Positions 1 to 64,000 of a stretch of DNA of 64,000 nt are shown here, in pieces. Source of the DNA: Pseudarthrobacter defluvii. GTDB lineage: Bacteria > Actinomycetota > Actinomycetes > Actinomycetales > Micrococcaceae. Both the position numbers and the translations under genes were made by a program. The notes under the pieces were generated by a model. That model was given only the letters and a program-made list of their open reading frames with translations, had not been told where the DNA came from and did not search any database. The stretch is taken from positions 4,216,001 to 4,280,000 of the forward strand of contig NZ_JAUSYG010000001.1 in assembly GCF_030816725.1 (NCBI RefSeq), read 5' to 3'. The first letter of the stretch is position 1, and every line of letters starts with the position of its first letter.

Positions 1-654
1 GCGAATGAGATAGCCGGCAAAAATAACGACGGCGCTGAGCAGGAAGGGGATGCGCCAGCCCCAGGCACCGAACTGGTCAGCCGGAAGGAGGGCGGCGAGC
101 GGCAGCAGGACGGCGGTGGCCAGGATTGACCCCACCTGGGTGCCCTGGAGGCTGAAGCTGGCGAAGAAGCCGCGCCGGGCGTCCGGCGAGTGTTCGACGA
201 TCATCGCGCTGGCACCGCCGAGTTCGCCGGCCACCGCGAAGCCCTGGATCAGGCGGAGGATCACCAGCAGGGCGGGGGCGAGGAGGCCCACTTGCCCGTA
301 GGTGGGCAGGAGCCCGACCGCGAAGGTCGCGAAGCCCATGAGCAACATGGCGAAGACGAGCACCTTCTTGCGCCCGTGCCGGTCCCCGTAGGCACCGAGG
401 ACGACGGCGCCTACCGGCCGGGAGACGTAGCCTACCGCGTAGGTTGCAAGGGAGGCAATGATCCCGACGGTGGGGTTTTCCGCGGGAAAGAAGATGGTGG
501 GGAAGATCAGCGTGGCGGCCAGCGAGTACAGCGCGAAGTCGTAGTACTCGAGGGCACTTCCGATCCAGCCGCTCATTGCCGCTTTCTTCGGATCCCGCAA
601 AACTGCACCAGCAGCTGGACTGGAAGGGGCCACGCGGGTTGGGGTGGTGCTCAT
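1..654 (-). CDS. MHS-type MFS transporter (3' end outside window)
   Basis: Only the first 218 residues are present; the gene runs off the left edge. The product is a multi-pass inner-membrane carrier. Visible features are the opening GSALEYYDFALY, typical of metabolite:H+ symporters (shikimate, benzoate or dicarboxylate carriers), and the loop motif GDRHGRKK after the second helix. The ATG at 654 is chosen because AAGGA lies seven bases upstream. It lies downstream of the P450 operon on the same strand but has its own promoter and operator at 759-802. The substrate cannot be named; an aromatic or organic acid is plausible from context. Confidence 0.85.
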   Translation of the reverse strand, partial: MSTTPTRVAPSSPAAGAVLRDPKKAAMSGWIGSALEYYDFALYSLAATLIFPTIFFPAENPTVGIIASLATYAVGYVSRPVGAVVLGAYGDRHGRKKVLVFAMLLMGFATFAVGLLPTYGQVGLLAPALLVILRLIQGFAVAGELGGASAMIVEHSPDARRGFFASFSLQGTQVGSILATAVLLPLAALLPADQFGAWGWRIPFLLSAVVIFAGYLIR

Positions 655-758
655 GTGCTTGTCCTTCGTCTTCTTTGGCAAGGAACCGGAACCGCTGGAA
701 ACAGTTGTGGCGGCGTCAGCGCCGCAAACCGCCGGACAGGGGCTCGGGCGTCAGCTCT

Positions 759-802
759 TGAATCGATTCATCCAATATAGAAGGTGACGTCCATTACGTC
801 AA
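759..802 (-). promoter_or_regulatory. Promoter and nested operators of the MHS transporter
   Basis: Read on the minus strand there is a -35 TTGACG (797-802), a 17-bp spacer and a -10 TATATT (774-779). A perfect palindrome TGAATCGATTCA (759-770) with the central CG of LacI-family sites covers the expected transcription start. A second inverted repeat, TGACGT-ccatt-ACGTCA (785-801), fills the spacer. Two different regulators may therefore act here. Confidence 0.7.
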
Positions 803-833
803 AGGGCAAGCGCTATCCGGTGAATGGGACACC

Positions 834-858
834 TCCGGGAGGCTCCCGGCCTCCCGGA
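834..858 (-). terminator. Hairpin after the P450 gene
   Basis: Ten-base arms TCCGGGAGGC and GCCTCCCGGA with a five-base loop, ten bases past the P450 stop codon. No clear U-tract follows. Confidence 0.5.
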
Positions 859-867
859 AGATGCGGC

Positions 868-2067
868 CTATGCGGCAGTGATCCTCACCGGCAGGGATTC
901 AAACCCGCGGAGCACGTTGTGCAGTATCGGCGCGGGAGCACCGTCCGGCTCGATCGCGGCCACGCGCTTGAGCAGCTGCTGCAGCACAATCTCCATTTCG
1001 AGCCGGGCGATAGGCTGTCCCACACACTGGTGCAGGCCCATGCCGAACGCCACGTGGCCCGACGCATTGCGGTGGAGATCGAAGTCATCGGCATTGTCAC
1101 CCCATTTGCGCGGGTCACGGTTCGCGGCCCCGAGGAACACCAGCACCTTGGCGCCCGCCGGCAGGTGCACGCCGCCCAGGACCGTGTCCACGGCAACGGT
1201 CCGGTGGAACTTCTGGAACGGCGATTCCAGGCGCAGCGCCTCGTCCACGGCAAATTTGGCCAGCTTGGGGTTCTCGCGCAGCCGGGCCCAGGCCTCTGGG
1301 TAACGCGCCAGCACCGAGAGCGTGTTCCCGATGCCGAAGATGGTGGTGTCCACTCCGGCGGACAGCAGGGCGCGGACCAGCAGCGTGGCCTGCTGCTCGG
1401 TAATCAGGCCGTCCTCCACGCGCTTCCAGATCTGGGCACCGAAGCCGACGTCGTCCAGGTTTTCGCGCTGGCAGTTCCGCATCACCGCGGCAGCGTGCTC
1501 ATCGCCCTGGGCAAAAGCCTGCTTGAAGATGTAGTTCTCCGGGCCAAACGCGTTGAACACCATGTTGCCGTACGGCAACAGATGTTCACGTCCGACGTCG
1601 GGAATCCCCACCGCGTCCGGGAAGACACGCAGGGGGTACTTTTCGGCGAGGTCCGCGATGGCGTCGAACCGCTCGCGTTGCGCCAGCTGTTCCGTCAGCT
1701 CCACAGCCGGTGGCGTGAACGGTTCGCGGAGGGCGCGGACTGTACTGGGATTGATGACGCCGGTCAGCGCCCGGCGCATCACGGTGTGGATGGGCGGATC
1801 CGATTCCAGGATGCTGGGCGGCCGCCAGCCCGAATCCTTCCGGATGTCCCGCGGGCCCAGCCCGCCCGAGGAGATGTAGGTTTCGAAGTCGGTGAGGACC
1901 TCATAGACCTCCTGGTAGCCGGCCACGGCGTAGCTGCCGGTGCTCTCCAGGTAGGAGACGGCACCGGCATCGCGGAGCCGGCCCAGAAACGGGTACGGGT
2001 CCAGGAGGTTCGCGGTGTCGAACGGATCCTCGCCCAACACGCTGGCGTCATGGGTGATAACGGTCAT
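868..2067 (-). CDS. Cytochrome P450 monooxygenase
   Basis: A 399-residue soluble bacterial P450. Visible signatures: I-helix AGVDTT (237-242) for oxygen activation, K-helix ExxR as EALR (276-279), and heme loop FGMGLHQCVG with the axial cysteine near 348. The ATG at 2067 is preferred over the upstream TTG at 2088 because AGGAG lies eight bases before it. It follows a phthalate-dioxygenase-reductase-type gene by 45 bp, which should supply electrons. P450s paired with such reductases include aryl-ether O-demethylases, so oxidative demethylation of a lignin-type aromatic is a reasonable inference; the substrate is not proven. Confidence 0.9.
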   Translation of the reverse strand: MTVITHDASVLGEDPFDTANLLDPYPFLGRLRDAGAVSYLESTGSYAVAGYQEVYEVLTDFETYISSGGLGPRDIRKDSGWRPPSILESDPPIHTVMRRALTGVINPSTVRALREPFTPPAVELTEQLAQRERFDAIADLAEKYPLRVFPDAVGIPDVGREHLLPYGNMVFNAFGPENYIFKQAFAQGDEHAAAVMRNCQRENLDDVGFGAQIWKRVEDGLITEQQATLLVRALLSAGVDTTIFGIGNTLSVLARYPEAWARLRENPKLAKFAVDEALRLESPFQKFHRTVAVDTVLGGVHLPAGAKVLVFLGAANRDPRKWGDNADDFDLHRNASGHVAFGMGLHQCVGQPIARLEMEIVLQQLLKRVAAIEPDGAPAPILHNVLRGFESLPVRITAA

Positions 2068-2112
2068 GGGAAACACTCCTGGGGACAAAACTTGGCGGGA
2101 TGAATGAGGTGG

Positions 2113-3078
2113 CTAGAGATCCAGGACGAGGCGCGGGCAGCCGGCCGCGGCACGGGAGACGCAAACCAGCATGACTTCGCCGGCGTCACGGTCCTCCTGG
2201 CTGAGGACGGCATCGCGGTGCTCAGGCTCACCCGAGATGATCTGGGTTTCGCAGGTGCCGCACAAGCCGCCCCGGCACGAGGACAGGACGCGCACGCCCA
2301 CCTCCTCCACAGCTTCGAGGATGGTCTTGTCGTTGGGCACGGTCACGGTGGTTCCGGTGCGGGCCAGCTCGACCTCGAACGGGGCGTTGGCCGCGGCAGC
2401 GCCCAAGGTGGAGGCAACGAAACGTTCGGTGTGCAGGGCGCCCGGAGGCCAGCCCATGCAGCGTTCCTCCACCGCACCGAGCAGCCCGCCGGGACCGCAT
2501 GCGTAAACCAGCATGTGCGCCCGGGGCATGCCCAGGATCTGGTCCAGGTCCAGCCGGCCTGCCTCGTCCTCGGCGATGATGCGGATACGGTCCGGGCCAT
2601 ACCGGTCTTCGAGCTGCTGCGCGAAGGCCATGGTATTCCGGCTCCGGCCGCCATAGACCAGGGTCCATTCCTTGCCGGCGGCCTCAGCCGCCTCAAGCAT
2701 CGGAATCAGCGGCGTGATGCCGATGCCGCCCGCGAGGAAGAGGTAGCGGCGGGAGTCACGCATCGGAAAGTTGTTACGCGGCTCGGAGATGGTCAGCGGC
2801 GTGCCGGCCAGCAGCGCGTGCACCGCTTTCGACCCGCCCCGGGAATCCGGCACGTGCAGCACGCCGATCCGGAGGTGGTCCAGCTCGTCAGGTGAGGAAC
2901 ACAGGGAGTACTGGCGCACCAGGCCGTCCCCCACATGGACATCGATGTGTGCGCCGGGCTGCCAGGGCTGGAACGGCTGGCCGTCGGCACGCCGCAGCAC
3001 CAGGGAGACCACCTGGTCCGCCACGCTGTCCACCTGATCGACCACGGCGTCGATGGTGGCTCCTGCAGATGCACTCAT
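2113..3078 (-). CDS. Phthalate dioxygenase reductase-family flavoprotein (P450 redox partner)
   Basis: 321 residues in the order FMN/flavin-binding barrel (RQYSL near 56-60), NAD-binding domain (LAGGIGITPLIPML) and C-terminal plant-type [2Fe-2S] ferredoxin domain with CRGGLCGTC and a distal cysteine (LVCVS). This domain order is that of the PDR/VanB family. It passes electrons from NAD(P)H to the oxygenase encoded 45 bp downstream. AAAGGAAGTGAAAACCCC before the ATG gives a good ribosome site. An IclR-type operator lies 114 bp upstream at 3192-3210. Confidence 0.9.
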   Translation of the reverse strand: MSASAGATIDAVVDQVDSVADQVVSLVLRRADGQPFQPWQPGAHIDVHVGDGLVRQYSLCSSPDELDHLRIGVLHVPDSRGGSKAVHALLAGTPLTISEPRNNFPMRDSRRYLFLAGGIGITPLIPMLEAAEAAGKEWTLVYGGRSRNTMAFAQQLEDRYGPDRIRIIAEDEAGRLDLDQILGMPRAHMLVYACGPGGLLGAVEERCMGWPPGALHTERFVASTLGAAAANAPFEVELARTGTTVTVPNDKTILEAVEEVGVRVLSSCRGGLCGTCETQIISGEPEHRDAVLSQEDRDAGEVMLVCVSRAAAGCPRLVLDL

Positions 3079-3191
3079 GGGGTTTTCACTTCCTTTGGGA
3101 CGGCTCGCCTGCGCGGCAGGCTTCGGCCGGAGGTCCGGCGCTCTAAGGGCTTACTTGAGGTTAGGTGTTGCACGCCACACGCGGGGCGACC

Positions 3192-3210
3192 CTTTCCACC
3201 CAACGGAAAG
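3192..3210. promoter_or_regulatory. Operator copy 1 of the aromatic regulon
   Basis: CTTTCCACCCAACGGAAAG, 6-bp inverted arms, upstream of the reductase-P450 operon. It matches the sites at 5129-5147 and 8850-8868 (consensus CTTTCCGNCCAACGGAAAG). Confidence 0.7.
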
Positions 3211-3266
3211 ATCTGCCCTGGCAGCTGTCGCGGCACCTGGCGCGGCACTTGGCGCGCAACCGCAAA

Positions 3267-4106
3267 TTAGTGCGGCAAGTGCTCCACGCCCAGGCGCCGC
3301 GCGATGCCGCGTGCAGCAATGTTGAGCACCGGAACCACACTGCCCACCGGGGCCGGGCGCCCCCGGGTGACGATGCCCAGCGCGGCCACCACCTGCTTGT
3401 TCGGCAGTAAAACCGGAACGGCCAGGCCGTAGTTGTCCGGGCCGGCTTCCTCCTCAGTGGTGGCGTAGCCGTTGGCACGGACCCGCTCGATCTCGGCAGC
3501 CAGCAGTCCGGGCTGGGTGATGGTCCGCGGCGTATGCGGCTCCAGCCGCTGGACAGCGGAGGAAAAGAGGTCCTTGGCTCCGTAAGCGAGCATGATTTTG
3601 CCCGCGGCGCTTGCGTGCAGGGGCAGGCGGGCGCCCACGCGCCGGAACGGCTGGCCGGCACCGGTGCCGGACATCCGCTCCACCAGCAGGACCTCCTCGC
3701 CGTCCAAAATGAACAGGTTCACCACGTTGTGGGTGACGAAGAGAACGTCCTGCATAAAGGGTGCGGCCACTTCGGCGATGTTCTGCTGCGCGGGTGCCAG
3801 CAGGCCCAGCCGCCAGATCCGCTGGCCTACACGGTATTCGCCGTTCGCCTTCTCGAGGCCGCCCCACGCCACCAAATCACCGGCCAGGCGGTGTGCGGTG
3901 GCCACCGGGAGCCCTGCCCTCCGGGCCATGGAACTGAGGCTTTGAACGGAATGCTCGGTATCGAAAGTGCCCAGCAGCGCCAGGGCGCGCGACGTGACGC
4001 TGGCCGCCTGGGGTGCGGCAGCACCGTCGTCGCCGGCTGGACGTTTTGGCGCGGCCGTCGGACCCGCGCGCCGGGTGGTCCGGCCTGCCGGGGCAGCGTT
4101 AGCCAT
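3267..4106 (-). CDS. IclR-family transcriptional regulator
   Basis: 279 residues: a disordered Ala/Arg-rich head of about 35 residues, then an IclR winged helix (SVTSRALALLGTF...SLSSMARRAGLPVATAHRLAGDL) and the C-terminal effector domain (LHASAAGKIMLAY, NGYATTEEEAGPDNYGLAVPV). IclR proteins sense small acids or aromatics and control nearby catabolic genes. It sits between the P450 operon and the SDR gene, on the same strand. It is the best candidate to bind the three 19-bp palindromes in this region; the protein-site pairing is inferred. Confidence 0.92.
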   Translation of the reverse strand: MANAAPAGRTTRRAGPTAAPKRPAGDDGAAAPQAASVTSRALALLGTFDTEHSVQSLSSMARRAGLPVATAHRLAGDLVAWGGLEKANGEYRVGQRIWRLGLLAPAQQNIAEVAAPFMQDVLFVTHNVVNLFILDGEEVLLVERMSGTGAGQPFRRVGARLPLHASAAGKIMLAYGAKDLFSSAVQRLEPHTPRTITQPGLLAAEIERVRANGYATTEEEAGPDNYGLAVPVLLPNKQVVAALGIVTRGRPAPVGSVVPVLNIAARGIARRLGVEHLPH

Positions 4107-4208
4107 GGGTCACCCTTCTGCGCGCTGGAGGACACGGCGCCGTCCGTGGCGCGGTGCTGCATCCCGCCATCTTAACGCCCGACGCCGGTGCCTCCCAGGA
4201 CGCAAGGC

Positions 4209-4252
4209 GAGGCGCCGGCGTCGTACTGTAGGCGCCTCCTCCATGGGAGGAG
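4209..4252 (-). terminator. Possible hairpins after the SDR gene
   Basis: Arms GAGGCGCC and GGCGCCTC (4209-4216, 4231-4238) followed by CTCCTCC-ATG-GGAGGAG (4236-4252), just past the SDR stop. There is no U-tract, so this is weak. Confidence 0.3.
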
Positions 4253-4257
4253 AAGGT

Positions 4258-5058
4258 TCAGTTGGGTACTGCGGCGAGGCCGGAGCCGCGGTAGGCGCCC
4301 AGGCCGCCGTCCACGCGGATGTCCGAGCCGTTCACCCAGCCCGATTCGGGGCGGAGCAGGAAGTCGATGACGGGGGCAATATCGTCCGGGTCGCCGAAGC
4401 GGCCCAGCAGTGCACCGGCGCCCTCCACCTTGTCGCGGCCGTGGTCTTTCTTGAAGTCCTCGAGGATGGGAGTGGCCACGGGTCCCGGGCTGACGCTGTT
4501 GACCCGGATCCGCTGCGGCAGAAGTTCGGCGGCCAGATGCTCAGTGAGGACCCGGACGCACTGTTTGGAGAAGAGGTAGGACTCGCCCATTACCTCGTCG
4601 TCGCCGGCAATGGACTCCAACGCGGCAGCTTGGTCTTCGGCGAGCGCGAAAGCGGAGCACTTTGCCTTGACCTCCCGCCAGTTCACGGCAACGCTGGAGG
4701 CGAGGTTCACCACGGCGGCACCCTCGCCCAGAAGGGGGGCCAGCGCCCGGACCAGCCCGCGGACGCCGAATACGTTCACCGCCAGCACGGTCCGCCACGG
4801 GGCCGTGCCAGGGACGCCGGCGATGTTCGCCAGGCCCGCGATGCCGTGCGGCGCTGCGGCCGTGACTGCTGCCGCGGCGGCGTCAACGCCGGCCTGGCTC
4901 GAGAGGTCTGCCTGGACAAATGTGCCGCTGAACTCCGCGGGTGGGTTGCGGTCGATGCCGATCAGCGGGATGCCCCGGCCGGCGAGGATGCGGGCCGCGC
5001 GTGCCCCGATTCCGGAGGAGACCCCGGTGACGACGATGGGCAGTTGCTCGTGGGACAT
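4258..5058 (-). CDS. Short-chain dehydrogenase, coniferyl-alcohol-dehydrogenase-like
   Basis: 266 residues. Rossmann start TGVSSGIGA (11-19), NIAG, active-site Ser followed by YLFSK (YxxxK), and C-terminal VNGSDIRVDGGL. Stretches such as NIAGVPGTAP and SPGPVATPILEDF, and the long insert before the catalytic Tyr, recall the coniferyl-alcohol dehydrogenase group, which oxidises cinnamyl-type alcohols to aldehydes. It is divergent from an aldehyde dehydrogenase, with one palindrome between them, so alcohol-to-aldehyde-to-acid oxidation is the natural reading. Exact substrate is inferred only. Confidence 0.85.
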   Translation of the reverse strand: MSHEQLPIVVTGVSSGIGARAARILAGRGIPLIGIDRNPPAEFSGTFVQADLSSQAGVDAAAAAVTAAAPHGIAGLANIAGVPGTAPWRTVLAVNVFGVRGLVRALAPLLGEGAAVVNLASSVAVNWREVKAKCSAFALAEDQAAALESIAGDDEVMGESYLFSKQCVRVLTEHLAAELLPQRIRVNSVSPGPVATPILEDFKKDHGRDKVEGAGALLGRFGDPDDIAPVIDFLLRPESGWVNGSDIRVDGGLGAYRGSGLAAVPN

Positions 5059-5128
5059 GCAGACTCCTCGTTAGTGCGTGACGTGCTTCACTCCATAGTG
5101 GCAAGCGGGACTGGGCGGTTGCGGGACA

Positions 5129-5147
5129 CTTTCCGTTGGACGGAAAG
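5129..5147. promoter_or_regulatory. Operator copy 2 of the aromatic regulon
   Basis: CTTTCCGTTGGACGGAAAG, with 7-bp perfect arms, midway between the divergent SDR and aldehyde dehydrogenase genes (about 70 bp from each start). On the other strand it reads CTTTCCGTCCAACGGAAAG, matching copies 1 and 3. Confidence 0.8.
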
Positions 5148-5216
5148 GTCGTCCCGGGATGTGACGGGTGCCATGACACTGGGATAAGAATTCCCTCCCG
5201 GCCGAAAGGACAAACC

Positions 5217-6596
5217 ATGACGGCAGCCCAGTATGAGGTCCACGACCCGGCCACCCTTGAGCTCGTTGGACATGCTCCGGAAAACACCGCGCAGGACGTC
5301 GAAGCCGCGGTGGCAGCCGCCCGTGCAGCGTCGGCCGGCTGGGCTGCGGACCGGGAGTCCCGCCGCAGTTCCCTGCGGGCAGGTGCGGCCCTGATCCGCC
5401 GCGACCTGGACGCGCTGGCCACCCTGCTCTCCCGGGAACAGGGCAAACCGAAGGCCGAGGCCGCCGGCGAATTCTCCGTGGCCGCAGGGCTGTTCGAGTA
5501 CTACGCCGACCTGGAATGGGACTCGGAACAGCAGCTGAGCCCGCGCGCGGACCGCAGCCTGGAGGTCCAGTACCGGCCCGTGGGCATCGTTGGCACCATC
5601 ACGCCGTGGAACTTTCCCATCTCCCTGCTCTGCGTGAAACTCGCCCCCGCTTTGGTGGCCGGCTGCACCGTGGTCGCCAAGCCCTCACCATCCACTCCCC
5701 TGTCCACGATTGCCCTGGTGAACCTGCTCAACGAGGCCCTCCCCGCCGGTGTGCTGCAGGTCCGGACCAGTTCGCGGCGGACCGTGAACGTTGCTTTGAG
5801 CACCTCGCCGGGCATCCGGAAGATCTCCTTCACCGGCTCCACGGAGGTGGGCATCTCCATCGCGCAGCAGGCCGCCTCAACGGTCAAGCGCGTCACCATG
5901 GAACTGGGCGGGAATGATCCTGCCATCGTGCTGGACGATGCGGACATCGCGGTCACCGCCCGCGGCATTGTGGGCAGCGCCTTCCGCAACGCCGGCCAAG
6001 TCTGCATGGCGGTCAAGCGCGTCTACGTCCCGCGCAGCCGCAGTGCGGAACTTGCTGAGGCCATTGCCGCCGAGGCGGCCCGCCATGTGCTGGGCCACGG
6101 CATTGCTGATGGCACCACCATGGGCCCGATGCACAACGAGTCCCAGCTCAAGCTGGTCCACGGCCTGGTGGATTCCGCCGTGGGCGCCGGTGCCCGCATC
6201 CTCTCCGGTGGCACCGCCGGCTGCGACCTGCCGGGCTACTTCCTCTCCCCCACCGTAGTGATCGACGCCGAACCCGGCATGGACCTGGTGGAGCAGGAAC
6301 AGTTCGGGGCGGCGCTGCCCATCGTGGCCTACGACAACCTCGACGACATCATCGCGGGACTGAACGCCGGCGAATTCGGCCTCGGCGCATCGGTGTGGAG
6401 CCCGGACCAGGAGCGGGCCTACGCCACTGCCTCCCGCCTTGAGGCAGGAACGGTCTGGGTCAACCAGCACACCCTGGTGGAACCGGACGCCCCGTTCGGC
6501 GGCTGGAAAGCCTCCGGCGTCGGCCGCGAGCGCGGCCGCTGGGGCCTGGAGGAATACCTGGAAACCCGTGTCATCAATGCCCGCCCCCACGCCTGA
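5217..6596 (+). CDS. NAD(P)-dependent aldehyde dehydrogenase
   Basis: 459 residues from the ATG at 5217, which follows GAAAGGA; an upstream in-frame start at 5136 would overlap the operator. Catalytic and binding residues are visible: N132 (TPWNFP), K155, FTGSTEVG (205-212), E229 (MELGG) and nucleophile C263 (GQVCM). It should oxidise an aldehyde, perhaps the product of the divergent SDR, to the acid. Odd point: the usual glycine-containing turn after PAGVLQV is replaced by RTSSRRTVN (183-191), unlike most family members. A run of 26 C begins directly at its stop codon. Confidence 0.9.
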   Translation: MTAAQYEVHDPATLELVGHAPENTAQDVEAAVAAARAASAGWAADRESRRSSLRAGAALIRRDLDALATLLSREQGKPKAEAAGEFSVAAGLFEYYADLEWDSEQQLSPRADRSLEVQYRPVGIVGTITPWNFPISLLCVKLAPALVAGCTVVAKPSPSTPLSTIALVNLLNEALPAGVLQVRTSSRRTVNVALSTSPGIRKISFTGSTEVGISIAQQAASTVKRVTMELGGNDPAIVLDDADIAVTARGIVGSAFRNAGQVCMAVKRVYVPRSRSAELAEAIAAEAARHVLGHGIADGTTMGPMHNESQLKLVHGLVDSAVGAGARILSGGTAGCDLPGYFLSPTVVIDAEPGMDLVEQEQFGAALPIVAYDNLDDIIAGLNAGEFGLGASVWSPDQERAYATASRLEAGTVWVNQHTLVEPDAPFGGWKASGVGRERGRWGLEEYLETRVINARPHA

Positions 6597-6622
6597 CCCC
6601 CCCCCCCCCCCCCCCCCCCCCC
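6597..6622. repeat. Homopolymer of 26 cytosines
   Basis: Begins immediately after the TGA of the aldehyde dehydrogenase and ends 11 bases before the ribosome site of the next gene. No other homopolymer of this length occurs in the window. It may be a length-variable tract (G-quadruplex or i-motif former) or an assembly artefact. Confidence 0.95.
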
Positions 6623-6647
6623 GCACACCCTGCAGAAGGACTTCCAT

Positions 6648-7574
6648 GTGAGCGTCGAACTGATCACTCTTGGCACCGCCGCCGGCCCGGCCATCCGCGG
6701 ACCTGAAAACGGCATCTCCAGCGCACTGGTGGTGGGTGATGCCTTTTACATGGTGGACTTTGGCCTCGGCTGCTCCCGCGCGGCACATGAGGCGGGGCTC
6801 CGGGGCAAGGATTTTGTGGCCGGCTTCGTCACGCACCTGCATTCGGACCATGTGGTGGAGCTTCCCGGCTTCCTGCTGTGGAACTGGGGGAATCCGGTGG
6901 AGGGCTTCACGCGGCCGGTATCCGTTGTTGGCCCGGGCAAGGATGCCACCCGGACGCGTGGCGGCGGCCTGTCCGGCACCGCCGAACTGGTGTCCCACTC
7001 GCTGCAGGCCTTCTCCTACGACATTGACATCCGGGTCCATGACGAGGCCCGCCCGGACCTTGCGTCGCTGGTGCGCACCGTGGACCTGGCCACCCCCGCG
7101 CACGGTTCCGAGGACGCGGCCCGCCCCTTCGACGTCTACGAGGATGACAGGGTCAAGGTCACCGGCATCCTGGTGGAGCACCCGCCGGTGCGGCCCGCCT
7201 TGGCGTTCCGCTTCGAGACCGACGCCGGTTCTGTCGTATTCTCCGGCGATACCGCCGAATGCGAGGCCATGGTTGTGCTCGCCGAGGGTGCGGATGTCCT
7301 GGTGCATGAAGCGGTCAACCTGGACTTCTATGCGGACAAGGGGTTCGCGCCGGAGTTCCTGAACCACCAGCGGATCGCCCACACGCCGCCTGAGGCCGCC
7401 GGCCGGGTAGCCTCCGCGGCGGGGGTGGACCGGCTTGTGCTCTCCCACTTGGCCGGGCGGGCGGAACCGCAGTGGTGGCGCAGCCGTGCTGCCTCAACCT
7501 TTGCCGGCACCGTGGACGTCGCCGTCAGCGGCCAGCGTTTCCGCATCGGCAGCCCCGTCCTGGCTTCCGCCTGA
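6648..7574 (+). CDS. MBL-fold metallo-hydrolase
   Basis: 308 residues with the metallo-beta-lactamase metal motif THLHSDH (62-68), a later FSGDTAECE (metal-bridging Asp) and a C-terminal SHLAG histidine. The fold resembles the RNase Z/arylsulfatase-like branch, which hydrolyses small esters or sulfates. Translation starts at GTG 6648 with AGAAGGA seven bases upstream; the overlapping ATG at 6646 reads straight into a stop. It is 51 bp after the aldehyde dehydrogenase and probably in its operon. An esterase or lactonase role in aromatic catabolism is inferred. Confidence 0.85.
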   Translation: MSVELITLGTAAGPAIRGPENGISSALVVGDAFYMVDFGLGCSRAAHEAGLRGKDFVAGFVTHLHSDHVVELPGFLLWNWGNPVEGFTRPVSVVGPGKDATRTRGGGLSGTAELVSHSLQAFSYDIDIRVHDEARPDLASLVRTVDLATPAHGSEDAARPFDVYEDDRVKVTGILVEHPPVRPALAFRFETDAGSVVFSGDTAECEAMVVLAEGADVLVHEAVNLDFYADKGFAPEFLNHQRIAHTPPEAAGRVASAAGVDRLVLSHLAGRAEPQWWRSRAASTFAGTVDVAVSGQRFRIGSPVLASA

Positions 7575-7623
7575 GAAGAACCTGATCCCGGGTCGCCTGC
7601 CACAAACTCAGCGAGGACAACTC

Positions 7624-8919
7624 TTGGCCCTGCCGTCGCACGCCACACCCATTGATGACACCGAGGCGACGACGGACCGGGCGTGGCTTGCCGTCCTCGC
7701 GGCCGGTATCGCAGCGGCCATGCACATCTGGAAGCTTCCCGCCGCTTTGGGCGGCATCCAGGCGGATCTTGGCACCTCGCTGATCCAGGCCGGGCTGCTG
7801 CTGGGCATCATCCAGCTGGCCAGCGTGGTTGGCGGCCTGGCCACGGCCGTGGGCGGTGAGATGGCCGGCCTGCGCCGACTCCTGATCCTCGGACTTGTCC
7901 TGCTGAGCGGCGCGTCCGCCGTGGGTGCGGCCGCCCCCAGCACCGAATGGCTGATGGCAGCACGCACCCTGGAGGGCATCGGCTTCCTGCTCGCCGTGGT
8001 GGTGGCGCCCGCCCTCATCCGCAAAGTGGCCCCGCCGCAGAGGCTGAACATTGCGCTGGCAAGCTGGGCCACGTTCCAGGGAACGGCCACGCTGATCGGC
8101 CTTTCCGCGGGTGCACTGTTCCTGCAGGCTGGGGGCTGGCGGGAATGGTGGCTGATTATGGCGGTTCTCACGCTTCTCCCGGTGCCGCTGCTGCTGCGCC
8201 GGGTGCCGAAGGACGTCGCTCCAGCCGAGGCCGGACTCCGGCACGCTCTGCGCAGGGTGGGGCGCACCGTTGCCACCCGCAGGCCCTGGATCATCGGCGT
8301 GGTGTTCGCCTGCTACACGGCGCAGTGGATGGCGGTGCTTGGCTTCCTGCCCTCGATCTACCGCTCAGCGGGGCTCGACGGCCCGTGGCCCGGTATCCTC
8401 AGCGCCCTGGTCGGTGGCGTCAACGCCATCGGTGCCCTCAGTGCCGGTCCGCTGATCCAGCGGGGAATTTCTGAGCGGAGCATCATTTTCTGGACCTTCC
8501 TGTCGATGTCCGCCGCTTCCGTGGCCACGTTCGCCGTGAACTGGGACCGCTTCGGCAACGGCATCTTTATCCAGGTTGTCCTGATCGCCGCGTTTTCCGC
8601 CGTCGGGGGCCTCATACCGGCGGCGATGACCAGCTACTCCGTGCGCATCGCAGCCGCAGATGGCTCCGTCACTGCCGTGCTGGGGCTGACGCAGCAAATC
8701 TTCAATGTGGGAAACTTTGCGGGGCCCATGCTGTTCGCCCTGCTCGCCACCACCACCGGCGGCTGGGGCACCACCTGGTGGCTGACGTGTGCCTTGAGCT
8801 GCTTGGGGATGGGCCTGCTGGCGCCCCTGGGACGGGCCGCCAAAAGTGACTTTCCGGCCAACGGAAAACCCAAATGTAAGGCCGGTCACACGAGCCTACA
8901 GTCAAGGAAACGCCGGTGA
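7624..8919 (+). CDS. MFS transporter (CynX/NimT-like)
   Basis: 431 residues, about 12 transmembrane helices, with Rossmann-unlike, wholly hydrophobic composition. The TTG at 7624 is chosen because GCGAGGA lies just upstream and the product then begins MALPSHATPIDD; longer in-frame starts run back into the previous gene. Members of this MFS branch export or import small organic anions or drugs. It is 49 bp after the MBL gene. Its last codons contain operator copy 3 for the next transporter. Substrate unknown. Confidence 0.85.
   Translation: MALPSHATPIDDTEATTDRAWLAVLAAGIAAAMHIWKLPAALGGIQADLGTSLIQAGLLLGIIQLASVVGGLATAVGGEMAGLRRLLILGLVLLSGASAVGAAAPSTEWLMAARTLEGIGFLLAVVVAPALIRKVAPPQRLNIALASWATFQGTATLIGLSAGALFLQAGGWREWWLIMAVLTLLPVPLLLRRVPKDVAPAEAGLRHALRRVGRTVATRRPWIIGVVFACYTAQWMAVLGFLPSIYRSAGLDGPWPGILSALVGGVNAIGALSAGPLIQRGISERSIIFWTFLSMSAASVATFAVNWDRFGNGIFIQVVLIAAFSAVGGLIPAAMTSYSVRIAAADGSVTAVLGLTQQIFNVGNFAGPMLFALLATTTGGWGTTWWLTCALSCLGMGLLAPLGRAAKSDFPANGKPKCKAGHTSLQSRKRR
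8850..8868. promoter_or_regulatory. Operator copy 3 of the aromatic regulon
   Basis: CTTTCCGGCCAACGGAAAA lies inside the 3' end of the preceding transporter gene, 88 bp before the next start. The arms TTTCCG/CGGAAA are perfect. It suggests the second transporter has its own regulated promoter. Confidence 0.7.
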
Positions 8920-8955
8920 AACCGGCAAAGACTCCCCTTCAACGATTGGGCAACC

Positions 8956-10377
8956 GTGTCTAAAACTCCGCTTATGACGCCGGGCTCCGCGGCCTCCCGC
9001 GATCCCCGCACCTGGTCCCGGGCCAAGCGTAACCGCTACGGCTGGTTCATGACGTTCGGCCTGCTTTTCCTGATGATGCTCAGCTGGGCGGACAAGGCAG
9101 TCCTGGGCATCGCGGCCGTTCCCCTGATGAAACAGCTGGGCATCACGCCCGAGCAGTTTGGCCTGGTGGGCAGCGCCATGTTCCTGACCTTTGGTGTGGC
9201 CCAGATCGTTGCCGCCCCAATCGCCAATAAGGTATCCAGCAAGTGGATCCTGCTGGTCCTGTGCCTGCTGTGGTCCGTGGCGCAGGTTCCCATCCTGCTC
9301 TTCGCCTCGCTGCCCGCGCTCTGGGCAAGCCGCCTGCTCCTCGGCGCCGGCGAGGGCCCGCTGGCACCGGTCCTGATGCATGGCATCTACAAGTGGTTCC
9401 CCGAGAAGAAGGGCGCCACACCCGCGGCGCTGGCATCATCCGGCGTGACTTTGGGCATTGTGGCGTTCGCCCCGGTCCTGGCCTGGGTCATTGGACAATT
9501 CGGCTGGCAGACCGCCTTTGCCGTGCTGGCCATCGTGGGCCTGCTGTGGTCCGTCTTCTGGGCCATCGCTGGCAAGGAGGGTCCCTACACCAGCCGGAAA
9601 GCTGAACAGGAAATTGACGGCATCGCCCGGGAGGAAACTCCGGTGATCAGCGAAACCAAGATCCGCTACTGGCGCACCATCCTGTCCCCCAGTTGGATCT
9701 TCGCGGTCCTGGCCTCCTTCTTCGGCTACTGGACCTTCACACTCGCCATGTCCTGGGGACCCGCCTATTTCCAGAACGTCCTGGGCTTCAGCGGCCAGCA
9801 GTCCGGCACCATGATCGCCCTGCCCGCGGCCTGGGGAACCATCGCCACCGTTGGCCTTAGCGCACTTACCCAACGCCTGCACCTCAAGGGCGTTCCCACC
9901 AGGAAAGCGCGCGGCTGGGTCCTCGGCGGTGCCGGAGCGTTCGCTGGGACGTGCCTGGTCGCAGCAACCATGACCACATCCCCGGTCCTGTCCATCGTCC
10001 TCATGGTGTTCGGCTTCGGTACCGCACCGGCGCTCTTCGCCATCACGTACCTGGTGGTCGCTGAACTGACCACCATCGGCCAGCGCGGTGCCAACCTCTC
10101 CATCGCAAACGCGGTCCTCACGACCGGCGGCGTGTTCGCACCGGCAGTGTCAGGTTTCCTGATCGGCGGCGCGGCCACTCCGGCAGACGGCTACCGTGCG
10201 GCGTTTGCCCTGGCCGGAGGGCTCATGCTGACGTTCGGCGTCCTGGCCCTGATGTTCGTCAACCAGCAGCGTGACCGTCGCCGGCTCGGCCTTGACGTAG
10301 CCGCTGGCGTCTCACTCAAGCCGGCAAACCTTGCGGCCGGGGCTGATGAAACGGTAGTGGTAACCGCCAAAGCCTGA
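8956..10377 (+). CDS. MFS transporter, anion:cation symporter-like
   Basis: 473 residues with about 12 membrane helices. The opening WFMTFGLLFLMMLSWADKAVLGIAAVPLM and the phrase LGAGEGPLAPVLMHGIYKWFPEKK are typical of the ACS group (hexuronate, phthalate, 4-hydroxyphenylacetate carriers). It starts at GTG 8956 with a weak ribosome site. The operator at 8850-8868 links it to the aromatic genes, so uptake of the aromatic substrate or related acid is the likely role. A strong terminator follows. Confidence 0.88.
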   Translation: MSKTPLMTPGSAASRDPRTWSRAKRNRYGWFMTFGLLFLMMLSWADKAVLGIAAVPLMKQLGITPEQFGLVGSAMFLTFGVAQIVAAPIANKVSSKWILLVLCLLWSVAQVPILLFASLPALWASRLLLGAGEGPLAPVLMHGIYKWFPEKKGATPAALASSGVTLGIVAFAPVLAWVIGQFGWQTAFAVLAIVGLLWSVFWAIAGKEGPYTSRKAEQEIDGIAREETPVISETKIRYWRTILSPSWIFAVLASFFGYWTFTLAMSWGPAYFQNVLGFSGQQSGTMIALPAAWGTIATVGLSALTQRLHLKGVPTRKARGWVLGGAGAFAGTCLVAATMTTSPVLSIVLMVFGFGTAPALFAITYLVVAELTTIGQRGANLSIANAVLTTGGVFAPAVSGFLIGGAATPADGYRAAFALAGGLMLTFGVLALMFVNQQRDRRRLGLDVAAGVSLKPANLAAGADETVVVTAKA

Positions 10378-10388
10378 GACGCCATTCC

Positions 10389-10438
10389 AGAAGGCAGCTG
10401 TCGGAAGCCACAAGCACGGCCTCCGGCAGCTGCCTTCT
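10389..10438. terminator. Rho-independent-like hairpin
   Basis: Perfect 12-base arms AGAAGGCAGCTG (10389-10400) and CAGCTGCCTTCT (10427-10438) between the transporter and the convergent dehydrogenase; it could serve both strands. Confidence 0.7.
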
Positions 10439-10525
10439 CTACATCAAGAACCAATGGCAAGCTGGGACCCGTCCGCACGGATAACCTCAAATGCCCTCGA
10501 ACGGTGCAACCCACTTTTCGCCCTG

Positions 10526-11398
10526 CTACCGGCTGGCGTAGTAGGCGGCAGCCATGTCCTGTTTGGCCCGGCCCTGTTCCGCCACCCGGTCCAGCCGCGC
10601 GGCAAACGCCTCGGCGCCGTCAAGCCTAATGTCCTGCTCAGCTGCCGCATCGACGATGAGGTGGGCATCCTTGCACGCGGTGTCCACCGCGAAGGAAGCC
10701 GGCTCCAGGCCGTTATCCAGAATGAGGCCCATCTTGGTCCGCAGGTAGGGCAGGTCCAGGCCGCCGCCGTCGATCACGTCAAGGAACTGCTGCGGATCCA
10801 CGCCGAGGGCTTCGGCCAGGGCAACCACCTCACCTGCGGCGTTGGAAGCGGCGATGACCCAGCTGTTCACCACCAACTTGAGACGGGCAGCCGCCCCCTT
10901 CGACGGGTCCTCCCCGGTCCAGATGGTGCGGGCGCCAATGGCATCAAGGACCGGCGCCACCCGCTCACGAGCAGCCCCAGGGCCGGCGGCAAGCACCAGC
11001 AGCTGGCCCGCTTCGGCTGGAGCGCGGGTACCTGAAACGGGGGCCTCCACCAGGTCCAGGCCAAGCCCGGCGGCGAGCTTGGCCAAAGCGGGCACGTCCT
11101 TCACGCCCACGGTGGTGGACTGGACCCACGCCGTGCCGGGCCGGAAGCCCGGGGCTGCGGCCCGAATGACTTCTTCCACCGCGGCGGCGTCGTACAGCAT
11201 GGTCAGGACAACGTCGGCGCCCTCGACTGCTTCGGCCGGGTCCAAGGCACGCCGGGCACCTTCAGAAGCCAGCGGCTCGGTCTTGGCCGCGTCCCGGTTC
11301 CACACCGAGACCTCGAGGCCGGCCCGCAACAGGTTCCGGGCCATGGCCGCCCCCATGATTCCGGTCCCCAGCACGGCAACTTTGAGTTTCGCTTCCAT
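10526..11398 (-). CDS. NAD(P)-dependent beta-hydroxyacid dehydrogenase
   Basis: 290 residues of the 3-hydroxyisobutyrate/6-phosphogluconate dehydrogenase superfamily: N-terminal GTGIMGAAMARNL Rossmann motif, substrate-binding EAPVSGTRAPAEAGQL, and catalytic-lysine region KLVVNSW followed by the all-helical domain. It reduces or oxidises small 3-hydroxy acids or semialdehydes. AGGAGG precedes the ATG. It stands alone, convergent with the transporter, and carries no recognisable regulon operator, so its link to the aromatic genes is only positional. Confidence 0.88.
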   Translation of the reverse strand: MEAKLKVAVLGTGIMGAAMARNLLRAGLEVSVWNRDAAKTEPLASEGARRALDPAEAVEGADVVLTMLYDAAAVEEVIRAAAPGFRPGTAWVQSTTVGVKDVPALAKLAAGLGLDLVEAPVSGTRAPAEAGQLLVLAAGPGAARERVAPVLDAIGARTIWTGEDPSKGAAARLKLVVNSWVIAASNAAGEVVALAEALGVDPQQFLDVIDGGGLDLPYLRTKMGLILDNGLEPASFAVDTACKDAHLIVDAAAEQDIRLDGAEAFAARLDRVAEQGRAKQDMAAAYYASR

Positions 11399-11512
11399 TG
11401 AGTCCTCCTGGTCCAGGTTTGGCTTTCCCTACCAACTCAACGTCTCCAGGATTCCCTGAATTATTCACCCGGCGGCCGGCACACGCTCCTGCAGAATGTC
11501 GGCACCCCAGCC

Positions 11513-11526
11513 TAGACTCGTACCCA
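11513..11526 (+). promoter_or_regulatory. Leaderless promoter of the DUF3072 gene
   Basis: A -10 TAGACT lies seven bases before ATG 11526 with no Shine-Dalgarno sequence, so transcription probably begins at the start codon. No clear -35. Confidence 0.5.
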
Positions 11527-11786
11527 TGAGCGACAGCAACCAGGAAACAATCGGCAGCCCGGAACCCGAGCCCAATGCAGGCATCAACAGGGACCCGGAA
11601 GACTGGGTGACCGGAGACGAACCCATGACGGCAGCGCAGCGCAGCTACCTCGATACGCTGGCACGCGAGGCCGGGGAGGAACTCCCCGCAGACCTGAGCA
11701 AGGCGGATGCGTCAAAGCACATTGACCGCCTGCAGCAGCGCAGCAACCGCGTAAGTGGCGAGGGAGAGAGCAGCGCCGGTAGTTAG
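11526..11786 (+). CDS. DUF3072 small protein
   Basis: 86 residues, acidic, resembling the DUF3072 family common in actinobacteria (core MTAAQRSYLDTLAREAGEELPADLSKADASKHIDRL). No enzymatic motif or membrane segment. The core looks like a small helical SAP-like fold; function is unknown. The ATG at 11526 is preferred to the one at 11496 because a -10 element lies directly before it. Confidence 0.75.
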   Translation: MSDSNQETIGSPEPEPNAGINRDPEDWVTGDEPMTAAQRSYLDTLAREAGEELPADLSKADASKHIDRLQQRSNRVSGEGESSAGS

Positions 11787-11797
11787 AACCGGAGGCC

Positions 11798-12001
11798 CTA
11801 CCAGGCCTGCTGCTCGCGGGTGAGACCGAAGGGAACTGCCTCACTGAGGTCAACCGTGAACTTGTCCACGCCGTGGCGGGTTACCAGGATTCCGTGGCGT
11901 TTGCCGGTGAGGGCGTGGGCCTTGGCAGCTGCGACGGCGGCGTCGAGCTCGCTGTCCATGCTTCGGCGGTCGGACACGGTGAGGGTCAGTGGGAAGTTCA
12001 T
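11798..12001 (-). CDS. Small hypothetical protein
   Basis: 67 residues, convergent with the DUF3072 gene. It begins MNFPLTLTVSDRRSMDSELDAAV and has no signal peptide or recognised domain; the alternating hydrophobic pattern suggests a small alpha/beta fold. ATAAGG lies before the ATG, supporting real translation. Function not recognised. Confidence 0.6.
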   Translation of the reverse strand: MNFPLTLTVSDRRSMDSELDAAVAAAKAHALTGKRHGILVTRHGVDKFTVDLSEAVPFGLTREQQAW

Positions 12002-12316
12002 GGGGTTGCCTTATGTCTTTCGGGGGGTGGTGGAAATGCGCCGCCCAGCGCTCCCCCTGGCTGCATAGGCGGTGGACGCCTCAGCGCCTCGCACCATGGT
12101 GCCCCAACATCCAAGGGCCAGCAACTTTAGATAAATGACGCAGGTCAGAGCCATACTCCCCCGCTTTGCACTGACAATTACTGGCAGCAAGGTGCCGTCA
12201 ATTAGAGTTGGACAGGAATGGGAGCCGGTTTTCAAGGCTTCCAGCTGCCCTGAAACCCGCCTCGCGGCCTGACCCGAGCCATTATTGCGCGACCGCTGAC
12301 TGTGCAACGACCTGAC
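12002..12316. other. Intergenic region, no gene seen
   Basis: About 315 bp between the divergent small protein and the first mannosyltransferase-like gene. It is AT-richer in the middle and holds near-direct repeats (TGACAATTA, GTCAATTA), but I could not assign a promoter or RNA with confidence. Confidence 0.4.
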
Positions 12317-12331
12317 AAGGATTCCGCCATT
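12317..12331 (+). promoter_or_regulatory. Ribosome site deciding an ATT start
   Basis: AAGGA (12317-12321) is seven bases before ATT 12329. The only conventional start nearby, GTG 12302, has no ribosome site. The tandem paralogue has the same arrangement. Confidence 0.6.
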
Positions 12332-13645
12332 TCCACCGACGCTCTCTTCGGCAATCTGACCAGGATCCGCAACGTCATCCTCCCCATGCCGGTGCGGAGC
12401 CGGCTCAACACCGGCCGCGGATTGCTGGCCGGCTTCATCGTGGTGCATCTTGTCTTCCTGGTCTTCGCCGCGTCACTTTCCCTGCGCGGCGAAGCGTTCA
12501 GTGACACCTTTATCTACCGCGACTGGGCCATGGCGGGTTTCAACGACGCGAACTTGAGGGGCGGCCCCAGCCCCTGGGTCTACCCCATCCTTGCGCTGAT
12601 CCCCATGGCCATCGCGGGCATGGCAGGACCCGCACCGTTCTTCTTCCTCTGGGTCCTCATGACCACGATCCTCAACGGCTGGGCGCTGCTGAAACTCACC
12701 GACCGCGGCCGCAGTGCCAACGCCATCCCTGCCGGCTGGTGGTGGCTTGCCTTCACCTTCCTGATGGGCTGGCTGGGATTCGCGCGTGTGGACGGCCTCA
12801 CCGCCCCGCTGGTCCTGGTGGCACTGGCGTACGGCGTCAAGCGCCCCTTCATCGCCTCGGTCCTGCTTGCCATCGGCACCTGGGTGAAAGTCTGGCCGGC
12901 GGCCATCATGCTGGCCCTCTTCGCCGTCGTCAAAAACCGGCTGCTGGTGGTCCTGGCCGGGATCGCGGCGACGGCGGGTGTTGTAGCGCTGGCAGCGGCC
13001 CTGGGCAGCGTCCCCAAGCTCCTGAACTTCCTCACCCAGCAGGGCGACCGCGGCATGCAGCTCGAGGCCACCTTCACCACGCCCTGGCTCTGGCTGTCGG
13101 TGCTGAACGTGGGCGGCTCCCGCATGTACATGAACACAGACATCAACTCCATGCAGGTGGACGGGCCCGGCACCGCCACCATGTCCGTGCTGATGCAGCC
13201 GCTCCTGGTCCTGGCCGCCCTGCTGGTGGCAGGACTGGCCTTCTGGGCGCTCCATAACGGCAAGCAACACAAAGTGGCCGGCGGCGTGGACCGCACCGAG
13301 CTGCTCCTGGCCGGCGCCCTCGCGCTGGCCGCCGCCTTCGTGGTCTTCAACAAGGTGGGTTCCCCCCAGTTCGTGGTGTGGCTGGGACCTGCAGTCGCCG
13401 TCGGCCTGGCACACAGCTGGCGGGAGTGGCGCGTCCCGGCACTGATGCTGATCGCCATCGCCGTGGCCACGTACTTCATCTACCCGCTCTTCTACGACGC
13501 CCTCAGCCACAACAACCCCTGGATGGCGCTGGTGCTGACCATCCGCAACGTCCTGCTGGTGGTCCTGTTCCTGTGGAGCGTCCGGCGCCTGTACTCGCTG
13601 GGCAAGAAGACCACTGCACCTGCCCCTGCGCTCAAGGAGACCTGA
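12329..13645 (+). CDS. GT87-like membrane glycosyltransferase (paralogue 1)
   Basis: 438 residues if translation starts at ATT 12329 (product begins STDALFG); a GTG at 12302 is the alternative. About ten transmembrane helices. Family-like motifs include DTFIYRDWA (an early loop Asp, probably catalytic), GFARVDGLTAPLV, WVKVWPAA and NKVGSPQFVVWL. This matches DUF2029/GT87 polyprenol-phosphate-mannose-dependent mannosyltransferases of the actinobacterial envelope. The next gene is its tandem paralogue. It probably adds mannose to lipomannan or a related glycan on the outer membrane face. Confidence 0.8.
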   Translation: MSTDALFGNLTRIRNVILPMPVRSRLNTGRGLLAGFIVVHLVFLVFAASLSLRGEAFSDTFIYRDWAMAGFNDANLRGGPSPWVYPILALIPMAIAGMAGPAPFFFLWVLMTTILNGWALLKLTDRGRSANAIPAGWWWLAFTFLMGWLGFARVDGLTAPLVLVALAYGVKRPFIASVLLAIGTWVKVWPAAIMLALFAVVKNRLLVVLAGIAATAGVVALAAALGSVPKLLNFLTQQGDRGMQLEATFTTPWLWLSVLNVGGSRMYMNTDINSMQVDGPGTATMSVLMQPLLVLAALLVAGLAFWALHNGKQHKVAGGVDRTELLLAGALALAAAFVVFNKVGSPQFVVWLGPAVAVGLAHSWREWRVPALMLIAIAVATYFIYPLFYDALSHNNPWMALVLTIRNVLLVVLFLWSVRRLYSLGKKTTAPAPALKET

Positions 13646-13649
13646 GATT
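13634..13649 (+). promoter_or_regulatory. Ribosome site deciding the second ATT start
   Basis: AAGGAG (13634-13639) sits at the end of paralogue 1, seven bases before ATT 13647. The GTG at 13674 has no suitably spaced ribosome site. Confidence 0.65.
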
Positions 13650-14930
13650 TCCACGAGGTTCTTTGACCGCCTGGTGACGGTCCGCAGCAAAGTCCTTCCG
13701 GCAAAGGTTGTGGACTGGTTCGCCCGCCCGTCCAGCGTCTGGTGGGGCTTCGCCGTCGTCCATCTCTACTTCCTGGGCTGGATGGCGTCCTTCTTCCTGA
13801 ACGGCGACACGTTCAGCGACACCGAGCAGTACCGGCAGTGGGCCACGGACGGATACAACCCCGCGGACCTGACCGGCAAAATCAGCCCCTGGGTCTACCC
13901 GGTGCTGGCGCAGATCCCCATCTTCCTCGCCAACATCGCGGGCCCCAGCCTGTACCTGCTGGTCTGGTTCCTGATCATCACGGCGCTCAACGCCGTCGGC
14001 CTGTTGTACCTCACCCGCGGCTCGCGGAAGGTGACCGGCATTGCGCCTGCCTGGTGGTGGCTGTTCTTCACGGTCTTCATGGGCTACCTCAGCTTCGCCC
14101 GCGTGGAAGGCATCACCGCACCGATCGTCCTGATCGCACTGCTGTACGCGGCAGAACGGCCCGTGGTGGCGGGCATCCTGCTCAGCGTCGCCACCTGGAT
14201 CAAGGTATGGCCGGCAGCGGTCCTGGTGCCCATCGTCATCGCCAGCCACAGGCGCGTCCAGGTGGTGCTCGCCGGTGCCGCCGTGACCGCCGTCGTGGGT
14301 GTGGGCACCTGGCTGACCGGCGGCCTGCCGCACATCATGGACTTCCTGCTCAACCAGGGCGAACGCGGCATGCAGCTGGAAGCCACCTTCTCCACGCCCT
14401 GGGTCTGGCTGAGCGTGTTCCACATCGCCGGCTCCAAGATGGCGGACAACACGGCCATCAACTCCACCGAGGTCTACGGCCCGGGAGCCAGTACTGCAGC
14501 GTTCCTGATGCAGCCGCTGCTGATCCTCGCTGCCATCACCGCTGCCATCCTGCTGGTGCGGGCCATGCGCCGCGGCGCGGAGCGGGAGGAACTGTTCCTT
14601 GAGGGATCGCTCATGATGGTCACCGCGTTCATCGTGTTCAACAAGGTGGGATCGCCGCAGTTCATCATCTGGCTGGCGCCGGTGATCATCGCCGGCCTGA
14701 CGCACGACTGGGAGCGCTGGAAGGTCCCGGCAGCCCTGCTCATGGGCATCGCCATGACAACATTCGTGATCTACCCACTGTTCTACACCCCGCTCATCCA
14801 CGCCCACCCGGTGATGGCGGCCATCCTCACCACCCGCAACGTGCTCCTGGTGGTGCTGCTGTGGTGGTCGGTGAAACGCACGGCGGAGTTGGGCCGGAAG
14901 ACTGCGGCGCCGGTTCGGGCTGGAGCCTAA
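13647..14930 (+). CDS. GT87-like membrane glycosyltransferase (paralogue 2)
   Basis: 427 residues from ATT 13647 (begins STRFFDR), one base after the stop of paralogue 1; GTG 13674 is the fallback start. It shares the whole architecture with paralogue 1: DTFSDTEQYRQWA, GYLSFARVEGITAP, WIKVWPAA, EATFSTPWVWLSVFH, NKVGSPQFIIWLAP and about ten membrane helices. The pair looks like a tandem duplication that has diverged substantially. Its last four bases overlap the convergent mptB-like gene, so all three envelope glycosyltransferases meet here. Confidence 0.8.
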   Translation: MSTRFFDRLVTVRSKVLPAKVVDWFARPSSVWWGFAVVHLYFLGWMASFFLNGDTFSDTEQYRQWATDGYNPADLTGKISPWVYPVLAQIPIFLANIAGPSLYLLVWFLIITALNAVGLLYLTRGSRKVTGIAPAWWWLFFTVFMGYLSFARVEGITAPIVLIALLYAAERPVVAGILLSVATWIKVWPAAVLVPIVIASHRRVQVVLAGAAVTAVVGVGTWLTGGLPHIMDFLLNQGERGMQLEATFSTPWVWLSVFHIAGSKMADNTAINSTEVYGPGASTAAFLMQPLLILAAITAAILLVRAMRRGAEREELFLEGSLMMVTAFIVFNKVGSPQFIIWLAPVIIAGLTHDWERWKVPAALLMGIAMTTFVIYPLFYTPLIHAHPVMAAILTTRNVLLVVLLWWSVKRTAELGRKTAAPVRAGA

Positions 14931-16567
14931 AGGGTCTCGCGGCGGGCGGCTTCCGGGCGCTCGACGGCGGCGGGGGCCTGCGGTGCGGCAGCGCGGCGCG
15001 CGGCCCGGCGTTCCATTGCCCACTGCCAGGCGCGGCGGGCAAGGTCCACCGGCTTGCCTTCAATCAGCAGTTTCCGCGTGTGGACGTCCAGGACCAGCAG
15101 GTAGAACGTGAACGCCAACGCGGTGAAGAACGCCAGGGACGACGCGTCGATGGGCAGCTCCACGAAGGACCAGACCGAGAGCTGGTCCTGGGCACCGAAC
15201 ACCACGAAGAACGTCACGGCCACGTAGAGCGACCGGATCTGCCAGTCGTCCCGGATGCCGGTGACGGCCAGGAACGGCAGGAACCACAGGATGTACCAGG
15301 GCTGGATGATGGGCGAGAGCATCACGACGGCGGTGAACGCCAGGGCCATCCGACGCACCGCCCTGGAGTAGTCGCCCCGGAACATCAGCAGCAGGACCAG
15401 CGCAATGGCGCCCCACTTCATGGCGGTCCGCAGCCAGGTGGCCAGCGTTCCGCCGGGCAGTCCCAGGGCGTTGGCCAGCATCTCCACCTGCTGGCCCAGG
15501 AAGCCCGACGGCGAGTACCCGGTGTACCCGGGGGTGGGGTCCATGATGGCCCAGGTCCAGCCGATGCCCAGGTTGTAGGGGATGCCGCTGAGGGCCAGCA
15601 CACCGAAGCTGATGCCCGCCGTGGCAGCCCACATCAGGAATTTCCGCGGCCAGGTGGCCGATGGACCTGCCCACATGAGTCCGATGAACGGCAGCAGCAG
15701 CACGGTGATGGGTTTGATGCCGATGGAGGCAGTGACCAGGAGGATGCCCAGCAGGTAGCGGCGGGTGGCGGCGAGGTACACACCTGCGACGGCGAGGCCT
15801 ACCATGAGGGCGTCGTTGTGGGCGCTGGCGATAAAGCTGATGAGGAACAGCGGGTTGGCCACGGAGATCCAGAGGGCCCGCGCGCCATTTATGCCGTGCA
15901 GTTCTGCCAGTTTGGGCACGTAGATGACGCAGAGCAGCACGCCGACGCCGGCCAGCAGGCGGAAGAGCAGGACGGATGCGTCGGGCTGGGCCCCGGTCAG
16001 TCCGACCACCGCCCGCGCCAGCCAGAGGAAGTAGGGGCCGTAGGGGGTCCGGTTTTCGGCCCAGGCGGGGTCGGCGCCCAGGGCGAACCAGTTGTTGAGG
16101 GTGGAAATGCCCACCTCGTACGGGTTCTGGCCTTCCTGGACCAGACGGCCCTGGCCCGTATACGCGTAGACGTCGCGGGAAAAGACGGGCACACAGAACA
16201 GCAGGGGCAGGGACCAGGCGGAGATGGCCGCCACCACGGACCGCAGGGATGACTGTCCCCAGTCCCCCAGCCGCTGGCCCAGGCGGAGCCAGGAGCGCAT
16301 CAACAGCATGGCGCCCGCGGTCAGCAGCACGGTGGAAACCGCCACTCCCCAGCCCTCGGTGCGGAGCGCGATCACTACCGGCTGGCGGATCATGGGGGAA
16401 CCGTTGGCGATCCAGCCCGTTCCGATGGAGCCGACGAACATCATGAGGGCGCCGATGAAACCTTCGAGGGTTGCCAGGTAGGCACGGCCCTTGGCGGGCA
16501 CCGAGGCGTCGGCCGGTGCGCCCGGCCTGGCTTCCGATGTCCTGAGGTGTGACCCGCCTGCCGTCAT
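14927..16567 (-). CDS. mptB: Polyprenol-phosphomannose-dependent alpha-1,6-mannosyltransferase, MptB-like
   Basis: 546 residues with about 13 membrane helices and a basic, Ala/Arg-rich cytoplasmic tail. The features GTGWIANGSPMIRQP near the start and FSRDVYAYTGQGRLVQEGQNPYEVG (first extracytoplasmic loop with its conserved acidic residue) match MptB/MptA enzymes that build the alpha-1,6-mannan backbone of lipomannan from polyprenyl-phosphate-mannose. NPLFLISFIASAHNDALMVG and QPWYILWFLPF are also family-like. It converges on the two GT87 paralogues with a 4-bp overlap. MptA versus MptB assignment is by resemblance. Confidence 0.78.
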   Translation of the reverse strand: MTAGGSHLRTSEARPGAPADASVPAKGRAYLATLEGFIGALMMFVGSIGTGWIANGSPMIRQPVVIALRTEGWGVAVSTVLLTAGAMLLMRSWLRLGQRLGDWGQSSLRSVVAAISAWSLPLLFCVPVFSRDVYAYTGQGRLVQEGQNPYEVGISTLNNWFALGADPAWAENRTPYGPYFLWLARAVVGLTGAQPDASVLLFRLLAGVGVLLCVIYVPKLAELHGINGARALWISVANPLFLISFIASAHNDALMVGLAVAGVYLAATRRYLLGILLVTASIGIKPITVLLLPFIGLMWAGPSATWPRKFLMWAATAGISFGVLALSGIPYNLGIGWTWAIMDPTPGYTGYSPSGFLGQQVEMLANALGLPGGTLATWLRTAMKWGAIALVLLLMFRGDYSRAVRRMALAFTAVVMLSPIIQPWYILWFLPFLAVTGIRDDWQIRSLYVAVTFFVVFGAQDQLSVWSFVELPIDASSLAFFTALAFTFYLLVLDVHTRKLLIEGKPVDLARRAWQWAMERRAARRAAAPQAPAAVERPEAARRETL

Positions 16568-16713
16568 GATTGTTGGTCCCCTACCTTGTTACGGCACTGC
16601 TCGCCCAGCTTCACAAGGCCGCCATGCAACCCGGTCATTTTATCAGCCGCACTTACTGCTGCCGCGGGCCGCCGCCGCGCGGAACACCACAGTTTGGCAA
16701 CAGCGCCGGGACC

Positions 16714-17115
16714 CTAGCGGGCGCGCAGGAGTGCCAGGAATTCGTCGGCCATGCCGAGTTGTTCCTCCAACTTGGCGCGGCGCCTCGCTGCCTCTTCGAT
16801 AAAACCGTTCAACTCAGACCTGATCTCCGTAACATCCTGGTCCCGGCGGGCCGTCTCCAGTGCGTCAATGACCTTCAGGAGCCCTGACATGGCTTCAAGA
16901 GTGAACCCCAACGGCTTCATCCTGCGGATCAACAGCAGGCGTGTGAAGTCGCGCTCGGTGTAGAGGCGGAACCCGCCCTCGGTGCGCCCGGACGGTTTGA
17001 GCAGGCCCACCTCGTCGTAGTGGCGGATGGTCCGCAGGGACATCTGCGAACGGTCCGCCAGTTCGCCGATATGCATTGTGGCCACTACTTCTTCAGCCGT
17101 CATCTCGTTCGTCAT
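16714..17115 (-). CDS. MerR-family transcriptional regulator
   Basis: 133 residues from ATG 17115; a start at MHIGELADRS is also possible. N-terminal MerR winged helix (MHIGELADRSQMSLRTIRHYDEVGLLKPSGRTEGGFRLY) followed by a coiled-coil dimerisation helix and a short tail without a cysteine metal-binding signature. Divergent from the sulP gene, with the inverted repeat ACCCT-N6-AGGGT between them. MerR proteins typically activate such divergent promoters by untwisting them; the signal is unknown. Confidence 0.85.
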   Translation of the reverse strand: MTNEMTAEEVVATMHIGELADRSQMSLRTIRHYDEVGLLKPSGRTEGGFRLYTERDFTRLLLIRRMKPLGFTLEAMSGLLKVIDALETARRDQDVTEIRSELNGFIEEAARRRAKLEEQLGMADEFLALLRAR

Positions 17116-17134
17116 CACGTCACCAATCCACTCA

Positions 17135-17150
17135 ACCCTCACGTTAGGGT
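17135..17150. promoter_or_regulatory. Putative MerR operator
   Basis: Inverted repeat ACCCT-cacgtt-AGGGT in the gap between the divergent merR and sulP genes. Confidence 0.5.
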
Positions 17151-17296
17151 AGTGTTGCATGCGCAGCCGAAAGTCACCGGCGCATTCTTCCTCCACCCAT
17201 TGTCTTTCATGTCAGGGCTGGACCCGTGCGCACCGTGGCGCGCAGAAACTTGCACACCGCTCTCCGGAGGAGAGCCAAGTCCCCTGGAGCTGCTCC

Positions 17297-18796
17297 TTGA
17301 CCGTCGCTGACCGCACCCGGCCCATCAGGCAACCAATCACCGTTCGCACGGCCCTGCGCTCCCCGCGGCAGCTCAGCCGCGAGGTCCTGGCCGGAATGGT
17401 CACCACCCTGGCACTCGTCCCTGAAGTCATCTCGTTCTCGATCGTGGCCGGCGTCGATCCGATGGTCAGCCTTGTGGCCTCCATCGTGCTGGCCCTGGCC
17501 ATGTCCATCCTGGGCGGCCGCCCAGGTGTGGTCACTGCCGCCGCCGGTTCCGTCGCCCTGGTGATCGCCCCGCTGGTCCACGCGCACGGCGTCGAGTACG
17601 TCCTGCCGGCGGTGCTTCTCGCCGGCGTGATCCAGGTGGTCTTTGGCCTGGCCGGGCTGGCGCGCCTGATGCGGTTCATCCCGCGGTCAGTGATGATCGG
17701 GTTCGTCAACGCACTGGGTGTGCTGATCTTCATGGCGCAGGTGCCCCACGTCCTCAACGTCCCCTGGCTCGCCTACGTCCTGTTCGCCCTGACGTTCGCG
17801 ATCATTTTCATCCTGCCCCGGTTCACCAAGGTGGTCCCGTCGCCGCTGGTGGCCATCGTCGTCGTCACCGCAATCGTCATCATCGCCGGCCTAACCGTTC
17901 CGAACGTCGCGGACGAGGGGCCGCTTACCGGCAAGCTGCCCGGAATCACACCGTTCCTCTTCCCGGTAAACCTGGAGACCTTCCAGCTGGTCCTCCCCAC
18001 TGCACTGAGCGTGGCGTTCGTGGGTCTCATGGAAACCCTCCTCACAGCGAAACTCGTGGACGACATTACAGAGACGCCGTCGCACAAGGGCCGCGAGTCC
18101 TGGGCCCTGGGCGTCTCGAACATCCTTTCCGGCTTCTACGGCGGCATCGCCGGATGCGCCATGATCGGCCAAACAGTCCTCAACGTGAAGACCGGCCAGG
18201 CCCGCACCAGGATTTCGACGTTCGTGGCGGGACTGTTCCTGCTGGCCCTGGTGACGGGGCTCAGCTCGATCATGGGGCAGATCCCCATGGTGGCCCTCGC
18301 CGCCGTGATGATGGTGGTGGCCGTGACCACCGTTGACTGGCACAGCGTGAAACCGTCCACGCTGAAGCGGATGCCGGTGCCGGAGACGCTCGTCATGGTT
18401 GTCACCGTCGCCGTGGTGGTCCTCACTGGAAACCTGGCCTACGGTGTGCTGGTGGGCGTCGTGCTTGCGATGGTGCTCTTCGCCCGCCGGGTGGCCCACG
18501 TCATCAGCGTTGAGCGGAACCTGGCGGACGACGGTGAAAGCGTCCGCTACGACGTGGTGGGGCCGCTGTTCTTCGGAAGCAGCAACGACCTGGTGGAGCA
18601 GTTCGCCTACGCCGACGATCCCGCCTCGGTGACCATTGACCTCACCCGCGCCCAGATCTGGGACGCCTCAACCGTCGCCGCGCTCGACTCCATCGAAACC
18701 AAGTACGCGGACCACGGCGCGACGGTGAAAATTGAAGGCCTCGACGAACGCAGCACGGGCTTCCACCGCCGCCTTTCCGGCCATCTGGGCGGCTAA
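17297..18796 (+). CDS. SulP-family inorganic anion transporter with STAS domain
   Basis: 499 residues from TTG 17297, which has GGAG seven bases upstream; the longer in-frame ATG at 17159 would put 46 unlikely residues in front. The membrane domain has 10-14 helices with the SulP phrase LVPEVISFSIVAGVDPMVSL and a C-terminal cytoplasmic STAS domain (VRYDVVGPLFFGSSNDLVEQF...VTIDLTRAQIWDASTVAALD). SulP proteins carry sulfate, bicarbonate, nitrate or dicarboxylates. Divergent from a MerR gene; a strong bidirectional hairpin follows. Confidence 0.9.
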   Translation: MTVADRTRPIRQPITVRTALRSPRQLSREVLAGMVTTLALVPEVISFSIVAGVDPMVSLVASIVLALAMSILGGRPGVVTAAAGSVALVIAPLVHAHGVEYVLPAVLLAGVIQVVFGLAGLARLMRFIPRSVMIGFVNALGVLIFMAQVPHVLNVPWLAYVLFALTFAIIFILPRFTKVVPSPLVAIVVVTAIVIIAGLTVPNVADEGPLTGKLPGITPFLFPVNLETFQLVLPTALSVAFVGLMETLLTAKLVDDITETPSHKGRESWALGVSNILSGFYGGIAGCAMIGQTVLNVKTGQARTRISTFVAGLFLLALVTGLSSIMGQIPMVALAAVMMVVAVTTVDWHSVKPSTLKRMPVPETLVMVVTVAVVVLTGNLAYGVLVGVVLAMVLFARRVAHVISVERNLADDGESVRYDVVGPLFFGSSNDLVEQFAYADDPASVTIDLTRAQIWDASTVAALDSIETKYADHGATVKIEGLDERSTGFHRRLSGHLGG

Positions 18797-18836
18797 GCGG
18801 AATCTCACTTCGAGCAGGCGAAGCCGCCGGGCAGGC

Positions 18837-18871
18837 GAAGGGGCGGGGCCACATGTGGCGCCCGCCCCTTC
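18837..18871. terminator. Bidirectional terminator
   Basis: Perfect 11-base arms GAAGGGGCGGG and CCCGCCCCTTC enclosing an inner palindrome GCCACATGTGGC, between convergent sulP and the FAD oxidase. Confidence 0.75.
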
Positions 18872-18881
18872 CGCAGGAGAA

Positions 18882-20003
18882 CTAGGAGAAGCGTCCGGGC
18901 CGGAAGGTGGCCAGCATGGGGTGCTTCTTCCCGGTCAGGATTTCCCCGGCCAGAAGCTCGCCGGCGATCAGGCCCAGGGTGGCGCCGGAGTGGGTGAAGG
19001 CGACGAAGCAGCCCGGCACCTGGCCCAGTTCACCCAGGACCGGTTCGCCGTCGCCCGGGATCGGCTTGTACCCCATTTTCCAGGAGGCCGGCTTGAGTTC
19101 GGGGTTGCCGGCAACCAGCTTGGACGCCTCATCGGCCAGTTCCTGCACCACCTCATCAGGAATGGTGAAGGAGCCGTCCGCGTGCTCGGTGATGTGCTCC
19201 TCGTACCAGTCGTGGTCCAGGGCGAACGTGCCGCCCGGGTTGGGCCGGACCGCGGCGCGGGGGGTGTTCATCACGGCGATGACGTCGTGCTGCACCTGCT
19301 TGGTCACCACCAGCATGGACACCGGGGAACCATTGGGGATGTGCACGCCAAGGGGTTCGACGACGGCGGGCGTCGCTGCGCCGCACGCCACCAGGACCGC
19401 GTCGGCCGGGTAGGTCCCGCCCGACGCCGTCTCCACGCCCGTGGTGCGGCCGCCCTCCACCATGACGGAGGCTTTGCCGGCGTTGAGGACAAGTTCGCCG
19501 CCGCGGGAGTGGAACTCCTCCATCAGGAAGTCGATCAGGTCCGGCAGGCTCACCCAGCCTTCGCCGGGGTTGAAGATGGCGTTGTCGGGCACGGCACCGG
19601 CATCAATGCCAGGGGTGGCTGATGCGATGTCCTCCGGGGCAAGCAGCTTGGAGTCATAGCCGATGGACTTCTCGTAGGCGTGCCGGGACTCTGTGGCCTC
19701 ACCCTGGCCGGCGGCGTTCCACATGAGGCCGCCGCCGAACTGGAGCCAGTCCCGGCTGGGGTTGGAGGCGAAGAGGGTGCGGTAACGGTCAACGCCTGCA
19801 ACCCGCAGTTGGTGGTACGGAGTGGACCGTTCGCCGGCGGAGTTCAGCCAGGACAGCGACCGCCCGCTGGCTTCGCTGGCCAGGCCGCGCTCGGTCAGCA
19901 GGATTACCGAGGCACCTTCGCGGAGCAGGTGCACGGCGGTGGAGACGCCCAGGATGCCGCCGCCGATGATGGCAACGCGCTTGGTGGCTGTAGTAGAGGA
20001 CAT
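18882..20003 (-). CDS. FAD-dependent amino-acid/amine oxidase (DAO fold)
   Basis: 373 residues from ATG 20003 (AGAAAGGGA upstream). N-terminal dinucleotide fold AIIGGGILGVSTAVHLLREGASVILLTE, then a DAO-type substrate domain and C-terminal FTHSGATLGLIAGELLAGEI closing the FAD site. The family oxidises amino acids or secondary amines (glycine, sarcosine, D-amino acids, opines). It is the last gene of a five-gene operon with a polar amino-acid-type ABC importer and a Gfo/Idh dehydrogenase, so it probably acts on the imported compound or its product. Confidence 0.87.
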   Translation of the reverse strand: MSSTTATKRVAIIGGGILGVSTAVHLLREGASVILLTERGLASEASGRSLSWLNSAGERSTPYHQLRVAGVDRYRTLFASNPSRDWLQFGGGLMWNAAGQGEATESRHAYEKSIGYDSKLLAPEDIASATPGIDAGAVPDNAIFNPGEGWVSLPDLIDFLMEEFHSRGGELVLNAGKASVMVEGGRTTGVETASGGTYPADAVLVACGAATPAVVEPLGVHIPNGSPVSMLVVTKQVQHDVIAVMNTPRAAVRPNPGGTFALDHDWYEEHITEHADGSFTIPDEVVQELADEASKLVAGNPELKPASWKMGYKPIPGDGEPVLGELGQVPGCFVAFTHSGATLGLIAGELLAGEILTGKKHPMLATFRPGRFS

Positions 20004-20083
20004 TAGTGTCCCTTTCTGTGGAATTCGTGGTTGTGGCGGACGCGGACGGAGCGTCAAAGAAATAGCGCCGGGGCCCGGAACGT

Positions 20084-21127
20084 TCAGGCCAGGGCGTGGA
20101 TGCCCTCGATGACCTTGAGTACTTCAAGCGGATCGGCGGGATCGACGGGCAGCGGCCCCTCCCCTCGGAGGGCAGCGGCCAGCTGCACGTAGAACTGTGG
20201 ATAGGCCCCGCGTTCGGCAGGAATGGCAGACGTTGCGCCGTCGACTCCCAGGAGCCCCCAAGACTCCTGGGGGTCAACGCCGTAGGCCTGGTCCGACGGC
20301 AGCGTCCCGGCCGCGAGGGCCGGTTCCTGGCCGTCGAGTCCCCACTTTGTATAGCCGGCCTGGGAACCGAGGACGTGGAACCGGGCGCCGACTTGGGCTG
20401 CCATGCCGTTCATCCACAGCCGGGATCGGACGCCGGAGGCATGCAGCAGTGACACGAAAGCTTCGGTGTCGGCCGCGTCCGGATGTGGACCGCGGTTGGC
20501 CGTCTCGCCGTAGCTCCTCTCCACCGGGCCGAACAGCTGGATGGCCTGGTCGATCAGGTGGGCGCCCAGGTCGTGCAGGATGCCGCCGCCTTCTGAGAGG
20601 GACACGGTGTCCCGCCAGTTTCCGAAGCCCTCGGGCCGCCACCACTCGAACCGCGACTCGAAGCTGCTGACCTGTCCCAGTACTCCTGAGGCCAGGACCT
20701 TCTGCAGGGTCAGGAAGTCGGCGTCCCACCGGCGGTTCTGGAACACCGTCAGCTGCACCCCGCCGTCGTACGCCCTGTTGACCAGCTCCTCGCCCAAGGC
20801 GGACGTGGGCACGAAAGGCTTGTCCACCACCACGTGCAGGCCATGCGCGATGGCGGTGGCGGCCAGCGCAAAATGGCTATGCGGTGGCGTGCCCAGGATG
20901 ACCAGATCAAGGTCCACGGACAGGGTGAAAAGTTCCTCGGAGGTGGCAACGATTCGGGCTTGGGGGTAGAGACGTGCCGCCTCGGCGGCGCGTTCAGGCT
21001 GGGCAGTGACGATAACGTCAAGCGAGTAATCCGTGTTGGCCGCCACCAGCGGGGCGTGGAAGACCTTGCCGGAGACGCCGAAGCCGACGACGGCCGTGCG
21101 GATGGGTGCCGCGGTAACAGTGCGCAT
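20084..21127 (-). CDS. Gfo/Idh/MocA-family oxidoreductase
   Basis: 347 residues: Rossmann start AVVGFGVSGKVFHAPLV, the DKPF motif (VVVDKPFVPT; EKP variant with the catalytic lysine) and the C-terminal alpha/beta domain with GGGILHDLGAHLIDQAIQLFG. These enzymes oxidise or reduce sugars, cyclitols, imines or opine-like secondary amines with NAD(P). Its start codon overlaps the stop of the ABC ATPase gene by one base, so the two are translationally linked. The substrate is unknown. Confidence 0.88.
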   Translation of the reverse strand: MRTVTAAPIRTAVVGFGVSGKVFHAPLVAANTDYSLDVIVTAQPERAAEAARLYPQARIVATSEELFTLSVDLDLVILGTPPHSHFALAATAIAHGLHVVVDKPFVPTSALGEELVNRAYDGGVQLTVFQNRRWDADFLTLQKVLASGVLGQVSSFESRFEWWRPEGFGNWRDTVSLSEGGGILHDLGAHLIDQAIQLFGPVERSYGETANRGPHPDAADTEAFVSLLHASGVRSRLWMNGMAAQVGARFHVLGSQAGYTKWGLDGQEPALAAGTLPSDQAYGVDPQESWGLLGVDGATSAIPAERGAYPQFYVQLAAALRGEGPLPVDPADPLEVLKVIEGIHALA

Positions 21128-21906
21128 CAGAGCACCTCGGAGAGGAAGCGCTGCAGTCGTTCGCTGCGGGGGTTGTCGAAGAGCTGGGCAGGTGTTCCTG
21201 CTTCCACCACTTCACCTTCGTCCATGAAGACCACTTGGTCCGCGACTTTGCGGGCGAAACCCATTTCGTGGGTGACCACCAGCATTGTCATGCCGCGCCG
21301 GCCCAGGCCGGCCATGAGGTTCAGGACGCCTTTGACCAGTTCGGGGTCCAGGGCGCTGGTGGCTTCATCGAAGAGCATGACTTCGGGTTCCATTGCCAGG
21401 GCCCGGGCAATGGCGACGCGTTGCTGCTGGCCGCCGGAGAGGTCGCGGGGACGGTGGTCGGCGCGTTCGGCGAGTCCTACTTCGGCGAGGCGCTGGCGTG
21501 CGAGCTCCATGGCCTGGGCTTTGGGCATGCCCTTGACGCTCCACAGTGCCAGGGCGACGTTTTCTTCGGCGGTGTGGTCCGGGAAGAGGTTGAAGTGCTG
21601 GAAGACCATGCCAATGCGTGTGCGGAGGGTGTCCGCGTTCGCGCGAAGGGTGCTGTCGCCGGCGAGGAGCACGTCACCGCTTTTGGGTTCGTGCAGCCGG
21701 TTGATGCCACGCAGCAGGGTGGATTTGCCGGAGCCTGAGGGTCCGATGATGCAGGTGGTAGTGCCTGGGGCGACCGTGAGGCTGACGTTGCGCAGGACCT
21801 CGATGTCGCCGTAGGCCATGGTCAGGTTCCGCAGTTCCATGCTTGACCCCTGGAATGTCGGGGCGGTTGCGGTGGCGGTGTTTTTGGTGGGGGTGGGGGT
21901 GTTCAT
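21127..21906 (-). CDS. Polar amino-acid-type ABC transporter ATPase
   Basis: 259 residues with Walker A GPSGSGKST, Q-loop FQHFNLF, signature LSGGQQQR, Walker B VMLFDEATSALD and H-loop VVTHEM: a complete GlnQ/HisP-type ATPase. The ATG at 21906 follows GGGAGC and overlaps the permease stop (ATGA); the much longer reading frame upstream is a shadow of the permease gene. It energises uptake by the permease and binding protein encoded upstream. Confidence 0.93.
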   Translation of the reverse strand: MNTPTPTKNTATATAPTFQGSSMELRNLTMAYGDIEVLRNVSLTVAPGTTTCIIGPSGSGKSTLLRGINRLHEPKSGDVLLAGDSTLRANADTLRTRIGMVFQHFNLFPDHTAEENVALALWSVKGMPKAQAMELARQRLAEVGLAERADHRPRDLSGGQQQRVAIARALAMEPEVMLFDEATSALDPELVKGVLNLMAGLGRRGMTMLVVTHEMGFARKVADQVVFMDEGEVVEAGTPAQLFDNPRSERLQRFLSEVL

Positions 21907-22691
21907 GTGTTGCTCCCGGCAGTGAGCGGCGAGGCCGCGTCGAGTTCCGTGACTTCCTTCAGGCCGCTGGTGGGCGCTGCGGCCCGGCGGCGGCCGGTGC
22001 GGAACTTGTTGTCGAAGTAGTTGACCAGGTGGGTCAGCGGGACCGTGATCACCAGGTAGAGGAGGCCGGCAGCGACCAGCGGCGAGAGGTTGCCGGACAG
22101 CACGGCGGCGTCCTGGCCAACGCGGAAGAGTTCGCGTTCGGTGACCAGCAGGCCGAGGAAGTAGACCAGGGATGAGTCCTTGACGATGGCGATGAACTGG
22201 TTCACCAGGGCTGGGAGGACCCGGCGGACCCCCTGGGGCACCACCACCAGGGCCATGGATTTGGCGTAGCTCATGCCCAGGGCACGGCAGGCCTCGCCCT
22301 GGCCCTTGTCCACGCTGAGGATGCCGGCGCGGAAGATCTCGCCGATGTAGGCGCTGGCGATCAGGCTCAACGCGATGATGCCCAGCGGGTACGGGGACGG
22401 CCCGAAGATCGACTGGCTGAGGCGGGCAAAGCCCTGACCGATCAGCAGGATGGTCAGGATGGCAGGCAGGCCCCGGAAGAGGTCCGTGTAGATCCGGGCC
22501 GGGACGCGCAGCCACTTGGACGGTGAGATGCCCATGACGGCCACCACCATTCCCAGCACCGTGCCAAGGACGGTGGCGGCGATGGAGATGATCAGCGTGT
22601 TCAGCAGGCCGACCGCCAGGAGTTGGGGCAGGACCTCGGCCATTGCACCGAAGTCGAAGAAAGTACGGATGATGGTGTTGAACCAGTCCAT
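21903..22691 (-). CDS. Polar amino-acid-type ABC transporter permease
   Basis: 262 residues from ATG 22691. Five or so transmembrane helices with the HisMQ pattern: VGLLNTLIISIAATVLGTVLG, YTDLFRGLPAILTILLIG, and the ATPase-docking EAA-type loop KGQGEACRALGMSYAKSM followed by VVPQGVRRVLPALVNQFIAIVKDSSLV. It begins the membrane half of the importer and overlaps the ATPase gene by 4 bp. A single permease probably forms a homodimer. Confidence 0.92.
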   Translation of the reverse strand: MDWFNTIIRTFFDFGAMAEVLPQLLAVGLLNTLIISIAATVLGTVLGMVVAVMGISPSKWLRVPARIYTDLFRGLPAILTILLIGQGFARLSQSIFGPSPYPLGIIALSLIASAYIGEIFRAGILSVDKGQGEACRALGMSYAKSMALVVVPQGVRRVLPALVNQFIAIVKDSSLVYFLGLLVTERELFRVGQDAAVLSGNLSPLVAAGLLYLVITVPLTHLVNYFDNKFRTGRRRAAAPTSGLKEVTELDAASPLTAGSNT

Positions 22692-22813
22692 GGTTGCTCT
22701 CAGACGTAGATTGTTTGGAAGGTGCCGGGCGGCCGCGTGCTGCGGCGCGCCCGGCCAGGCGGGCAAAGCCCTGTTGCCAGGTGCTTACTTGCCCGCGCTT
22801 TCTTGCTCGATGC

Positions 22814-23686
22814 TTATTTGCTCGGTGCCGGGGAGGCGGCGGTCTGCTCGGCCTTGGGCAGGTACTGCTCAGGCATCGGGGAACCGGGGAACCACTTCTG
22901 GTAGAGCTTCTTCCAGGTCCCGTCCTCCATGGCTGCCGCCAGGCCCTTGTTCAGGGCTTCCTTGAAGGCCGTTTTGCCCTTTGCTACGGCGAACCCGGCC
23001 GGTGCGTCGAAGGACGGAATGTCCGCGGCGCTGACCAGGCCGTGCTGCTCCTCATAGGCCTTTGCGGCCTCGTAATCCAGGAAGTGTGCGTCCACTGCAC
23101 CGCTGTTCACGGCCGCGATGGCGGTGTTGTTGTCCGGGAAGCGGACCAGGCTGGCCGACGTGAAGTTCTTGACCGCATAAGCCTCCTGCAGGGTGCCCTG
23201 GACTACGCCCAGGCGCTTTCCCGCCAGACCGTCAACACCCGTGATGCCGGAAGTCTTGGTGGTGATGACCGTCAGGTAGCCGGCCAGGTAGCCGTCCGAG
23301 AAGTCCACCGTTTGCTTGCGCTTGTCAGTGATGCCGATAGCGGCAACTCCAGCATCGAACTGTCCGTTGGCCACCGCGGCAAGGAGGCCGGAGAAGTCCT
23401 GGCCGGTGAAGACTACGTTGTCCACACCGGCCCGGTGGGCCACGTCCTTGAACAGTTCCACATCGAAGCCGGTGAAGTTCCCGGAGGCGTCAGCGAACGT
23501 GTATGGCTTGGAGTCACCCAGGCTGGCCACCCGGACGGTGCCGGGCTGGATCAGGCCGTAGGGGTTGTTCTCCGTGTTGGAGGCTGCTGACGTGGAGTTG
23601 CAGCCGGAAAGGGCCAGGACCGCGGCCAGTGCTGCCGCGGCGATACCGGCCGGGCGGAAATTCTTTTTCTTCACAGCGTTGTCCAA
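22814..23686 (-). CDS. Amino-acid-type ABC substrate-binding lipoprotein
   Basis: 290 residues. Lipoprotein signal peptide with lipobox LALSGC (cysteine near 29), then an SBP_bac_3 domain: [67 protein letters not shown] and [12 protein letters not shown]. It captures the substrate outside the membrane. First gene of the operon; a twin LacI-type operator lies 59 bp upstream of its start. The ligand could be an amino acid, opine or related zwitterion. Confidence 0.92.
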
Positions 23687-23744
23687 TCGTTGGTGGGAAG
23701 GCGGTGCTGTCAGGGCCGCCGAAGAAAGTCGCCGATGCTCTTGT

Positions 23745-23783
23745 TGAGTCCGGTCTCACACCCTAGGATTGAGACCGGACTCA
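23745..23783. promoter_or_regulatory. Twin LacI-type operator
   Basis: Two 14-bp sites, TGAGTCCGGTCTCA (23745-23758) and TGAGACCGGACTCA (23770-23783), are exact inverted copies 25 bp centre to centre. Each is itself a near-palindrome TGAGNCCGGNCTCA with a central CG, as LacI-family proteins prefer. They lie between the divergent binding-protein and LacI genes. Confidence 0.85.
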
Positions 23784-23846
23784 CATCGATGGATAGAAAT
23801 GTAGCCGAAGTCACAGAGGGCGTCAACAACCCTTCGAAAGGTGAAG

Positions 23847-24950
23847 ATGAACAGCGAAGGAGCACGACGGCGGGACGTGACGGTTGCCGACGTCGCCAAG
23901 GCTGCCCAGGTGTCCAAGGCGCAGGCCGCGCGGGCCCTGGGCAATTACGGTGCAGTCAGCGACGACGTACGCGAACGCGTCCTCGCTGCTGCCGAGGCCC
24001 TTTCCTACCGGCCCAATGAGCTGGCCCGCAGCATGAACACGGGCAAGTCCCACACCATCGGCGTCGTGGTGGGCGATATTGAAAACCCGCACTTCGGGCT
24101 TGCCACGCGGGGCATCACGGACACGGCAAAGAAGTCCGGCTACAACGTCATCCTGGTCAACACGGACGAGGACCGGGCGGCCGAAGTGGACGCAGTCCGG
24201 GTCCTGCTGGACAAGCGCGTGGACGGCCTCATCGTCGCTCCCGCGTCATCGGTGGAAACCGGGCACTTGCAGGAGGTGCACAGGTCCGGCCGCCCCCTGG
24301 TGTTCATTGACCGAACGGCAGGAGACATGCCGGTGGAGACCATGGCCGTGGACATGGAAAGGATCTCGCGGGAAGCCACCCAATACCTGATCGAGGCCGG
24401 GCACCGGCGGATAGCCTTCATTTCCACCTTGACGACTGACACCCGCTACACGGCCGGGATGAGGCTGGAGTCCTCCCAGATCGCAGACCGTATTGAGGGG
24501 ATGCGGGCGGCCTTCCTGGAGGCAGATTTGCCCTTCCCGGAGGACCTGGTTCGGCTGAATGCAGGAGATGAAGATTCCATCCGCGGCATCACCCGCGAGG
24601 TGCTCCGCGGCCCGGATCGAGCCACGGCGGTGGTGGCTTCCGACGGCCTGATCGCCCTCAGCGTGGTGGAGGCCATCCAGGAACTCGGACTTTCCATTCC
24701 GGCGGATGTTTCGTTCCTGATGTACGACGACTTCGCATGGACCAGGCTCACCACCCCACCCCTTACGGTTATCGCCCAGCCTGTCTACAACATGGGCGTG
24801 GCGGCCGCGAGGGCGCTGATCCGCCAGATGGAGGGCCTGCCTCCCGCCGCTCCCGCACAGTTCACCGCAACACTGGTGCGCCGGGGTTCGGTGGGTCCGC
24901 GGAGGGCCGAGGCAGCGGAAGCGTCAGAGCTGGAAGCTGTCAAGAGTTAG
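23847..24950 (+). CDS. LacI-family transcriptional regulator
   Basis: 367 residues from ATG 23847 (a GTG six bases earlier overlaps the ribosome site AAAGG). N-terminal helix-turn-helix VTVADVAKAAQVSKAQAARALGNYGAVSDDVRERVLAAAEALSYRPN with the hinge helix ELARSMNTGKS, then a periplasmic-binding-like effector domain. The usual VSxxTVSR of the recognition helix is VSKAQAAR here, which fits an atypical operator. Divergent from the amino-acid-type importer operon; the twin operator implies control of both directions. Confidence 0.92.
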   Translation: MNSEGARRRDVTVADVAKAAQVSKAQAARALGNYGAVSDDVRERVLAAAEALSYRPNELARSMNTGKSHTIGVVVGDIENPHFGLATRGITDTAKKSGYNVILVNTDEDRAAEVDAVRVLLDKRVDGLIVAPASSVETGHLQEVHRSGRPLVFIDRTAGDMPVETMAVDMERISREATQYLIEAGHRRIAFISTLTTDTRYTAGMRLESSQIADRIEGMRAAFLEADLPFPEDLVRLNAGDEDSIRGITREVLRGPDRATAVVASDGLIALSVVEAIQELGLSIPADVSFLMYDDFAWTRLTTPPLTVIAQPVYNMGVAAARALIRQMEGLPPAAPAQFTATLVRRGSVGPRRAEAAEASELEAVKS

Positions 24951-24985
24951 CAGACATTCCAGCACGGCGCACCGGGGCCCCGATG

Positions 24986-25687
24986 TCAGCCCCGCCGGGC
25001 GGGCTTGTCGAAGCGCCAGCCCTCTGAGCGCAGTTCGGGGATGATCTGGTCCACGGCCTCCACGGTTTGGGTTCTGTCCCCGCCGCCGTCATGCATGAGG
25101 ATGACTGCACCCGGAGCGATGCCCTCCTTGAGGCGGCGGACCAGTTCGTTGGTTCCGGGCGGCTCCCAGTCACCAATGGCAAGGCGCCAGCCAAGGGGCT
25201 GCATTCCCATGTCGGCGGCGACCTGCGGCGTCTGCCCCCAGCTGCCGTAAGGCGCCCGGAAATACTTGATGGGGGCATCCGGAGCTGCCTCTCGGATGAG
25301 GGCGCTGGTCTCTTCCAGGTCAGCCCTGATCGCCTCTGCACTCCACGTGGCCATGTCGTCGTGATGCATGGTGTGGTTGCAGAGCGCGTGCCCCGCATCA
25401 GCTATTTGGCGGACGATCTCCGGGTGCTGCCTGACGTGGTCGCCCCAGAGGCAAAAGGTGGCCTTGACTTGGTGCTTTTCGAGCACAGCGAGCAGCTTGG
25501 GGGTGTTGACGGGGTCGGGGCCGTCGTCGAAGGTCAGGCTGAGGTACTGACCCTCGTGCCGGGCCGAATCGACGATGGCAGGCGTGGCCTGGTCCGCAAA
25601 GGCGGGGGCGGCGCCGGCAAGGCCTGCGGGAACTGTGGCGGCCGCAGCCAACGCGATGGCAGCCAGGGGCAAGGCTGCTTTGGGCAA
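24986..25687 (-). CDS. Secreted polysaccharide deacetylase (NodB/CE4), frameshifted at the 5' end
   Basis: CE4 motifs: LTFDDGPD (catalytic Asp, metal Asp near 54-55), metal histidines H105/H109 in NHTMHH, RAPYGSW, and the C-terminal ILMHDGGG. Signal peptide-like start. It removes acetyl groups from xylan, chitin or peptidoglycan. The open frame begins only at TTG 25687 without a ribosome site. A good site (GAGG) precedes ATG 25712, whose frame MKMPPPSLL would continue into PKAALPLAA if one base near 25690 were removed. The operator at 25740-25757 is shared with the xylanase, suggesting acetyl-xylan as target. Confidence 0.85.
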   Translation of the reverse strand: MPKAALPLAAIALAAAATVPAGLAGAAPAFADQATPAIVDSARHEGQYLSLTFDDGPDPVNTPKLLAVLEKHQVKATFCLWGDHVRQHPEIVRQIADAGHALCNHTMHHDDMATWSAEAIRADLEETSALIREAAPDAPIKYFRAPYGSWGQTPQVAADMGMQPLGWRLAIGDWEPPGTNELVRRLKEGIAPGAVILMHDGGGDRTQTVEAVDQIIPELRSEGWRFDKPARRG

Positions 25688-25735
25688 GAAGTGAGGGCGG
25701 TGGCATCTTCATGGCTACCTCTTCGGAGTCCCTAT

Positions 25736-25757
25736 AAACTTCCGGAAGTTTCCGGAA
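25736..25757. promoter_or_regulatory. Xylan-regulon operator, deacetylase side
   Basis: TTCCGGAAGTTTCCGGAA (25740-25757) differs by one base from the site before the xylanase. It includes a 16-bp perfect palindrome AAACTTCCGGAAGTTT (25736-25751). Confidence 0.75.
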
Positions 25758-25824
25758 TGGGCTTAGCGTAGGTAGGCGGGCGTTGCCATGTCAAGGGTGT
25801 GAGGAGGCCGGCGGAAAAAAGCGA

Positions 25825-26853
25825 TCAGTGCCGGCTGGGCGCCGCGGTGCTTTCCCTGGTTACCAGCCTGGTGGCCAGTTCGACGCGCGGGCTTTCGACG
25901 CCCTCGCCCTGGAGCATCCTAAGAATGGTGCGGGCAGCGAGCTTGCCCATTTCTGCGAGTGGCTGCCGCACAGTGGTCAGTGGAGGAGACGCCCACCGGG
26001 CCTCCGGCAGGTCATCGAATCCCACAACGCTGACGTCCTCCGGTACGCGCAGCCCTTTTTGACGGACCGCCTCATACACGCCCAGCGCCATCTGGTCGCT
26101 GGCAGCAAACACGGCCGACGGAGGCTCTGCCAATTCAAGAAGCCTGCAGCCGGCGCGGAAGCCGGACTCGTAGTCGAAGTCCCCTTCCACTACGAGTGCA
26201 GGATCGTAGGCAACGCCGGCAGCATCAAGGCCTGCCCGGTAGCCATCGAGCCGGGCCCTGCTGCACCACAGGCCGGGTACGCCGGCAACGAAACCTATCC
26301 GCCGGTGGCCGAGCCCGGTGAGGTGCTCCGTGGCGCCTACGGCCCCGGTCCAGTTGGTGGCGCCGATCGTGGGTACCTCCAGGTCTGGAACCCCGGCGGG
26401 ATCGACCACGACAACGGGCAAGTCCAGGCGCTGCAGTTCCGCCCGCAGGAACGAGTCAAGGTCGGTAGTGACGAGTATGGCCCCGTCACTGGCCCTGGCG
26501 CTGACGTTGTCCAGCCATTGCCGGGTGGACGTTGAGCCTGTCCTGCGATGGATCGCGGAGACCACCGTGGATGCGCCGGCTTCGTTTGAAGCTTCCTCCA
26601 CGCCACGGATGATTTCAACGGCCCAGGGACTGTCCAGGTCATTGAAGACAAGGTCAATGAGTCCGGAACGTACGGCCGGGCGGACGCCCCTCCGCCGGTA
26701 ACCGTGGTCCCGCAACAGGATTTCCACCCGTTCACGGGTTCTCGGGGAAACGTCACTCCGGCCGTTAAGGACCCGGGAGACGGTGGGCACTGAAACACCG
26801 GCTTCCGCCGCAATATCCGAAATTGTGACTGCGGGGCGCTGGGTCTCGGGCAC
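25825..26853 (-). CDS. LacI-family repressor of the xylan genes
   Basis: 342 residues from GTG 26853, which has AGGAGG six bases upstream; the longer frame from 26937 lacks a ribosome site. HTH TISDIAAEAGVSVPTVSRVLNGRSDVSPRTRERVEILL, then the periplasmic-binding-like domain with VFAASDQMALGVYEA and VSVVGFDDLPEARWASPPLTTV. It lies between the deacetylase and xylanase genes. Both of these carry the TTCCGGAA-repeat operator, so it very probably represses them until a xylan-derived sugar is present. Confidence 0.92.
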   Translation of the reverse strand: MPETQRPAVTISDIAAEAGVSVPTVSRVLNGRSDVSPRTRERVEILLRDHGYRRRGVRPAVRSGLIDLVFNDLDSPWAVEIIRGVEEASNEAGASTVVSAIHRRTGSTSTRQWLDNVSARASDGAILVTTDLDSFLRAELQRLDLPVVVVDPAGVPDLEVPTIGATNWTGAVGATEHLTGLGHRRIGFVAGVPGLWCSRARLDGYRAGLDAAGVAYDPALVVEGDFDYESGFRAGCRLLELAEPPSAVFAASDQMALGVYEAVRQKGLRVPEDVSVVGFDDLPEARWASPPLTTVRQPLAEMGKLAARTILRMLQGEGVESPRVELATRLVTRESTAAPSRH

Positions 26854-26928
26854 GCATCTCCTCCTGCTTTCGCTGCAAGTATAGGCGTTCTCGCCTGGAC
26901 GCCGGCTTGAAACTTTCTTTGAAAACCC

Positions 26929-26988
26929 TTGACGCACACTCGGGAATCTTCCTACCGTTCAAGGCATGTATTCCGGAACTTTCCGGAA
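26929..26988 (+). promoter_or_regulatory. Xylanase promoter and operator
   Basis: -35 TTGACG (26929-26934), 18-bp spacer, -10 TACCGT (26953-26958), then TTCCGGAACTTTCCGGAA (26971-26988) just past the expected transcription start, a classic repression layout. Matches the deacetylase site except for one base. Confidence 0.75.
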
Positions 26989-27046
26989 CACATGAGACCG
27001 GCACTCACGCACGCCGGTCGACTCGTACCTCAAAGGAGAGCACTCA

Positions 27047-28213
27047 ATGAAGGTTGCCCAACTTGTCGCCGCCGCCGTGCTGGCGTCGACGTTTGTCCTC
27101 CCCACGGCGCTGCCGGCAGTTGCCGGGGAGAATGACAAGCCGCAGCCGCCGGGACTTGCAAAGCAGGACACCCTGCGGTGGGCCGCACCCAAGGACCTCC
27201 GGATCGGCACCGCAGTTGCCGGTGGAGGACACCATGAGACCATGCCGTACCCAAACCCCTTTACCTTTGACCAGCAGTACCGGGAGGTCCTGGGGTCGGA
27301 GTTCAGCTCGGTCTCACCCGAGAACCAGGCAAAATGGGAATTCATCCACCTCCAGCGCGACCAGTACCGGTTCGCCGAAATGGACGCGATTGTGGATTTC
27401 GCCCAGCAGCACGGCCAGGTTGTCCGCGGCCACACGCTGTTCTGGCACAGCCAGAATCCTGCCTGGCTGGAAAACGGCAGCTTCAGCAAGGAGGAACTGC
27501 GTTCCATCCTGAAGGACCACATCACCACCGTTGTTGGACGCTACGCGGGCAAGATCCAGCAATGGGACGTCGCGAATGAGATCTTGAACGGCGACGGCAC
27601 GCTCCGGACCACGGACAACATCTGGATCCGTGAACTTGGTCCGGAGATCATTGCGGATGCCTTCCGGTGGGCCCATGAAGCAGATCCCGCTGCCAAGCTC
27701 TTCTTCAATGACTATGGAGTGGAAAGCATCAATGCCAAGAGCACCGCATATGTGGGCCTTATCTCGAAGCTCCTGGCCCAGGGCGTCCAGGTGGATGGCT
27801 TCGCCGTACAGGGCCACCTCAGCACGCAGTACGGCTTCCCAGGAGACCTGCAGGCGAACCTTCAGCGCTTCGACGACCTCGGCCTGGAAACTGCCGTGAC
27901 CGAGATCGACGTCCGCATGAACATCGCTGCCGGGACCAAGCCCACTGAAGCGCAGTTGGCCAAACAGGCCAGCTACTACCAGCAGGCGCTGGAGGCGTGC
28001 CTGAATGTCGAGGACTGCAATTCCTTCACCATCTGGGGCTTCAACGACAAGTACTCATGGGTGCCGGTCTTCTTCAGCGGCCAGGGCGAGGCCACTGTGA
28101 TGTGGGAGGACTACACCCGGAAGCCTTCGTATTATGCACTGCAGTCCACCCTTCTCAAGGCGAACCCGGGAGGGGAACAGCGGGACGCCCACCACCCCGC
28201 CTACCAGCGGTAG
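27047..28213 (+). CDS. Secreted endo-1,4-beta-xylanase, GH10
   Basis: 388 residues, signal peptide to about residue 26 (PAVAGEN). One GH10 TIM barrel: NQAKWEFI, RGHTLFWHSQNPAW, acid/base E178 in WDVANE, and nucleophile E286 in TEIDVR; C-terminal WGFNDKYSWVP. It cleaves internal beta-1,4 bonds of xylan outside the cell by the retaining mechanism. No carbohydrate-binding module. AAAGGAGAG precedes the ATG. Divergent from the LacI gene; a strong terminator follows. Confidence 0.95.
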   Translation: MKVAQLVAAAVLASTFVLPTALPAVAGENDKPQPPGLAKQDTLRWAAPKDLRIGTAVAGGGHHETMPYPNPFTFDQQYREVLGSEFSSVSPENQAKWEFIHLQRDQYRFAEMDAIVDFAQQHGQVVRGHTLFWHSQNPAWLENGSFSKEELRSILKDHITTVVGRYAGKIQQWDVANEILNGDGTLRTTDNIWIRELGPEIIADAFRWAHEADPAAKLFFNDYGVESINAKSTAYVGLISKLLAQGVQVDGFAVQGHLSTQYGFPGDLQANLQRFDDLGLETAVTEIDVRMNIAAGTKPTEAQLAKQASYYQQALEACLNVEDCNSFTIWGFNDKYSWVPVFFSGQGEATVMWEDYTRKPSYYALQSTLLKANPGGEQRDAHHPAYQR

Positions 28214-28241
28214 CAGCCTGCTGAACACCGCCAAAAGCACT

Positions 28242-28270
28242 GCGGCCCGGACCATTTCGGTCCGGGCCGC
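28242..28270 (+). terminator. Terminator after the xylanase
   Basis: Perfect 12-base arms GCGGCCCGGACC and GGTCCGGGCCGC with a five-base loop, flanked by a further AACACCG/CGGTGTT pairing (28223-28229, 28270-28276). Confidence 0.85.
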
Positions 28271-28290
28271 GGTGTTCCACGCCCATCAAT

Positions 28291-29478
28291 TCACATGGCC
28301 GGCGTTCGCTCGAGGTTGAAGTAGGACCTGGCGTCCGGCGGCCGGATGTCCGCCACCACGTCGCTGAAGATCCGCATGGGATGCGGCGTGAAGGGATGCT
28401 CGGCGATGGCGTCGAAGTCCAGTTCGATGCCCAAACCCACCCCTTCCGGGATCATGACGTCACCCTCCGCCGTCAGCTGGAGTCGCTCAGTCGAGATCTC
28501 GCTCCGCCAAGGCACATCCGTGGCCATGATCTCCAGGTAGCGGAAGTTGGGCAGCGTGGCACCCAGTTGCAGGGTCGCCGCGGTACTGAGGGGCCCGCTG
28601 GGATTGTGGGGTGCAAACGGAACGTAATGCGCCGCTGCCAGCGTCGAAATGAACGACAATTCCAGCAGCCCCCCGGCATGGGTGACGTCTGGCTGGATGT
28701 AATCTACTGCGTTGCGCGCAAGCGCGGGGATGAAGGTGTTCCGGCCCATCCACCGCTCCCCTGCCGCGATCGGGACCGGGGATTTTGACCGCACCTCGAT
28801 AAGAGCATCAAGACCGTCAGGCGGGCAGGGTTCTTCGAAGAACACTGGCTGGAACTGTTCAATCTCCCGGGCCACCCGGATGGACGTAGGAACATCGAAG
28901 CGCCCGTGCCCTTCGATGAACAGCTCGATGTCATCACCGACCGCATCCCGAACGGCCGCCACGGGCTCCAGCATCCGCCGCAGGTCCCGTGGCTCCAGGA
29001 TGAGGTCCGCCGCCTCGAACGGATCCCATTTCAGTCCCCGGAAGCCCTGGGCAACCGTCTGGACGGCAGCCTCGGCGAACTCCTCCGGGGTTCTGGCCCC
29101 GGAAAACCAACCGTTGGCGTAGGCCCGGACCCGGTCGCGGACCTGCCCGCCAAGCATGCGGTGGACGGGGACTCCCAGTGCACGTGCCGAGACATCCCAC
29201 ATGGCCATTTCAAGGGCGCTGAGGGCGGTCGTTGATATGGGTCCGCCACGCCAGTACGCGTCCCGGTTCACTTCGTAGATGGTTTGAGTGATGCGGGTTG
29301 GGTCCTTGCCCCGTACTGCGTCGGCAAGGACGGCCACGGCGCCCCGGACCGCATGCTCCTGGCCTTCGAGGGTCGCCTCCGCTATTCCAGTGAGGCCCTC
29401 ATCAGTGGTCAGCCGGACGAAGATGAGGTTGGTCCGGTAGAAGTCCACGACCACGGTGTCGAGGTTGGTGATTTTCAT
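28291..29478 (-). CDS. Enolase-superfamily acid-sugar dehydratase (DgoD-like)
   Basis: 395 residues of the mandelate racemase subgroup. Capping domain first, then the barrel with metal ligands E189 (in FIEGHGR, H191 acting as acid), E215/E216 (FFEEP), E241 (AAGER) and a second histidine H291 (APHNPSGP). This E-x-H-G-R plus late His layout resembles galactonate-dehydratase types, which turn aldonic acids into 2-keto-3-deoxy acids. It follows the LacI gene by 41 bp on the same strand. The specific acid sugar cannot be told. Confidence 0.87.
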   Translation of the reverse strand: MKITNLDTVVVDFYRTNLIFVRLTTDEGLTGIAEATLEGQEHAVRGAVAVLADAVRGKDPTRITQTIYEVNRDAYWRGGPISTTALSALEMAMWDVSARALGVPVHRMLGGQVRDRVRAYANGWFSGARTPEEFAEAAVQTVAQGFRGLKWDPFEAADLILEPRDLRRMLEPVAAVRDAVGDDIELFIEGHGRFDVPTSIRVAREIEQFQPVFFEEPCPPDGLDALIEVRSKSPVPIAAGERWMGRNTFIPALARNAVDYIQPDVTHAGGLLELSFISTLAAAHYVPFAPHNPSGPLSTAATLQLGATLPNFRYLEIMATDVPWRSEISTERLQLTAEGDVMIPEGVGLGIELDFDAIAEHPFTPHPMRIFSDVVADIRPPDARSYFNLERTPAM

Positions 29479-29519
29479 GGGATGTCTTTCATGAACGGCT
29501 TGGGTGCCGGCGAGGTCAG

Positions 29520-30563
29520 TCAGGCCGCTGGCGGGGCGGTGGATTCACGGACGATGACCTGGGTGGCCAACTCCACGCGGTGGGAATCCAAGACCTCACC
29601 CTGGGCCTGGCGCAGGAGAGACCTCAGGGCGGCCCGGCCCATCTCTTCAAGAGGTTGTGACACCGAGCTCAGCGATGGCACCGATTGCTCACCCTGGTTG
29701 GTGCCGTCAAAACCGATGATGCTGATGTCCTCCGGAACCCTGATCCCGTGGTGCCGCGCTTCGCTGAGGACACCCAAGGCGATGGCATCGCTGCCTGCGA
29801 AGATGGCCGTGGGAAGGGCATCAAGCTTCAGCAGCTCCCTGAATCCGATGACGCCGCTTTCGGTCCGGAACCGCCCGCCGGAGACGATGTACCGGGGGTC
29901 CACCTTGATGCCTTGAGCCATCAGGGCTGCCATATACCCGTGAAGCCGGGCCTGGTTGCATTCGGCGCCCTCAATCCCGCCGATGTAGGCAATGCGCCGG
30001 TGCCCCAGTCCCAACAGATGTTCGGTGGCCGCCTTGCCACCCGCCCAGTTGGTCGCTCCCACGCTGACGACGTCGGCCGAAGGCGGGTTCAGCGGGTCGA
30101 TCACCACAACCGGGATGTGGCGGCGGCGGAAGGCATGCAGTTGGACCTCGCTGAACGCGGACGTCACCACGATCATCCCCGCCCTGCCCTCTTCGAGCAT
30201 GCGCTGGGCACGGCGCTCCGGGGTATGGCGGCCAGGGGTCGATTGACCAGTCACGCTCACCAGGATTTCGACGTCGGCAGCGGCTGCGAACTGCAGTATG
30301 CCGTTGAGGACCTGGATGGTGTAGGCGGAATCCAGCACGTCAATAACCACTTCAACCACGGTCGCGCTTTCGGCAGCAGCCCTGCGCTGCACGGGCGACT
30401 GGTAGCCCGCCTGCTCCAGCACCGCAAGAATCCGCGCCCTGGTTTCCGGCGCTACGTCGTCACGGCCGTTCACCACCTTGGAGACGGTCGGCGCGGAGAC
30501 CCCCGCCTGCCTGGCCACGGTGGCGAGCGTGGGTTTCGCACGCTCCGGCAATTTGGTTGTCAT
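29520..30563 (-). CDS. LacI-family regulator of the sugar ABC locus
   Basis: 347 residues: HTH PTLATVARQAGVSAPTVSKVVNGRDDVAPETRARILAVLEQAGYQ followed by a periplasmic-binding-like ligand domain (FAGSDAIALGVLSEA, ISIIGFDGTNQGEQSVPSLSSV). First gene of a pair with the DgoD-like dehydratase, divergent from the sugar importer. A TTCGAA-containing palindrome lies directly before its start (30566-30583) and a better copy sits in front of the importer (30727-30746), indicating autoregulation plus control of the importer. Confidence 0.93.
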   Translation of the reverse strand: MTTKLPERAKPTLATVARQAGVSAPTVSKVVNGRDDVAPETRARILAVLEQAGYQSPVQRRAAAESATVVEVVIDVLDSAYTIQVLNGILQFAAAADVEILVSVTGQSTPGRHTPERRAQRMLEEGRAGMIVVTSAFSEVQLHAFRRRHIPVVVIDPLNPPSADVVSVGATNWAGGKAATEHLLGLGHRRIAYIGGIEGAECNQARLHGYMAALMAQGIKVDPRYIVSGGRFRTESGVIGFRELLKLDALPTAIFAGSDAIALGVLSEARHHGIRVPEDISIIGFDGTNQGEQSVPSLSSVSQPLEEMGRAALRSLLRQAQGEVLDSHRVELATQVIVRESTAPPAA

Positions 30564-30565
30564 GG

Positions 30566-30583
30566 GTTCGCAATCTTTCGAAG
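30566..30583 (-). promoter_or_regulatory. LacI operator, autoregulatory copy
   Basis: Minus strand CTTCGAAAGATTGCGAAC matches 14 of 18 positions of the importer operator GTTCGAAATGTTTCGAAC; it overlaps the ribosome-site region of the lacI gene. Confidence 0.6.
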
Positions 30584-30676
30584 ATGAGAGGTGCCTTCAT
30601 TCTGTAGAAGAGATGTTTTCGCCGTCAAGCACAGCCCGCAGGAACGCGGTTTTCAGAAAATATCCTCTACGATCCC

Positions 30677-30746
30677 TTGACTCCGGGGATTTTTAGAGCT
30701 TTAGTTTACACCGTGACTTATATCACCGTTCGAAATGTTTCGAACG
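30677..30746 (+). promoter_or_regulatory. Sugar ABC operon promoter and operator
   Basis: -35 TTGACT (30677-30682), 17-bp spacer, -10 TTTAGT (30700-30705). Downstream at 30727-30746 is a palindrome with perfect 9-base arms CGTTCGAAA and TTTCGAACG two bases apart, placed to block elongation or clearance. Confidence 0.75.
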
Positions 30747-30799
30747 ATCGTCGGAGCAAACGCCCCGTACCTCGACAGCAAATTCACAATGGAGAAGCA

Positions 30800-32128
30800 A
30801 TGAAGCAACCCCAGACCTCACGGCGCTCTTTCCTCGCCCTCGCTGCCCTTACTCCCTTTGCCGTTGCCGCAACCTCTGCCTGTGGGACGTCAGGCCCGGG
30901 TGCCTCAAGCAGCGGAGGGGGAGCCAGCATGTGGTACCTGTCGGGCGAGCCGAACCAGACCACCATGCAGAAGGCTGTCGATGCCTTCAACTCGGCCAAC
31001 TCCGCCGACAAGATTTCAGTCACCTACTTCCAGAATGACGCGTACAAGACCAAGATCAAGACCGCGATCGGCGCCAACCAGGCGCCCACCATCATCTACG
31101 GCTGGGGTGGCGGCGGCCTGAAGACCTACGCCGAGGCCAACCAGGTTGACGACCTGACCAGCTGGTTTGAGCAGAACCCGGACCTGAAGAAGAAGTTCTT
31201 TCCCTCCGTGTTTGGCGCAGCTACCGTCAATGGCAAGATCTACGCTCTCCCCAACCAGTACGTAGCCCCGATCGTCCTGTTCTACAACAAGGAGCTCTTC
31301 CAGAAGGCCGGCGTCCAGCCACCCAAGACCTGGGACGACGTCATGTCGCTGGTCAAGACCTTCAATGGCATGGGTGTGGCCCCCTTCTCCCTGGGCGGCC
31401 AGTCGCGCTGGACCTCCATGATGTGGCTTGAATACCTGCTGGACCGCATCGGCGGACCCGATGTGTTCAAGGCGATCTTCGAAGGCAAGCCCAATGCCTG
31501 GATGGATCCCGCGGTGATCGAAACCGGCACCAAGGTCCAGGAACTGGTCTCCGCTGATGGCTTCATCAAGGGCTTCTCCTCCATCACCGCGGACTCCCAG
31601 GCCGACCAGGCCCTGCTGTTCTCCGGCAAGGCAGCCATGATGCTGCATGGTTCCTGGACCTACGGGGCCATGAAGAAGGCTGGCCAGAACTTCGTCCAGG
31701 ACGGCAAACTGGGCTTTGTCCCGTTCCCCACCGTTGCCGGCGGCAAGGGCGACCCCAAGAATGGGGTAGGCAACCCTGCCCAGTACATGTCCATCTCCTC
31801 GAAGGCCAGCGACAAGGAAAAGGAGTCCGCCAAGAAGTTCTTCAAGGATGGCATCCTCACCGAGGCCGTGATCGATGCCTACATCAAGTCCGGTTCCGTG
31901 CCCATCGTCAACGGCATCGAAGACAAGCTGAACACCTCCGAGGACAAGGAGTTCCTGAACTTCGTTTACGACATGGCAAAGAACGCGCCGAACTTCCAGC
32001 AGTCCTGGGACCAGGCGCTGAGCCCCACCGCAGCCGAGGCCCTGCTGAACAACATCGACCAGCTGTTCCTGAAGTCGATCACGCCGCAGCAGTTCGCCGA
32101 GAATATGAACGGCACCCTCGGGAAATGA
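30800..32128 (+). CDS. Sugar ABC transporter substrate-binding lipoprotein
   Basis: 442 residues from ATG 30800 (GGAGAAGCA upstream). The signal has twin arginines (SRRSFLALAALTPF) and a lipobox cysteine (SAC near 27), so export may use Tat. SBP_bac_1-type fold: YALPNQYVAPIVLFYNKELFQKAGVQPPKTWDDVM and KAAMMLHGSWTYGAMKK. It delivers a mono- or oligosaccharide or glycoside to the two permeases that follow. No ATPase gene is present; a shared MsmK-type ATPase elsewhere must serve it. Confidence 0.93.
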   Translation: MKQPQTSRRSFLALAALTPFAVAATSACGTSGPGASSSGGGASMWYLSGEPNQTTMQKAVDAFNSANSADKISVTYFQNDAYKTKIKTAIGANQAPTIIYGWGGGGLKTYAEANQVDDLTSWFEQNPDLKKKFFPSVFGAATVNGKIYALPNQYVAPIVLFYNKELFQKAGVQPPKTWDDVMSLVKTFNGMGVAPFSLGGQSRWTSMMWLEYLLDRIGGPDVFKAIFEGKPNAWMDPAVIETGTKVQELVSADGFIKGFSSITADSQADQALLFSGKAAMMLHGSWTYGAMKKAGQNFVQDGKLGFVPFPTVAGGKGDPKNGVGNPAQYMSISSKASDKEKESAKKFFKDGILTEAVIDAYIKSGSVPIVNGIEDKLNTSEDKEFLNFVYDMAKNAPNFQQSWDQALSPTAAEALLNNIDQLFLKSITPQQFAENMNGTLGK

Positions 32129-33060
32129 GTAACGCTGTTTCCACGGGACCGCGGGGCGCCGTCAGCCTAAAGGATTCCAAGCAGACCGAGCAGCGCAAGG
32201 CCGCGCTGGCGTGGCTGACGGTGCCCGCCCTGTTCTTCTTCCTGGTGTTCGCCGTCATCCCGCTGGCCGGCGTGCTCATCCTGAGCTTCGCCAGCTGGGA
32301 CGGAATCGGCGCCATCGGGGCGGCGGGCCTGGACAACTGGTTCTCCGTGCTGGCGGATCCCGGACTGTACAACGCCTTGGGCCTGACCTTCCTGATCATG
32401 ATCGTCTCGTGGCTGGTCCAGACGCCCATCAGCCTGCTGCTGGGCGTCTTCACCGCGGGAAGCCAGCGGTACCGGGCAGTCCTCGCGGTCCTGTACTTCC
32501 TGCCCCTGCTGTTGTCCTCCGCCGCTGTCGCCATTGCCTTCAAGGCACTGCTGGATCCCAACTTCGGGCTGGCAACCGGCCTGGGCCTGCCGTTCCTTGC
32601 CCAGGACTGGCTGGGTGTCCCGCAGTTGGCAATCGGCCTGGTCGTCTTCGTCATCGCCTGGCAGTTCGTGCCGTTCCACACACTCATCTACCAAGGTGGC
32701 GTCCGCCAGATCCCCAAGTCGCTGTACGAGGCCGCCCAGATCGATGGGGCCGGGACCATAAAGCAGTTCTTCCACATCACCCTTCCGCAGCTGAAGTACA
32801 CGATCATCACATCCTCCACGCTGATGGTGGTCGGTTCGCTGACCTACTTCGACCTGATTTTCGTCCTCACTGGCGGCGGACCGGGAAACTCCACCCGGAT
32901 CCTGGCCCTGGATATGTACCTGCGGGGCTTCCGCGCCAACCTCATGGGCCCGGCCAGCGTCATCGCGGTCATTCTCGTCATTATCGGCCTTGCACTCGCC
33001 TTGTTCCTCCAGCGCCTTGGAGGCAAGGACAAGCAGGGCAGCCAATTGGAAGGTTTGTAG
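32125..33060 (+). CDS. Sugar ABC transporter permease 1 (MalF/UgpA-like)
   Basis: 311 residues, six helices. The start overlaps the binding-protein stop by 4 bp (ATGA). EAA-type coupling loop YEAAQIDGAGTIKQFFHITLPQLKYTI and GGPGNSTRILALDMYLRGF are typical CUT1 features. It pairs with the next permease. Confidence 0.94.
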   Translation: MSNAVSTGPRGAVSLKDSKQTEQRKAALAWLTVPALFFFLVFAVIPLAGVLILSFASWDGIGAIGAAGLDNWFSVLADPGLYNALGLTFLIMIVSWLVQTPISLLLGVFTAGSQRYRAVLAVLYFLPLLLSSAAVAIAFKALLDPNFGLATGLGLPFLAQDWLGVPQLAIGLVVFVIAWQFVPFHTLIYQGGVRQIPKSLYEAAQIDGAGTIKQFFHITLPQLKYTIITSSTLMVVGSLTYFDLIFVLTGGGPGNSTRILALDMYLRGFRANLMGPASVIAVILVIIGLALALFLQRLGGKDKQGSQLEGL

Positions 33061-33061
33061 G

Positions 33062-33967
33062 GTGAGTACCGTCCTGAAAAGCAATACCCAGGAAGCCCGC
33101 GACGGGTCGTCCGGCCGCCCAGCGCCCGCCAAGCGGCGGCTCGGTTCACGGCTGGGCCGGCTGAACATCCCCGGCGGGCTGGGCGGCTGGATCTGGCTCG
33201 CCATCATTATTCTGCCCATCTACTATGTGGTCATTACCAGCCTCAAGACGCAGGCGGGCTACTTCGGACAGAACCCACTGGCGCTGCCCACTTCACCCAC
33301 GCTGGAAAATTACCAGCTGGTGCTCGAGAAGGACTTCGCAACATACTTCATGAACAGCGCCATCGTGACGCTGGGTTCGGTGATCCCCACGGTGCTGATT
33401 TCCTTCATGGCTTCGTTCGCGATCGTCCGCGGCAGTGGGAAGTTCCTCAAGCTGGTCAACGGCATGTTCCTCATGGGGCTGGCCATCCCGCTGCAGGCCA
33501 CGATCATCCCCATCTACCTGATGATCATCCGGCTCAACCTGTATGACAGCCTGCTCGCTCTCATGCTGCCGTCCATCGCCTTTGCCATCCCGCTGACGGT
33601 GCTGATCCTGTCAAACTTCATCCGCGACGTTCCGAACGAACTGTTCGAGTCCATGCGGCTGGACGGCTGCAGCGAATGGCAGACCATGTGGCGGCTGGCC
33701 CTGCCCCTCACCCGCCCGGCCATCGTGACCGTTGCCATTTACAACGGCCTGCACGTCTGGAACGGGTTCCTGCTTCCGCTGGTCCTCACCCAGAGCCCCG
33801 GCCTGCGCGTCCTGCCCCTGGGCCTGTGGACCTTCCAGGGCGAGTTCAGCGTCAACATCCCCGCCGTGCTCGCCTCCGTCATGCTCAGCACCCTGCCCAT
33901 CCTGGTGCTTTACGTCATCGGCCGGCGCCAGCTGCTCGCCGGCCTGACCGCCGGCTTCAGCAAGTAA
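33062..33967 (+). CDS. Sugar ABC transporter permease 2 (MalG/UgpE-like)
   Basis: 301 residues from GTG 33062, one base after the previous stop; the longer frame is a shadow of permease 1. Six helices, ILPIYYVVITSLKTQAGYF at the first, and the coupling loop ESMRLDGCSEWQTMWRLALPLTRPA before the last helices. It completes the CUT1 translocation pore. Confidence 0.94.
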   Translation: MSTVLKSNTQEARDGSSGRPAPAKRRLGSRLGRLNIPGGLGGWIWLAIIILPIYYVVITSLKTQAGYFGQNPLALPTSPTLENYQLVLEKDFATYFMNSAIVTLGSVIPTVLISFMASFAIVRGSGKFLKLVNGMFLMGLAIPLQATIIPIYLMIIRLNLYDSLLALMLPSIAFAIPLTVLILSNFIRDVPNELFESMRLDGCSEWQTMWRLALPLTRPAIVTVAIYNGLHVWNGFLLPLVLTQSPGLRVLPLGLWTFQGEFSVNIPAVLASVMLSTLPILVLYVIGRRQLLAGLTAGFSK

Positions 33968-33997
33968 CGCCCGGGATCTCCAGAAAGGACTTTCAAC

Positions 33998-35188
33998 ATG
34001 ACCACCCCGAAACCCCTGCGGGTCGGCATGGTGGGCTACGCCTTCATGGGCGCCGCCCACTCCCACGCCTGGCGCACCGCACCACGGTTCTTCGACCTGC
34101 CGCTGCAGCCGCAGCTCACCGCGGTGGCCGGCAGGAATGCCGAGGGCGTCCGCGCTGCTGCGGACAAACTCGGCTGGGACTCGGTTGAGACCGACTGGCG
34201 CCACCTGATCGAGCGTGACGACATCGACCTCATCGACATCTGCACGCCCGGCAACACCCACGCCGAGATTGCCATCGCCGCCCTCGAAGCCGGCAAGCAC
34301 GTGCTGTGCGAAAAGCCCCTGGCCAACTCCGTGGAGGAAGCCGAACGGATGACCCTCGCCGCGGAGACGGCCGCGAAGAACGGCGTCCTCTCCATGTGCG
34401 GCTTCAGCTACCGGCGCACCCCCGCGCTGGCGCTGGCCAAGCGGTTCGTGGAACAGGGCCGGCTCGGGGAGATCCGGCACATCCGCGCGCAGTACCTGCA
34501 GGACTGGCTCACCGATGCCAACGCCCCGATGACCTGGCGGCTGGACAAGAGCAAGTCCGGTTCCGGCTCACTGGGTGACATAGGTGCACACAGCATCGAC
34601 GCGGCGCAGTGGGTCACGGGCCTGAACATCAGCGGGGTGTCGGCGCTGCTCGAAACCTTTGTCCCGGAACGCCCGCTGGCCGGTGACCTGGTGGGCCTGG
34701 GCGGCCACGGCGACCTCAGCAGCGACGCCCCGCGCGGGCAAGTCACCGTGGATGATGCGGCCATCTTCAGCGCAAAGTTCGACGGCGGCACGGCCGCAGG
34801 TGCAATCGGCGTCTTTGAAGCAACGCGCTACGCGCTGGGCAGGAAGAATGCCATGCGGCTGGAGGTCAACGGCACCAAGGGTTCCCTGGCTTTTGATTTT
34901 GAGGACATGAACGTCCTGTCCTTCTATGATGCGGCGGAATCCCCCGACGCCGGCTTCCGCCGGATCTTCGTGACCGAGCCCGAGCACCCTTATGTGGGGA
35001 ACTGGTGGCCCACCGGCCACGGCCTGGGGTACGAGCACGGCTTCACGCACCAGGTGGTGGACCTGGTCACGGCCATCGGTGAAGGACGCCAGCCCGAACC
35101 GTCCTTCGCAGACGCGCTGCAGGTGCAGCGGGTTTTGGCCGCCGTGGAGTCCAGTGCCGCGAACTCCAGCCAGTGGCAAAAAGTCTGA
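33998..35188 (+). CDS. Gfo/Idh/MocA oxidoreductase (sugar oxidation candidate 1)
   Basis: 396 residues: [18 protein letters not shown] nucleotide-binding start, CEKPLANS with catalytic Lys, and [19 protein letters not shown] with the His of the active site. The long C-terminal half (to [22 protein letters not shown]) is typical of glycoside- or inositol-active members. Thirty bp after permease 2, RBS AGAAAGGAC. With a TIM-barrel isomerase, a ThuA protein and a second dehydrogenase downstream, it may oxidise the imported sugar, possibly at C3; this is inference. Confidence 0.9.
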
Positions 35189-35222
35189 GCAACGTACGGC
35201 TTCGATCGATCTAGGAACTGAC

Positions 35223-36227
35223 ATGACACGACCAATCACGCTGTTTACCGGCCAATGGGCGGACCTGCCGTTTGAGGAGGTGGCGCGGCTCGCCGGCGAG
35301 TGGGGCTTTGACGGGCTGGAGATCGCCTGCTGGGGCGACCACCTTGACCCGCGCCGTGCGGCCGAGGACGACAACTACCTCCAGGGCCGGCTGGACATCC
35401 TCGAAAAGAACAACCTGAAGGTTTTCGCCATCGCCAACCACCTGACCGGGCAGGCCGTGTGCGATGACCCCATCGATGAGCGCCACCAGGGCATCCTGTC
35501 GGCCGAGACCTGGGGCGACGGCGAGCCGGAGGGAGTACGCCGCAGGGCAGCGGAGGCCATGAAGGACACCGCCCGGGCGGCTGCGCGGCTCGGCGTGAAG
35601 ACGGTGACAGGCTTCACCGGGTCTTCCATTTGGAAGGCCGTGGCGATGTTCCCGCCGGCTTCCCAGTCAATGATCGACGCCGGATACCAGGACTTCGCGG
35701 ACCGCTGGAACCCCATCCTCGACGTCTTCGATGAGGTGGATGTCCGTTTTGCCCTGGAAGTCCACCCCTCCGAGATCGCCTACGACTACTGGACAGCCAA
35801 ACGTACCCTCGAGGCAATTGGCCACAGGAAGAATTTCGGCCTGAACTTCGATCCCTCCCACTTCATCTGGCAGGACCTGGACCCTGTGATGTTCCTGCAG
35901 GACTTCGCGGACAAGATCTTCCACGTCCACGTCAAGGAGTCCGTCCGCCAACTCGATGGCCGCAACGGCCGCCTCGGTTCGCACCTTGCCTGGGCTGACC
36001 CGCGCCGGGGCTGGGATTTCGTCACGGCAGGGCATGGGGACGTGCAGTGGAACAGGATCTTCCGCACCCTCAACGCCATCGGCTACGACGGTCCCACCAG
36101 CATCGAGTGGGAGGACGCCGGCATGGACCGGCTCATCGGTGCCCCGCAGGCACTGGCCATGGTGCAGGAACTTGCCCGCATCGCGCCGCCCGCGGCAGCC
36201 TTCGACGCCGCCTTCGCCAGCCACTGA
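35223..36227 (+). CDS. Sugar phosphate isomerase/epimerase-like TIM barrel (AP endonuclease 2 family)
   Basis: 334 residues of the xylose-isomerase-like fold. Metal-binding acidic and histidine residues are visible in order: [29 protein letters not shown], and [11 protein letters not shown]. Such enzymes isomerise or epimerise sugars, or cleave 3-keto-glycosides by elimination. Between a Gfo/Idh and a ThuA gene in one operon (34-bp gap before it), it is a candidate lyase or keto-isomerase for the imported sugar. Confidence 0.88.
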
Positions 36228-36276
36228 ACCCACGCTTTGCCGGCAGACGCCGGCAGCCAAACAAAAGGAAACTTCA

Positions 36277-36975
36277 ATGTCAGAACGCAAGAAGGCGCTG
36301 GTCGTCCGCGGCGGCTGGGACGGCCACCAGCCGTACGAGGCCACTGAACTCTTCATTCCCTACCTCAAGGAGAACGGCTACGACGTCCGGGTGGAGGAAT
36401 CCCCCAAGGTGTACGCGGACGCTGAATACATGGCAGGGGTGGACCTGATCATGCAGTGCATGACCATGTCCACCATCGAAAAGGACGAGTTTGCCGGACT
36501 CCGGGCGGCCGTTGAGAACGGCACCGGCCTGGCCGGCTGGCACGGCGGCATCGCCGATTCCTACCGGAACACCTCCGACTACCTGCACCTGATCGGCGGC
36601 CAGTTCGCCTGCCACCCGGGAAAGCACCCGGACGAATGCATCGGCGAACAGTCGGACAACTACGTGCCCTACACGGTCAACATGCTGCCGGCCGCCGCCG
36701 AGCACCCCATCACCAAAGGCATCAAGGATTTCGACCTCGTGACCGAGCAGTACTGGGTCCTCGCCGATGACTACATCGACGTTCTGGCCACCACCACCCA
36801 GAAAGTCCGCGAGTGGGACCCCTGGAACCGCGAAGTGACATCCCCTGCCATCTGGACCCGCCAGTGGGGCAAGGGCCGGATCTTCGTTTCCACCCCCGGG
36901 CACCGCGTGGAAATCCTGCAGGACCAGAACGTACGCACCATCATCGAAAGGGGCCTGCTGTGGGCAAGCCGTTGA
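36277..36975 (+). CDS. ThuA-domain protein
   Basis: 232 residues, almost wholly one ThuA domain: KKALVVRGGWDGHQPYEATELF, GTGLAGWHGGIADSYR, GGQFACHPGKHPDE and WGKGRIFVSTPGHR. ThuA is linked to 3-keto-disaccharide metabolism in rhizobia (trehalose/sucrose uptake locus), where its fold resembles a class I glutamine amidotransferase. AAAAGGAAA precedes the ATG. It overlaps the next dehydrogenase gene by 16 bp. Confidence 0.9.
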   Translation: MSERKKALVVRGGWDGHQPYEATELFIPYLKENGYDVRVEESPKVYADAEYMAGVDLIMQCMTMSTIEKDEFAGLRAAVENGTGLAGWHGGIADSYRNTSDYLHLIGGQFACHPGKHPDECIGEQSDNYVPYTVNMLPAAAEHPITKGIKDFDLVTEQYWVLADDYIDVLATTTQKVREWDPWNREVTSPAIWTRQWGKGRIFVSTPGHRVEILQDQNVRTIIERGLLWASR

Positions 36976-38075
36976 ACGTCGGAATCATTGGCTGCGGAGC
37001 CATCATCGCGCAGTACCTGAAGAATTTCCGCCGCCTGGACCAGATCAACCTGGTGGCCGTGGCGGACCTTGACCAGGCACGCGCCCAGGCCGTGGCAGAC
37101 GACTACGACGGCGTCCGCGCCCTCTCCGTCGAGGAACTGCTCGCCGCAGACGACGTCGACCTCGTCCTGAACCTGACCATCCCCGCGGCACACGCCGACG
37201 TGGCGCTGAAGGCGATCGCGGCCGGCAAGAGCGTGTACGGCGAAAAACCGCTGGCCGCCACGACGGAAGAGGCACGCACGGTGCTGGACGCGGCACGCCA
37301 GGCAGGCGTCGTCGTCGGCTGTGCCCCTGACACCGTCCTGGGCACCGGAATCCAAACCGCACGCAAGGCGATCGACGACGGCCTCATCGGCGCCCCCATC
37401 TCGGCATCAGCCACCATGGTGACGCCGGGCCACGAGCGCTGGCACCCGAACCCGGACTTCTACTACCAGCCGGGCGGCGGACCCCTCCTGGACATGGGCC
37501 CCTACTACGTCACCGCCCTGGTGACGCTGCTGGGACCCGTGGTGTCGGTGCTGGGCGCGGCCAGCCATACCCGCAACGAACGCACCATCGGCTCCGGTCC
37601 GCGGCAGGGGGAAAAGGTGCCCGTCACCATCGACTCCCACGTCACGGGCATCCTGGTGCACGCCTCCGGCGCGCTCTCCACGCTGTTCATGAGCTTTGAT
37701 GCCGTGAAGTCCAAGTCGCCGAACATCGAGATCCACGGAGAGCGCGGATCCCTGGTGGTGCCCGACCCCAACCACTTCGACGGCGACGTCCAGCTGTTCT
37801 CCCTGGGCGCCGAGGACTGGGAGACCCTTCCCGTCTCGGCGGGCTACGTCGATGCCGGGCGCGGGTTTGGCATCGCCGACCTGGCCTCCACCCCGGAAGG
37901 CAAGGAGCCCCGCGCGGGCGGGGCACTGGCCTACCACGCCCTGGAGGTCATGGAATCTGTCCTGAAAGCCGCGCACAGCGGCATGACGGTGAGCATCCAG
38001 AGTACTGTTGAGCGCCCTGGGAGCGTGGAACTGACGGTCCTGGCCGAGCAGGCAGACGCCCTCCAGGCGAAGTAG
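36960..38075 (+). CDS. Gfo/Idh/MocA oxidoreductase (sugar oxidation candidate 2)
   Basis: 371 residues from GTG 36960 (AAAGGGG upstream), overlapping thuA. VGIIGCGAIIAQYLKNF start, GEKPLAAT with catalytic Lys, and GGGPLLDMGPYYVTALVTLLG. It is not a close copy of the first dehydrogenase, so the two probably act at different steps, for example oxidation and later reduction of a keto-sugar. Last gene of the seven-gene operon; a 20-base hairpin follows. Confidence 0.9.
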   Translation: MGKPLNVGIIGCGAIIAQYLKNFRRLDQINLVAVADLDQARAQAVADDYDGVRALSVEELLAADDVDLVLNLTIPAAHADVALKAIAAGKSVYGEKPLAATTEEARTVLDAARQAGVVVGCAPDTVLGTGIQTARKAIDDGLIGAPISASATMVTPGHERWHPNPDFYYQPGGGPLLDMGPYYVTALVTLLGPVVSVLGAASHTRNERTIGSGPRQGEKVPVTIDSHVTGILVHASGALSTLFMSFDAVKSKSPNIEIHGERGSLVVPDPNHFDGDVQLFSLGAEDWETLPVSAGYVDAGRGFGIADLASTPEGKEPRAGGALAYHALEVMESVLKAAHSGMTVSIQSTVERPGSVELTVLAEQADALQAK

Positions 38076-38081
38076 CCATCC

Positions 38082-38143
38082 GGAACCGTGCCGCCCGCAG
38101 CAGTGGAGCTAGTGCAGCTCGTCGCTGCGGGCGGCGCGGTTCC
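38082..38143. terminator. Long bidirectional hairpin
   Basis: Twenty-base arms (38082-38101 and 38124-38143) with one G-U pair. The right arm is the 3' coding end of the convergent diguanylate cyclase gene. Confidence 0.75.
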
Positions 38144-39260
38144 TGCCCAGGGACTTGGCCCTGTACAGGGCGGCATCAGCTGCGGCGATGAGCTCGTCCA
38201 CATCGGAGGTCCCGCCGTCGTAGGTTGAAATGCCGTAACTGACGGTAGGCATCTCCATGCCGTCCGGCGCTTCAGCGCCGGCCAGGCGCCTGCTGATTTC
38301 CTCCGCAATGGTCTCGGCGCGTTCGGCGCTGGCCCCGGGGACCAGGATCACGAACTCCTCCCCGCCGTACCTCCCGGTCAGGTCGGTGGAGCGGACCGTG
38401 GCCACGCAGGCGTCAGCGAAGGCCTGCAGCGCCACGTCGCCGGCGGCGTGGCCGTGGGTGTCATTGACCGCCTTGAAATGGTCAAGGTCGGCCAGGATCA
38501 GCGCCCCGGAGCCACCGGTGATGGTCCGGTCGGCCAGCTGTTCGGCAGCAAGATCCAGGAAGGCCTTGCGGTTCAGGAGTCCGGTGAGGTCGTCCCGGGT
38601 GGCAACCACCCGCAACGCCCGGGTCTGCTGTTCACTGCTCAACGCCGCCATGCTGAAGGACACCACCACCAGCAGCACCATGGTCACCATGGTGGTCACG
38701 GCCGATCCAAAGACAGTCACGAAGATGGGACCGTCCTGGCCCTCCACCAGGAACGCCAACCAGCGGAAGAAGTAATAAGCGGAGAGCCCGCCGGCCGCCA
38801 CCGCCATGGGGATGCGCACCCGTGAATAGCCCGGCTCAAGCCGCCACAGCTCACGCGACGCCAGCCCGATGGTCAGGCTCATGGCGGCGAGGAACACGGG
38901 ACCGCCGGACCAGGTGTTGGTGGCCGGATGGTCCAGCAGGGACGCCACCAGGGTGACAAGGGGAATTCCGGTAAAGGCCCATTTGGGCGGCCTGACGGTC
39001 CGCAGCGAGCGCGCTCCCGCCCACACCGCAACCCCGCCGTGCACCAGCAGCGTATTCCCCAACGGGTTGGCCCATCCCTGGTGGGGCGTGCCGTCCAGCA
39101 GGAAACAGCCGGAGCCGGAGAGGAAGAACAGCAGTGCGCCGCACCACCACCCGCTGTACGGCGAACGGGTCACCCGGTAGGCGGAAAAGTAGAAGAGAAC
39201 AACCAGCACCAGGGCCATCAGGCCAAAAGCGATGCGCAAGGTTGCCGTATCCAGAACCAT
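38109..39260 (-). CDS. Membrane diguanylate cyclase (GGDEF)
   Basis: 383 residues from ATG 39260. The first about 210 residues form six to seven membrane helices, a putative sensor. The GGDEF domain starts at ATRDDLTGLLNRKAF; the active site is RYGGEEF and an inhibitory I-site RSTD sits five residues before it, so the enzyme looks active and product-inhibited. It makes c-di-GMP from GTP. No EAL domain. Monocistronic; its signal is unknown. Confidence 0.9.
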   Translation of the reverse strand: MVLDTATLRIAFGLMALVLVVLFYFSAYRVTRSPYSGWWCGALLFFLSGSGCFLLDGTPHQGWANPLGNTLLVHGGVAVWAGARSLRTVRPPKWAFTGIPLVTLVASLLDHPATNTWSGGPVFLAAMSLTIGLASRELWRLEPGYSRVRIPMAVAAGGLSAYYFFRWLAFLVEGQDGPIFVTVFGSAVTTMVTMVLLVVVSFSMAALSSEQQTRALRVVATRDDLTGLLNRKAFLDLAAEQLADRTITGGSGALILADLDHFKAVNDTHGHAAGDVALQAFADACVATVRSTDLTGRYGGEEFVILVPGASAERAETIAEEISRRLAGAEAPDGMEMPTVSYGISTYDGGTSDVDELIAAADAALYRAKSLGRNRAARSDELH

Positions 39261-39408
39261 GTGCCAGAAGTCCCCCCAGAAAGCCCGAATACTGCCCACG
39301 CCAGTATCGCATCCAACCACAGAGCGCAGACGTTCCGTACCCCTGATTGGCACCTGCCAAACTCGCCTAGGGTGGGAGGTTAACCATTCGGACAACGAAA
39401 GGCCGGCG

Positions 39409-39645
39409 ATGCTCCTCCTCTTCGGGTTCAAGACCGTGCTCAAGGCGCTGCCAGGCAAGACGGCAACGTGCCCGCACTGCGGCGCCTTCATCCACCACCT
39501 CCTTGAGGAACAAGCCACGAAGTTCACCTTGTTCTTCATCCCGGTGCTCACGGTGTCCCGGAAGTTCCGGATCACCTGCACCAACTGCGGCTACGTTTCG
39601 TCCATCAGCGGGCGGCAGAAGCGGGCCCTGGAGCTGCGCCGGTAA
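39409..39645 (+). CDS. Small zinc-ribbon protein
   Basis: 78 residues from ATG 39409 (GAAAGG upstream). Two cysteine pairs, CPHC (near 21-24) and CTNC (near 57-60), should bind one zinc. The segment between is hydrophobic (FTLFFIPVLTVSRKFR), so it may contact the membrane. The role is unknown; similar small ribbons occur alone across actinobacteria. Confidence 0.75.
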   Translation: MLLLFGFKTVLKALPGKTATCPHCGAFIHHLLEEQATKFTLFFIPVLTVSRKFRITCTNCGYVSSISGRQKRALELRR

Positions 39646-39771
39646 GGGTCCCCGGGAACTTCTTCGCTGTCCCCTAAGTTGAACCGGGCATGGACGACCC
39701 TCCTTCACACATGCCCTGGCCCCTCTGCCACCTGACCGGACCACCGGCCACCACAGGAGAGGGGCGCCCCA

Positions 39772-41133
39772 ATGCATGAATGGATCATGCTGGGCATCGG
39801 CCTGGTCCTGACCGTCGGCACCGGCTTCTTCGTCGCCTCGGAGTTCGCGCTGGTGAACCTCGACCGGCATGATCTCGAAGCCCGCCAGGCCCGCGGCGAG
39901 AAACGCCTTGGCCCCACCATCAAAGCCCTGAAGATCACCTCCACCCACCTCTCGGGTGCGCAGCTGGGCATCACCCTGACCACGCTCCTGACCGGTTACA
40001 CCTTCGAACCGGCCATCAGCCGGATGCTCAGCGGCCCGCTGCAGTCCGTCGGCGTGCCCGAAGCGCTGGTGCCCGCCGTCGGGTCCGTGGCCGGGATCTT
40101 CCTGGCCACCATCTTTTCCATGGTGGTGGGCGAACTGGTGCCCAAGAATTTCGCCCTGGCCCTGCCGCTGGCAACCGCCAAGGTGGTGGTTCCGTTCCAG
40201 GCGCTGTTCACGGCCGTGTTCAAGCCCGTGATCCGGCTCTTCAACAACACAGCCAACAGGATCATCCGCGGGTTCGGCATCGAACCCAAGGAAGAGCTCT
40301 CCGGTGCCCGCAGTGCAGAGGAGCTGAGCTCCCTGGTGCGCCGCTCCGCCGTCGAAGGCGTTCTGGACCTGGACCATGCCACCCTGCTGCGCCGCACCCT
40401 GCGCTTCTCCGAGTACAGTGCCGCTGACGTCATGACCCCGCGAGTCCGGATGGCCGCCGTCGGCCTTTCCGACACCGCCGAGGAGATCGTTTCCCTTGCC
40501 ACGGCCACGGGCTACTCCCGGTTTCCCGTGATTGGCCGCGACCGGGACGACGTGCTGGGCCTCCTGCACGTCAAGCAGGCGTTCGCCGTCGCCCTTGGCC
40601 AGCGGCCCAGCACCACTGCGGCGGAGCTCATGATCGAGCCCTTGCGGGTCCCGGAATCCATGGGCGTGGACACCCTCCTGGGCCTGCTGCGGAGCCAGGG
40701 GCTCCAGGTGGCCATCGTCTCCGATGAGCATGGCGGCACCGCCGGGATCGTGACGCTTGAGGACCTGGTGGAGGAGATCGTAGGCGAGCTTAAGGACGAA
40801 CACGACCGGGCCCGGGCAGGCGTTGTCCGTATGGGCCGCTCCATGACGTTCGACGCCGCCTTGCGGACGGATGAACTGCTGGACCGCACAGGAATCGAAG
40901 TCCCCGACGGGGACGAGTACGACACCGTGGGCGGGTTCGTCACGGACCTGCTGGACCGCCTGCCGGAGCTGGGTGACGAGGTGGAGGTCGACGGCGGCAT
41001 CCTACGCGTGGAACGCGTGGCGGGGATGCACGTGGAGCGGCTGCGCTTCACCCCCGCCGCGTCCGGCGAACCCAGGCGGAGCCCCCATGACCGCATCATC
41101 GACAGCCTGACGCAGGAGCTGACCCATGAGTGA
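39772..41133 (+). CDS. CNNM/CorC-type transporter (DUF21, CBS pair, CorC_HlyC)
   Basis: 453 residues: N-terminal DUF21 domain with four helices (GTGFFVASEFALVNLDRHDLE; MVVGELVPKNFALALP), two CBS repeats (DVMTPRVRMAAV...GYSRFPVIGRDRDDVLGLLHVK and the second to GGTAGIVTLEDLVEEIVGE) and a C-terminal CorC_HlyC domain (EYDTVGGFVTDLLDRLPELGDEV). The family handles Mg2+ or Co2+ efflux. It overlaps the second, frameshifted family member by 8 bp. Confidence 0.92.
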   Translation: MHEWIMLGIGLVLTVGTGFFVASEFALVNLDRHDLEARQARGEKRLGPTIKALKITSTHLSGAQLGITLTTLLTGYTFEPAISRMLSGPLQSVGVPEALVPAVGSVAGIFLATIFSMVVGELVPKNFALALPLATAKVVVPFQALFTAVFKPVIRLFNNTANRIIRGFGIEPKEELSGARSAEELSSLVRRSAVEGVLDLDHATLLRRTLRFSEYSAADVMTPRVRMAAVGLSDTAEEIVSLATATGYSRFPVIGRDRDDVLGLLHVKQAFAVALGQRPSTTAAELMIEPLRVPESMGVDTLLGLLRSQGLQVAIVSDEHGGTAGIVTLEDLVEEIVGELKDEHDRARAGVVRMGRSMTFDAALRTDELLDRTGIEVPDGDEYDTVGGFVTDLLDRLPELGDEVEVDGGILRVERVAGMHVERLRFTPAASGEPRRSPHDRIIDSLTQELTHE

Positions 41134-42165
41134 ATACCTTCCCGGCATCATCTGGCTGGCGGTGCTCCTGGTGGTGAACGGCTTCTTCGTGGGCGCCGAA
41201 TTCGCCGTCATCTCCGCCCGCCGCTCCCAGATCGAGCCCCGTGCCGAGGCCGGCAGCAAGGCGGCAAAGACCACGCTGTGGGCCATGGAACACGCCACCC
41301 TCATGCTGGCCACCAGCCAACTGGGCATCACCGTCTGCTCACTGGTCATCCTCAATGTGTCCGAACCCGCCATCCACCACCTGCTGGAAATCCCGCTGGG
41401 CCTGACGTCGCTGTCCTACGAGGCAATCAGCATCATCGCGTTCATGGTGGCGTTGTTGCTGGTGACCTTCCTGCACGTGGTGGTGGGCGAGATGGTGCCC
41501 AAGAACATCTCCTTCTCGATACCCACGCGGGCAGCGCTCCTGCTCGCCCCGCCGCTGGTCATGGTGGCCGGGTGTTCAAGCCCGTGATCTGGGCGTTGAA
41601 CGGAATTGCCAACTGCATCCTCCGGCTCTTCAAGGTGGAACCCAAGGACGAAGCCACCAGCGCATACACGCTGGACGAGGTGGCCACCATCGTGGAGCAG
41701 TCCACCAGGGACGGCATGCTGACGGACACCACGGGCACCCTGACCAACGCGTTCGAATTCACCGCCAAAACGGTGGCCGACGTCCAGGTGCCCATGGCTG
41801 ACATGGTGCTGCTGCCCGAAGACGCCACGCCTGCGGACATCCAGCAGGCAGTGACCGGGCACGGCTACTCCCGCTACATCCTGGTGAAGAGCACGGGGGA
41901 GCCCCACGGCTACCTGCACCTCAAGGACGTCATGGACCTCACCGCCGCGGAGAAGTTCCACCGGCCGGTCCCGGCCAAGCGGGTCCGGCGCCTGGCGTCT
42001 GCATTCGCCGGGGCGGACCTTGAGGACGCGCTGGCGTCGTTGCGGCGGACCGGCGCGCACGTGGCGCGGGTATTCGACGCCGACGGCAGGACCACCGGGA
42101 TGCTCTTCCTGGAGGACATCATCGAGGAGCTGGTGGGCGAGGTGCAGGACGCCACCAGCGCCTAA
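41126..42165 (+). pseudogene. Second CNNM/CorC-type gene, broken by a frameshift
   Basis: The first frame (41126-41587) encodes the DUF21 helices through MVPKNISFSIPTRAALLLAPPLVMVAG and then hits a stop. The homologous continuation (VFKPVIWALNGIANCILRLFKVEPKDEATSAYTLDEV, two CBS repeats, LFLEDIIEELVGEVQDATSA) is in the next frame. Adding one G in the GGG at about 41570-41572 restores one protein of about 346 residues lacking the CorC_HlyC domain, as the shorter partner of such pairs normally does. It could be a real mutation or a sequencing error. Confidence 0.85.
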
Positions 42166-42184
42166 CCGCTTTTCTGCGCCGGCC

Positions 42185-42215
42185 CTCTAGTGCCCGACGG
42201 CGGCGGGCACTAGAG
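42185..42215 (+). terminator. Hairpin after the CorC pair
   Basis: Perfect 12-base arms CTCTAGTGCCCG and CGGGCACTAGAG with a seven-base loop; no strong U-tract. Confidence 0.6.
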
Positions 42216-42280
42216 TGGGACGCGGTTCTTCCCTGCCGTCCCGGCTGAAGGACCCTCGCGAGGGAATGGAGGTGGTTTTG

Positions 42281-42361
42281 ATGACTGCAGTTGCCGCACG
42301 CCTTGGGCGCCCCGCATCCCACCACATCAACCATCCTCCCCGCTGCACACACCTGGCCTGA
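42281..42361 (+). CDS. Putative leader peptide upstream of rsgA
   Basis: A 26-codon ORF with a near-perfect ribosome site (GGAGGTGG, six bases before ATG 42281), better than that of rsgA itself. The peptide begins MTAVAARLGRPASHH and has a run of His and Pro codons and one Cys near the end; it stops 55 bp before the rsgA start. Such short, well-initiated ORFs often act as translational attenuators. The 5' region is otherwise gene-free, and the hairpin at 42185-42215 lies upstream. Function inferred only. Confidence 0.5.
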   Translation: MTAVAARLGRPASHHINHPPRCTHLA

Positions 42362-42416
42362 CGGCAGCTGCCTGCCACAGCGAGACTGCACCGGGGACCT
42401 TCGCAAGGACACCAAC

Positions 42417-43571
42417 GTGCATACTTCCCCAGGCAACCCCCTGGACAACACCCCAAGCACCACCCAACCAACCGGCGGACTCTCCGCTTACGGCTACACA
42501 CCCGCCGTCGCCCGCCACTTCGACCAGCACCCCTTCGCAGGCGCCACGGAACGCGGGCGGGTGGTCCGCGTGGACCGCACCCTGCTGCTGATTGCCTCCG
42601 GCGACGGGCTGCTCCACCTGCCCTATCCGCTGTCCGGCGAAGCGGCCGTCACCGGCGACTGGGTCTGGATCGGCCCCAACCGGGCCGGTGACCGCCAGAT
42701 CCTGGCAGTGCTCCCCCGCCGCTCCGAGCTCAGCCGGAAACGTGCCTTCGAGGACTCCTCCGAGGAGCAGATCCTGGCCGCGAACATGGACACCGTGGGG
42801 GTGGTCGTTCCGGTCGACCGGCCGCTCACCCACAACAGGCTCGAACGCACCCTCGTGGCTGCGTGGGACTCAGGCGCCACCCCGCTGGTGATTATCACCA
42901 AGGCCGATTTGGCGCAGGTGGCGGACGACGTCGTCGGAAAAGTCATCCTGCAGGCGGCGGGCGTAGACGTTGTCACTACGTCCGCCGAAACCGGCGACGG
43001 AATCGACGAACTGATGTCCAGGATCCCGCCCGGTGGCACCATCGTCCTCCTGGGCCCGTCCGGTGCCGGCAAATCCACCCTGATCAATGCGCTGGTTGGC
43101 CGTGAGGTCCAGCCCACCGGGGAGGTGCGGTCCGGCGACTTCAAGGGCAAGCACACCACCACCTCCCGCGAACTGGTGCCGCTGTCCAACGGAACAGTGC
43201 TGATGGATACCCCCGGGGTGCGCGGCTTCGGGCTGTTCGACGCCGAGGAAGGCCTGGGCGGCATGTTCGGCGACATACAGGAACTGGCCGCCGGCTGCCG
43301 GTTCACCGACTGTGCCCACGGGAACGAGCCGGGCTGCGCGGTACGGGAGGCGATCGACGGCGGTGTCCTCACCGAGCGCCGCTGGAACTCCTACCTGAAA
43401 ATGCAGCGGGAGCTGGCAGCGCTGGCACGGCGGTCGGACGTCGCAGCCCAGCGCGCCTACCACCGCGAGTGGCACCAGAAGGTGGTGTCAGCAGGAAAGT
43501 CCCAGCGATGGGCGGAACGGGAAGCCTCGGAACGGCAGGAGCGGTCCGGAGGCAAGCGCAAGCGGCGGTGA
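42417..43571 (+). CDS. rsgA: Ribosome small-subunit-dependent GTPase RsgA
   Basis: 384 residues from GTG 42417 (AAGGA upstream). OB-fold domain first, then a circularly permuted GTPase: TKAD (G4) precedes P-loop GPSGAGKST and DTPGVRGFG (G3), and a C-terminal zinc region (AAGCRFTDCAHGNEPGCAV). It releases or checks the immature 30S subunit late in assembly. This subtype has a longer N-terminal part and the basic tail KRKRR. A small leader ORF lies ahead of it. Confidence 0.93.
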   Translation: MHTSPGNPLDNTPSTTQPTGGLSAYGYTPAVARHFDQHPFAGATERGRVVRVDRTLLLIASGDGLLHLPYPLSGEAAVTGDWVWIGPNRAGDRQILAVLPRRSELSRKRAFEDSSEEQILAANMDTVGVVVPVDRPLTHNRLERTLVAAWDSGATPLVIITKADLAQVADDVVGKVILQAAGVDVVTTSAETGDGIDELMSRIPPGGTIVLLGPSGAGKSTLINALVGREVQPTGEVRSGDFKGKHTTTSRELVPLSNGTVLMDTPGVRGFGLFDAEEGLGGMFGDIQELAAGCRFTDCAHGNEPGCAVREAIDGGVLTERRWNSYLKMQRELAALARRSDVAAQRAYHREWHQKVVSAGKSQRWAEREASERQERSGGKRKRR

Positions 43572-43589
43572 CCGGATGCGTGCGCTCCT

Positions 43590-43678
43590 GCCCAGTTACT
43601 GATGCCCAGGCCGGACAACTTTGCCCCGCTCCCTTGTGTTCCAGGAGGTGGGTACGGTGCTGCGAATAGTAACTGGGC
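43590..43678. repeat. Long-range inverted repeat
   Basis: GCCCAGTTACT (43590-43600) and AGTAACTGGGC (43668-43678), 67 bases apart, between rsgA and the hydrolase gene. It could form a structured 3' end or a regulatory loop. Confidence 0.6.
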
Positions 43679-43707
43679 GGGAACGTACAGCTGTCGGGGG
43701 TGGGGAG

Positions 43708-43720
43708 TAGGGTTCCGTCA
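43708..43720 (+). promoter_or_regulatory. Leaderless promoter
   Basis: -10 TAGGGT (43708-43713) six bases before ATG 43720, with no ribosome site. Confidence 0.5.
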
Positions 43721-44436
43721 TGGACATCATCCTGGTACCCGGTTTCTGGTTGGACGCCTCGTCCTGGGAGGAGGTGACGCCGGCCCTGGAAGCAGCCGGG
43801 CACCGGCCCCACCCCCTCACCCTTCCGGGCAAGGAGTCAGCGGACGCAAGCCGTGCGGGCATCAACCTGCAGGACCACATCGACGCAGTGGTGGAGGTCC
43901 TGGACGGACTGCCCGGCAAGGTTGTCCTGGTGGGGCATTCCGGCGGCGGAGCCATCATCCACGGGGCGGTGGACGCGAGACCGGACAAGGTGGAACGCGC
44001 CATCTACGTGGACAGCGGACCGCTGGGTGAAGGCGGGGTGATCAACGACGAACTGGCGGCTGTGGGGGACGACGTTCCCTTGCCTCGCTGGGAGGACTTT
44101 GACGACGCCGACCTGGTGGACCTCAACGGCCGGCTTCGCCAGGCCTTCCGGGCCCGAGCCGTTCCGGAACCACGGGGCGTGGCCTACGGCAAGCAGCACC
44201 TGCATGATGGGCGGCGCTATGACGTGCCCGTCACGGTGATCGCCTGCCAGTTCCCCTCGGCGATGCTAAGGGAGTGGGTATCTGCCGGCAACCCCTTCGT
44301 CGCAGAACTGGCCCAGGTCCATGACGTGGAGTACATTGACCTGCCCACGGGGCACTGGCCGCAATTCACCAAGCCGGACCAGCTGGCACGGGCCATCCTG
44401 GGGGCGGTTGATCGGACGGACATGGACCAAAACTGA
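43720..44436 (+). CDS. Alpha/beta hydrolase
   Basis: 238 residues: VPGFWLDASSWEEV oxyanion region, nucleophile elbow GHSGGG (Ser near 75) and the catalytic His in PTGHWPQFTKP. Family members are salicylate-esterase-like or general carboxylesterases with no signal peptide, so it works in the cytoplasm. It appears to be transcribed from its own leaderless promoter. Substrate not identifiable. Confidence 0.88.
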   Translation: MDIILVPGFWLDASSWEEVTPALEAAGHRPHPLTLPGKESADASRAGINLQDHIDAVVEVLDGLPGKVVLVGHSGGGAIIHGAVDARPDKVERAIYVDSGPLGEGGVINDELAAVGDDVPLPRWEDFDDADLVDLNGRLRQAFRARAVPEPRGVAYGKQHLHDGRRYDVPVTVIACQFPSAMLREWVSAGNPFVAELAQVHDVEYIDLPTGHWPQFTKPDQLARAILGAVDRTDMDQN

Positions 44437-44466
44437 AACACCCTTGCATCAGCCCAACAGCGTCCC

Positions 44467-44492
44467 CATAATAAATGAATGGCATTCATTTA
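44467..44492 (+). promoter_or_regulatory. Leaderless promoter overlapped by a TetR-type operator
   Basis: -10 CATAAT (44467-44472), then six bases to ATG 44479. Palindromic arms TAAATGAATG and CATTCATTTA around one central base span 44472-44492, covering the transcription start and the first codons. The same arms recur at 59837-59857 beside the tetR gene. Confidence 0.8.
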
Positions 44493-45582
44493 CACGACCG
44501 CAGGCAGGGGCAGCGCCGCCCCCGGCAACGCACACATCGGCACCCAGGCCCACATGCCCGCAGAGTGGGAAGCACACCAGCGCACCTGGATGGCCTTCCC
44601 GCCGCCCAACCACACCTTCGGCCCCGTCGGAAGCTCCACCCTGGACAGGGCGCGGACCGCCTGGACCAGAGTTGCCCGGACCATCGCCCGGCACGAACCC
44701 GTCACCGTCATCGCCGACCCCCGCGACGCCACGGCCGCGCGGGAATGGCTTGGCAGCGGCATCGACGTGGTGGAGGTGCCCCTCGACGACGCCTGGCTGC
44801 GGGACAGCGGCCCCACGTTCGTCCATGCGGCGGACGGGTCGCTGGCCGCAGTCGACTGGACCTTCAACGGCTGGGGCGCACAGGAGTGGGCTGCCTGGGG
44901 CAAGGACCAGGAGGTGGCGCGCACCGTGGCAGCAGGGGTGGACGTTCCGGTACGGCCGTCAGCCCTGGTGAATGAGGGCGGCGGGTTCCATGTGGACGGC
45001 GAAGGCACCGTGCTGCTGACCGAAACAGTCCAGCTTGATCCCGGGCGCAACCCCGGCGCCACCAAGGAATGGGTGGAGGCGGAAATCCACGCAGTCCTGG
45101 GCACCACCAAGGCCATCTGGATTACGCGCGGACTGACCCGGGACTACGACGAATTCGGCACCCGCGGCCACGTGGACATCGTGGCCGCCTTCGCCGGCCC
45201 GGGCACCATCCTGCTGCACCGCCAGGACGATCCCGCCCACCCGGACCACGCTGTGTACCTGCAACTGAGGGCAGTCCTTGCCGGCCAACTGGACGCCCGG
45301 GACCGCCCGCTGCGCATCATTGACGTTCCCGCTCCCACTACGCTCAAGGACGACGAAGGCTGGGTTGACTGGTCCTACATCAACCACTACGTCGCAAACG
45401 ATGTGGTGGTCCTCTGCAGCTTTGACGACCCCAACGACAGCATCGCGGCCGGCATCCTGGAACGCGCCTACCCCGGCCGTACGGTGGAGCTCGTGGACGC
45501 CCGGGACATCTTCGCCTTCGGCGGCGGCATCCACTGCATCACGCAGCAGCAGCCCGCCACGCGGAAATGCGAAGCGGCATGA
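44479..45582 (+). CDS. Agmatine deiminase-family protein
   Basis: 367 residues of the peptidyl-arginine/agmatine deiminase fold: MPAEWEAHQRTWMAFPP, LRDSGPTF (catalytic Asp), GGGFHVDG, RGHVDIVAAF (catalytic His) and nucleophile C353 in GGGIHCITQQQP. The known reaction is agmatine to N-carbamoylputrescine plus ammonia. ATG 44479 is chosen because a -10 lies six bases ahead; the alternative ATG 44554 has no ribosome site. It overlaps the amidase gene (ATGA). The TetR-type operator over its start links it to the amine oxidase at 58.4 kb. Confidence 0.9.
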   Translation: MAFIYTTAGRGSAAPGNAHIGTQAHMPAEWEAHQRTWMAFPPPNHTFGPVGSSTLDRARTAWTRVARTIARHEPVTVIADPRDATAAREWLGSGIDVVEVPLDDAWLRDSGPTFVHAADGSLAAVDWTFNGWGAQEWAAWGKDQEVARTVAAGVDVPVRPSALVNEGGGFHVDGEGTVLLTETVQLDPGRNPGATKEWVEAEIHAVLGTTKAIWITRGLTRDYDEFGTRGHVDIVAAFAGPGTILLHRQDDPAHPDHAVYLQLRAVLAGQLDARDRPLRIIDVPAPTTLKDDEGWVDWSYINHYVANDVVVLCSFDDPNDSIAAGILERAYPGRTVELVDARDIFAFGGGIHCITQQQPATRKCEAA

Positions 45583-47351
45583 AACTCGTGGAGCACGCCC
45601 CTGAACGGCGCACCGCGATAACGTTCGACGTGGTGGAGGCCGGCATCAGCCAACTGCGGGGTGCCCTCGAGGCCGGCGATGTGACCAGCGAGCAACTGGT
45701 CCGCCTCTACCTGAAGCGCATCGAGAAGTATGACTCCTCGGGCATATGCCTGAACTCCTTGGTCGTGATGAACCCGGACGCCATTGCCGAGGCGCAGGCG
45801 TCGGACCGCCGCCGCGCCGCCGGATACACGCTCGGCCCCTTGGACGGCATCCCGTACACGGCGAAGGACAGCTATCAGGTCAAGGGCCTCACCGTCGCTG
45901 CCGGCTCTCCTGCCTTCAAGGACCTCGTGGCGCAGCGGGACGCCTTCACCATCGAACGCCTCCGTGCCGGAGGTGCGGTCCTGATCGGCCTGACCAACAT
46001 GCCGCCCATGGCCAACGGAGGTATGCAGCGCGGGGTATATGGCAGGGCAGAGAGTCCCTACAATGCAGGCTTCCTCACAGCGGCGTTCGCTTCAGGCTCG
46101 TCCAACGGCTCGGGGACGGCAACCGCCGCCAGTTTTGCTGCCTTTGGCCTGGCGGAGGAAACCTGGTCCTCCGGCCGCGCGCCGGCGTCGAACAATGCCC
46201 TCTGCGCCTACACACCCTCGCGCGGCGTCATTTCAGTCCGCGGCAACTGGCCCCTGGTCCCCACGATGGACGTGGTAGTTCCGCACACCCGCACGATGGC
46301 CGATCTGCTGGAAATCCTGGACGCCGTGGTAGCCGACGACCCGCAAACACGCGGCGACTTCTGGCGGGTCCAGCCCTGGGTCCCGGTGCCCAAGACATCC
46401 GCTGTCCGCCCGCCGTCGTACATCGCCCTGGGCGTTACGGACTCAGCCGCCGCGGCAGGCGTCCTTGCGGGCAAGCGGCTGGGCGTTCCCCGGATGTACG
46501 TCAACGCCGACCCCGAGGCCGGATCAGCGGAGGCACCCGGCATCGGCGGTCCCACCGGACAACGGATTGAAACGCGCGAATCCATCCTGGAACTGTGGGC
46601 GGCGGCCCGCCGCGACCTGGAAGCAGCCGGCGCCGAGGTGGTGGAGGTGGACTTCCCCGTGGTGTCCAACTACGAAGGCGACCGCCCCGGCGCACCCACC
46701 ATCGCCACCCGCGGCCTGGTGTCCCCGGAGTACCTGCGCCGGGAAATCGTGGACCTCTCCGTCTGGGCATGGAACGACTTCCTCGACGCCAACGGGGACC
46801 CGCAGCTGAACCGCCTTGCCAACGTGGACGGTTCCGCCATCTTCCCCGCCCCGGAAGGTGCGCTGCCGGACCGCTACGACGGGTTCGATGACCACATTGG
46901 GGACTATCCCGCCTGGATCCGGGAGCACGGCGTTCCCGTCCTGGCCGACATCCCGCACCTGCCCGACGGCCTGGCAGGGCTCGAGGAAACCCGCCGGGTG
47001 GACCTGGAAGAGTGGATGGACCGGTTGGGCCTGGACGCTGTGGTGTTCCCGGCGGCCGCCGACGTAGCCCCTGCAGACGCCGACACGAATGAACGCTCGG
47101 CGGACCTCGCCTGGCGCAACGGCGTGTGGGTAGCCAACGGAAACCTGGTCCCCCGGCATCTTGGCATCCCCACGGTCACGGTCCCCATGGGCATGGCAGC
47201 AGACATCGCCATGCCGGTGGGCCTCACGATCGCGGGCAAGGCCTACAGCGACACGGAACTGCTCCGGTTGGCGGCAGCGTTCGAAGCGACCGGCCGCCGG
47301 CGCGTATCACCACCACGCACCACCCCCGGAGGACATGCACAAAGCGACTGA
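45579..47351 (+). CDS. Amidase-signature-family hydrolase
   Basis: 590 residues, longer than most family members (450-500). Catalytic triad regions: Lys in PYTAKDSY, cis-Ser in SGSSNGSG, and the nucleophile Ser in TWSSGRAPA, which aligns with the canonical TGGSIRIPA, so the triad seems intact though the sequence is unusual. Its start overlaps the agmatine deiminase stop, so it probably acts on the deiminase product, perhaps hydrolysing N-carbamoylputrescine, a step normally done by a nitrilase-type enzyme. That role is inference. Confidence 0.88.
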   Translation: MKLVEHAPERRTAITFDVVEAGISQLRGALEAGDVTSEQLVRLYLKRIEKYDSSGICLNSLVVMNPDAIAEAQASDRRRAAGYTLGPLDGIPYTAKDSYQVKGLTVAAGSPAFKDLVAQRDAFTIERLRAGGAVLIGLTNMPPMANGGMQRGVYGRAESPYNAGFLTAAFASGSSNGSGTATAASFAAFGLAEETWSSGRAPASNNALCAYTPSRGVISVRGNWPLVPTMDVVVPHTRTMADLLEILDAVVADDPQTRGDFWRVQPWVPVPKTSAVRPPSYIALGVTDSAAAAGVLAGKRLGVPRMYVNADPEAGSAEAPGIGGPTGQRIETRESILELWAAARRDLEAAGAEVVEVDFPVVSNYEGDRPGAPTIATRGLVSPEYLRREIVDLSVWAWNDFLDANGDPQLNRLANVDGSAIFPAPEGALPDRYDGFDDHIGDYPAWIREHGVPVLADIPHLPDGLAGLEETRRVDLEEWMDRLGLDAVVFPAAADVAPADADTNERSADLAWRNGVWVANGNLVPRHLGIPTVTVPMGMAADIAMPVGLTIAGKAYSDTELLRLAAAFEATGRRRVSPPRTTPGGHAQSD

Positions 47352-47383
47352 CGGGACCTGTTGAGGTGGGTAGTCTGGATGCA
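47348..47383 (+). promoter_or_regulatory. Leaderless promoter
   Basis: -35-like CTGACG (47348-47353), 17-bp spacer, -10 TAGTCT (47371-47376), six bases to ATG 47383; the -35 overlaps the amidase stop. Confidence 0.55.
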
Positions 47384-48273
47384 TGGCGCGGCCCCTCACC
47401 GGCCCGGCTGCCCTCCGGCCCGACTGCTCACAGTGCTTTGCCCTGTGCTGCACGGCCTTCGGGTTCACCCGCTCTGCCGACTTCGCCATCGACAAGCCGC
47501 CCGCCACCCCGTGCCCCAATCTTGCCGGAGACTTTTCCTGCACCATCCACGACAGGCTCCGGCCGCGTGGTTTTGCCGGCTGCACCGGGTTCGACTGCTT
47601 TGGCGCCGGGCAGGCGGTCAGCCAGGGGCTGTTCCACGGCACCAGCTGGCGGGAAAGCCCGGAAACCGCCGCGGACATGTTTGCCGCCTTCAGGGTCCTG
47701 CGCCAGCTGCACGAAATGCTGTGGCACCTTACCCAGGCAGAGGCGAAGGCCTACAGCCCGGAAACCGCTGACGACGTGCACTGTCTGGCGGCCCGGGTCC
47801 GGGAGGTGGCGGAAGGCAACCTTGAGGAGGTTCTGGCAGCCGACGTCGGGACCCTCCATGGGCAGGTGGGCGAAGCTCTGCGCTGGGTGAGCGAGGAGGT
47901 CCGCGCGGGGTACTTCTGCGATGGGTGGCCCGGCGATGGCATGCGAAATACGCCGCTGGCACCCGTCGCCGACCTGGCCGGGGCAAACCTGCGCGGCCTG
48001 GCGCTGTGCGGGGCAGATCTTCGCGGTGCATGCCTGATCGCTGCCGATCTGCGCGGCACGGACCTGACGGCGGTGGACCTTCTGGGTGCGGACCTGCGCG
48101 ATGCAAGGCTCGACGGCGCCGACCTCACCCACGCACTCTTCCTCACCCAGCCACAAATCAGCGCAGCCCGCGGCAGCGCGTCCACCCAGCTCCCCTCCTG
48201 GCTTGAGCGGCCCGGCCACTGGTCCCCAGCGCAGCCGACCCGGTCCCCCGCCCACCCAGCGGAAGCGCCTTGA
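47383..48273 (+). CDS. Cys-cluster plus pentapeptide-repeat protein
   Basis: 296 residues. The first about 85 residues hold CSQCFALCC, a later C near TPCP, SCTIH, GCTGFDCF: a YkgJ-like cysteine cluster that may bind Zn or Fe-S. A helical middle follows, then about ten pentapeptide units (ADLAGANLRGLALCGADLRG...ADLTHA, 200-255) forming a short right-handed beta-helix, and a Pro-rich tail. No enzyme motif. Transcribed from its own leaderless promoter. Function unknown. Confidence 0.8.
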   Translation: MARPLTGPAALRPDCSQCFALCCTAFGFTRSADFAIDKPPATPCPNLAGDFSCTIHDRLRPRGFAGCTGFDCFGAGQAVSQGLFHGTSWRESPETAADMFAAFRVLRQLHEMLWHLTQAEAKAYSPETADDVHCLAARVREVAEGNLEEVLAADVGTLHGQVGEALRWVSEEVRAGYFCDGWPGDGMRNTPLAPVADLAGANLRGLALCGADLRGACLIAADLRGTDLTAVDLLGADLRDARLDGADLTHALFLTQPQISAARGSASTQLPSWLERPGHWSPAQPTRSPAHPAEAP

Positions 48274-48331
48274 CAGGGGCGATTGTTAGCGCTGACAGTG
48301 AAAGGAAACCGACACCAAGCGAAAGCCACTG

Positions 48332-49582
48332 ATGAAGAACTGGGCAGGAAACCTCGAATACTCCTCCGCGGAGGTCCGGCGGCCGGAATCGGTCGCGGAA
48401 CTGGCCGCCATCGTGGCTGATTCGCCGCGGATCAAGGCCCTGGGGTCCCGGCACTCGTTCAACCGGGTGGGCGACACGGAGGGGGTCCATGTCCTCCTCG
48501 ATGCCCTGCCGCAGCAGGTGGAGCTGGATTCCAGCCGTGGAACGGTGCGGGTCAGCGGCGGGGTGAGCTACGGGGCGCTTTGCCGGACGCTTGAGGAATC
48601 CGGCGTCGCCATCCACAACCTCGCCTCACTGCCGCACATCTCGGTGGCAGGCGCCGTGCAAACGGGCACGCACGGCTCCGGAGTCAACAACCCTTCGCTG
48701 GCCGGCGCCGTGGAATCCATCGACCTGGTCCGGGCCTCCGGGGAGCAGGTCACGCTGACCCGGGCGGACGGGGACGAGTTCCTGGCCAGCGTGGTGGGCA
48801 TCGGGGCCCTGGGCATCGTCACCGGCCTCGAACTTGCGGTGCGCCCCAGCTTCAGGATGCGGCAGCGCGTCCTTGAGGACCTGCCGTGGGACAACGCCCT
48901 TGGGAATTTCAACGACATTGTGTCCGCCGCCTACAGCGTGAGCCTGTTTACCGACTACGCCGGCAACACGGTCAACCAGGTGTGGCTCAAGGCGCTTGAC
49001 GAGGAGCCGGCGCTCCCCGGCCTGTTCGGGGCAACCGCCGCCCTGCGGCCGCGGCACCCCCTCCCGGACATGTCCGCGGAGAACTGCACGGCACAGCTGG
49101 ACGAGCCGGGACTGTGGCTGGACCGGCTGCCGCACTTCCGGCACGAATTCACGCCAAGCAACGGTGACGAACTCCAAAGCGAGTTCATTCTTCCCCTGGA
49201 ACACGCCCCCGCCGCCCTCCAGGCAGTCCGTGGGCTGGCCGGACAGCTTTCACCCCTGCTCTTCGTCTCGGAAGTACGCACCGGCGCCGCGGACGAGTTC
49301 TGGCTCAGCCCGTTCTACCGGCAGCAGAGCGTGGCGCTGCACTTCACCTGGAAGCCGATGCAGCCGGAAGTGGAAGCGTTCCTTCCGGTCCTTGAGGACG
49401 CACTGCGGCCCTTTGGCGCACGACCGCACTGGGGCAAGCTGTTCACCCCCGGTGGGCATGACTGGGAAACGCTTTACCCGCGCTTCGCCGACTTCCGTTC
49501 CTTCGCCGCCGGCCACGACCCCGAAGGCAAGTTCCGGAACGGGCTGCTGGACAGCATCCTGGGCGTCCCGGCCCGTCGTTAA
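48332..49582 (+). CDS. Alditol oxidase-like FAD enzyme (AldO family)
   Basis: 416 residues, matching the length and layout of Streptomyces AldO: NWAGN start, GSRHSFN with H41 as the likely covalent FAD attachment, NLASLPHISVAGAVQTGTHGSG, FTDYAGN, SEVRTG (catalytic Glu and Arg), HFTW and HWGKLFT (catalytic Lys). It oxidises the terminal hydroxyl of sugar alcohols such as xylitol or sorbitol with oxygen, giving an aldose and hydrogen peroxide. No signal peptide, so cytoplasmic. Confidence 0.9.
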   Translation: MKNWAGNLEYSSAEVRRPESVAELAAIVADSPRIKALGSRHSFNRVGDTEGVHVLLDALPQQVELDSSRGTVRVSGGVSYGALCRTLEESGVAIHNLASLPHISVAGAVQTGTHGSGVNNPSLAGAVESIDLVRASGEQVTLTRADGDEFLASVVGIGALGIVTGLELAVRPSFRMRQRVLEDLPWDNALGNFNDIVSAAYSVSLFTDYAGNTVNQVWLKALDEEPALPGLFGATAALRPRHPLPDMSAENCTAQLDEPGLWLDRLPHFRHEFTPSNGDELQSEFILPLEHAPAALQAVRGLAGQLSPLLFVSEVRTGAADEFWLSPFYRQQSVALHFTWKPMQPEVEAFLPVLEDALRPFGARPHWGKLFTPGGHDWETLYPRFADFRSFAAGHDPEGKFRNGLLDSILGVPARR

Positions 49583-49593
49583 CCGGCCGCCGG

Positions 49594-49606
49594 TACGCTG
49601 GGGGTA
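49594..49606 (+). promoter_or_regulatory. Leaderless promoter
   Basis: -10 TACGCT (49594-49599) six bases before ATG 49606; no ribosome site. Confidence 0.5.
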
Positions 49607-49950
49607 TGACATTTCGCCCCGCCGTCGCCTCCGCCGCCGCCCTGTCCACCGCGTTGTTGCTGCTGACCGGATGCGGTGCCGTTGGGGATGCTGCCGGCGC
49701 CGCTGCCAGTGACGCCGCGTCCAAAGTTGCCTCCAGCGCCGCCCAGGAAGTCAACCGGCAGATCTGCACCCTGGTGCAGGACGGCCTGGTCAGCCCCTCG
49801 GACCGGCAGGCCCTGGCCGGCCTAGTCTCGGCAGCGCGCACGGCAGGGGTTCCCGCGGAGATTACGACGCCGCTGGGCCGGATTGCCGAGGCCGGGGACC
49901 AGGTGCCGGCAGACTCCGTCCGGGCCCTGAAGGACGCCTGCCGCGCCTGA
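49606..49950 (+). CDS. Small putative lipoprotein
   Basis: 114 residues. Signal peptide with lipobox LLTGC (Cys near 23), then an Ala-rich stretch and a helical domain with a conserved-looking cysteine pair (ICTLVQDG and the final CRA), perhaps disulfide-bonded outside the cell. No family recognised. Own leaderless promoter. Confidence 0.7.
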   Translation: MTFRPAVASAAALSTALLLLTGCGAVGDAAGAAASDAASKVASSAAQEVNRQICTLVQDGLVSPSDRQALAGLVSAARTAGVPAEITTPLGRIAEAGDQVPADSVRALKDACRA

Positions 49951-50013
49951 GCCGGAAGCGCCGGCCGCCCTCTTCAGCGGCCTGCCTCATGGTGCTACGG
50001 TGAAGTGACGAAC

Positions 50014-50034
50014 TAGTAAGCCTGTGATACTAAA
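50014..50034 (+). promoter_or_regulatory. TAGTAAGC-type site before the Balon-like operon
   Basis: TAGTAAGC-ctgtg-ATACTAAA, an imperfect inverted repeat 22 bases before ATG 50056. It shares TAGTAAGC with sites near the marR gene and at 58394. Confidence 0.55.
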
Positions 50035-50055
50035 TCGCTCGCGAAGGAGATCGTC

Positions 50056-50268
50056 ATGGCAGAACGCGGCAATACCACCCACGGCCAGAATCTGGACGAC
50101 CAGATGAAGCACGAAACGCAGGGGGTGGTGCACGGAAACCAGCCCGCCCATGCCGAGGAATGGCGCGAAACAGAGCCCTTCCCGGATGACACGGACCCGG
50201 CCGAAGTGCGGGAGGCGCTGAATCCCGTCGCCTCGCCGGACCCCCTCACCACAGAGGGGGAACAGTGA
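50056..50268 (+). CDS. Small acidic hypothetical protein
   Basis: 70 residues, highly charged and probably disordered (MAERGNTTHGQNLDDQMKHE, later EEWRETEPFPDDTDPAEVREAL). A strong ribosome site GAAGGAG precedes the ATG. Its stop overlaps the GTG of the Balon-like gene, so the two are translationally coupled. No family recognised. Confidence 0.7.
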   Translation: MAERGNTTHGQNLDDQMKHETQGVVHGNQPAHAEEWRETEPFPDDTDPAEVREALNPVASPDPLTTEGEQ

Positions 50269-51401
50269 CCACCAGCCTGCAGAAATATGCCGACCTCTAC
50301 CGCCGCCCCGGCCCTTGGTGCACCGCCTATGTGCCTGCCGGAACCGGAACGGTGGACACGCTGGAAGCCGGCGATGTCAGGCCAGGGAATGCCCAGGCCC
50401 AGCTCGAAGCCCAGGGCGCAACCCCGGCTGATGTTGCGGCAATGGAACAGGCACTCCAACCGGCCGCCGGCGTCCCCTCTCCCGTATCCAGGTTCGTGCT
50501 GGTCAACGATGGGAAGACCGAAGTCAACGAGGTACTCCCGGGCGATCTCGTCCTGCCGGAACGGCTGGCAGTGGAGTCCATCCCGGACCTGCTGCCGCTG
50601 CTGAAGCACCAGCCTGAAGAGTTCGCCTATGTCGTGGCTGAGGTCAGCCGGGAGCATGGCGAAATCCGTCTGTACCGCGCCGGGACTGTTGGTCCCGCCA
50701 GCGTGCAGGAGGTGGAGGGCGAGTCCGAGCATATAAAGAAGTTCCACGGCGGGGGCTGGTCACACCTGCGGTTCCAGCACCACACCGAGGACGTCTGGCG
50801 GCGGAATGCGGACGAGGTGGCAGGTGAAATCGACAAGCTCGTGGCCGACGGCGGGGCCCGGCTGGTGGTCCTCGCCGGTGACATCCATGCCCGCGGCCTT
50901 GTCCAGGATCAGCTTTCCAAGGCCAGCCAGGCACTGGTGTCGATCGTTGATTCCCACACGCACACCGCGGGCTCGGAGAGCGCCAACCTGGAAGACAACG
51001 TCAACCAGCGCGTTGCCGAAGTGTGGGCGGAGGAACAGCAGAGCGTGATGGACAGGCTGGCGGTCCAGGAGGGCCAGGCCAATCCGGAATCCGCGCACGG
51101 CGTGGGAGCTGTGGTGCACGCCCTGCAGCAGGCGCAGGTGGACACCCTGATCCTCGATGACGCCGTGTTGTCCCAACGGACCATGCTGGCCCTGGATGCC
51201 GAACCGTGGATTGCCACAGCCAAGGAAGAGGCCCTGGGCGCCGGAATCCTGGGAGAAGTTCCGGCCCCGGCGGCGCTGCTTCGGGCAGCGGCGCTCACTG
51301 ACGCCCGTGTTCTCCTGGTCCCGGGACCGGTCCTGCCGGAGGGCGTTCACGTCGCGGCACTGCTGCGCTGGTCCTCGGGCCCGGACGTCCCGTCGTCGTA
51401 A
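50265..51401 (+). CDS. Rv2629/Balon-like archaeo-eukaryotic release-factor-1-fold protein
   Basis: 378 residues, close to the length of mycobacterial Rv2629. The central GGGWSHLRFQHHTEDVWRRNADEVAGEIDKLV and the following LVVLAGDIHARGLVQDQL match the bacterial aeRF1-like (baeRF/Vms1-like) domain. The C-terminal part (VGAVVHALQQAQVDTLILDDA) is the eL30-like domain. Relatives of this fold (Balon, Rv2629) bind idle ribosomes at the A site during stress and cold. Starts at GTG 50265. Lying amid stress-type genes it is a strong hibernation-factor candidate. Confidence 0.8.
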   Translation: MTTSLQKYADLYRRPGPWCTAYVPAGTGTVDTLEAGDVRPGNAQAQLEAQGATPADVAAMEQALQPAAGVPSPVSRFVLVNDGKTEVNEVLPGDLVLPERLAVESIPDLLPLLKHQPEEFAYVVAEVSREHGEIRLYRAGTVGPASVQEVEGESEHIKKFHGGGWSHLRFQHHTEDVWRRNADEVAGEIDKLVADGGARLVVLAGDIHARGLVQDQLSKASQALVSIVDSHTHTAGSESANLEDNVNQRVAEVWAEEQQSVMDRLAVQEGQANPESAHGVGAVVHALQQAQVDTLILDDAVLSQRTMLALDAEPWIATAKEEALGAGILGEVPAPAALLRAAALTDARVLLVPGPVLPEGVHVAALLRWSSGPDVPSS

Positions 51402-51451
51402 AGCCTTGCGGCCCGTCCTTTTCACCGAACCCATCGATTGGAAGGTGCACC

Positions 51452-51739
51452 ATGAGCACTGCAGATGAAAACCCCGATGACGTCCTCGAGAGCGTAATCG
51501 TCCCGGAGGAGGACGCGCTTCCCACCCCCACCCGCACTGGACACGGCAAGATGCCCGAAGACGTTGACGACGACGATTACCAAAAGGCGGTGGAACAGGA
51601 GCGGGTAGCGGCCGGACTGGCTGACTTTGCTCCCAGTGACGTTCCGCCCGCGACGGATCCGTTGCCGCCCGAGGCAGCCGATGCCGCAGACCTTGCCCAG
51701 CGGGGCCTGCTGCAGGAGGGCCAGGAAGACAAAGGGTAG
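51452..51739 (+). CDS. Small acidic hypothetical protein
   Basis: 95 residues, very acidic and Pro-rich (ENPDDVLESVIVPEEDALPTPTR; DVDDDDYQKAVEQERVAAGLADF), likely disordered. AAGGTGCACC precedes the ATG. Fifty bp after the Balon-like gene and before a strong terminator, it is probably the third gene of that operon. No family recognised. Confidence 0.7.
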   Translation: MSTADENPDDVLESVIVPEEDALPTPTRTGHGKMPEDVDDDDYQKAVEQERVAAGLADFAPSDVPPATDPLPPEAADAADLAQRGLLQEGQEDKG

Positions 51740-51756
51740 CTGGACAAAAGCTGGAT

Positions 51757-51794
51757 AAAGCAGTGGCCGGCCCGAAAGGGCCGGCCACTGCTTT
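51757..51794. terminator. Strong bidirectional terminator
   Basis: Perfect 17-base arms (51757-51773, 51778-51794) with a GAAA tetraloop; AAA on one side and TTT on the other serve both strands. Confidence 0.9.
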
Positions 51795-51818
51795 GCTTTC
51801 AGCGCAAACCGGGGACAG

Positions 51819-52352
51819 TCAGTTTTGGCGTGGCTGTTCCCAGCCCCGGACGCCGGCAGCCCGGCCGGCCTGGGGACGGTGCCCGCCACGATGTTCCGGC
51901 GGGGCAAACGGGACAACCCCGGTATCCCGGCCAAGCGGCACCGCACGGACAAACTTCGTAAGTTCCTCCCGGAGTACCTTCCACTCAATATCCGGATCAT
52001 CCGGGTAGGCATTGACCTCCGCCTGCCGCGCAGCCTCAACGGCCGCCCCGCCTGCATCCGTCAGCTCGACTTTCAGCTGCCGGCGGTCCGAGGCATGCCG
52101 GGTCCTGGTTATGAGCCCCATGCCTTCGAGGCGGGTAAGAACCCGCCCCAGCGTCTGGCTCTGGACCCTGATCGCGTCTGCAAGCTGTTCCTGGTTCAGG
52201 GGGCCCCCCGTCAGGCCTTCCAGTGCAATAACAGCCGCACGGGTGAGGCCAAGGGGGGCCAGTGCATCGTCCTGCCGCCGCTGGATCAGCCGGGCCGCCA
52301 AAGTAATCAGGCGGTAGCTGCTCCGGGCGTCCGGATCGAGATTGCTGGTCAT
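51819..52352 (-). CDS. MarR-family transcriptional regulator
   Basis: 177 residues from ATG 52352 (AGGAAGG upstream). Winged helix: LTRAAVIALEGLTGGPLNQEQLADAIRVQSQTLGRVLTRLEGMGLITRTRHASDRRQLKVELTDAG, with the wing arginines conserved. An extra basic C-terminal tail of about 30 residues follows the usual dimer helix. Its promoter region carries several TAAGC/GCTTA repeats shared with neighbouring stress genes, so it is the natural candidate regulator of them. Confidence 0.9.
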   Translation of the reverse strand: MTSNLDPDARSSYRLITLAARLIQRRQDDALAPLGLTRAAVIALEGLTGGPLNQEQLADAIRVQSQTLGRVLTRLEGMGLITRTRHASDRRQLKVELTDAGGAAVEAARQAEVNAYPDDPDIEWKVLREELTKFVRAVPLGRDTGVVPFAPPEHRGGHRPQAGRAAGVRGWEQPRQN

Positions 52353-52414
52353 CGGCCGCGGCCTTCCTGTAGGTGGCGAAGTGCTGGTCACCCTGCGTCG
52401 CTACACCCCTACAA

Positions 52415-52571
52415 TAAGCATGCTTAGCAACACATTCGCAAGTAGGCTTACTATCCGATGGGGACCAGCGTCCGCGCAGGCCGCTCCCCGAATGAACCCA
52501 CACGGCACTACCCCTTGCAATCGAAATGGGAAGTGTGCTTAGTATCTACTTAGTAACCTTGCTTACTAAGT
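52415..52571. promoter_or_regulatory. Cluster of TAAGC/GCTTA operators between marR and the stress operon
   Basis: Contains the palindrome TAAGCATGCTTA (52415-52426), GCTTACTA (52446-52453), GCTTAGTA (52537-52544) and the inverted repeat ACTTAGTAA-N6-TTACTAAGT (52548-52571). The first two are near marR, the last two near the plus-strand operon. Confidence 0.65.
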
Positions 52572-52626
52572 CGCCAGCACTGCTGGTTCTTGATCGCCAG
52601 CTAACCCTTTCTGAAAGAGAGCGAAG

Positions 52627-53526
52627 ATGACAGAGAACCAATGGCCCCAGACTCCGCACACCAGCGCCGACTCGGCCATCACCGATCCATACGGCGCAAC
52701 AGAGGTAGCTCCCCAGCAGGCCTCCTACCCTGCAGATTCGGGCGATACCTCGAAGACCCAGGCCGCCAAGGAAGAAGCTTCAAACGTGGCCGGCCACGCC
52801 ACATCTGCCGCCCAGGGCGTGGCGGAGACTGCCAAGAGCGAGGCCGCGAACGTGGCGCATGAGGCTAAGTCCAATGCGCAGGACCTGCTGCACCAGGCCA
52901 AGTCCGGGCTGACCAGCCAAGCGGGCACGCAGCAGCAGAAGGCGGCCGAAGGCATCCGCAACATTTCCAGCCAGCTGCACAGCATGGCCAGCGGCCCGGA
53001 CCAGCAGGGAATGGCCAGCGACCTCATCCGGCAGGCGGCGGACCGCACCTCCTCGGTGGCGTCCTGGCTGGAGAACCGCGAACCGGGCGACCTCCTGGGC
53101 GAGGTCCAGCGCTTCGCCCGCAACCGTCCCGGCACCTTCCTGCTCCTGGCCGCCGGCGCCGGCGTCCTTGCCGGACGCCTCACCCGCGGCCTCACCGCAG
53201 GCACCCCGGAATCGCAGGGACAATTGCAGGCATCGGGTTCCGCCCAGGGCACCGGCCAGCACCGGGCCGTGCAGCCGCCGGTAGCCCCGCTGCACCAGGA
53301 GACCGTGTACGCCGCAGGTACCGATGACCTTTTCGATGAGCCGGTGGTGAGCAGCGCAACGCCGGTGTCCACCAGCACCCTCCCCTCTGGTACCGCAGAG
53401 GAGACGCCGCTTCGGTTCGAGGACGACCCCTACCGGGCCGAGAACGGCGTTTACAGCGATGAGGAGACCTTCGGCACTGAGGGCACGTCCGGCACCGGCC
53501 GTCACGGCCAGACGGGTGGTCTGTGA
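52627..53526 (+). CDS. LEA-like membrane-anchored stress protein
   Basis: 299 residues. Residues about 40-125 are an Ala/Lys/Glu-rich amphipathic region with 11-residue-like periodicity (AKEEASNVAGHATSAAQGVAE and so on), as in LEA or apolipoprotein-like proteins. One transmembrane helix (GTFLLLAAGAGVLAGRL, near 180) follows, then a disordered acidic tail. No enzyme motif. It leads a three-gene operon whose members overlap. Membrane protection under desiccation or osmotic stress is a reasonable inference. Confidence 0.8.
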   Translation: MTENQWPQTPHTSADSAITDPYGATEVAPQQASYPADSGDTSKTQAAKEEASNVAGHATSAAQGVAETAKSEAANVAHEAKSNAQDLLHQAKSGLTSQAGTQQQKAAEGIRNISSQLHSMASGPDQQGMASDLIRQAADRTSSVASWLENREPGDLLGEVQRFARNRPGTFLLLAAGAGVLAGRLTRGLTAGTPESQGQLQASGSAQGTGQHRAVQPPVAPLHQETVYAAGTDDLFDEPVVSSATPVSTSTLPSGTAEETPLRFEDDPYRAENGVYSDEETFGTEGTSGTGRHGQTGGL

Positions 53527-53957
53527 TGAGTAGCCAGATTCCTGAGCCGCCGCCCAGTGCGGCGCATGTGAAAGCGGACAACGCGTCCCTGGGCGAGCTG
53601 CTCGGGGACGTGACCCGGGACCTGTCCACCCTGATGCGCAAGGAAGTGGAGCTGGCCAAGGCCGAACTCAAGCAGTCCACCTCCCGGGCAGGCAAGGGCG
53701 CGGGCATGCTCGCCGGCGCCGGGGTGGGCGGACACTTCGTCCTGCTCTTCCTTTCCCTGGCCCTGATGTGGGCCCTGGGCGCCATCATGCCGCTGGGCTG
53801 GTCCGCGCTGATCGTCGCCGTGATCTGGGCGATCATCGCCGCGGTCCTGGCCTCCATCGGCCGCAAGGAACTCAAGCAGATCAAGGGCCTGCCCCAGACC
53901 GGCGAGACCCTCTCAGAAATTCCCCCAACCCTAAAACCAGGTGAGGTAAACCGATGA
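53526..53957 (+). CDS. Phage-holin-superfamily (DUF1469/YqjE-like) membrane protein
   Basis: 143 residues from ATG 53526, overlapping the previous stop by one base. Pattern: helical head (LGELLGDVTRDLSTLMRKEVELAKAELKQ) then two long membrane helices (HFVLLFLSLALMWALGAIM; ALIVAVIWAIIAAVLASI) and a short cytoplasmic tail. The fold is called holin-like but in such operons it is a stress-associated envelope protein, not a lysis protein. Confidence 0.88.
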   Translation: MSSQIPEPPPSAAHVKADNASLGELLGDVTRDLSTLMRKEVELAKAELKQSTSRAGKGAGMLAGAGVGGHFVLLFLSLALMWALGAIMPLGWSALIVAVIWAIIAAVLASIGRKELKQIKGLPQTGETLSEIPPTLKPGEVNR

Positions 53958-54628
53958 GCGAAAACCCTGACGTCATCCGCGCAGACATAGAAGCCACCCG
54001 GGCACGCCTGGGCACCAACGTGGACGCCGTGGCCGACAAGGTCACCCCGTCCAACATCGTGCACCGCCAAACCGACAAGGTCACCGGCACCGTCAAGAAC
54101 GCCGTGACCGGGGTGAAGGAGAAAATCATGGGCGCCGCAGACACCGCCACCACCAAAGTCCACGACACCACCTCCACCGGCGCCGGGCACACCACCGGTG
54201 CCGTGCACTCGGCCGGGGACAGCCTGCACCAGGCATCAGACACCGCCTCGGCCAAACTCTCCGACGCCGGCCAGGCCGTCTCCGCCGCCCCGGACCAGGT
54301 CAAAGCCAAGACCGCCGGCAACCCGCTGGCCGCCGGGCTGATCGCCTTCGGCGCCGGAATGCTCATCAGCTCCCTGATCCCGGCCAGCCAGAAAGAACGC
54401 GAAGCCGCGGACCAACTCAAAACCGCAGCCCAGCCCCTGGCAGCCCAGGTCACCGACGCCGCCAAGAACGTCGCCCAGGACCTCAAGGAACCCGCCCAGG
54501 AAGCCGTGGAAAACGTCAAGGCCACCGCCACCGACGCCGCCCAAAACGTCAAGACCGAAGGCCAACAAGCCGCCACCGACGTCAAAGACCGCGCCACCGA
54601 CGCCAAAGACAACGTCCAAAACACCTAG
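53954..54628 (+). CDS. DUF3618/LEA-like protein
   Basis: 224 residues; ATG overlaps the previous stop (ATGA). N-terminal DUF3618 motif (DVIRADIEATRARLGTNVDAVADKVTPSNIV), a long Ala/Thr/Lys-rich amphipathic region, one hydrophobic helix (NPLAAGLIAFGAGMLISSLI) and a repetitive helical tail (KNVAQDLKEPAQEAVENVKATATDAAQNVK). Completes the stress operon with the LEA-like and holin-like proteins; a terminator follows. Confidence 0.85.
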   Translation: MSENPDVIRADIEATRARLGTNVDAVADKVTPSNIVHRQTDKVTGTVKNAVTGVKEKIMGAADTATTKVHDTTSTGAGHTTGAVHSAGDSLHQASDTASAKLSDAGQAVSAAPDQVKAKTAGNPLAAGLIAFGAGMLISSLIPASQKEREAADQLKTAAQPLAAQVTDAAKNVAQDLKEPAQEAVENVKATATDAAQNVKTEGQQAATDVKDRATDAKDNVQNT

Positions 54629-54652
54629 TCCCCGTGGCTGGTAAAGAACAAA

Positions 54653-54690
54653 CAGCGAAGCCGGACCGCACTTGCGGCCCGGCTTCGCTG
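54653..54690. terminator. Terminator of the stress operon
   Basis: Arms CAGCGAAGCCGG and CCGGCTTCGCTG with an inner CCGC-actt-GCGG stem; convergent with the next gene. Confidence 0.8.
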
Positions 54691-54724
54691 CTGCACGGCC
54701 TGTAAGCGGCGCGGCAAACCCTGG

Positions 54725-55471
54725 CTAGCGTTTGCCTTTTTTCCGGGAGCCCCGGCCGCGCCCCTTGTCCGGGTTGGGTGCATACCGCTGGGCCACCTTG
54801 GGTGCCTTCTTGGCGCCGGAGCCCCGCCGGTCCGGTTTGGGGTCCTTCTTCACCTTCTCGGGCTGGGCGGAAGGCTGCCGGGAGCTCTGGGCGGTGCGTC
54901 CGCGGACGATGCCGATGAATTCCTCCAGCACCTCATCCGTAGCCTCCGAGGGCCAGGCCAGCGCGATCCCGGTTCCCTCCGCGCCGGTGAGCCTGCGCGC
55001 AACGGTGTCCTTGACATTGAAGTGGCGGGCCACGGCCATGGGAAGGATCACCAGGCCGGCACCCGCAGCCACTACTTGGAGCGCGGCCTCAGGTCCGCCC
55101 ACGGCAGCGACATCCAGGAATGACTCCTCCGCGAGGTCGGCAAGCGGCACTTCCTCGAACACCGAAATCTCATGGCCTTTGGGCGCCACCACCACGGGTT
55201 GTTCCTCGTACAGCGGGATGACGCTGAGGCCGTCGCGCTCCATGGGAAGGCGGACAAAGCCCATGTCGGCGCTGCCGTCCCGCAGCGGCCCAAGCTGAGT
55301 GCCGTCGTCGACCATGAATGCCTGAAGGGGAATATGGGGCATCCGCTCCTCCCACCGGCGGATCCACTTACCCGGCGTGACGCCGGCCACGTACGCTATG
55401 CGCAGCACCCGTTGCGCCGTTTCATCAGGGGCGTCCGGGGCTGCGGGGGCGGGGGTATCGTCGGCTGGCAC
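54725..55471 (-). CDS. Orphan LysR-type substrate-binding domain protein without HTH
   Basis: 248 residues from GTG 55471, which has a -10 TACTGT six bases upstream. The frame stays open further upstream (ATG 55510), but that overlaps the divergent gene. The body is a LysR effector domain (RVLRIAYVAGVTPGKWIRRWEERMP...ADMGFVRLP...VVVAPKGHEI...VGGPEAALQVVAAGAGLVILP) with no DNA-binding helix-turn-helix. The last about 45 residues are very basic (KKDPKPDRRGSGAKKAPK...GRGRGSRKKGKR) and may bind nucleic acid instead. Function unknown. Confidence 0.82.
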   Translation of the reverse strand: MPADDTPAPAAPDAPDETAQRVLRIAYVAGVTPGKWIRRWEERMPHIPLQAFMVDDGTQLGPLRDGSADMGFVRLPMERDGLSVIPLYEEQPVVVAPKGHEISVFEEVPLADLAEESFLDVAAVGGPEAALQVVAAGAGLVILPMAVARHFNVKDTVARRLTGAEGTGIALAWPSEATDEVLEEFIGIVRGRTAQSSRQPSAQPEKVKKDPKPDRRGSGAKKAPKVAQRYAPNPDKGRGRGSRKKGKR

Positions 55472-55477
55472 GTCTTC

Positions 55478-55502
55478 ACAGTACCCGCCGCCCGGATACC
55501 CT
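55478..55502. promoter_or_regulatory. Back-to-back leaderless promoters
   Basis: Minus strand -10 TACTGT (55478-55483) six bases before GTG 55471; plus strand -10 TACCCT (55497-55502) six bases before ATG 55509. The two start codons are only 38 bp apart, so the polymerases must compete. Confidence 0.6.
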
Positions 55503-55508
55503 TGAAGC

Positions 55509-55913
55509 ATGACCTCTGCAAACTCCCAGTCCATGAAGCCGGCCACTGTTGCCAAGAAACTTGGCATCTACCTCCCGGCCACGCCGCAGGAGTTCCAGGA
55601 TTCAACCATCACCCGCGAGGAGTTCGCCGCGCTCCAGGCCAACCCGCCCGAATGGCTGGCTGAGCTGCGCCGCAACGGCCCGCACCCCCGCCCCGTGGTG
55701 GCCCAGAAGCTTAACGTCTCGATCAGCGGCCTGGCCCGGAGCGGCGTGGAGGAAGCCCTGACGACGGCGGAAATCACCGCGCTGCTGCAGGCTCCGCCAC
55801 AGTGGCTGGTCACCGAGCGTGCCACGCATGCGGCTGTCCGCGCTGAAGCCCAGCGGGTCAAGGACGAGGCTGCGAAGAAGCAGGCGAAGAAGGACCGCGC
55901 CCAGGCCCAGTAG
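55509..55913 (+). CDS. DUF5997-family protein
   Basis: 134 residues resembling DUF5997 (MKPATVAKKLGIYLPATPQEFQD...ITREEFAALQANPPEWLAELRRNGPHPRPVVAQKLNVSISGLARSGV), with a Lys-rich coiled tail. It looks like a two-part helical DNA- or protein-binding fold (the segment PRPVVAQKLNVSISGLARSGV reads like an HTH). Divergent from the orphan LysR-domain gene, which it accompanies in other actinobacteria as far as I recall. Function unknown. Confidence 0.8.
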   Translation: MTSANSQSMKPATVAKKLGIYLPATPQEFQDSTITREEFAALQANPPEWLAELRRNGPHPRPVVAQKLNVSISGLARSGVEEALTTAEITALLQAPPQWLVTERATHAAVRAEAQRVKDEAAKKQAKKDRAQAQ

Positions 55914-55928
55914 CCGGCAGCCGCGTCT

Positions 55929-55985
55929 CAGAAGCTTGTTCGCCCGTCAGGACCTTGAACGTCCGGATGCGCGAACAGGCTTCTG
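55929..55985. terminator. Bidirectional hairpin
   Basis: Fifteen-base arms (55929-55943, 55971-55985) with one G-U pair, between convergent DUF5997 and VOC genes. Confidence 0.75.
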
Positions 55986-56000
55986 TTGCATCCCGGCCCG

Positions 56001-56381
56001 TTAGTCCTGGTGGATCTGGACGTAGTTGCCACAGCCGTCGTCGAACACGGCGCTGGTGCCGAACGGATCCGTGGTGGGCGGGGTCTTGAAGCTTACGCCC
56101 GCAGCCAGCAGCCGGTCGTACTCCGCCTGCACATCCGGGACTCCAAAAACGATGGCCGGGAGTCCGGCCTCGCGCACGGCGTTCATGTAGTTTGCACCGA
56201 TCGGGTTGTCGCTGGGTTCCAGGAGCAGCCCCACGGAACTGTCGTCAGCTCCAGGATCCTTGATGATGTAAAGGTTGTATTCAGGCATGGCCATGAGCGT
56301 GTCAAACCCCAGGGTCCCGGTGTAGAAGGCGTGGGCGGCCGCGGGGTCCTGGACGTGGATGCTGCACATTTTGAGTCGCAT
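56001..56381 (-). CDS. VOC/glyoxalase-family protein
   Basis: 126 residues, two beta-alpha-beta-beta-beta units: MCSIHVQDPAAAHAFYTGTLGFDTL and PAIVFGVPDVQAEYDRLLAAGVSFKTPP...AVFDDGCGNYVQIHQD. Metal ligands His9 and the C-terminal Gln/His region are plausible. Members bind or modify small molecules or antibiotics; this one has no specific clue. Leaderless: -10 TACCGT six bases before the ATG. Confidence 0.85.
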   Translation of the reverse strand: MRLKMCSIHVQDPAAAHAFYTGTLGFDTLMAMPEYNLYIIKDPGADDSSVGLLLEPSDNPIGANYMNAVREAGLPAIVFGVPDVQAEYDRLLAAGVSFKTPPTTDPFGTSAVFDDGCGNYVQIHQD

Positions 56382-56387
56382 GGTCCC

Positions 56388-56393
56388 ACGGTA
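56388..56393 (-). promoter_or_regulatory. Leaderless promoter of the VOC gene
   Basis: -10 TACCGT on the minus strand, six bases before ATG 56381. Confidence 0.5.
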
Positions 56394-56540
56394 CCCGCCA
56401 GGCCGTGACGGTTAGGACCGTCCTCCCTTTTCACCCGCCATTGACGCTGCGCACCGAAGACGGTCCAATGGAAGGACCAGCCCGGGCCTTCCGGCCGGGC
56501 CATCGCTTGAACGGGAATGCGGGGCGCCGGAGGTGCGCAG

Positions 56541-57170
56541 ATGTCAGTCATGGAATCTTTGATGCAGGGACTGCTTCAGGATGCGTGGGCGGTCCTCTTG
56601 TGCGGTCCAGTGCTGGTGGCCAGCGTGGCCGCCACCGTTTTTGTTATCCGACGCCGGGCCCTGGCTCCCAGCAGCAGCGAAGCTGGGGGAACGGACCAGC
56701 TGTTCTGGGACCTGTTTTTGGGTTCGTGCGTGGCCCTTCCGGCGTTGATCATCCCGGCGCTGGTATCCCCGTGGGCGGCGTTGGTGCTGGCCGGGGCGGC
56801 AGCCGCTTCAGGTATTGCGGCCTACCGCGGCAGCCCCAGGTTCCTGGCATGGCGTGCTGTACGCCGGGAGGAACGGCAACGGCTTGCGGCCCACCAGGGG
56901 GCCCTGATTCAGCACGACCAAATCATGCTTCGGTGGCGGCGCTACGAGCTGGATCCGGCGTGCAGCATCGACTTTCCGGCACTGACCGATGTACGGCTGC
57001 CCGAAACGTCCGCACTGATCAAGTCCATGCGGACTGCCGACCAGCTGCGGGCCACCGCGCACCAGGGTTACCCGGACGCCGTCGGAACCCTGGCCGCGGC
57101 CCTGGCTGCGGCGGAGCGGGCGGCGGGAATTTCAGCCGCCCTGCCCGCGCAGCAGGCCAGCCGAGGTTAA
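56541..57170 (+). CDS. Hypothetical membrane protein
   Basis: 209 residues from ATG 56541 (GGAGGTG upstream). Two or three membrane helices in the first half (AVLLCGPVLVASVAATVFVI; LFLGSCVALPALIIPALVS; WAALVLAGAAAASGIAAY), then a soluble helical part with RRYELDPACSIDFPALTDVRLPETSALIKSMR. Family not recognised; the soluble half suggests an actinobacterial conserved protein of unknown role. Confidence 0.7.
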   Translation: MSVMESLMQGLLQDAWAVLLCGPVLVASVAATVFVIRRRALAPSSSEAGGTDQLFWDLFLGSCVALPALIIPALVSPWAALVLAGAAAASGIAAYRGSPRFLAWRAVRREERQRLAAHQGALIQHDQIMLRWRRYELDPACSIDFPALTDVRLPETSALIKSMRTADQLRATAHQGYPDAVGTLAAALAAAERAAGISAALPAQQASRG

Positions 57171-57188
57171 CTGCTGTGTCGCCGGCGT

Positions 57189-57225
57189 TGGATCGCCCAT
57201 GAGGACCGGCGATAGCATCCAAAGA
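57189..57225 (+). promoter_or_regulatory. Leaderless promoter
   Basis: -35 TTGGAT (57189-57194), 18-bp spacer, -10 TAGCAT (57213-57218), six bases to ATG 57225; it starts inside the 3' flank of the membrane protein gene. Confidence 0.55.
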
Positions 57226-57833
57226 TGAAGCCTGAGGAACTGCCTTCCCAAGACCAGTACGGCCGGCTGCTGGAGGACCGCGGAGTTTGGCGGCAGGCCA
57301 CAACGCTGGAAGCTGCCGGTGAACTGACGGCCCGGTGGCTGGAGGGCGGGAGCTCGTACCAGCCGGGGCACCTTGCCGCAGAGTTCGACGACGAGACCAA
57401 GCCCATCGCCAAGGTGCTGGCCGAACTGAACCGCAATGGACTGTTCACCAAGGAATCACAGCCGGGCATCCGTGCCGGCGGGGCGGCGCAGCGGGAGTAC
57501 GTCACAGGTTTCTGCAGCGCGGCCGCCGCACACCACCTGCTGGCGCTGTCCGCCCGGACCGATCTGGTCACCGTGGCCCATGCACCGGGTGAGGCAAGCA
57601 ACGCCGCCATTCCGGTAACGATTGCCGGAACGGAAATCACCACAGTGCTCGGATCCAGCGAGAACCCGGTGGAGGAGGCGCAGATTCGGGACTGGGCGGA
57701 AGAAACCAACGACTCCCTGGCCCTGCTGCTTGCTGACTCCTGGTACGTGGAGATTCTGGATCCGGTGTGGGGGCGCAACGACGTCCTGCTGCCTGCAGTC
57801 CTGCAGGCATTGAAAGGGGCGGAGCAGCCTTAG
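57225..57833 (+). CDS. Hypothetical protein (DUF6919-like)
   Basis: 202 residues, soluble alpha/beta. It opens with a helical domain (YGRLLEDRGVWRQATTLEAAGELTARWLEG) reminiscent of DUF6919 and continues into a beta-rich part (IPVTIAGTEITTVLGSSENPVEEAQIRDWAEETNDSLALLLADSWYVEILDPVWGR). No catalytic motif seen. Own leaderless promoter. Function unknown. Confidence 0.65.
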   Translation: MKPEELPSQDQYGRLLEDRGVWRQATTLEAAGELTARWLEGGSSYQPGHLAAEFDDETKPIAKVLAELNRNGLFTKESQPGIRAGGAAQREYVTGFCSAAAAHHLLALSARTDLVTVAHAPGEASNAAIPVTIAGTEITTVLGSSENPVEEAQIRDWAEETNDSLALLLADSWYVEILDPVWGRNDVLLPAVLQALKGAEQP

Positions 57834-57840
57834 CCGCCCC
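57816..57840. terminator. Short hairpin between convergent genes
   Basis: GGGGCGG (57816-57822) and CCGCCCC (57834-57840); weak, overlaps the end of the upstream gene. Confidence 0.45.
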
Positions 57841-57860
57841 GCCCCTGCCGCATCCGCGGA

Positions 57861-58343
57861 CTACAGCTCCACGGTGCCGCTTTCGCCAACGCTCATCCGG
57901 CTGTTGGTGACCTTCGCCTTTACCCACTGCAGCACCGTGGCCGCGGTGCCGCCCGGGCTTGTCCAGTACTCTGCCGAGTCGGAATCGACGCGCAGCAGGC
58001 ATACCTCGGGGGTGTCCGGACCCTCCGGGAACCAGGCTTCAACCGCCTGGTTCCACAGTTCGTGGATCTTGGCCCGGTCCGTGACCACCTGGGCGGTCCC
58101 GGCTACGGAAACCCATTCGGTGTTCTTGCCAAAGGCGACGTTGACGCGCGGATCAGCACGGACATGCGCAACCTGGGACGTGCCGAGGCCGGTGAAGAAC
58201 CACATGTCGCCGTCGTCCTTTACCTCCTGGACGGCCAGCGGCCGGCTGACGAGGGCGCCTTCTTCATTGACGGTGGTGACCATCCCGATCTTCGAATCGT
58301 TGATGATCTCCGTAACTTTGCTGATGCTCTGGGCGTCAGTCAT
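57861..58343 (-). CDS. Pyridoxamine 5'-phosphate oxidase-family (general stress 26-like) protein
   Basis: 160 residues with a split-barrel FMN/F420 fold: IGMVTTVNEEGALVSRPLAVQEVKDDGDMWFFTGLGTSQVAHVRADPRVNVAF and EWVSVAGTAQVV. The family includes stress protein 26 and F420- or heme-handling proteins. GAGGTGAGGC precedes the ATG. A TAGTAAGC-type site lies about 50 bp upstream, linking it to the other stress genes. Confidence 0.87.
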   Translation of the reverse strand: MTDAQSISKVTEIINDSKIGMVTTVNEEGALVSRPLAVQEVKDDGDMWFFTGLGTSQVAHVRADPRVNVAFGKNTEWVSVAGTAQVVTDRAKIHELWNQAVEAWFPEGPDTPEVCLLRVDSDSAEYWTSPGGTAATVLQWVKAKVTNSRMSVGESGTVEL

Positions 58344-58391
58344 GCCTCACCTCGTTCGTCTGAAGTCGGGGACGCTCCCCGCCGCCAGCCT

Positions 58392-58411
58392 ATTAGTAAG
58401 CAGCTTATTTA
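58392..58411 (-). promoter_or_regulatory. TAGTAAGC-type site before the stress-26-like gene
   Basis: TTAGTAAGC-A-GCTTATTTA-like inverted repeat, overlapping the stop codon of the amine oxidase gene. Confidence 0.5.
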
Positions 58412-59800
58412 CCAGCCGGCCGGCACCGGGACCTTCGCCAGCTCGGCGATGCGCGCCGCCGTCAGGCGCCCCATGCGGATGGCCCCGTCGACGTGCTGGT
58501 AGCCTTCCGCTGCCAGGTCCGAGGAGGACCAGTAGATGGGGCCGACAGGAGCATGCTGGTCCTTGCCGTAGCGATGGAGACCGCCCAGGTCATAGCTGGC
58601 CGCGTATGCGCCGCGGGTCCATTCCTCCGAGCCCCAGTCGGACTCGTAATAGACCTCGGGGCTGAGGGCCTCGGCGCCCAGGTAGCCGGCGATGGATTCC
58701 AGGATCGCCTTCCTGCGGTCCTCGGCACTGAGCTCGAACATGGCGTCAGCTTTCTCATCGGACACGAAGCCCACCAGCGTGCCACGGGGATCCCCGTGGT
58801 TCGTGTTGTCGTACACCTCCTGGACCAGGGCGTCCGCGCCGAAGCAGGTGCCGGACAGTCCCTTGTCCCGCCAGAAGGGGGTGCCGTAGACGGCATGGAC
58901 CTTGATGACCAGGCCCAGGGACTGGTGCTGGTGCATCTGGTGCTGGCGCCGGGGCAGGGGCGGATTGAAGGAGACACGGGAGTAGAGGTTGGGCGGCACG
59001 GCCATGATCACGAACCGGGCGGTGACGGTGGCACGATCGGATACGACGCTCACGCGGTGGCCGCCATCCGCGTCCGGCTCCCAGTTGATGGTGCGCACCG
59101 GGGAGTTGAGGACGACGTCGTCCCCCAGCTCGCGTGCCTGCAGCAGTGACACCTGCTGCATCCCGCCCACCACGCGTCGGTCAAGGATGAAGTCCTCATC
59201 TGTCAGATGAGTGAATGAGCCAGCTGAGGCCGCCATCAGGACGGCCTGCAGGGCCGAGAAGGCGTGCGCCGGCTTGGTGAGCATGCCGCCGGCGATGAAG
59301 AGGCCGATGTTCTTGCAGGCTTCCTCATTGTCGCAGTTCTGCCGGAGCCAGTGGTGGAAGGAAATGGTGTCCAGCTCGCGTGCCTTGGGGTGGGCCCAGG
59401 GCTCGGTGGGGCCGAGCTCGGCGGCCAGCCCGTCCAGGAGGGCCACCAGACGGTCCATCTCGACGGCGGTATCCGAGTCTACCGGAAAGGTGTCGCCGGT
59501 GTAGCGCACCGGGGCGCCGTCGGCACCTATGTAGATGGACTCGCCTTCACGGTAGCGCGGGTAGGTCTCCAGGTTCAGTTCGTCAAGCAGCTCCAGGAGG
59601 GCAGTCTGATCCGGCGAGACCCACTGGCCGCCGATTTCGAGCATGGCGCCGTCCACGGTGTCGGTCCAGGTCCTGCCGCCCACACGGTCTCGGGCCTCAA
59701 GCACGGCCACGGTGAGGCCGGCCTTCTTCAGTTCACGGGCGGCGGTGAGTCCGGACGGCCCGGCTCCAACGACCACGACGTCGCGGTTCAGGTTCAGCAT
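58409..59800 (-). CDS. Flavin amine oxidase (putrescine-oxidase-like)
   Basis: 463 residues from ATG 59800 (GAGAGGAC upstream). N-terminal FAD fold VVVVGAGPSGLTAARELKKAGLTVAVLEARDRVGGRTWT, substrate region GGQWVSPDQTALLELLDEL and C-terminal AAEGYQHVDGAIRMGRLTAARI. Length and layout fit actinobacterial putrescine, tyramine or MAO-type oxidases, which convert primary amines to aldehydes, ammonia and hydrogen peroxide. A tetR gene is divergent, with a 25-bp palindrome between them; that palindrome recurs at agmatine deiminase, supporting putrescine as substrate. Confidence 0.88.
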   Translation of the reverse strand: MLNLNRDVVVVGAGPSGLTAARELKKAGLTVAVLEARDRVGGRTWTDTVDGAMLEIGGQWVSPDQTALLELLDELNLETYPRYREGESIYIGADGAPVRYTGDTFPVDSDTAVEMDRLVALLDGLAAELGPTEPWAHPKARELDTISFHHWLRQNCDNEEACKNIGLFIAGGMLTKPAHAFSALQAVLMAASAGSFTHLTDEDFILDRRVVGGMQQVSLLQARELGDDVVLNSPVRTINWEPDADGGHRVSVVSDRATVTARFVIMAVPPNLYSRVSFNPPLPRRQHQMHQHQSLGLVIKVHAVYGTPFWRDKGLSGTCFGADALVQEVYDNTNHGDPRGTLVGFVSDEKADAMFELSAEDRRKAILESIAGYLGAEALSPEVYYESDWGSEEWTRGAYAASYDLGGLHRYGKDQHAPVGPIYWSSSDLAAEGYQHVDGAIRMGRLTAARIAELAKVPVPAGW

Positions 59801-59834
59801 GATGTCCTCTCTGCGGTCCCTGGTGATCGGAACC

Positions 59835-59859
59835 AATAAATGAATGTCATTCATTTATT
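59835..59859. promoter_or_regulatory. TetR-type operator of the amine oxidase/tetR gap
   Basis: Perfect 12-base arms AATAAATGAATG and CATTCATTTATT around one base. The inner 21 bp equal the site over the agmatine deiminase start except for the central base. Confidence 0.9.
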
Positions 59860-59935
59860 TGAACTATAGCTGCTGCCTGGCGGGAGCGGAAGTACCGGAT
59901 GGAATAATGCAGGGGACACCGACGAAAGGGCAGGA

Positions 59936-60685
59936 ATGCCGGCAGTATCAGCCGCACAGGGACGCTCCACCCACAATGGCGGCGGGCAGAAGAGGCGGGC
60001 CGGCCGGCCGTCTGCGGCAGTGCTGGACAAGTCCGGGATCACGGCGGCTGCGCTGGAACTGGTCAGCCGGAAGGGCTACGACGGGTTGACGATGGCGGCC
60101 CTGGCCAAGGAACTCGATGTGGCACCCTCCGCGCTTTACAACCACGTGGCGTCAAAGCAGGATGTATTGCTCCTGGTGGAGGACCACCTGATGTCTTTGG
60201 TGGATGTTTCCGGTTTCAGCGGCGGCAGCTGGGAGGACGCCGTGCGCGCTTGGGCCTGGAGCTACCGGAACGTTTTTGCCGAGCACACTCCGCTGATTCC
60301 GGTCATCGCGGTCCTGCCGGTTACGGACGCGCCGCAGACCCTGGCGATGTACGAGACCGTCAGCAAGGGATTCTCCGACGCCGGGTTTCCACAGGAACGC
60401 ATTGTGCCGGCCATCGTGGCACTTGAGTCCTTTATCTTCGGGTCCGCGTATGACGTCACCGCCCCGGAGGACATCTTCGACTCCGGAAGCATGGCTGAGT
60501 CCACTCCGTATTTCACTGCCGCCGTCCGCAGTGCCTCCACGGGGCCTGATGCGCCTGCAGCGAGCGGCGGCGCGGGAGGCCAGGGCGGCCAGGAGCGCGG
60601 CCGCCCGGCAGACACCGCCTTCCACCTTGGGCTGGACGCCCTGGTCTCCGGACTGGGTGCACTGCGGACGGGGCAGCCGGGCTAG
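59936..60685 (+). CDS. TetR-family regulator, probable polyamine regulator
   Basis: 249 residues: a disordered basic head, [37 protein letters not shown], then an all-helical ligand domain with a Gly/Ala-rich insertion near the C-terminus ([19 protein letters not shown]). Divergent from the amine oxidase with a perfect 25-bp palindrome in the gap, so autoregulation and repression of the oxidase are likely. It converges with rlmN, overlapping by 4 bp. Confidence 0.9.
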
Positions 60686-61917
60686 CTCTCAGCCGCGGCC
60701 AGCTGGCCGCAGGCGCCGTCGATTTCCTTGCCGCGGGTATCCCGGAGGGTGCAGGGCACTCCGGTGGCGCGGACCCGCGCGATGAACTCCTGTTCCACGG
60801 ACTTGTCCGAAGCGGTCCAGATGGAGCCGGGAGTTGGATTGAGCGGGATTGGATTGACGTGCACCCATCCCCGCCCGCGCTGGTTGAGCTTCTTGCCCAG
60901 GAGGTCCGCGCGCCAGGGGTGGTCATTCATGTCCTTGATCAGCGCATACTCGATGCTGACCCGGCGGCCTGTCTTGCGGTAGTAGTCGTAGGCAGCGTCG
61001 AGCGCCTCGTCCACCTTCCACCGGTTGTTGACCGGGATCAGCTCATCACGAAGCTCGTCATCCGGGGCGTGCAGGGACAGCGCAAACGTGACGGGAAGGT
61101 CTTCGTCGGCGAGCTTCCGGATCGCAGGGACCAGGCCGACCGTGGAAACGGTGATGTTCCGGGCGGACATGCCCAGGCCTTCGGGTGCGGGGTCCACGAA
61201 GCGGTGCAGGGCGGCCATCACGCGCTTGTAGTTGGCCAGCGGCTCCCCCATGCCCATGAAGACGATGTTGGTGACCCGCTCGTCGTCGTGCTCTTTCGGA
61301 CCCAGTTCACCTGCCGCGATGACCCGGTTGGCAGCGACCACCTGGTCGACGATCTCGGCGGTGGACATGTTGCGGGTCAGTCCCGCCTGGCCGGTGGCGC
61401 AGAAGGGGCAGTTCATGCCACAGCCGGCCTGCGAGGAGACACAGAGGGTGATGCGGCCGGGATAGCGCATCAGGACGGACTCCACCAGCGCCCCGTCGAA
61501 CAAGCGCCAGAGGAACTTGATGGTGTCGCCCTTGTCGGTGCGGTTGCGCCGCACCTCGGTAAGCAGCGGCGGAAACAGTTGGGAGACCAGCTCTTCGCGG
61601 CCAGCCTTGGGCAGGTCGCTCATGCGGTCCGGGTCCACTGTCCAGTGCTGGAAGTAGTGCGTGGAGAGCTGTTTTGCCCGGAAAGCCGGAAGGCCGAGCT
61701 CTTTCAGCTTGTCACCGCGCTCGGCCAGGCTCATGTCCGCCAGGTGCGTCGGCGGCTGCTTCACCCTGGGGGAAGCAAACTGGAGCAGCGGCCGCCCCTC
61801 AACGGTACGGGCCTGCTCCCAGCCCTCTGCAGTGGGCCGGACCTGGGGACGCGCAGCGCCTTCGGCCGCCTTCGGGGCGCGGACAGGGGTTTCAGGGGAA
61901 GGAGTGGGGGAAGTCAT
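60682..61917 (-). CDS. rlmN: 23S rRNA (adenine-2503-C2)-methyltransferase RlmN
   Basis: 411 residues from ATG 61917; an alternative ATG at 61929 is also possible and neither has an ideal ribosome site. Radical-SAM motif [20 protein letters not shown], and the C-terminal methylated-cysteine region (IDGACGQL). It methylates A2503 of 23S rRNA and A37 of certain tRNAs. A Pro/Ala-rich head of about 45 residues is an actinobacterial extension. Housekeeping gene. Confidence 0.93.
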
Positions 61918-61990
61918 CCCCTCTATCATCCCACGGAGACAAAATCCGGGAAGCAGCACCTGCAAGACATCCTGAGTCGGCGGCGCCGAG

Positions 61991-62005
61991 TACTTGTAAT
62001 ACAAG
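61991..62005 (+). promoter_or_regulatory. GntR/FadR-type operator
   Basis: ACTTGTAATACAAGT, a 15-bp perfect palindrome; the core TTGTAATACAA fits the FadR-subfamily pattern TNGTNNNACNA. It lies 64 bp before the dehydratase start, whose gntR gene follows it. Confidence 0.75.
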
Positions 62006-62068
62006 TTATCAACTTATACCCTAGGGGTGCGGGCGAAGAAGCCCCACCCGTCTTCCAGGAGAATCCAC

Positions 62069-63196
62069 ATGAGTTCCGTCGATCTGATCCGGCACGTCAA
62101 GCTGTCCACCGCCCGCCTTCCCCTCGCCGTGCCCATCAGCGACGCCAAGGTGTTTACCGGTCGGCAGAAACCCATGACCGAGGTGGTTTTCCTGTTCGCA
62201 GAAATCACCACGGAGCTGGGCCACTCGGGCATCGGTTTCAGCTACTCCAAACGCGCCGGCGGCCCTGCACAGTACGCCCACGCCAAAGAGGTGGCCGAAG
62301 GCCTCATCGGCGAGGACCCCAACGACATCGCCAGGATCTACACCAAGCTCCTGTGGGCAGGTGCCTCCGTGGGGCGCTCCGGCGTCGCCACCCAGGCCCT
62401 CGCCGCCGTCGACATCGCCTTGTATGACCTCAAGGCCAAGCGCGCAGGCCTGCCGCTGGCCAAGTTCCTTGGCTCCTACCGGGACTCGGTGCGGACCTAC
62501 AACACCTCCGGGGGCTTCCTGAACGCCAGCCTTGACGAGGTTAAGGCACGCGCCACGCAATCCATTGGAGAAGGCATCGGCGGCATCAAGATCAAAGTGG
62601 GCCTGCCGGACAGCAAAGAGGACCTGCGCCGCGTCCAGGGCATCCGCGACCACATCGGCCCGGACGTTCCGCTCATGGTGGACGCCAACCAGCAGTGGGA
62701 TCGGGCCACCGCCCTGCGCATGGGCCGCCGGCTCGAGGACTACGATTTGGTCTGGATCGAGGAACCCCTGGATGCCTACGACTTCGAAGGCCATGCCCAC
62801 CTGGCACAGGTCCTGGATACCCCCATCGCCACCGGCGAAATGCTCGCCTCCGTGGCGGAACACAAGAGCCTGATCGCCGCCGACGGCTGTGACATCATCC
62901 AGCCGGACGCCCCGCGCGTGGGCGGCATCACCCAGTTCCTCCGGCTCGCCGCCCTGGCCGACGAGCGCGGGCTGGGCCTGGCCCCGCACTTCGCCATGGA
63001 GATCCATCTCCACCTGGCGGCCGCCTACCCCCGCGAACCCTGGGTGGAGCACTTCGACTGGCTGGACCCGCTGTTCAATGAGCGCCTGGAAACCAAGGAC
63101 GGCCGCATGATCGTTCCGGACCGCCCCGGCCTCGGCGTCACCCTGAGTGACCAGGCCCGCGCCTGGACCACCGAAAGCGTGGAGTTCGGCGCGTAA
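62069..63196 (+). CDS. Enolase-superfamily acid-sugar dehydratase (talarate/galactarate-type)
   Basis: 375 residues from ATG 62069 (AGGAG upstream). Catalytic K174-x-K176 (IKIKVG), metal ligands D205 (VDANQQW), E231/E232 (EEP) and E257 (GEM), and the general acid H307 (APHFAMEIH). This KxK-plus-His layout matches L-talarate/galactarate dehydratases, which make 5-keto-4-deoxy acids. The GntR gene follows by 23 bp and a FadR-type operator lies upstream. Confidence 0.88.
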   Translation: MSSVDLIRHVKLSTARLPLAVPISDAKVFTGRQKPMTEVVFLFAEITTELGHSGIGFSYSKRAGGPAQYAHAKEVAEGLIGEDPNDIARIYTKLLWAGASVGRSGVATQALAAVDIALYDLKAKRAGLPLAKFLGSYRDSVRTYNTSGGFLNASLDEVKARATQSIGEGIGGIKIKVGLPDSKEDLRRVQGIRDHIGPDVPLMVDANQQWDRATALRMGRRLEDYDLVWIEEPLDAYDFEGHAHLAQVLDTPIATGEMLASVAEHKSLIAADGCDIIQPDAPRVGGITQFLRLAALADERGLGLAPHFAMEIHLHLAAAYPREPWVEHFDWLDPLFNERLETKDGRMIVPDRPGLGVTLSDQARAWTTESVEFGA

Positions 63197-63207
63197 CCCT
63201 GAAGCCG

Positions 63208-63220
63208 TAACCTTGAGCCA
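63208..63220 (+). promoter_or_regulatory. Leaderless promoter of gntR
   Basis: -10 TAACCT (63208-63213) six bases before ATG 63220; gntR may therefore also be transcribed independently of the dehydratase. Confidence 0.5.
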
Positions 63221-63924
63221 TGACCCGGAACCTCACCGCGGACCTCGCCGCTGACCTTCGCAACCGCATCGTCGAGGGCGTGATCCAGCCGGGTGAAAAG
63301 CTGCCCAGCGAGAACACGCTGATCAGCGATTTCGGTGTCAGCCGGACCGTGGTCCGCGCCGCCCTCACCCGGCTGCAGGCTGAGGGACTGGTTGAGACCG
63401 AGCGCGGCCGCGGCAGTTTCGCCCTCACTCCCCCAACGGACGGGCCCTCGGCAGTGCCCGGGGGCCGGCCGGTGGCCACCACCGAGGACAGGCTGCACCT
63501 GCTGGCGTTCCGCATGGGAGTGGAGACGGAAGCCGCTGCGCTGGCCGCCCGCAACCGCACCGAGCGGCAGTTGCGGGCTGTGGGCACCGCGCTGGACACC
63601 TTTGCCGCCAGTGCCGGGCACCCGGCGCACGCCATGAAGGCGGACTTCGATTTCCACCGCGCGGTGGCCACGGCTTCCGGCAACCCCTATTACTCCGATT
63701 GCCTCGCCGCCCTGGGCCAGACCATGATCGCCATGCCGCGCACCCGCCTGATGACCGGCGTCGAACACTACGCGCGGGATCACTTCGACCAGGTGGTGCT
63801 GGAACACCGGTCCATCCTGGACGCCATCGCCGATGGTGACGAGGCTGCCGCGGCCGCGGCCATGCGCAGCCACCTGGCCAATTCACGACGCCGGTTCAGG
63901 GCTTCATCGCGTCCGTCCAGCTAG
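63220..63924 (+). CDS. GntR-family regulator (FadR/FCD subgroup)
   Basis: 234 residues: winged helix LAADLRNRIVEGVIQPGEKLPSENTLISDFGVSRTVVRAALTRLQAEGLVETERGRGSFAL, then an FCD effector domain with the metal/ligand pattern DFDFHRAVATASGNPYY and EHRSILDAIADGDEAAAAAAMRSHL. FCD proteins sense carboxylic acids such as aldarates. With the TTGTAATACAA site before the adjacent dehydratase, it is very likely its repressor. Confidence 0.92.
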   Translation: MTRNLTADLAADLRNRIVEGVIQPGEKLPSENTLISDFGVSRTVVRAALTRLQAEGLVETERGRGSFALTPPTDGPSAVPGGRPVATTEDRLHLLAFRMGVETEAAALAARNRTERQLRAVGTALDTFAASAGHPAHAMKADFDFHRAVATASGNPYYSDCLAALGQTMIAMPRTRLMTGVEHYARDHFDQVVLEHRSILDAIADGDEAAAAAAMRSHLANSRRRFRASSRPSS

Positions 63925-63950
63925 GCGGACCCCAAGCCCGCGGAAACGCA

Positions 63951-63982
63951 GAAGAGCCCCGGTCCAAAGACCGGGGCTCTTC
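63951..63982 (+). terminator. Terminator after gntR
   Basis: Perfect 14-base arms (63951-63964, 63969-63982) with a four-base loop CAAA; a short CATTT follows. Confidence 0.85.
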
Positions 63983-64000
63983 CATTTGCGTGCGCGAGGG

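What the first reader, a model, noticed from the sequence alone, without database searches (positions are those of the whole stretch)
58409..60685. A split polyamine regulon: amine oxidase, TetR and the distant agmatine deiminase/amidase operon
The 25-bp palindrome at 59835-59859 matches the site at 44472-44492 in every base but the centre. Agmatine deiminase (agmatine to N-carbamoylputrescine), an amidase (possible decarbamoylation) and a putrescine-type oxidase form one logical route to aminobutanal under one repressor, though the loci are 15 kb apart. The amidase would be a non-nitrilase replacement for N-carbamoylputrescine amidase.
Basis: partly seen in the sequence, partly recalled or inferred. 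Interest (0 to 1): 0.78.

Follow-up and report, generated by a model that had tools for sequence, protein, structure and literature searches.

The report
TetR regulon for agmatine and putrescine
In a soil Arthrobacter-type bacterium, one repressor gene appears to control, through copies of one DNA switch at separate places on the chromosome, the enzymes and an uptake protein for breaking down the amines agmatine and putrescine; the enzymes are of known kinds, the shared switch is a new prediction.

Summary
The palindrome AATGAATGNCATTCATT occurs exactly twice in the 4.58-Mb genome: upstream of an agmatine deiminase/amidase operon and between putrescine oxidase and a divergent tetR gene. A third, slightly weaker site outside the window precedes an amino-acid-type permease. 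Comparison supports one regulon: in 61 family genomes the relaxed motif gives 38 sites, 36 beside genes of this pathway or its likely relatives, against 2 hits for the reversed control; sites occur in 28 of 37 genomes with the TetR orthologue and 1 of 24 others. In some relatives oxidase, deiminase and amidase lie in a row behind one site. The amidase idea is right but published: it is AguY, the non-nitrilase N-carbamoylputrescine amidohydrolase (Li et al. 2025). Limits: the operator goes with one deiminase lineage only (site in 13-16 of 19 such AguY loci, 1 of 41 with other deiminases). Within the genus the operator often drives a nitrilase-type AguB operon instead; none of 14 such genomes carries AguY. 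So: known enzymes, a familiar sort of repressor, a newly recognised shared regulon with a swappable second step. Binding, inducer and activities are inferred.

The parts
58409..59800 (-). puo, putrescine oxidase (flavin amine oxidase), start at ATG 59800
   Evidence: Pfam Amino_oxidase 257 bits; 887 bits to PDB 3rha putrescine oxidase, 729 to 2yg3; Glu328 (aligned with Glu324 of 2yg3) kept in all 34 sequences compared, the own one included
59835..59859 (.). operator 1, perfect 25-bp palindrome between puo and tetR
   Evidence: conserved at tetR/puo junctions of relatives
59863..59868 (-). probable -10 of puo (TATAGT); the -35 is weak
   Evidence: upstream sequences of near relatives; read by eye, not measured
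59936..60685 (+). tetR-family repressor gene, divergent from puo
   Evidence: Pfam TetR_N 44.5 bits, TetR_C_1 39.5 bits; S65, Y68, N69, H70 in the probable recognition helix kept in all 38 sequences compared, the own one included
44444..44472 (+). probable aguA promoter: TTGCAT, 17 bp, CATAAT; operator begins at the end of the -10
   Evidence: 16 aguA upstream regions, the window's included, compared by eye
44472..44492 (.). operator 2, 21-bp palindrome upstream of aguA
   Evidence: conserved upstream of window-type aguA in relatives
44554..45582 (+). aguA, agmatine deiminase-type (start at 44554, or 44479 inside the operator)
   Evidence: Pfam PAD_porph 347 bits; aligns along its length with Arabidopsis agmatine deiminase 3h7c; below the NCBIfam equivalog cut-off (274.7 vs 381.8 bits)
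45579..47351 (+). aguY, amidase-signature N-carbamoylputrescine amidohydrolase; overlaps the aguA stop by 4 bases
   Evidence: NCBIfam NF005127 1042 bits, cut-off 575; two family members assayed in PMC12283126; K96, S174/S175 and S198 invariant in 80 of 80 relatives

Best explanation
A local TetR-type repressor, encoded beside puo, binds the inverted repeat TAAATGAA-N5-TTCATTTA just downstream of the -10 element of at least three promoters: puo, aguA-aguY, and a distant APC-type permease gene (3517035 in the genome; probably two tandem sites). Without substrate it blocks initiation at all three. When agmatine or putrescine enters, an amine (most likely putrescine, since puo is the commonest target) releases the repressor. 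The permease then brings in substrate; AguA turns agmatine into N-carbamoylputrescine, AguY hydrolyses that to putrescine, and PuO oxidises putrescine to 4-aminobutanal plus H2O2, which goes on to GABA. Shown here: the sites, their number, gene neighbours, conservation and co-occurrence with the TetR. Inferred: binding, repression, inducer, transport substrate and the activities in this organism.
For: Exactly two perfect sites in 4.58 Mb, both here, plus a one-mismatch site at a permease with a weaker copy 54 bp upstream. In 61 family genomes (own included): 38 exact AATGAA-N5-TTCATT sites, reversed control 2; 36 of 38 lie beside tetR/puo (23), puo alone (3), aguA of either type (4), aguB (2), permease (1) or an aldehyde dehydrogenase with (2) or without (1) tetR. 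In the genus 100 of 101 genomes have a site, control 0. TetR orthologue (E<1e-45) and site co-occur: 28 of 37 versus 1 of 24, Fisher p = 2.7e-8. Relatives bring the parts together: operator-puo-aguA-aguY in a row (L103); tetR/puo then permease, aguA, aguY (L040, L045, L083, with sites of 1, 1 and 2 mismatches in the 15-bp core); operator-permease-aguA-aguY (L057); operator-aguB-aguA-permease (L104, L105). Operators follow the -10 in the aguA, aguB and G000-type permease promoters compared. The own genome has one PF04371 gene and, among its five hits to the AguB model, none more than 31% identical to the genus AguB, so AguY is the only good candidate for the second step.
Against: No binding or expression data. 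Of 80 AguY loci from named genomes only 14 have a site with at most one, 18 with at most two mismatches; the site goes with the window-type AguA (13 of 19 at <=1, 16 of 19 at <=2) and is nearly absent with other AguA types (1 of 41), so AguA-AguY as such is not always in this regulon. The AguA falls below the NCBIfam cut-off, as does the AguA of the aguB operon (287). Two ureohydrolase-family genes exist in the genome, so an agmatinase route is not excluded. The statistics ignore shared ancestry. Three aldehyde dehydrogenase neighbours match the reference only at 32-47%, so their link to polyamines is weak. The tandem copy at 3516981 is one of four two-mismatch places in the genome, the control giving one. 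Permease promoters L057 and L102 do not show the TTGC/CATAMT boxes. 2 of 38 family and 7 of 70 genus sites had no expected neighbour in the automatic test.
Confidence: 0.83

Rival explanations
1. Two regulators share one recognition sequence: the tetR beside puo controls only puo, and a paralogous TetR (TetR2-like) elsewhere in the genome controls aguAY and the permease.
For: A sister TetR (29-32% identical) sits in the same locus as aguA-aguY in several relatives (L023, L032, L034, L038, L040, L073; beside aguB-aguA in L175); a similar operator-like sequence stands in L136.
Against: Only one TetR reaches E<=1e-20 in this genome (TetR2 might score below that); no other tetR is next to aguA here; the site tracks the PuO-linked TetR; G031 has puo-aguA-aguY in a row behind one site.
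Confidence: 0.11
2. The TetR is an activator or responds to something other than polyamines (for example oxidative stress from H2O2), and the shared targets are incidental.
For: The target oxidase makes H2O2; TetR proteins can sense varied ligands (recalled).
Against: Operators lie just 3' of the -10 at aguA, aguB, puo and G000-type permease promoters compared by eye, a repressing position; most targets are polyamine breakdown or permease genes.
Confidence: 0.07
3. The amidase works on another substrate (its relative Tse8, a secreted antibacterial effector of Pseudomonas, is thought no longer to serve polyamine metabolism), so the agmatine route is incomplete here.
For: 20 of 80 AguY relatives have no AguA gene in the fetched locus, some of these loci being cut short by contig ends, so some members may act elsewhere.
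Against: This one overlaps aguA, and the actinobacterial AguY of Microterricola was assayed with kcat/Km of about 642,000 per M per s (PMC12283126); Lys and Ser residues of the amidase signature are invariant; no close AguB was found.
Confidence: 0.04

Closest known systems
AguA-AguY pathway (Li et al. 2025, PMC12283126; parts 1-3 of 5 read, plus a term search)
   Same: Same enzyme pair, adjacent, also in an actinobacterium; AguY is a non-nitrilase N-carbamoylputrescine amidohydrolase
   Different: The main text has no mention of TetR, and its two mentions of an oxidase concern PdxH; the link to putrescine oxidase and permease through one operator is not in it
AguR-aguBA of Pseudomonas aeruginosa (PMC4287709, passages read)
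   Same: TetR-family repressor of agmatine deiminase genes, released by agmatine
   Different: AguR is reported for the aguBA operon, bound between -35 and -10; here the tetR sits with puo, several separate loci carry the site, and it lies after the -10
Putrescine oxidase pathway of Rhodococcus and Arthrobacter (PDB 2yg3, 3rha; Rue61a genome paper PMC3534580, passages read)
   Same: PuO to 4-aminobutanal to GABA; growth of an Arthrobacter on agmatine and putrescine reported
   Different: No shared regulation in the passages read; the agmatine route was marked incomplete there and AguB assumed
PuuR and CgmR (PMC9951944, passages read)
   Same: Regulators that respond to putrescine or diamines; CgmR is TetR-family
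   Different: Other systems: the Puu gamma-glutamylation route of E. coli and putrescine transport in Corynebacterium

Membership tests
AguY (NF005127 / PRK06565) | score over curated cut-off | tested here: met
   1042 vs 575 bits
AguY (NF005127 / PRK06565) | gene next to aguA | tested here: met
   aguA and aguY ORFs overlap by 4 bases
AguY (NF005127 / PRK06565) | amidase-signature Lys and two Ser kept (residue roles recalled) | tested here: met
   K96, S174/S175, S198 in 80 of 80
AguY (NF005127 / PRK06565) | hydrolyses N-carbamoylputrescine | not testable with these tools
   needs enzyme assay; shown for two relatives in PMC12283126
AguA agmatine deiminase | PAD_porph domain along the whole protein | tested here: met
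   347 bits, profile 1-321 of 321
AguA agmatine deiminase | NCBIfam TIGR03380 equivalog cut-off | tested here: not met
   274.7 vs 381.8 bits; called agmatine deiminase-type by context, not by this model
AguA agmatine deiminase | catalytic-region motifs (RDSGPTF, HVDGEGT, GH.D, HCITQQQP) | tested here: met
   alignment with 3h7c; motif roles recalled
Putrescine oxidase | close sequence match to a solved putrescine oxidase | tested here: met
   887 bits to 3rha, 729 to 2yg3
Putrescine oxidase | diamine-binding Glu324 of Rhodococcus PuO (role recalled) | tested here: met
   Glu328 aligned, kept in 34 of 34 sequences
Putrescine oxidase | oxidises putrescine | not testable with these tools
   needs assay
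TetR-family repressor | TetR_N helix-turn-helix | tested here: met
   44.5 bits, cut-off 24
TetR-family repressor | binds the palindrome | not testable with these tools
   co-occurrence only
AguB (TIGR03381) in the own genome | score over cut-off | tested here: not met
   best 107 vs 410 bits; the relatives' AguB itself scores only 174, so identity is the better test: own nitrilases 26-31% against 63-77% for AguB of relatives

The most novel reading that the evidence does not exclude
Within one operator-defined regulon of this family, the N-carbamoylputrescine step has been exchanged between two unrelated enzymes, the nitrilase AguB and the amidase AguY, while TetR, operator, oxidase and permease stayed. 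This genome carries the scar: operator and permease remain at the place where a same-genus relative has aguB-aguA-permease, the enzymes are not there, and aguA-aguY sits under another copy of the operator 15 kb from tetR.
Probability: 0.55. Interest if true: 0.5.

Novelty: new member of a known kind. Interest (0 to 1): 0.42.

Why it matters
It turns scattered annotations (amine oxidase, TetR, amidase, permease) into one testable catabolic regulon whose operator is present in 100 of 101 sampled genomes of the genus. It could give a putrescine or agmatine sensor for actinobacteria, places the recently found AguY in a catabolic setting, and offers a natural example of one enzyme replacing another under a constant regulator. 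It could also explain why an Arthrobacter grows on agmatine although its route was marked incomplete (PMC3534580; not checked whether that strain has aguY).

Tried and rejected
Chance palindrome: rejected (control). ORF starts inside the palindrome: for puo rejected in favour of 59800; for aguA left open, since the frame is open through the operator in 15 of 16 aguA upstream regions compared but broken by a stop in L027, and conservation there partly reflects the operator itself.

Fourth own-genome match at 209386 (3 mismatches): its neighbours, judged by eye from ORF starts only (L101), look unrelated; dropped. Of the two-mismatch places, 2029959 seemed to lie among overlapping ORFs and was not pursued; 2339812 and 3541465 were not examined. 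Family sites in G009 C11 (L165) and G033 (L170) have no polyamine neighbour and are counted as misses; genus sites L205 and L235 look like chance. Genus sites L193, L195, L225, L239, L256 were unassigned by the automatic step; L225 and L239 lie beside AA_permease genes, L256 reads alike, L195 precedes a transporter-like ORF without a Pfam hit on the piece tested, L193 stayed unclear.

Plasmid search for AguY gave 13 records and added nothing. Arginine decarboxylase was tested with one model only (TIGR01273, no hit over cut-off); other folds were not tested. No structure prediction was run: it would not have decided the question.

Literature: the listings showed no description of this regulon; that covers open PMC papers only. 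Foster et al. 2013 on the putrescine oxidase pathway and Nakada et al. 2001 on aguBA are not held, so they may contain part of it. Passages only were seen of PMC3534580, PMC9951944, PMC8112011, PMC4287709 and PMC9397018.

Full report
Observation. The two sites are as described. Site 1 (59835-59859) is a perfect 25-bp palindrome between a minus-strand amine oxidase gene and a plus-strand tetR gene. Site 2 (44472-44492) shares its central 21 bp except for the centre base. The window contains no other match to AATGAATGNCATTCATT with up to three mismatches, and shuffles expect 0.02. The genome, one contig of 4,580,739 bp, has exactly these two perfect copies.

A third target. With the repeat AAATGAA-N5-TTCATTT and up to two mismatches the genome gives seven places and the reversed control one. 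After the two window sites the best is 3517035-3517053 (one mismatch); one of the four two-mismatch places lies 54 bp upstream of it, at 3516981. Both precede a gene for an APC-type permease (PF13520, 93 bits). In two relatives the aguB promoter also has two exact operators 53-55 bp apart (L222, L250).

The proteins. The oxidase matches PDB 3rha (putrescine oxidase) with 887 bits and 2yg3 with 729, and Glu328, aligned with Glu324 of the Rhodococcus enzyme (role recalled), is kept in 34 of 34 sequences, the own one included. The deiminase is a full-length PAD_porph protein aligned with Arabidopsis agmatine deiminase but scores below NCBI's equivalog cut-off (274.7 vs 381.8 bits); the deiminase of a related aguB operon also does (287). 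The amidase scores 1042 bits against NF005127 (cut-off 575) and 876 bits against the PDB entry of Tse8. Li et al. 2025 (PMC12283126; parts 1-3 of 5 read, and a term search) showed that Shewanella and Microterricola relatives, named AguY, convert N-carbamoylputrescine to putrescine and that the type VI effector Tse8 descends from AguY. That the window protein belongs with AguY rests on this relationship and on its place beside aguA; I did not align it with the assayed proteins themselves. The genome has a single PF04371 gene and no AguB over cut-off (best 107 vs 410 bits). As the AguB of relatives scores only 174, identity is the better test: the own nitrilases are 26-31% identical to the genus AguB, AguB of other relatives 63-77%.

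One regulon, comparative evidence. In a sample of 61 genomes of the family, own included, the exact repeat AATGAA-N5-TTCATT occurs 38 times in 29 genomes; the reversed control occurs twice. By an automatic neighbour test 23 sites lie between tetR and puo, 3 upstream of puo alone, 2 of aguA of the window type, 2 of aguB, 2 of a second aguA type, 1 of a permease, 2 between tetR and an aldehyde dehydrogenase, 1 upstream of an aldehyde dehydrogenase, and 2 near nothing relevant: 36 of 38. The aldehyde dehydrogenases match the reference only at 32-47%, so those three are weak. The TetR orthologue (E<1e-45) is in 37 of the 61 genomes; one more genome, G004, has a match at 1e-31 and was counted as without. 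Sites occur in 28 of these 37 and in 1 of 24 others, Fisher p = 2.7e-8 (relatedness ignored). The one exception, G033, has flanks that extend the repeat poorly (L170). Of the nine TetR genomes without an exact site, six have one with at most two changes in the 15-bp core at the tetR/puo junction (G003, G005, G008, G010, G014, G056), two have poorer ones (G040, G042) and one has none (G035).

In the genus sample 100 of 101 genomes have a site and none has a control hit. The listing was cut; I classified 70 sites in 68 loci, not counting G000 and G009: 63 of 70 fell beside the query genes (32 tetR/puo, 15 aguB, 9 aguA, 2 second-type aguA, 5 permease) and 7 did not; of these seven, two lie beside AA_permease genes by Pfam, one reads alike, two are unclear and two look like chance. 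In the order, 14 of 248 genomes have the longer repeat: 13 of 19 in the same family and 1 of 229 outside it, and that one again lies between tetR and puo homologues. Diverged operators outside the family were not sought.

Relatives also show the genes together: operator-puo-aguA-aguY in a row in G031 (L103); tetR/puo followed by permease, aguA and aguY in Arthrobacter cheniae (L040), a Kocuria MAG (L045) and Nocardiopsis coralli (L083), with one, one and two mismatches in the core; operator-permease-aguA-aguY in an Arthrobacter (L057); and an aminobutyraldehyde dehydrogenase (703 bits, cut-off 615) a few genes from a site in G058 (L106).

A limit. Of the 80 AguY loci, 14 have a site with at most one mismatch and 18 with at most two. 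Split by deiminase: with a window-type AguA (at least 60% identical) 13 of 19 have a site at <=1 and 16 of 19 at <=2 mismatches; with other AguA types 1 of 41. Loci reach only 7 kb, so distant sites would be missed. The operator thus belongs to one AguA-AguY lineage, not to the enzyme pair as such.

Architecture. In the aguA, aguB and G000-type permease promoters compared by eye a TTGCNN box, about 17 bp, and a CATAMT-like box precede the operator in nearly all, and the operator starts at the end of the -10; permease promoters L057 and L102 lack these boxes. For puo a TATAGT-like box lies some 8-10 bp before the operator in near relatives. This position suits repression. The TetR residues S65, Y68, N69 and H70 of the probable recognition helix are invariant in 38 of 38 sequences, own included, which are down to about 40% identical. 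The half-sites AATGAA/TTCATT were the search pattern; the next positions outward, not all fixed by it, are also nearly constant (A in 69 of 72 half-sites).

Enzyme exchange. In G009 and G018 an operator drives nitrilase-aguA-permease (L104, L105; the L105 genes by similarity); G009's lies at the same place as the own permease operator (same neighbouring genes). In the own genome the operator is followed directly by the permease; that the enzymes were lost rather than never there is inference. AguY is in 49 of 101 genus genomes at E<=1e-150; the 14 genomes in which I saw AguB beside an operator include none of them (hypergeometric 3.4e-5, relatedness ignored). AguB was scored only where a site was listed and fetched, so this is a partial census. 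Of four further genus genomes in which a permease is the first recognised gene after the operator (G091, G110, G124, G138), three carry AguY, but no operator beside that AguY was seen among the listed sites, so it may lie outside the regulon.

Mechanism and what is inferred. I propose repression by TetR at all three places and induction by putrescine, since puo is the commonest target. The inducer could instead be agmatine, as for AguR of Pseudomonas (PMC4287709, passages). The absence of an arginine decarboxylase over cut-off by one model suits breakdown of outside agmatine, but other decarboxylase folds were not tested, and two ureohydrolase-family genes leave an agmatinase route open.

Verdict. 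Enzymes and regulator type are known; the shared operator, its third target and the AguB/AguY exchange under it were not found described in the open papers searched (listings). Interest is moderate.

Noticed in passing
L020-L099, esp. L041, L059, L074, L082: 20 of 80 close AguY relatives (Streptomyces, Kitasatospora, Brevibacterium, mycobacteria, Pseudomonas and others) have no aguA gene within the fetched locus, some loci being short, although the AguY paper describes the homologues in its tree, Tse8 apart, as adjacent to aguA. TetR-like ORFs stand beside several of them, judged by eye.
   Followed up: partly
L020-L099: Two or more AguA lineages pair with AguY; only the window-type one goes with the operator.
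   Followed up: partly
L225, L239, L256: In a few genus members the operator lies between an AA_permease gene and an amidohydrolase gene (Amidohydro_3 by Pfam in L239), perhaps a further branch of the regulon.
   Followed up: partly
L022, L034, L106: YtcJ-like Amidohydro_3 genes (Pfam in L022 and L106) sit with aguA-aguY or directly behind the operator in relatives; their substrate is unknown.
   Followed up: no
L175, L136, L040: A sister TetR (TetR2) lies by agu/puo genes in some relatives, with a related operator-like sequence TAAACGAACGCAATTCGTTTA in G004.
   Followed up: no
44467-44492: In the aguA promoter the predicted start of transcription falls on an in-frame ATG inside the operator (44479), so a leaderless message is possible; the frame is open in 15 of 16 compared regions.
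   Followed up: partly
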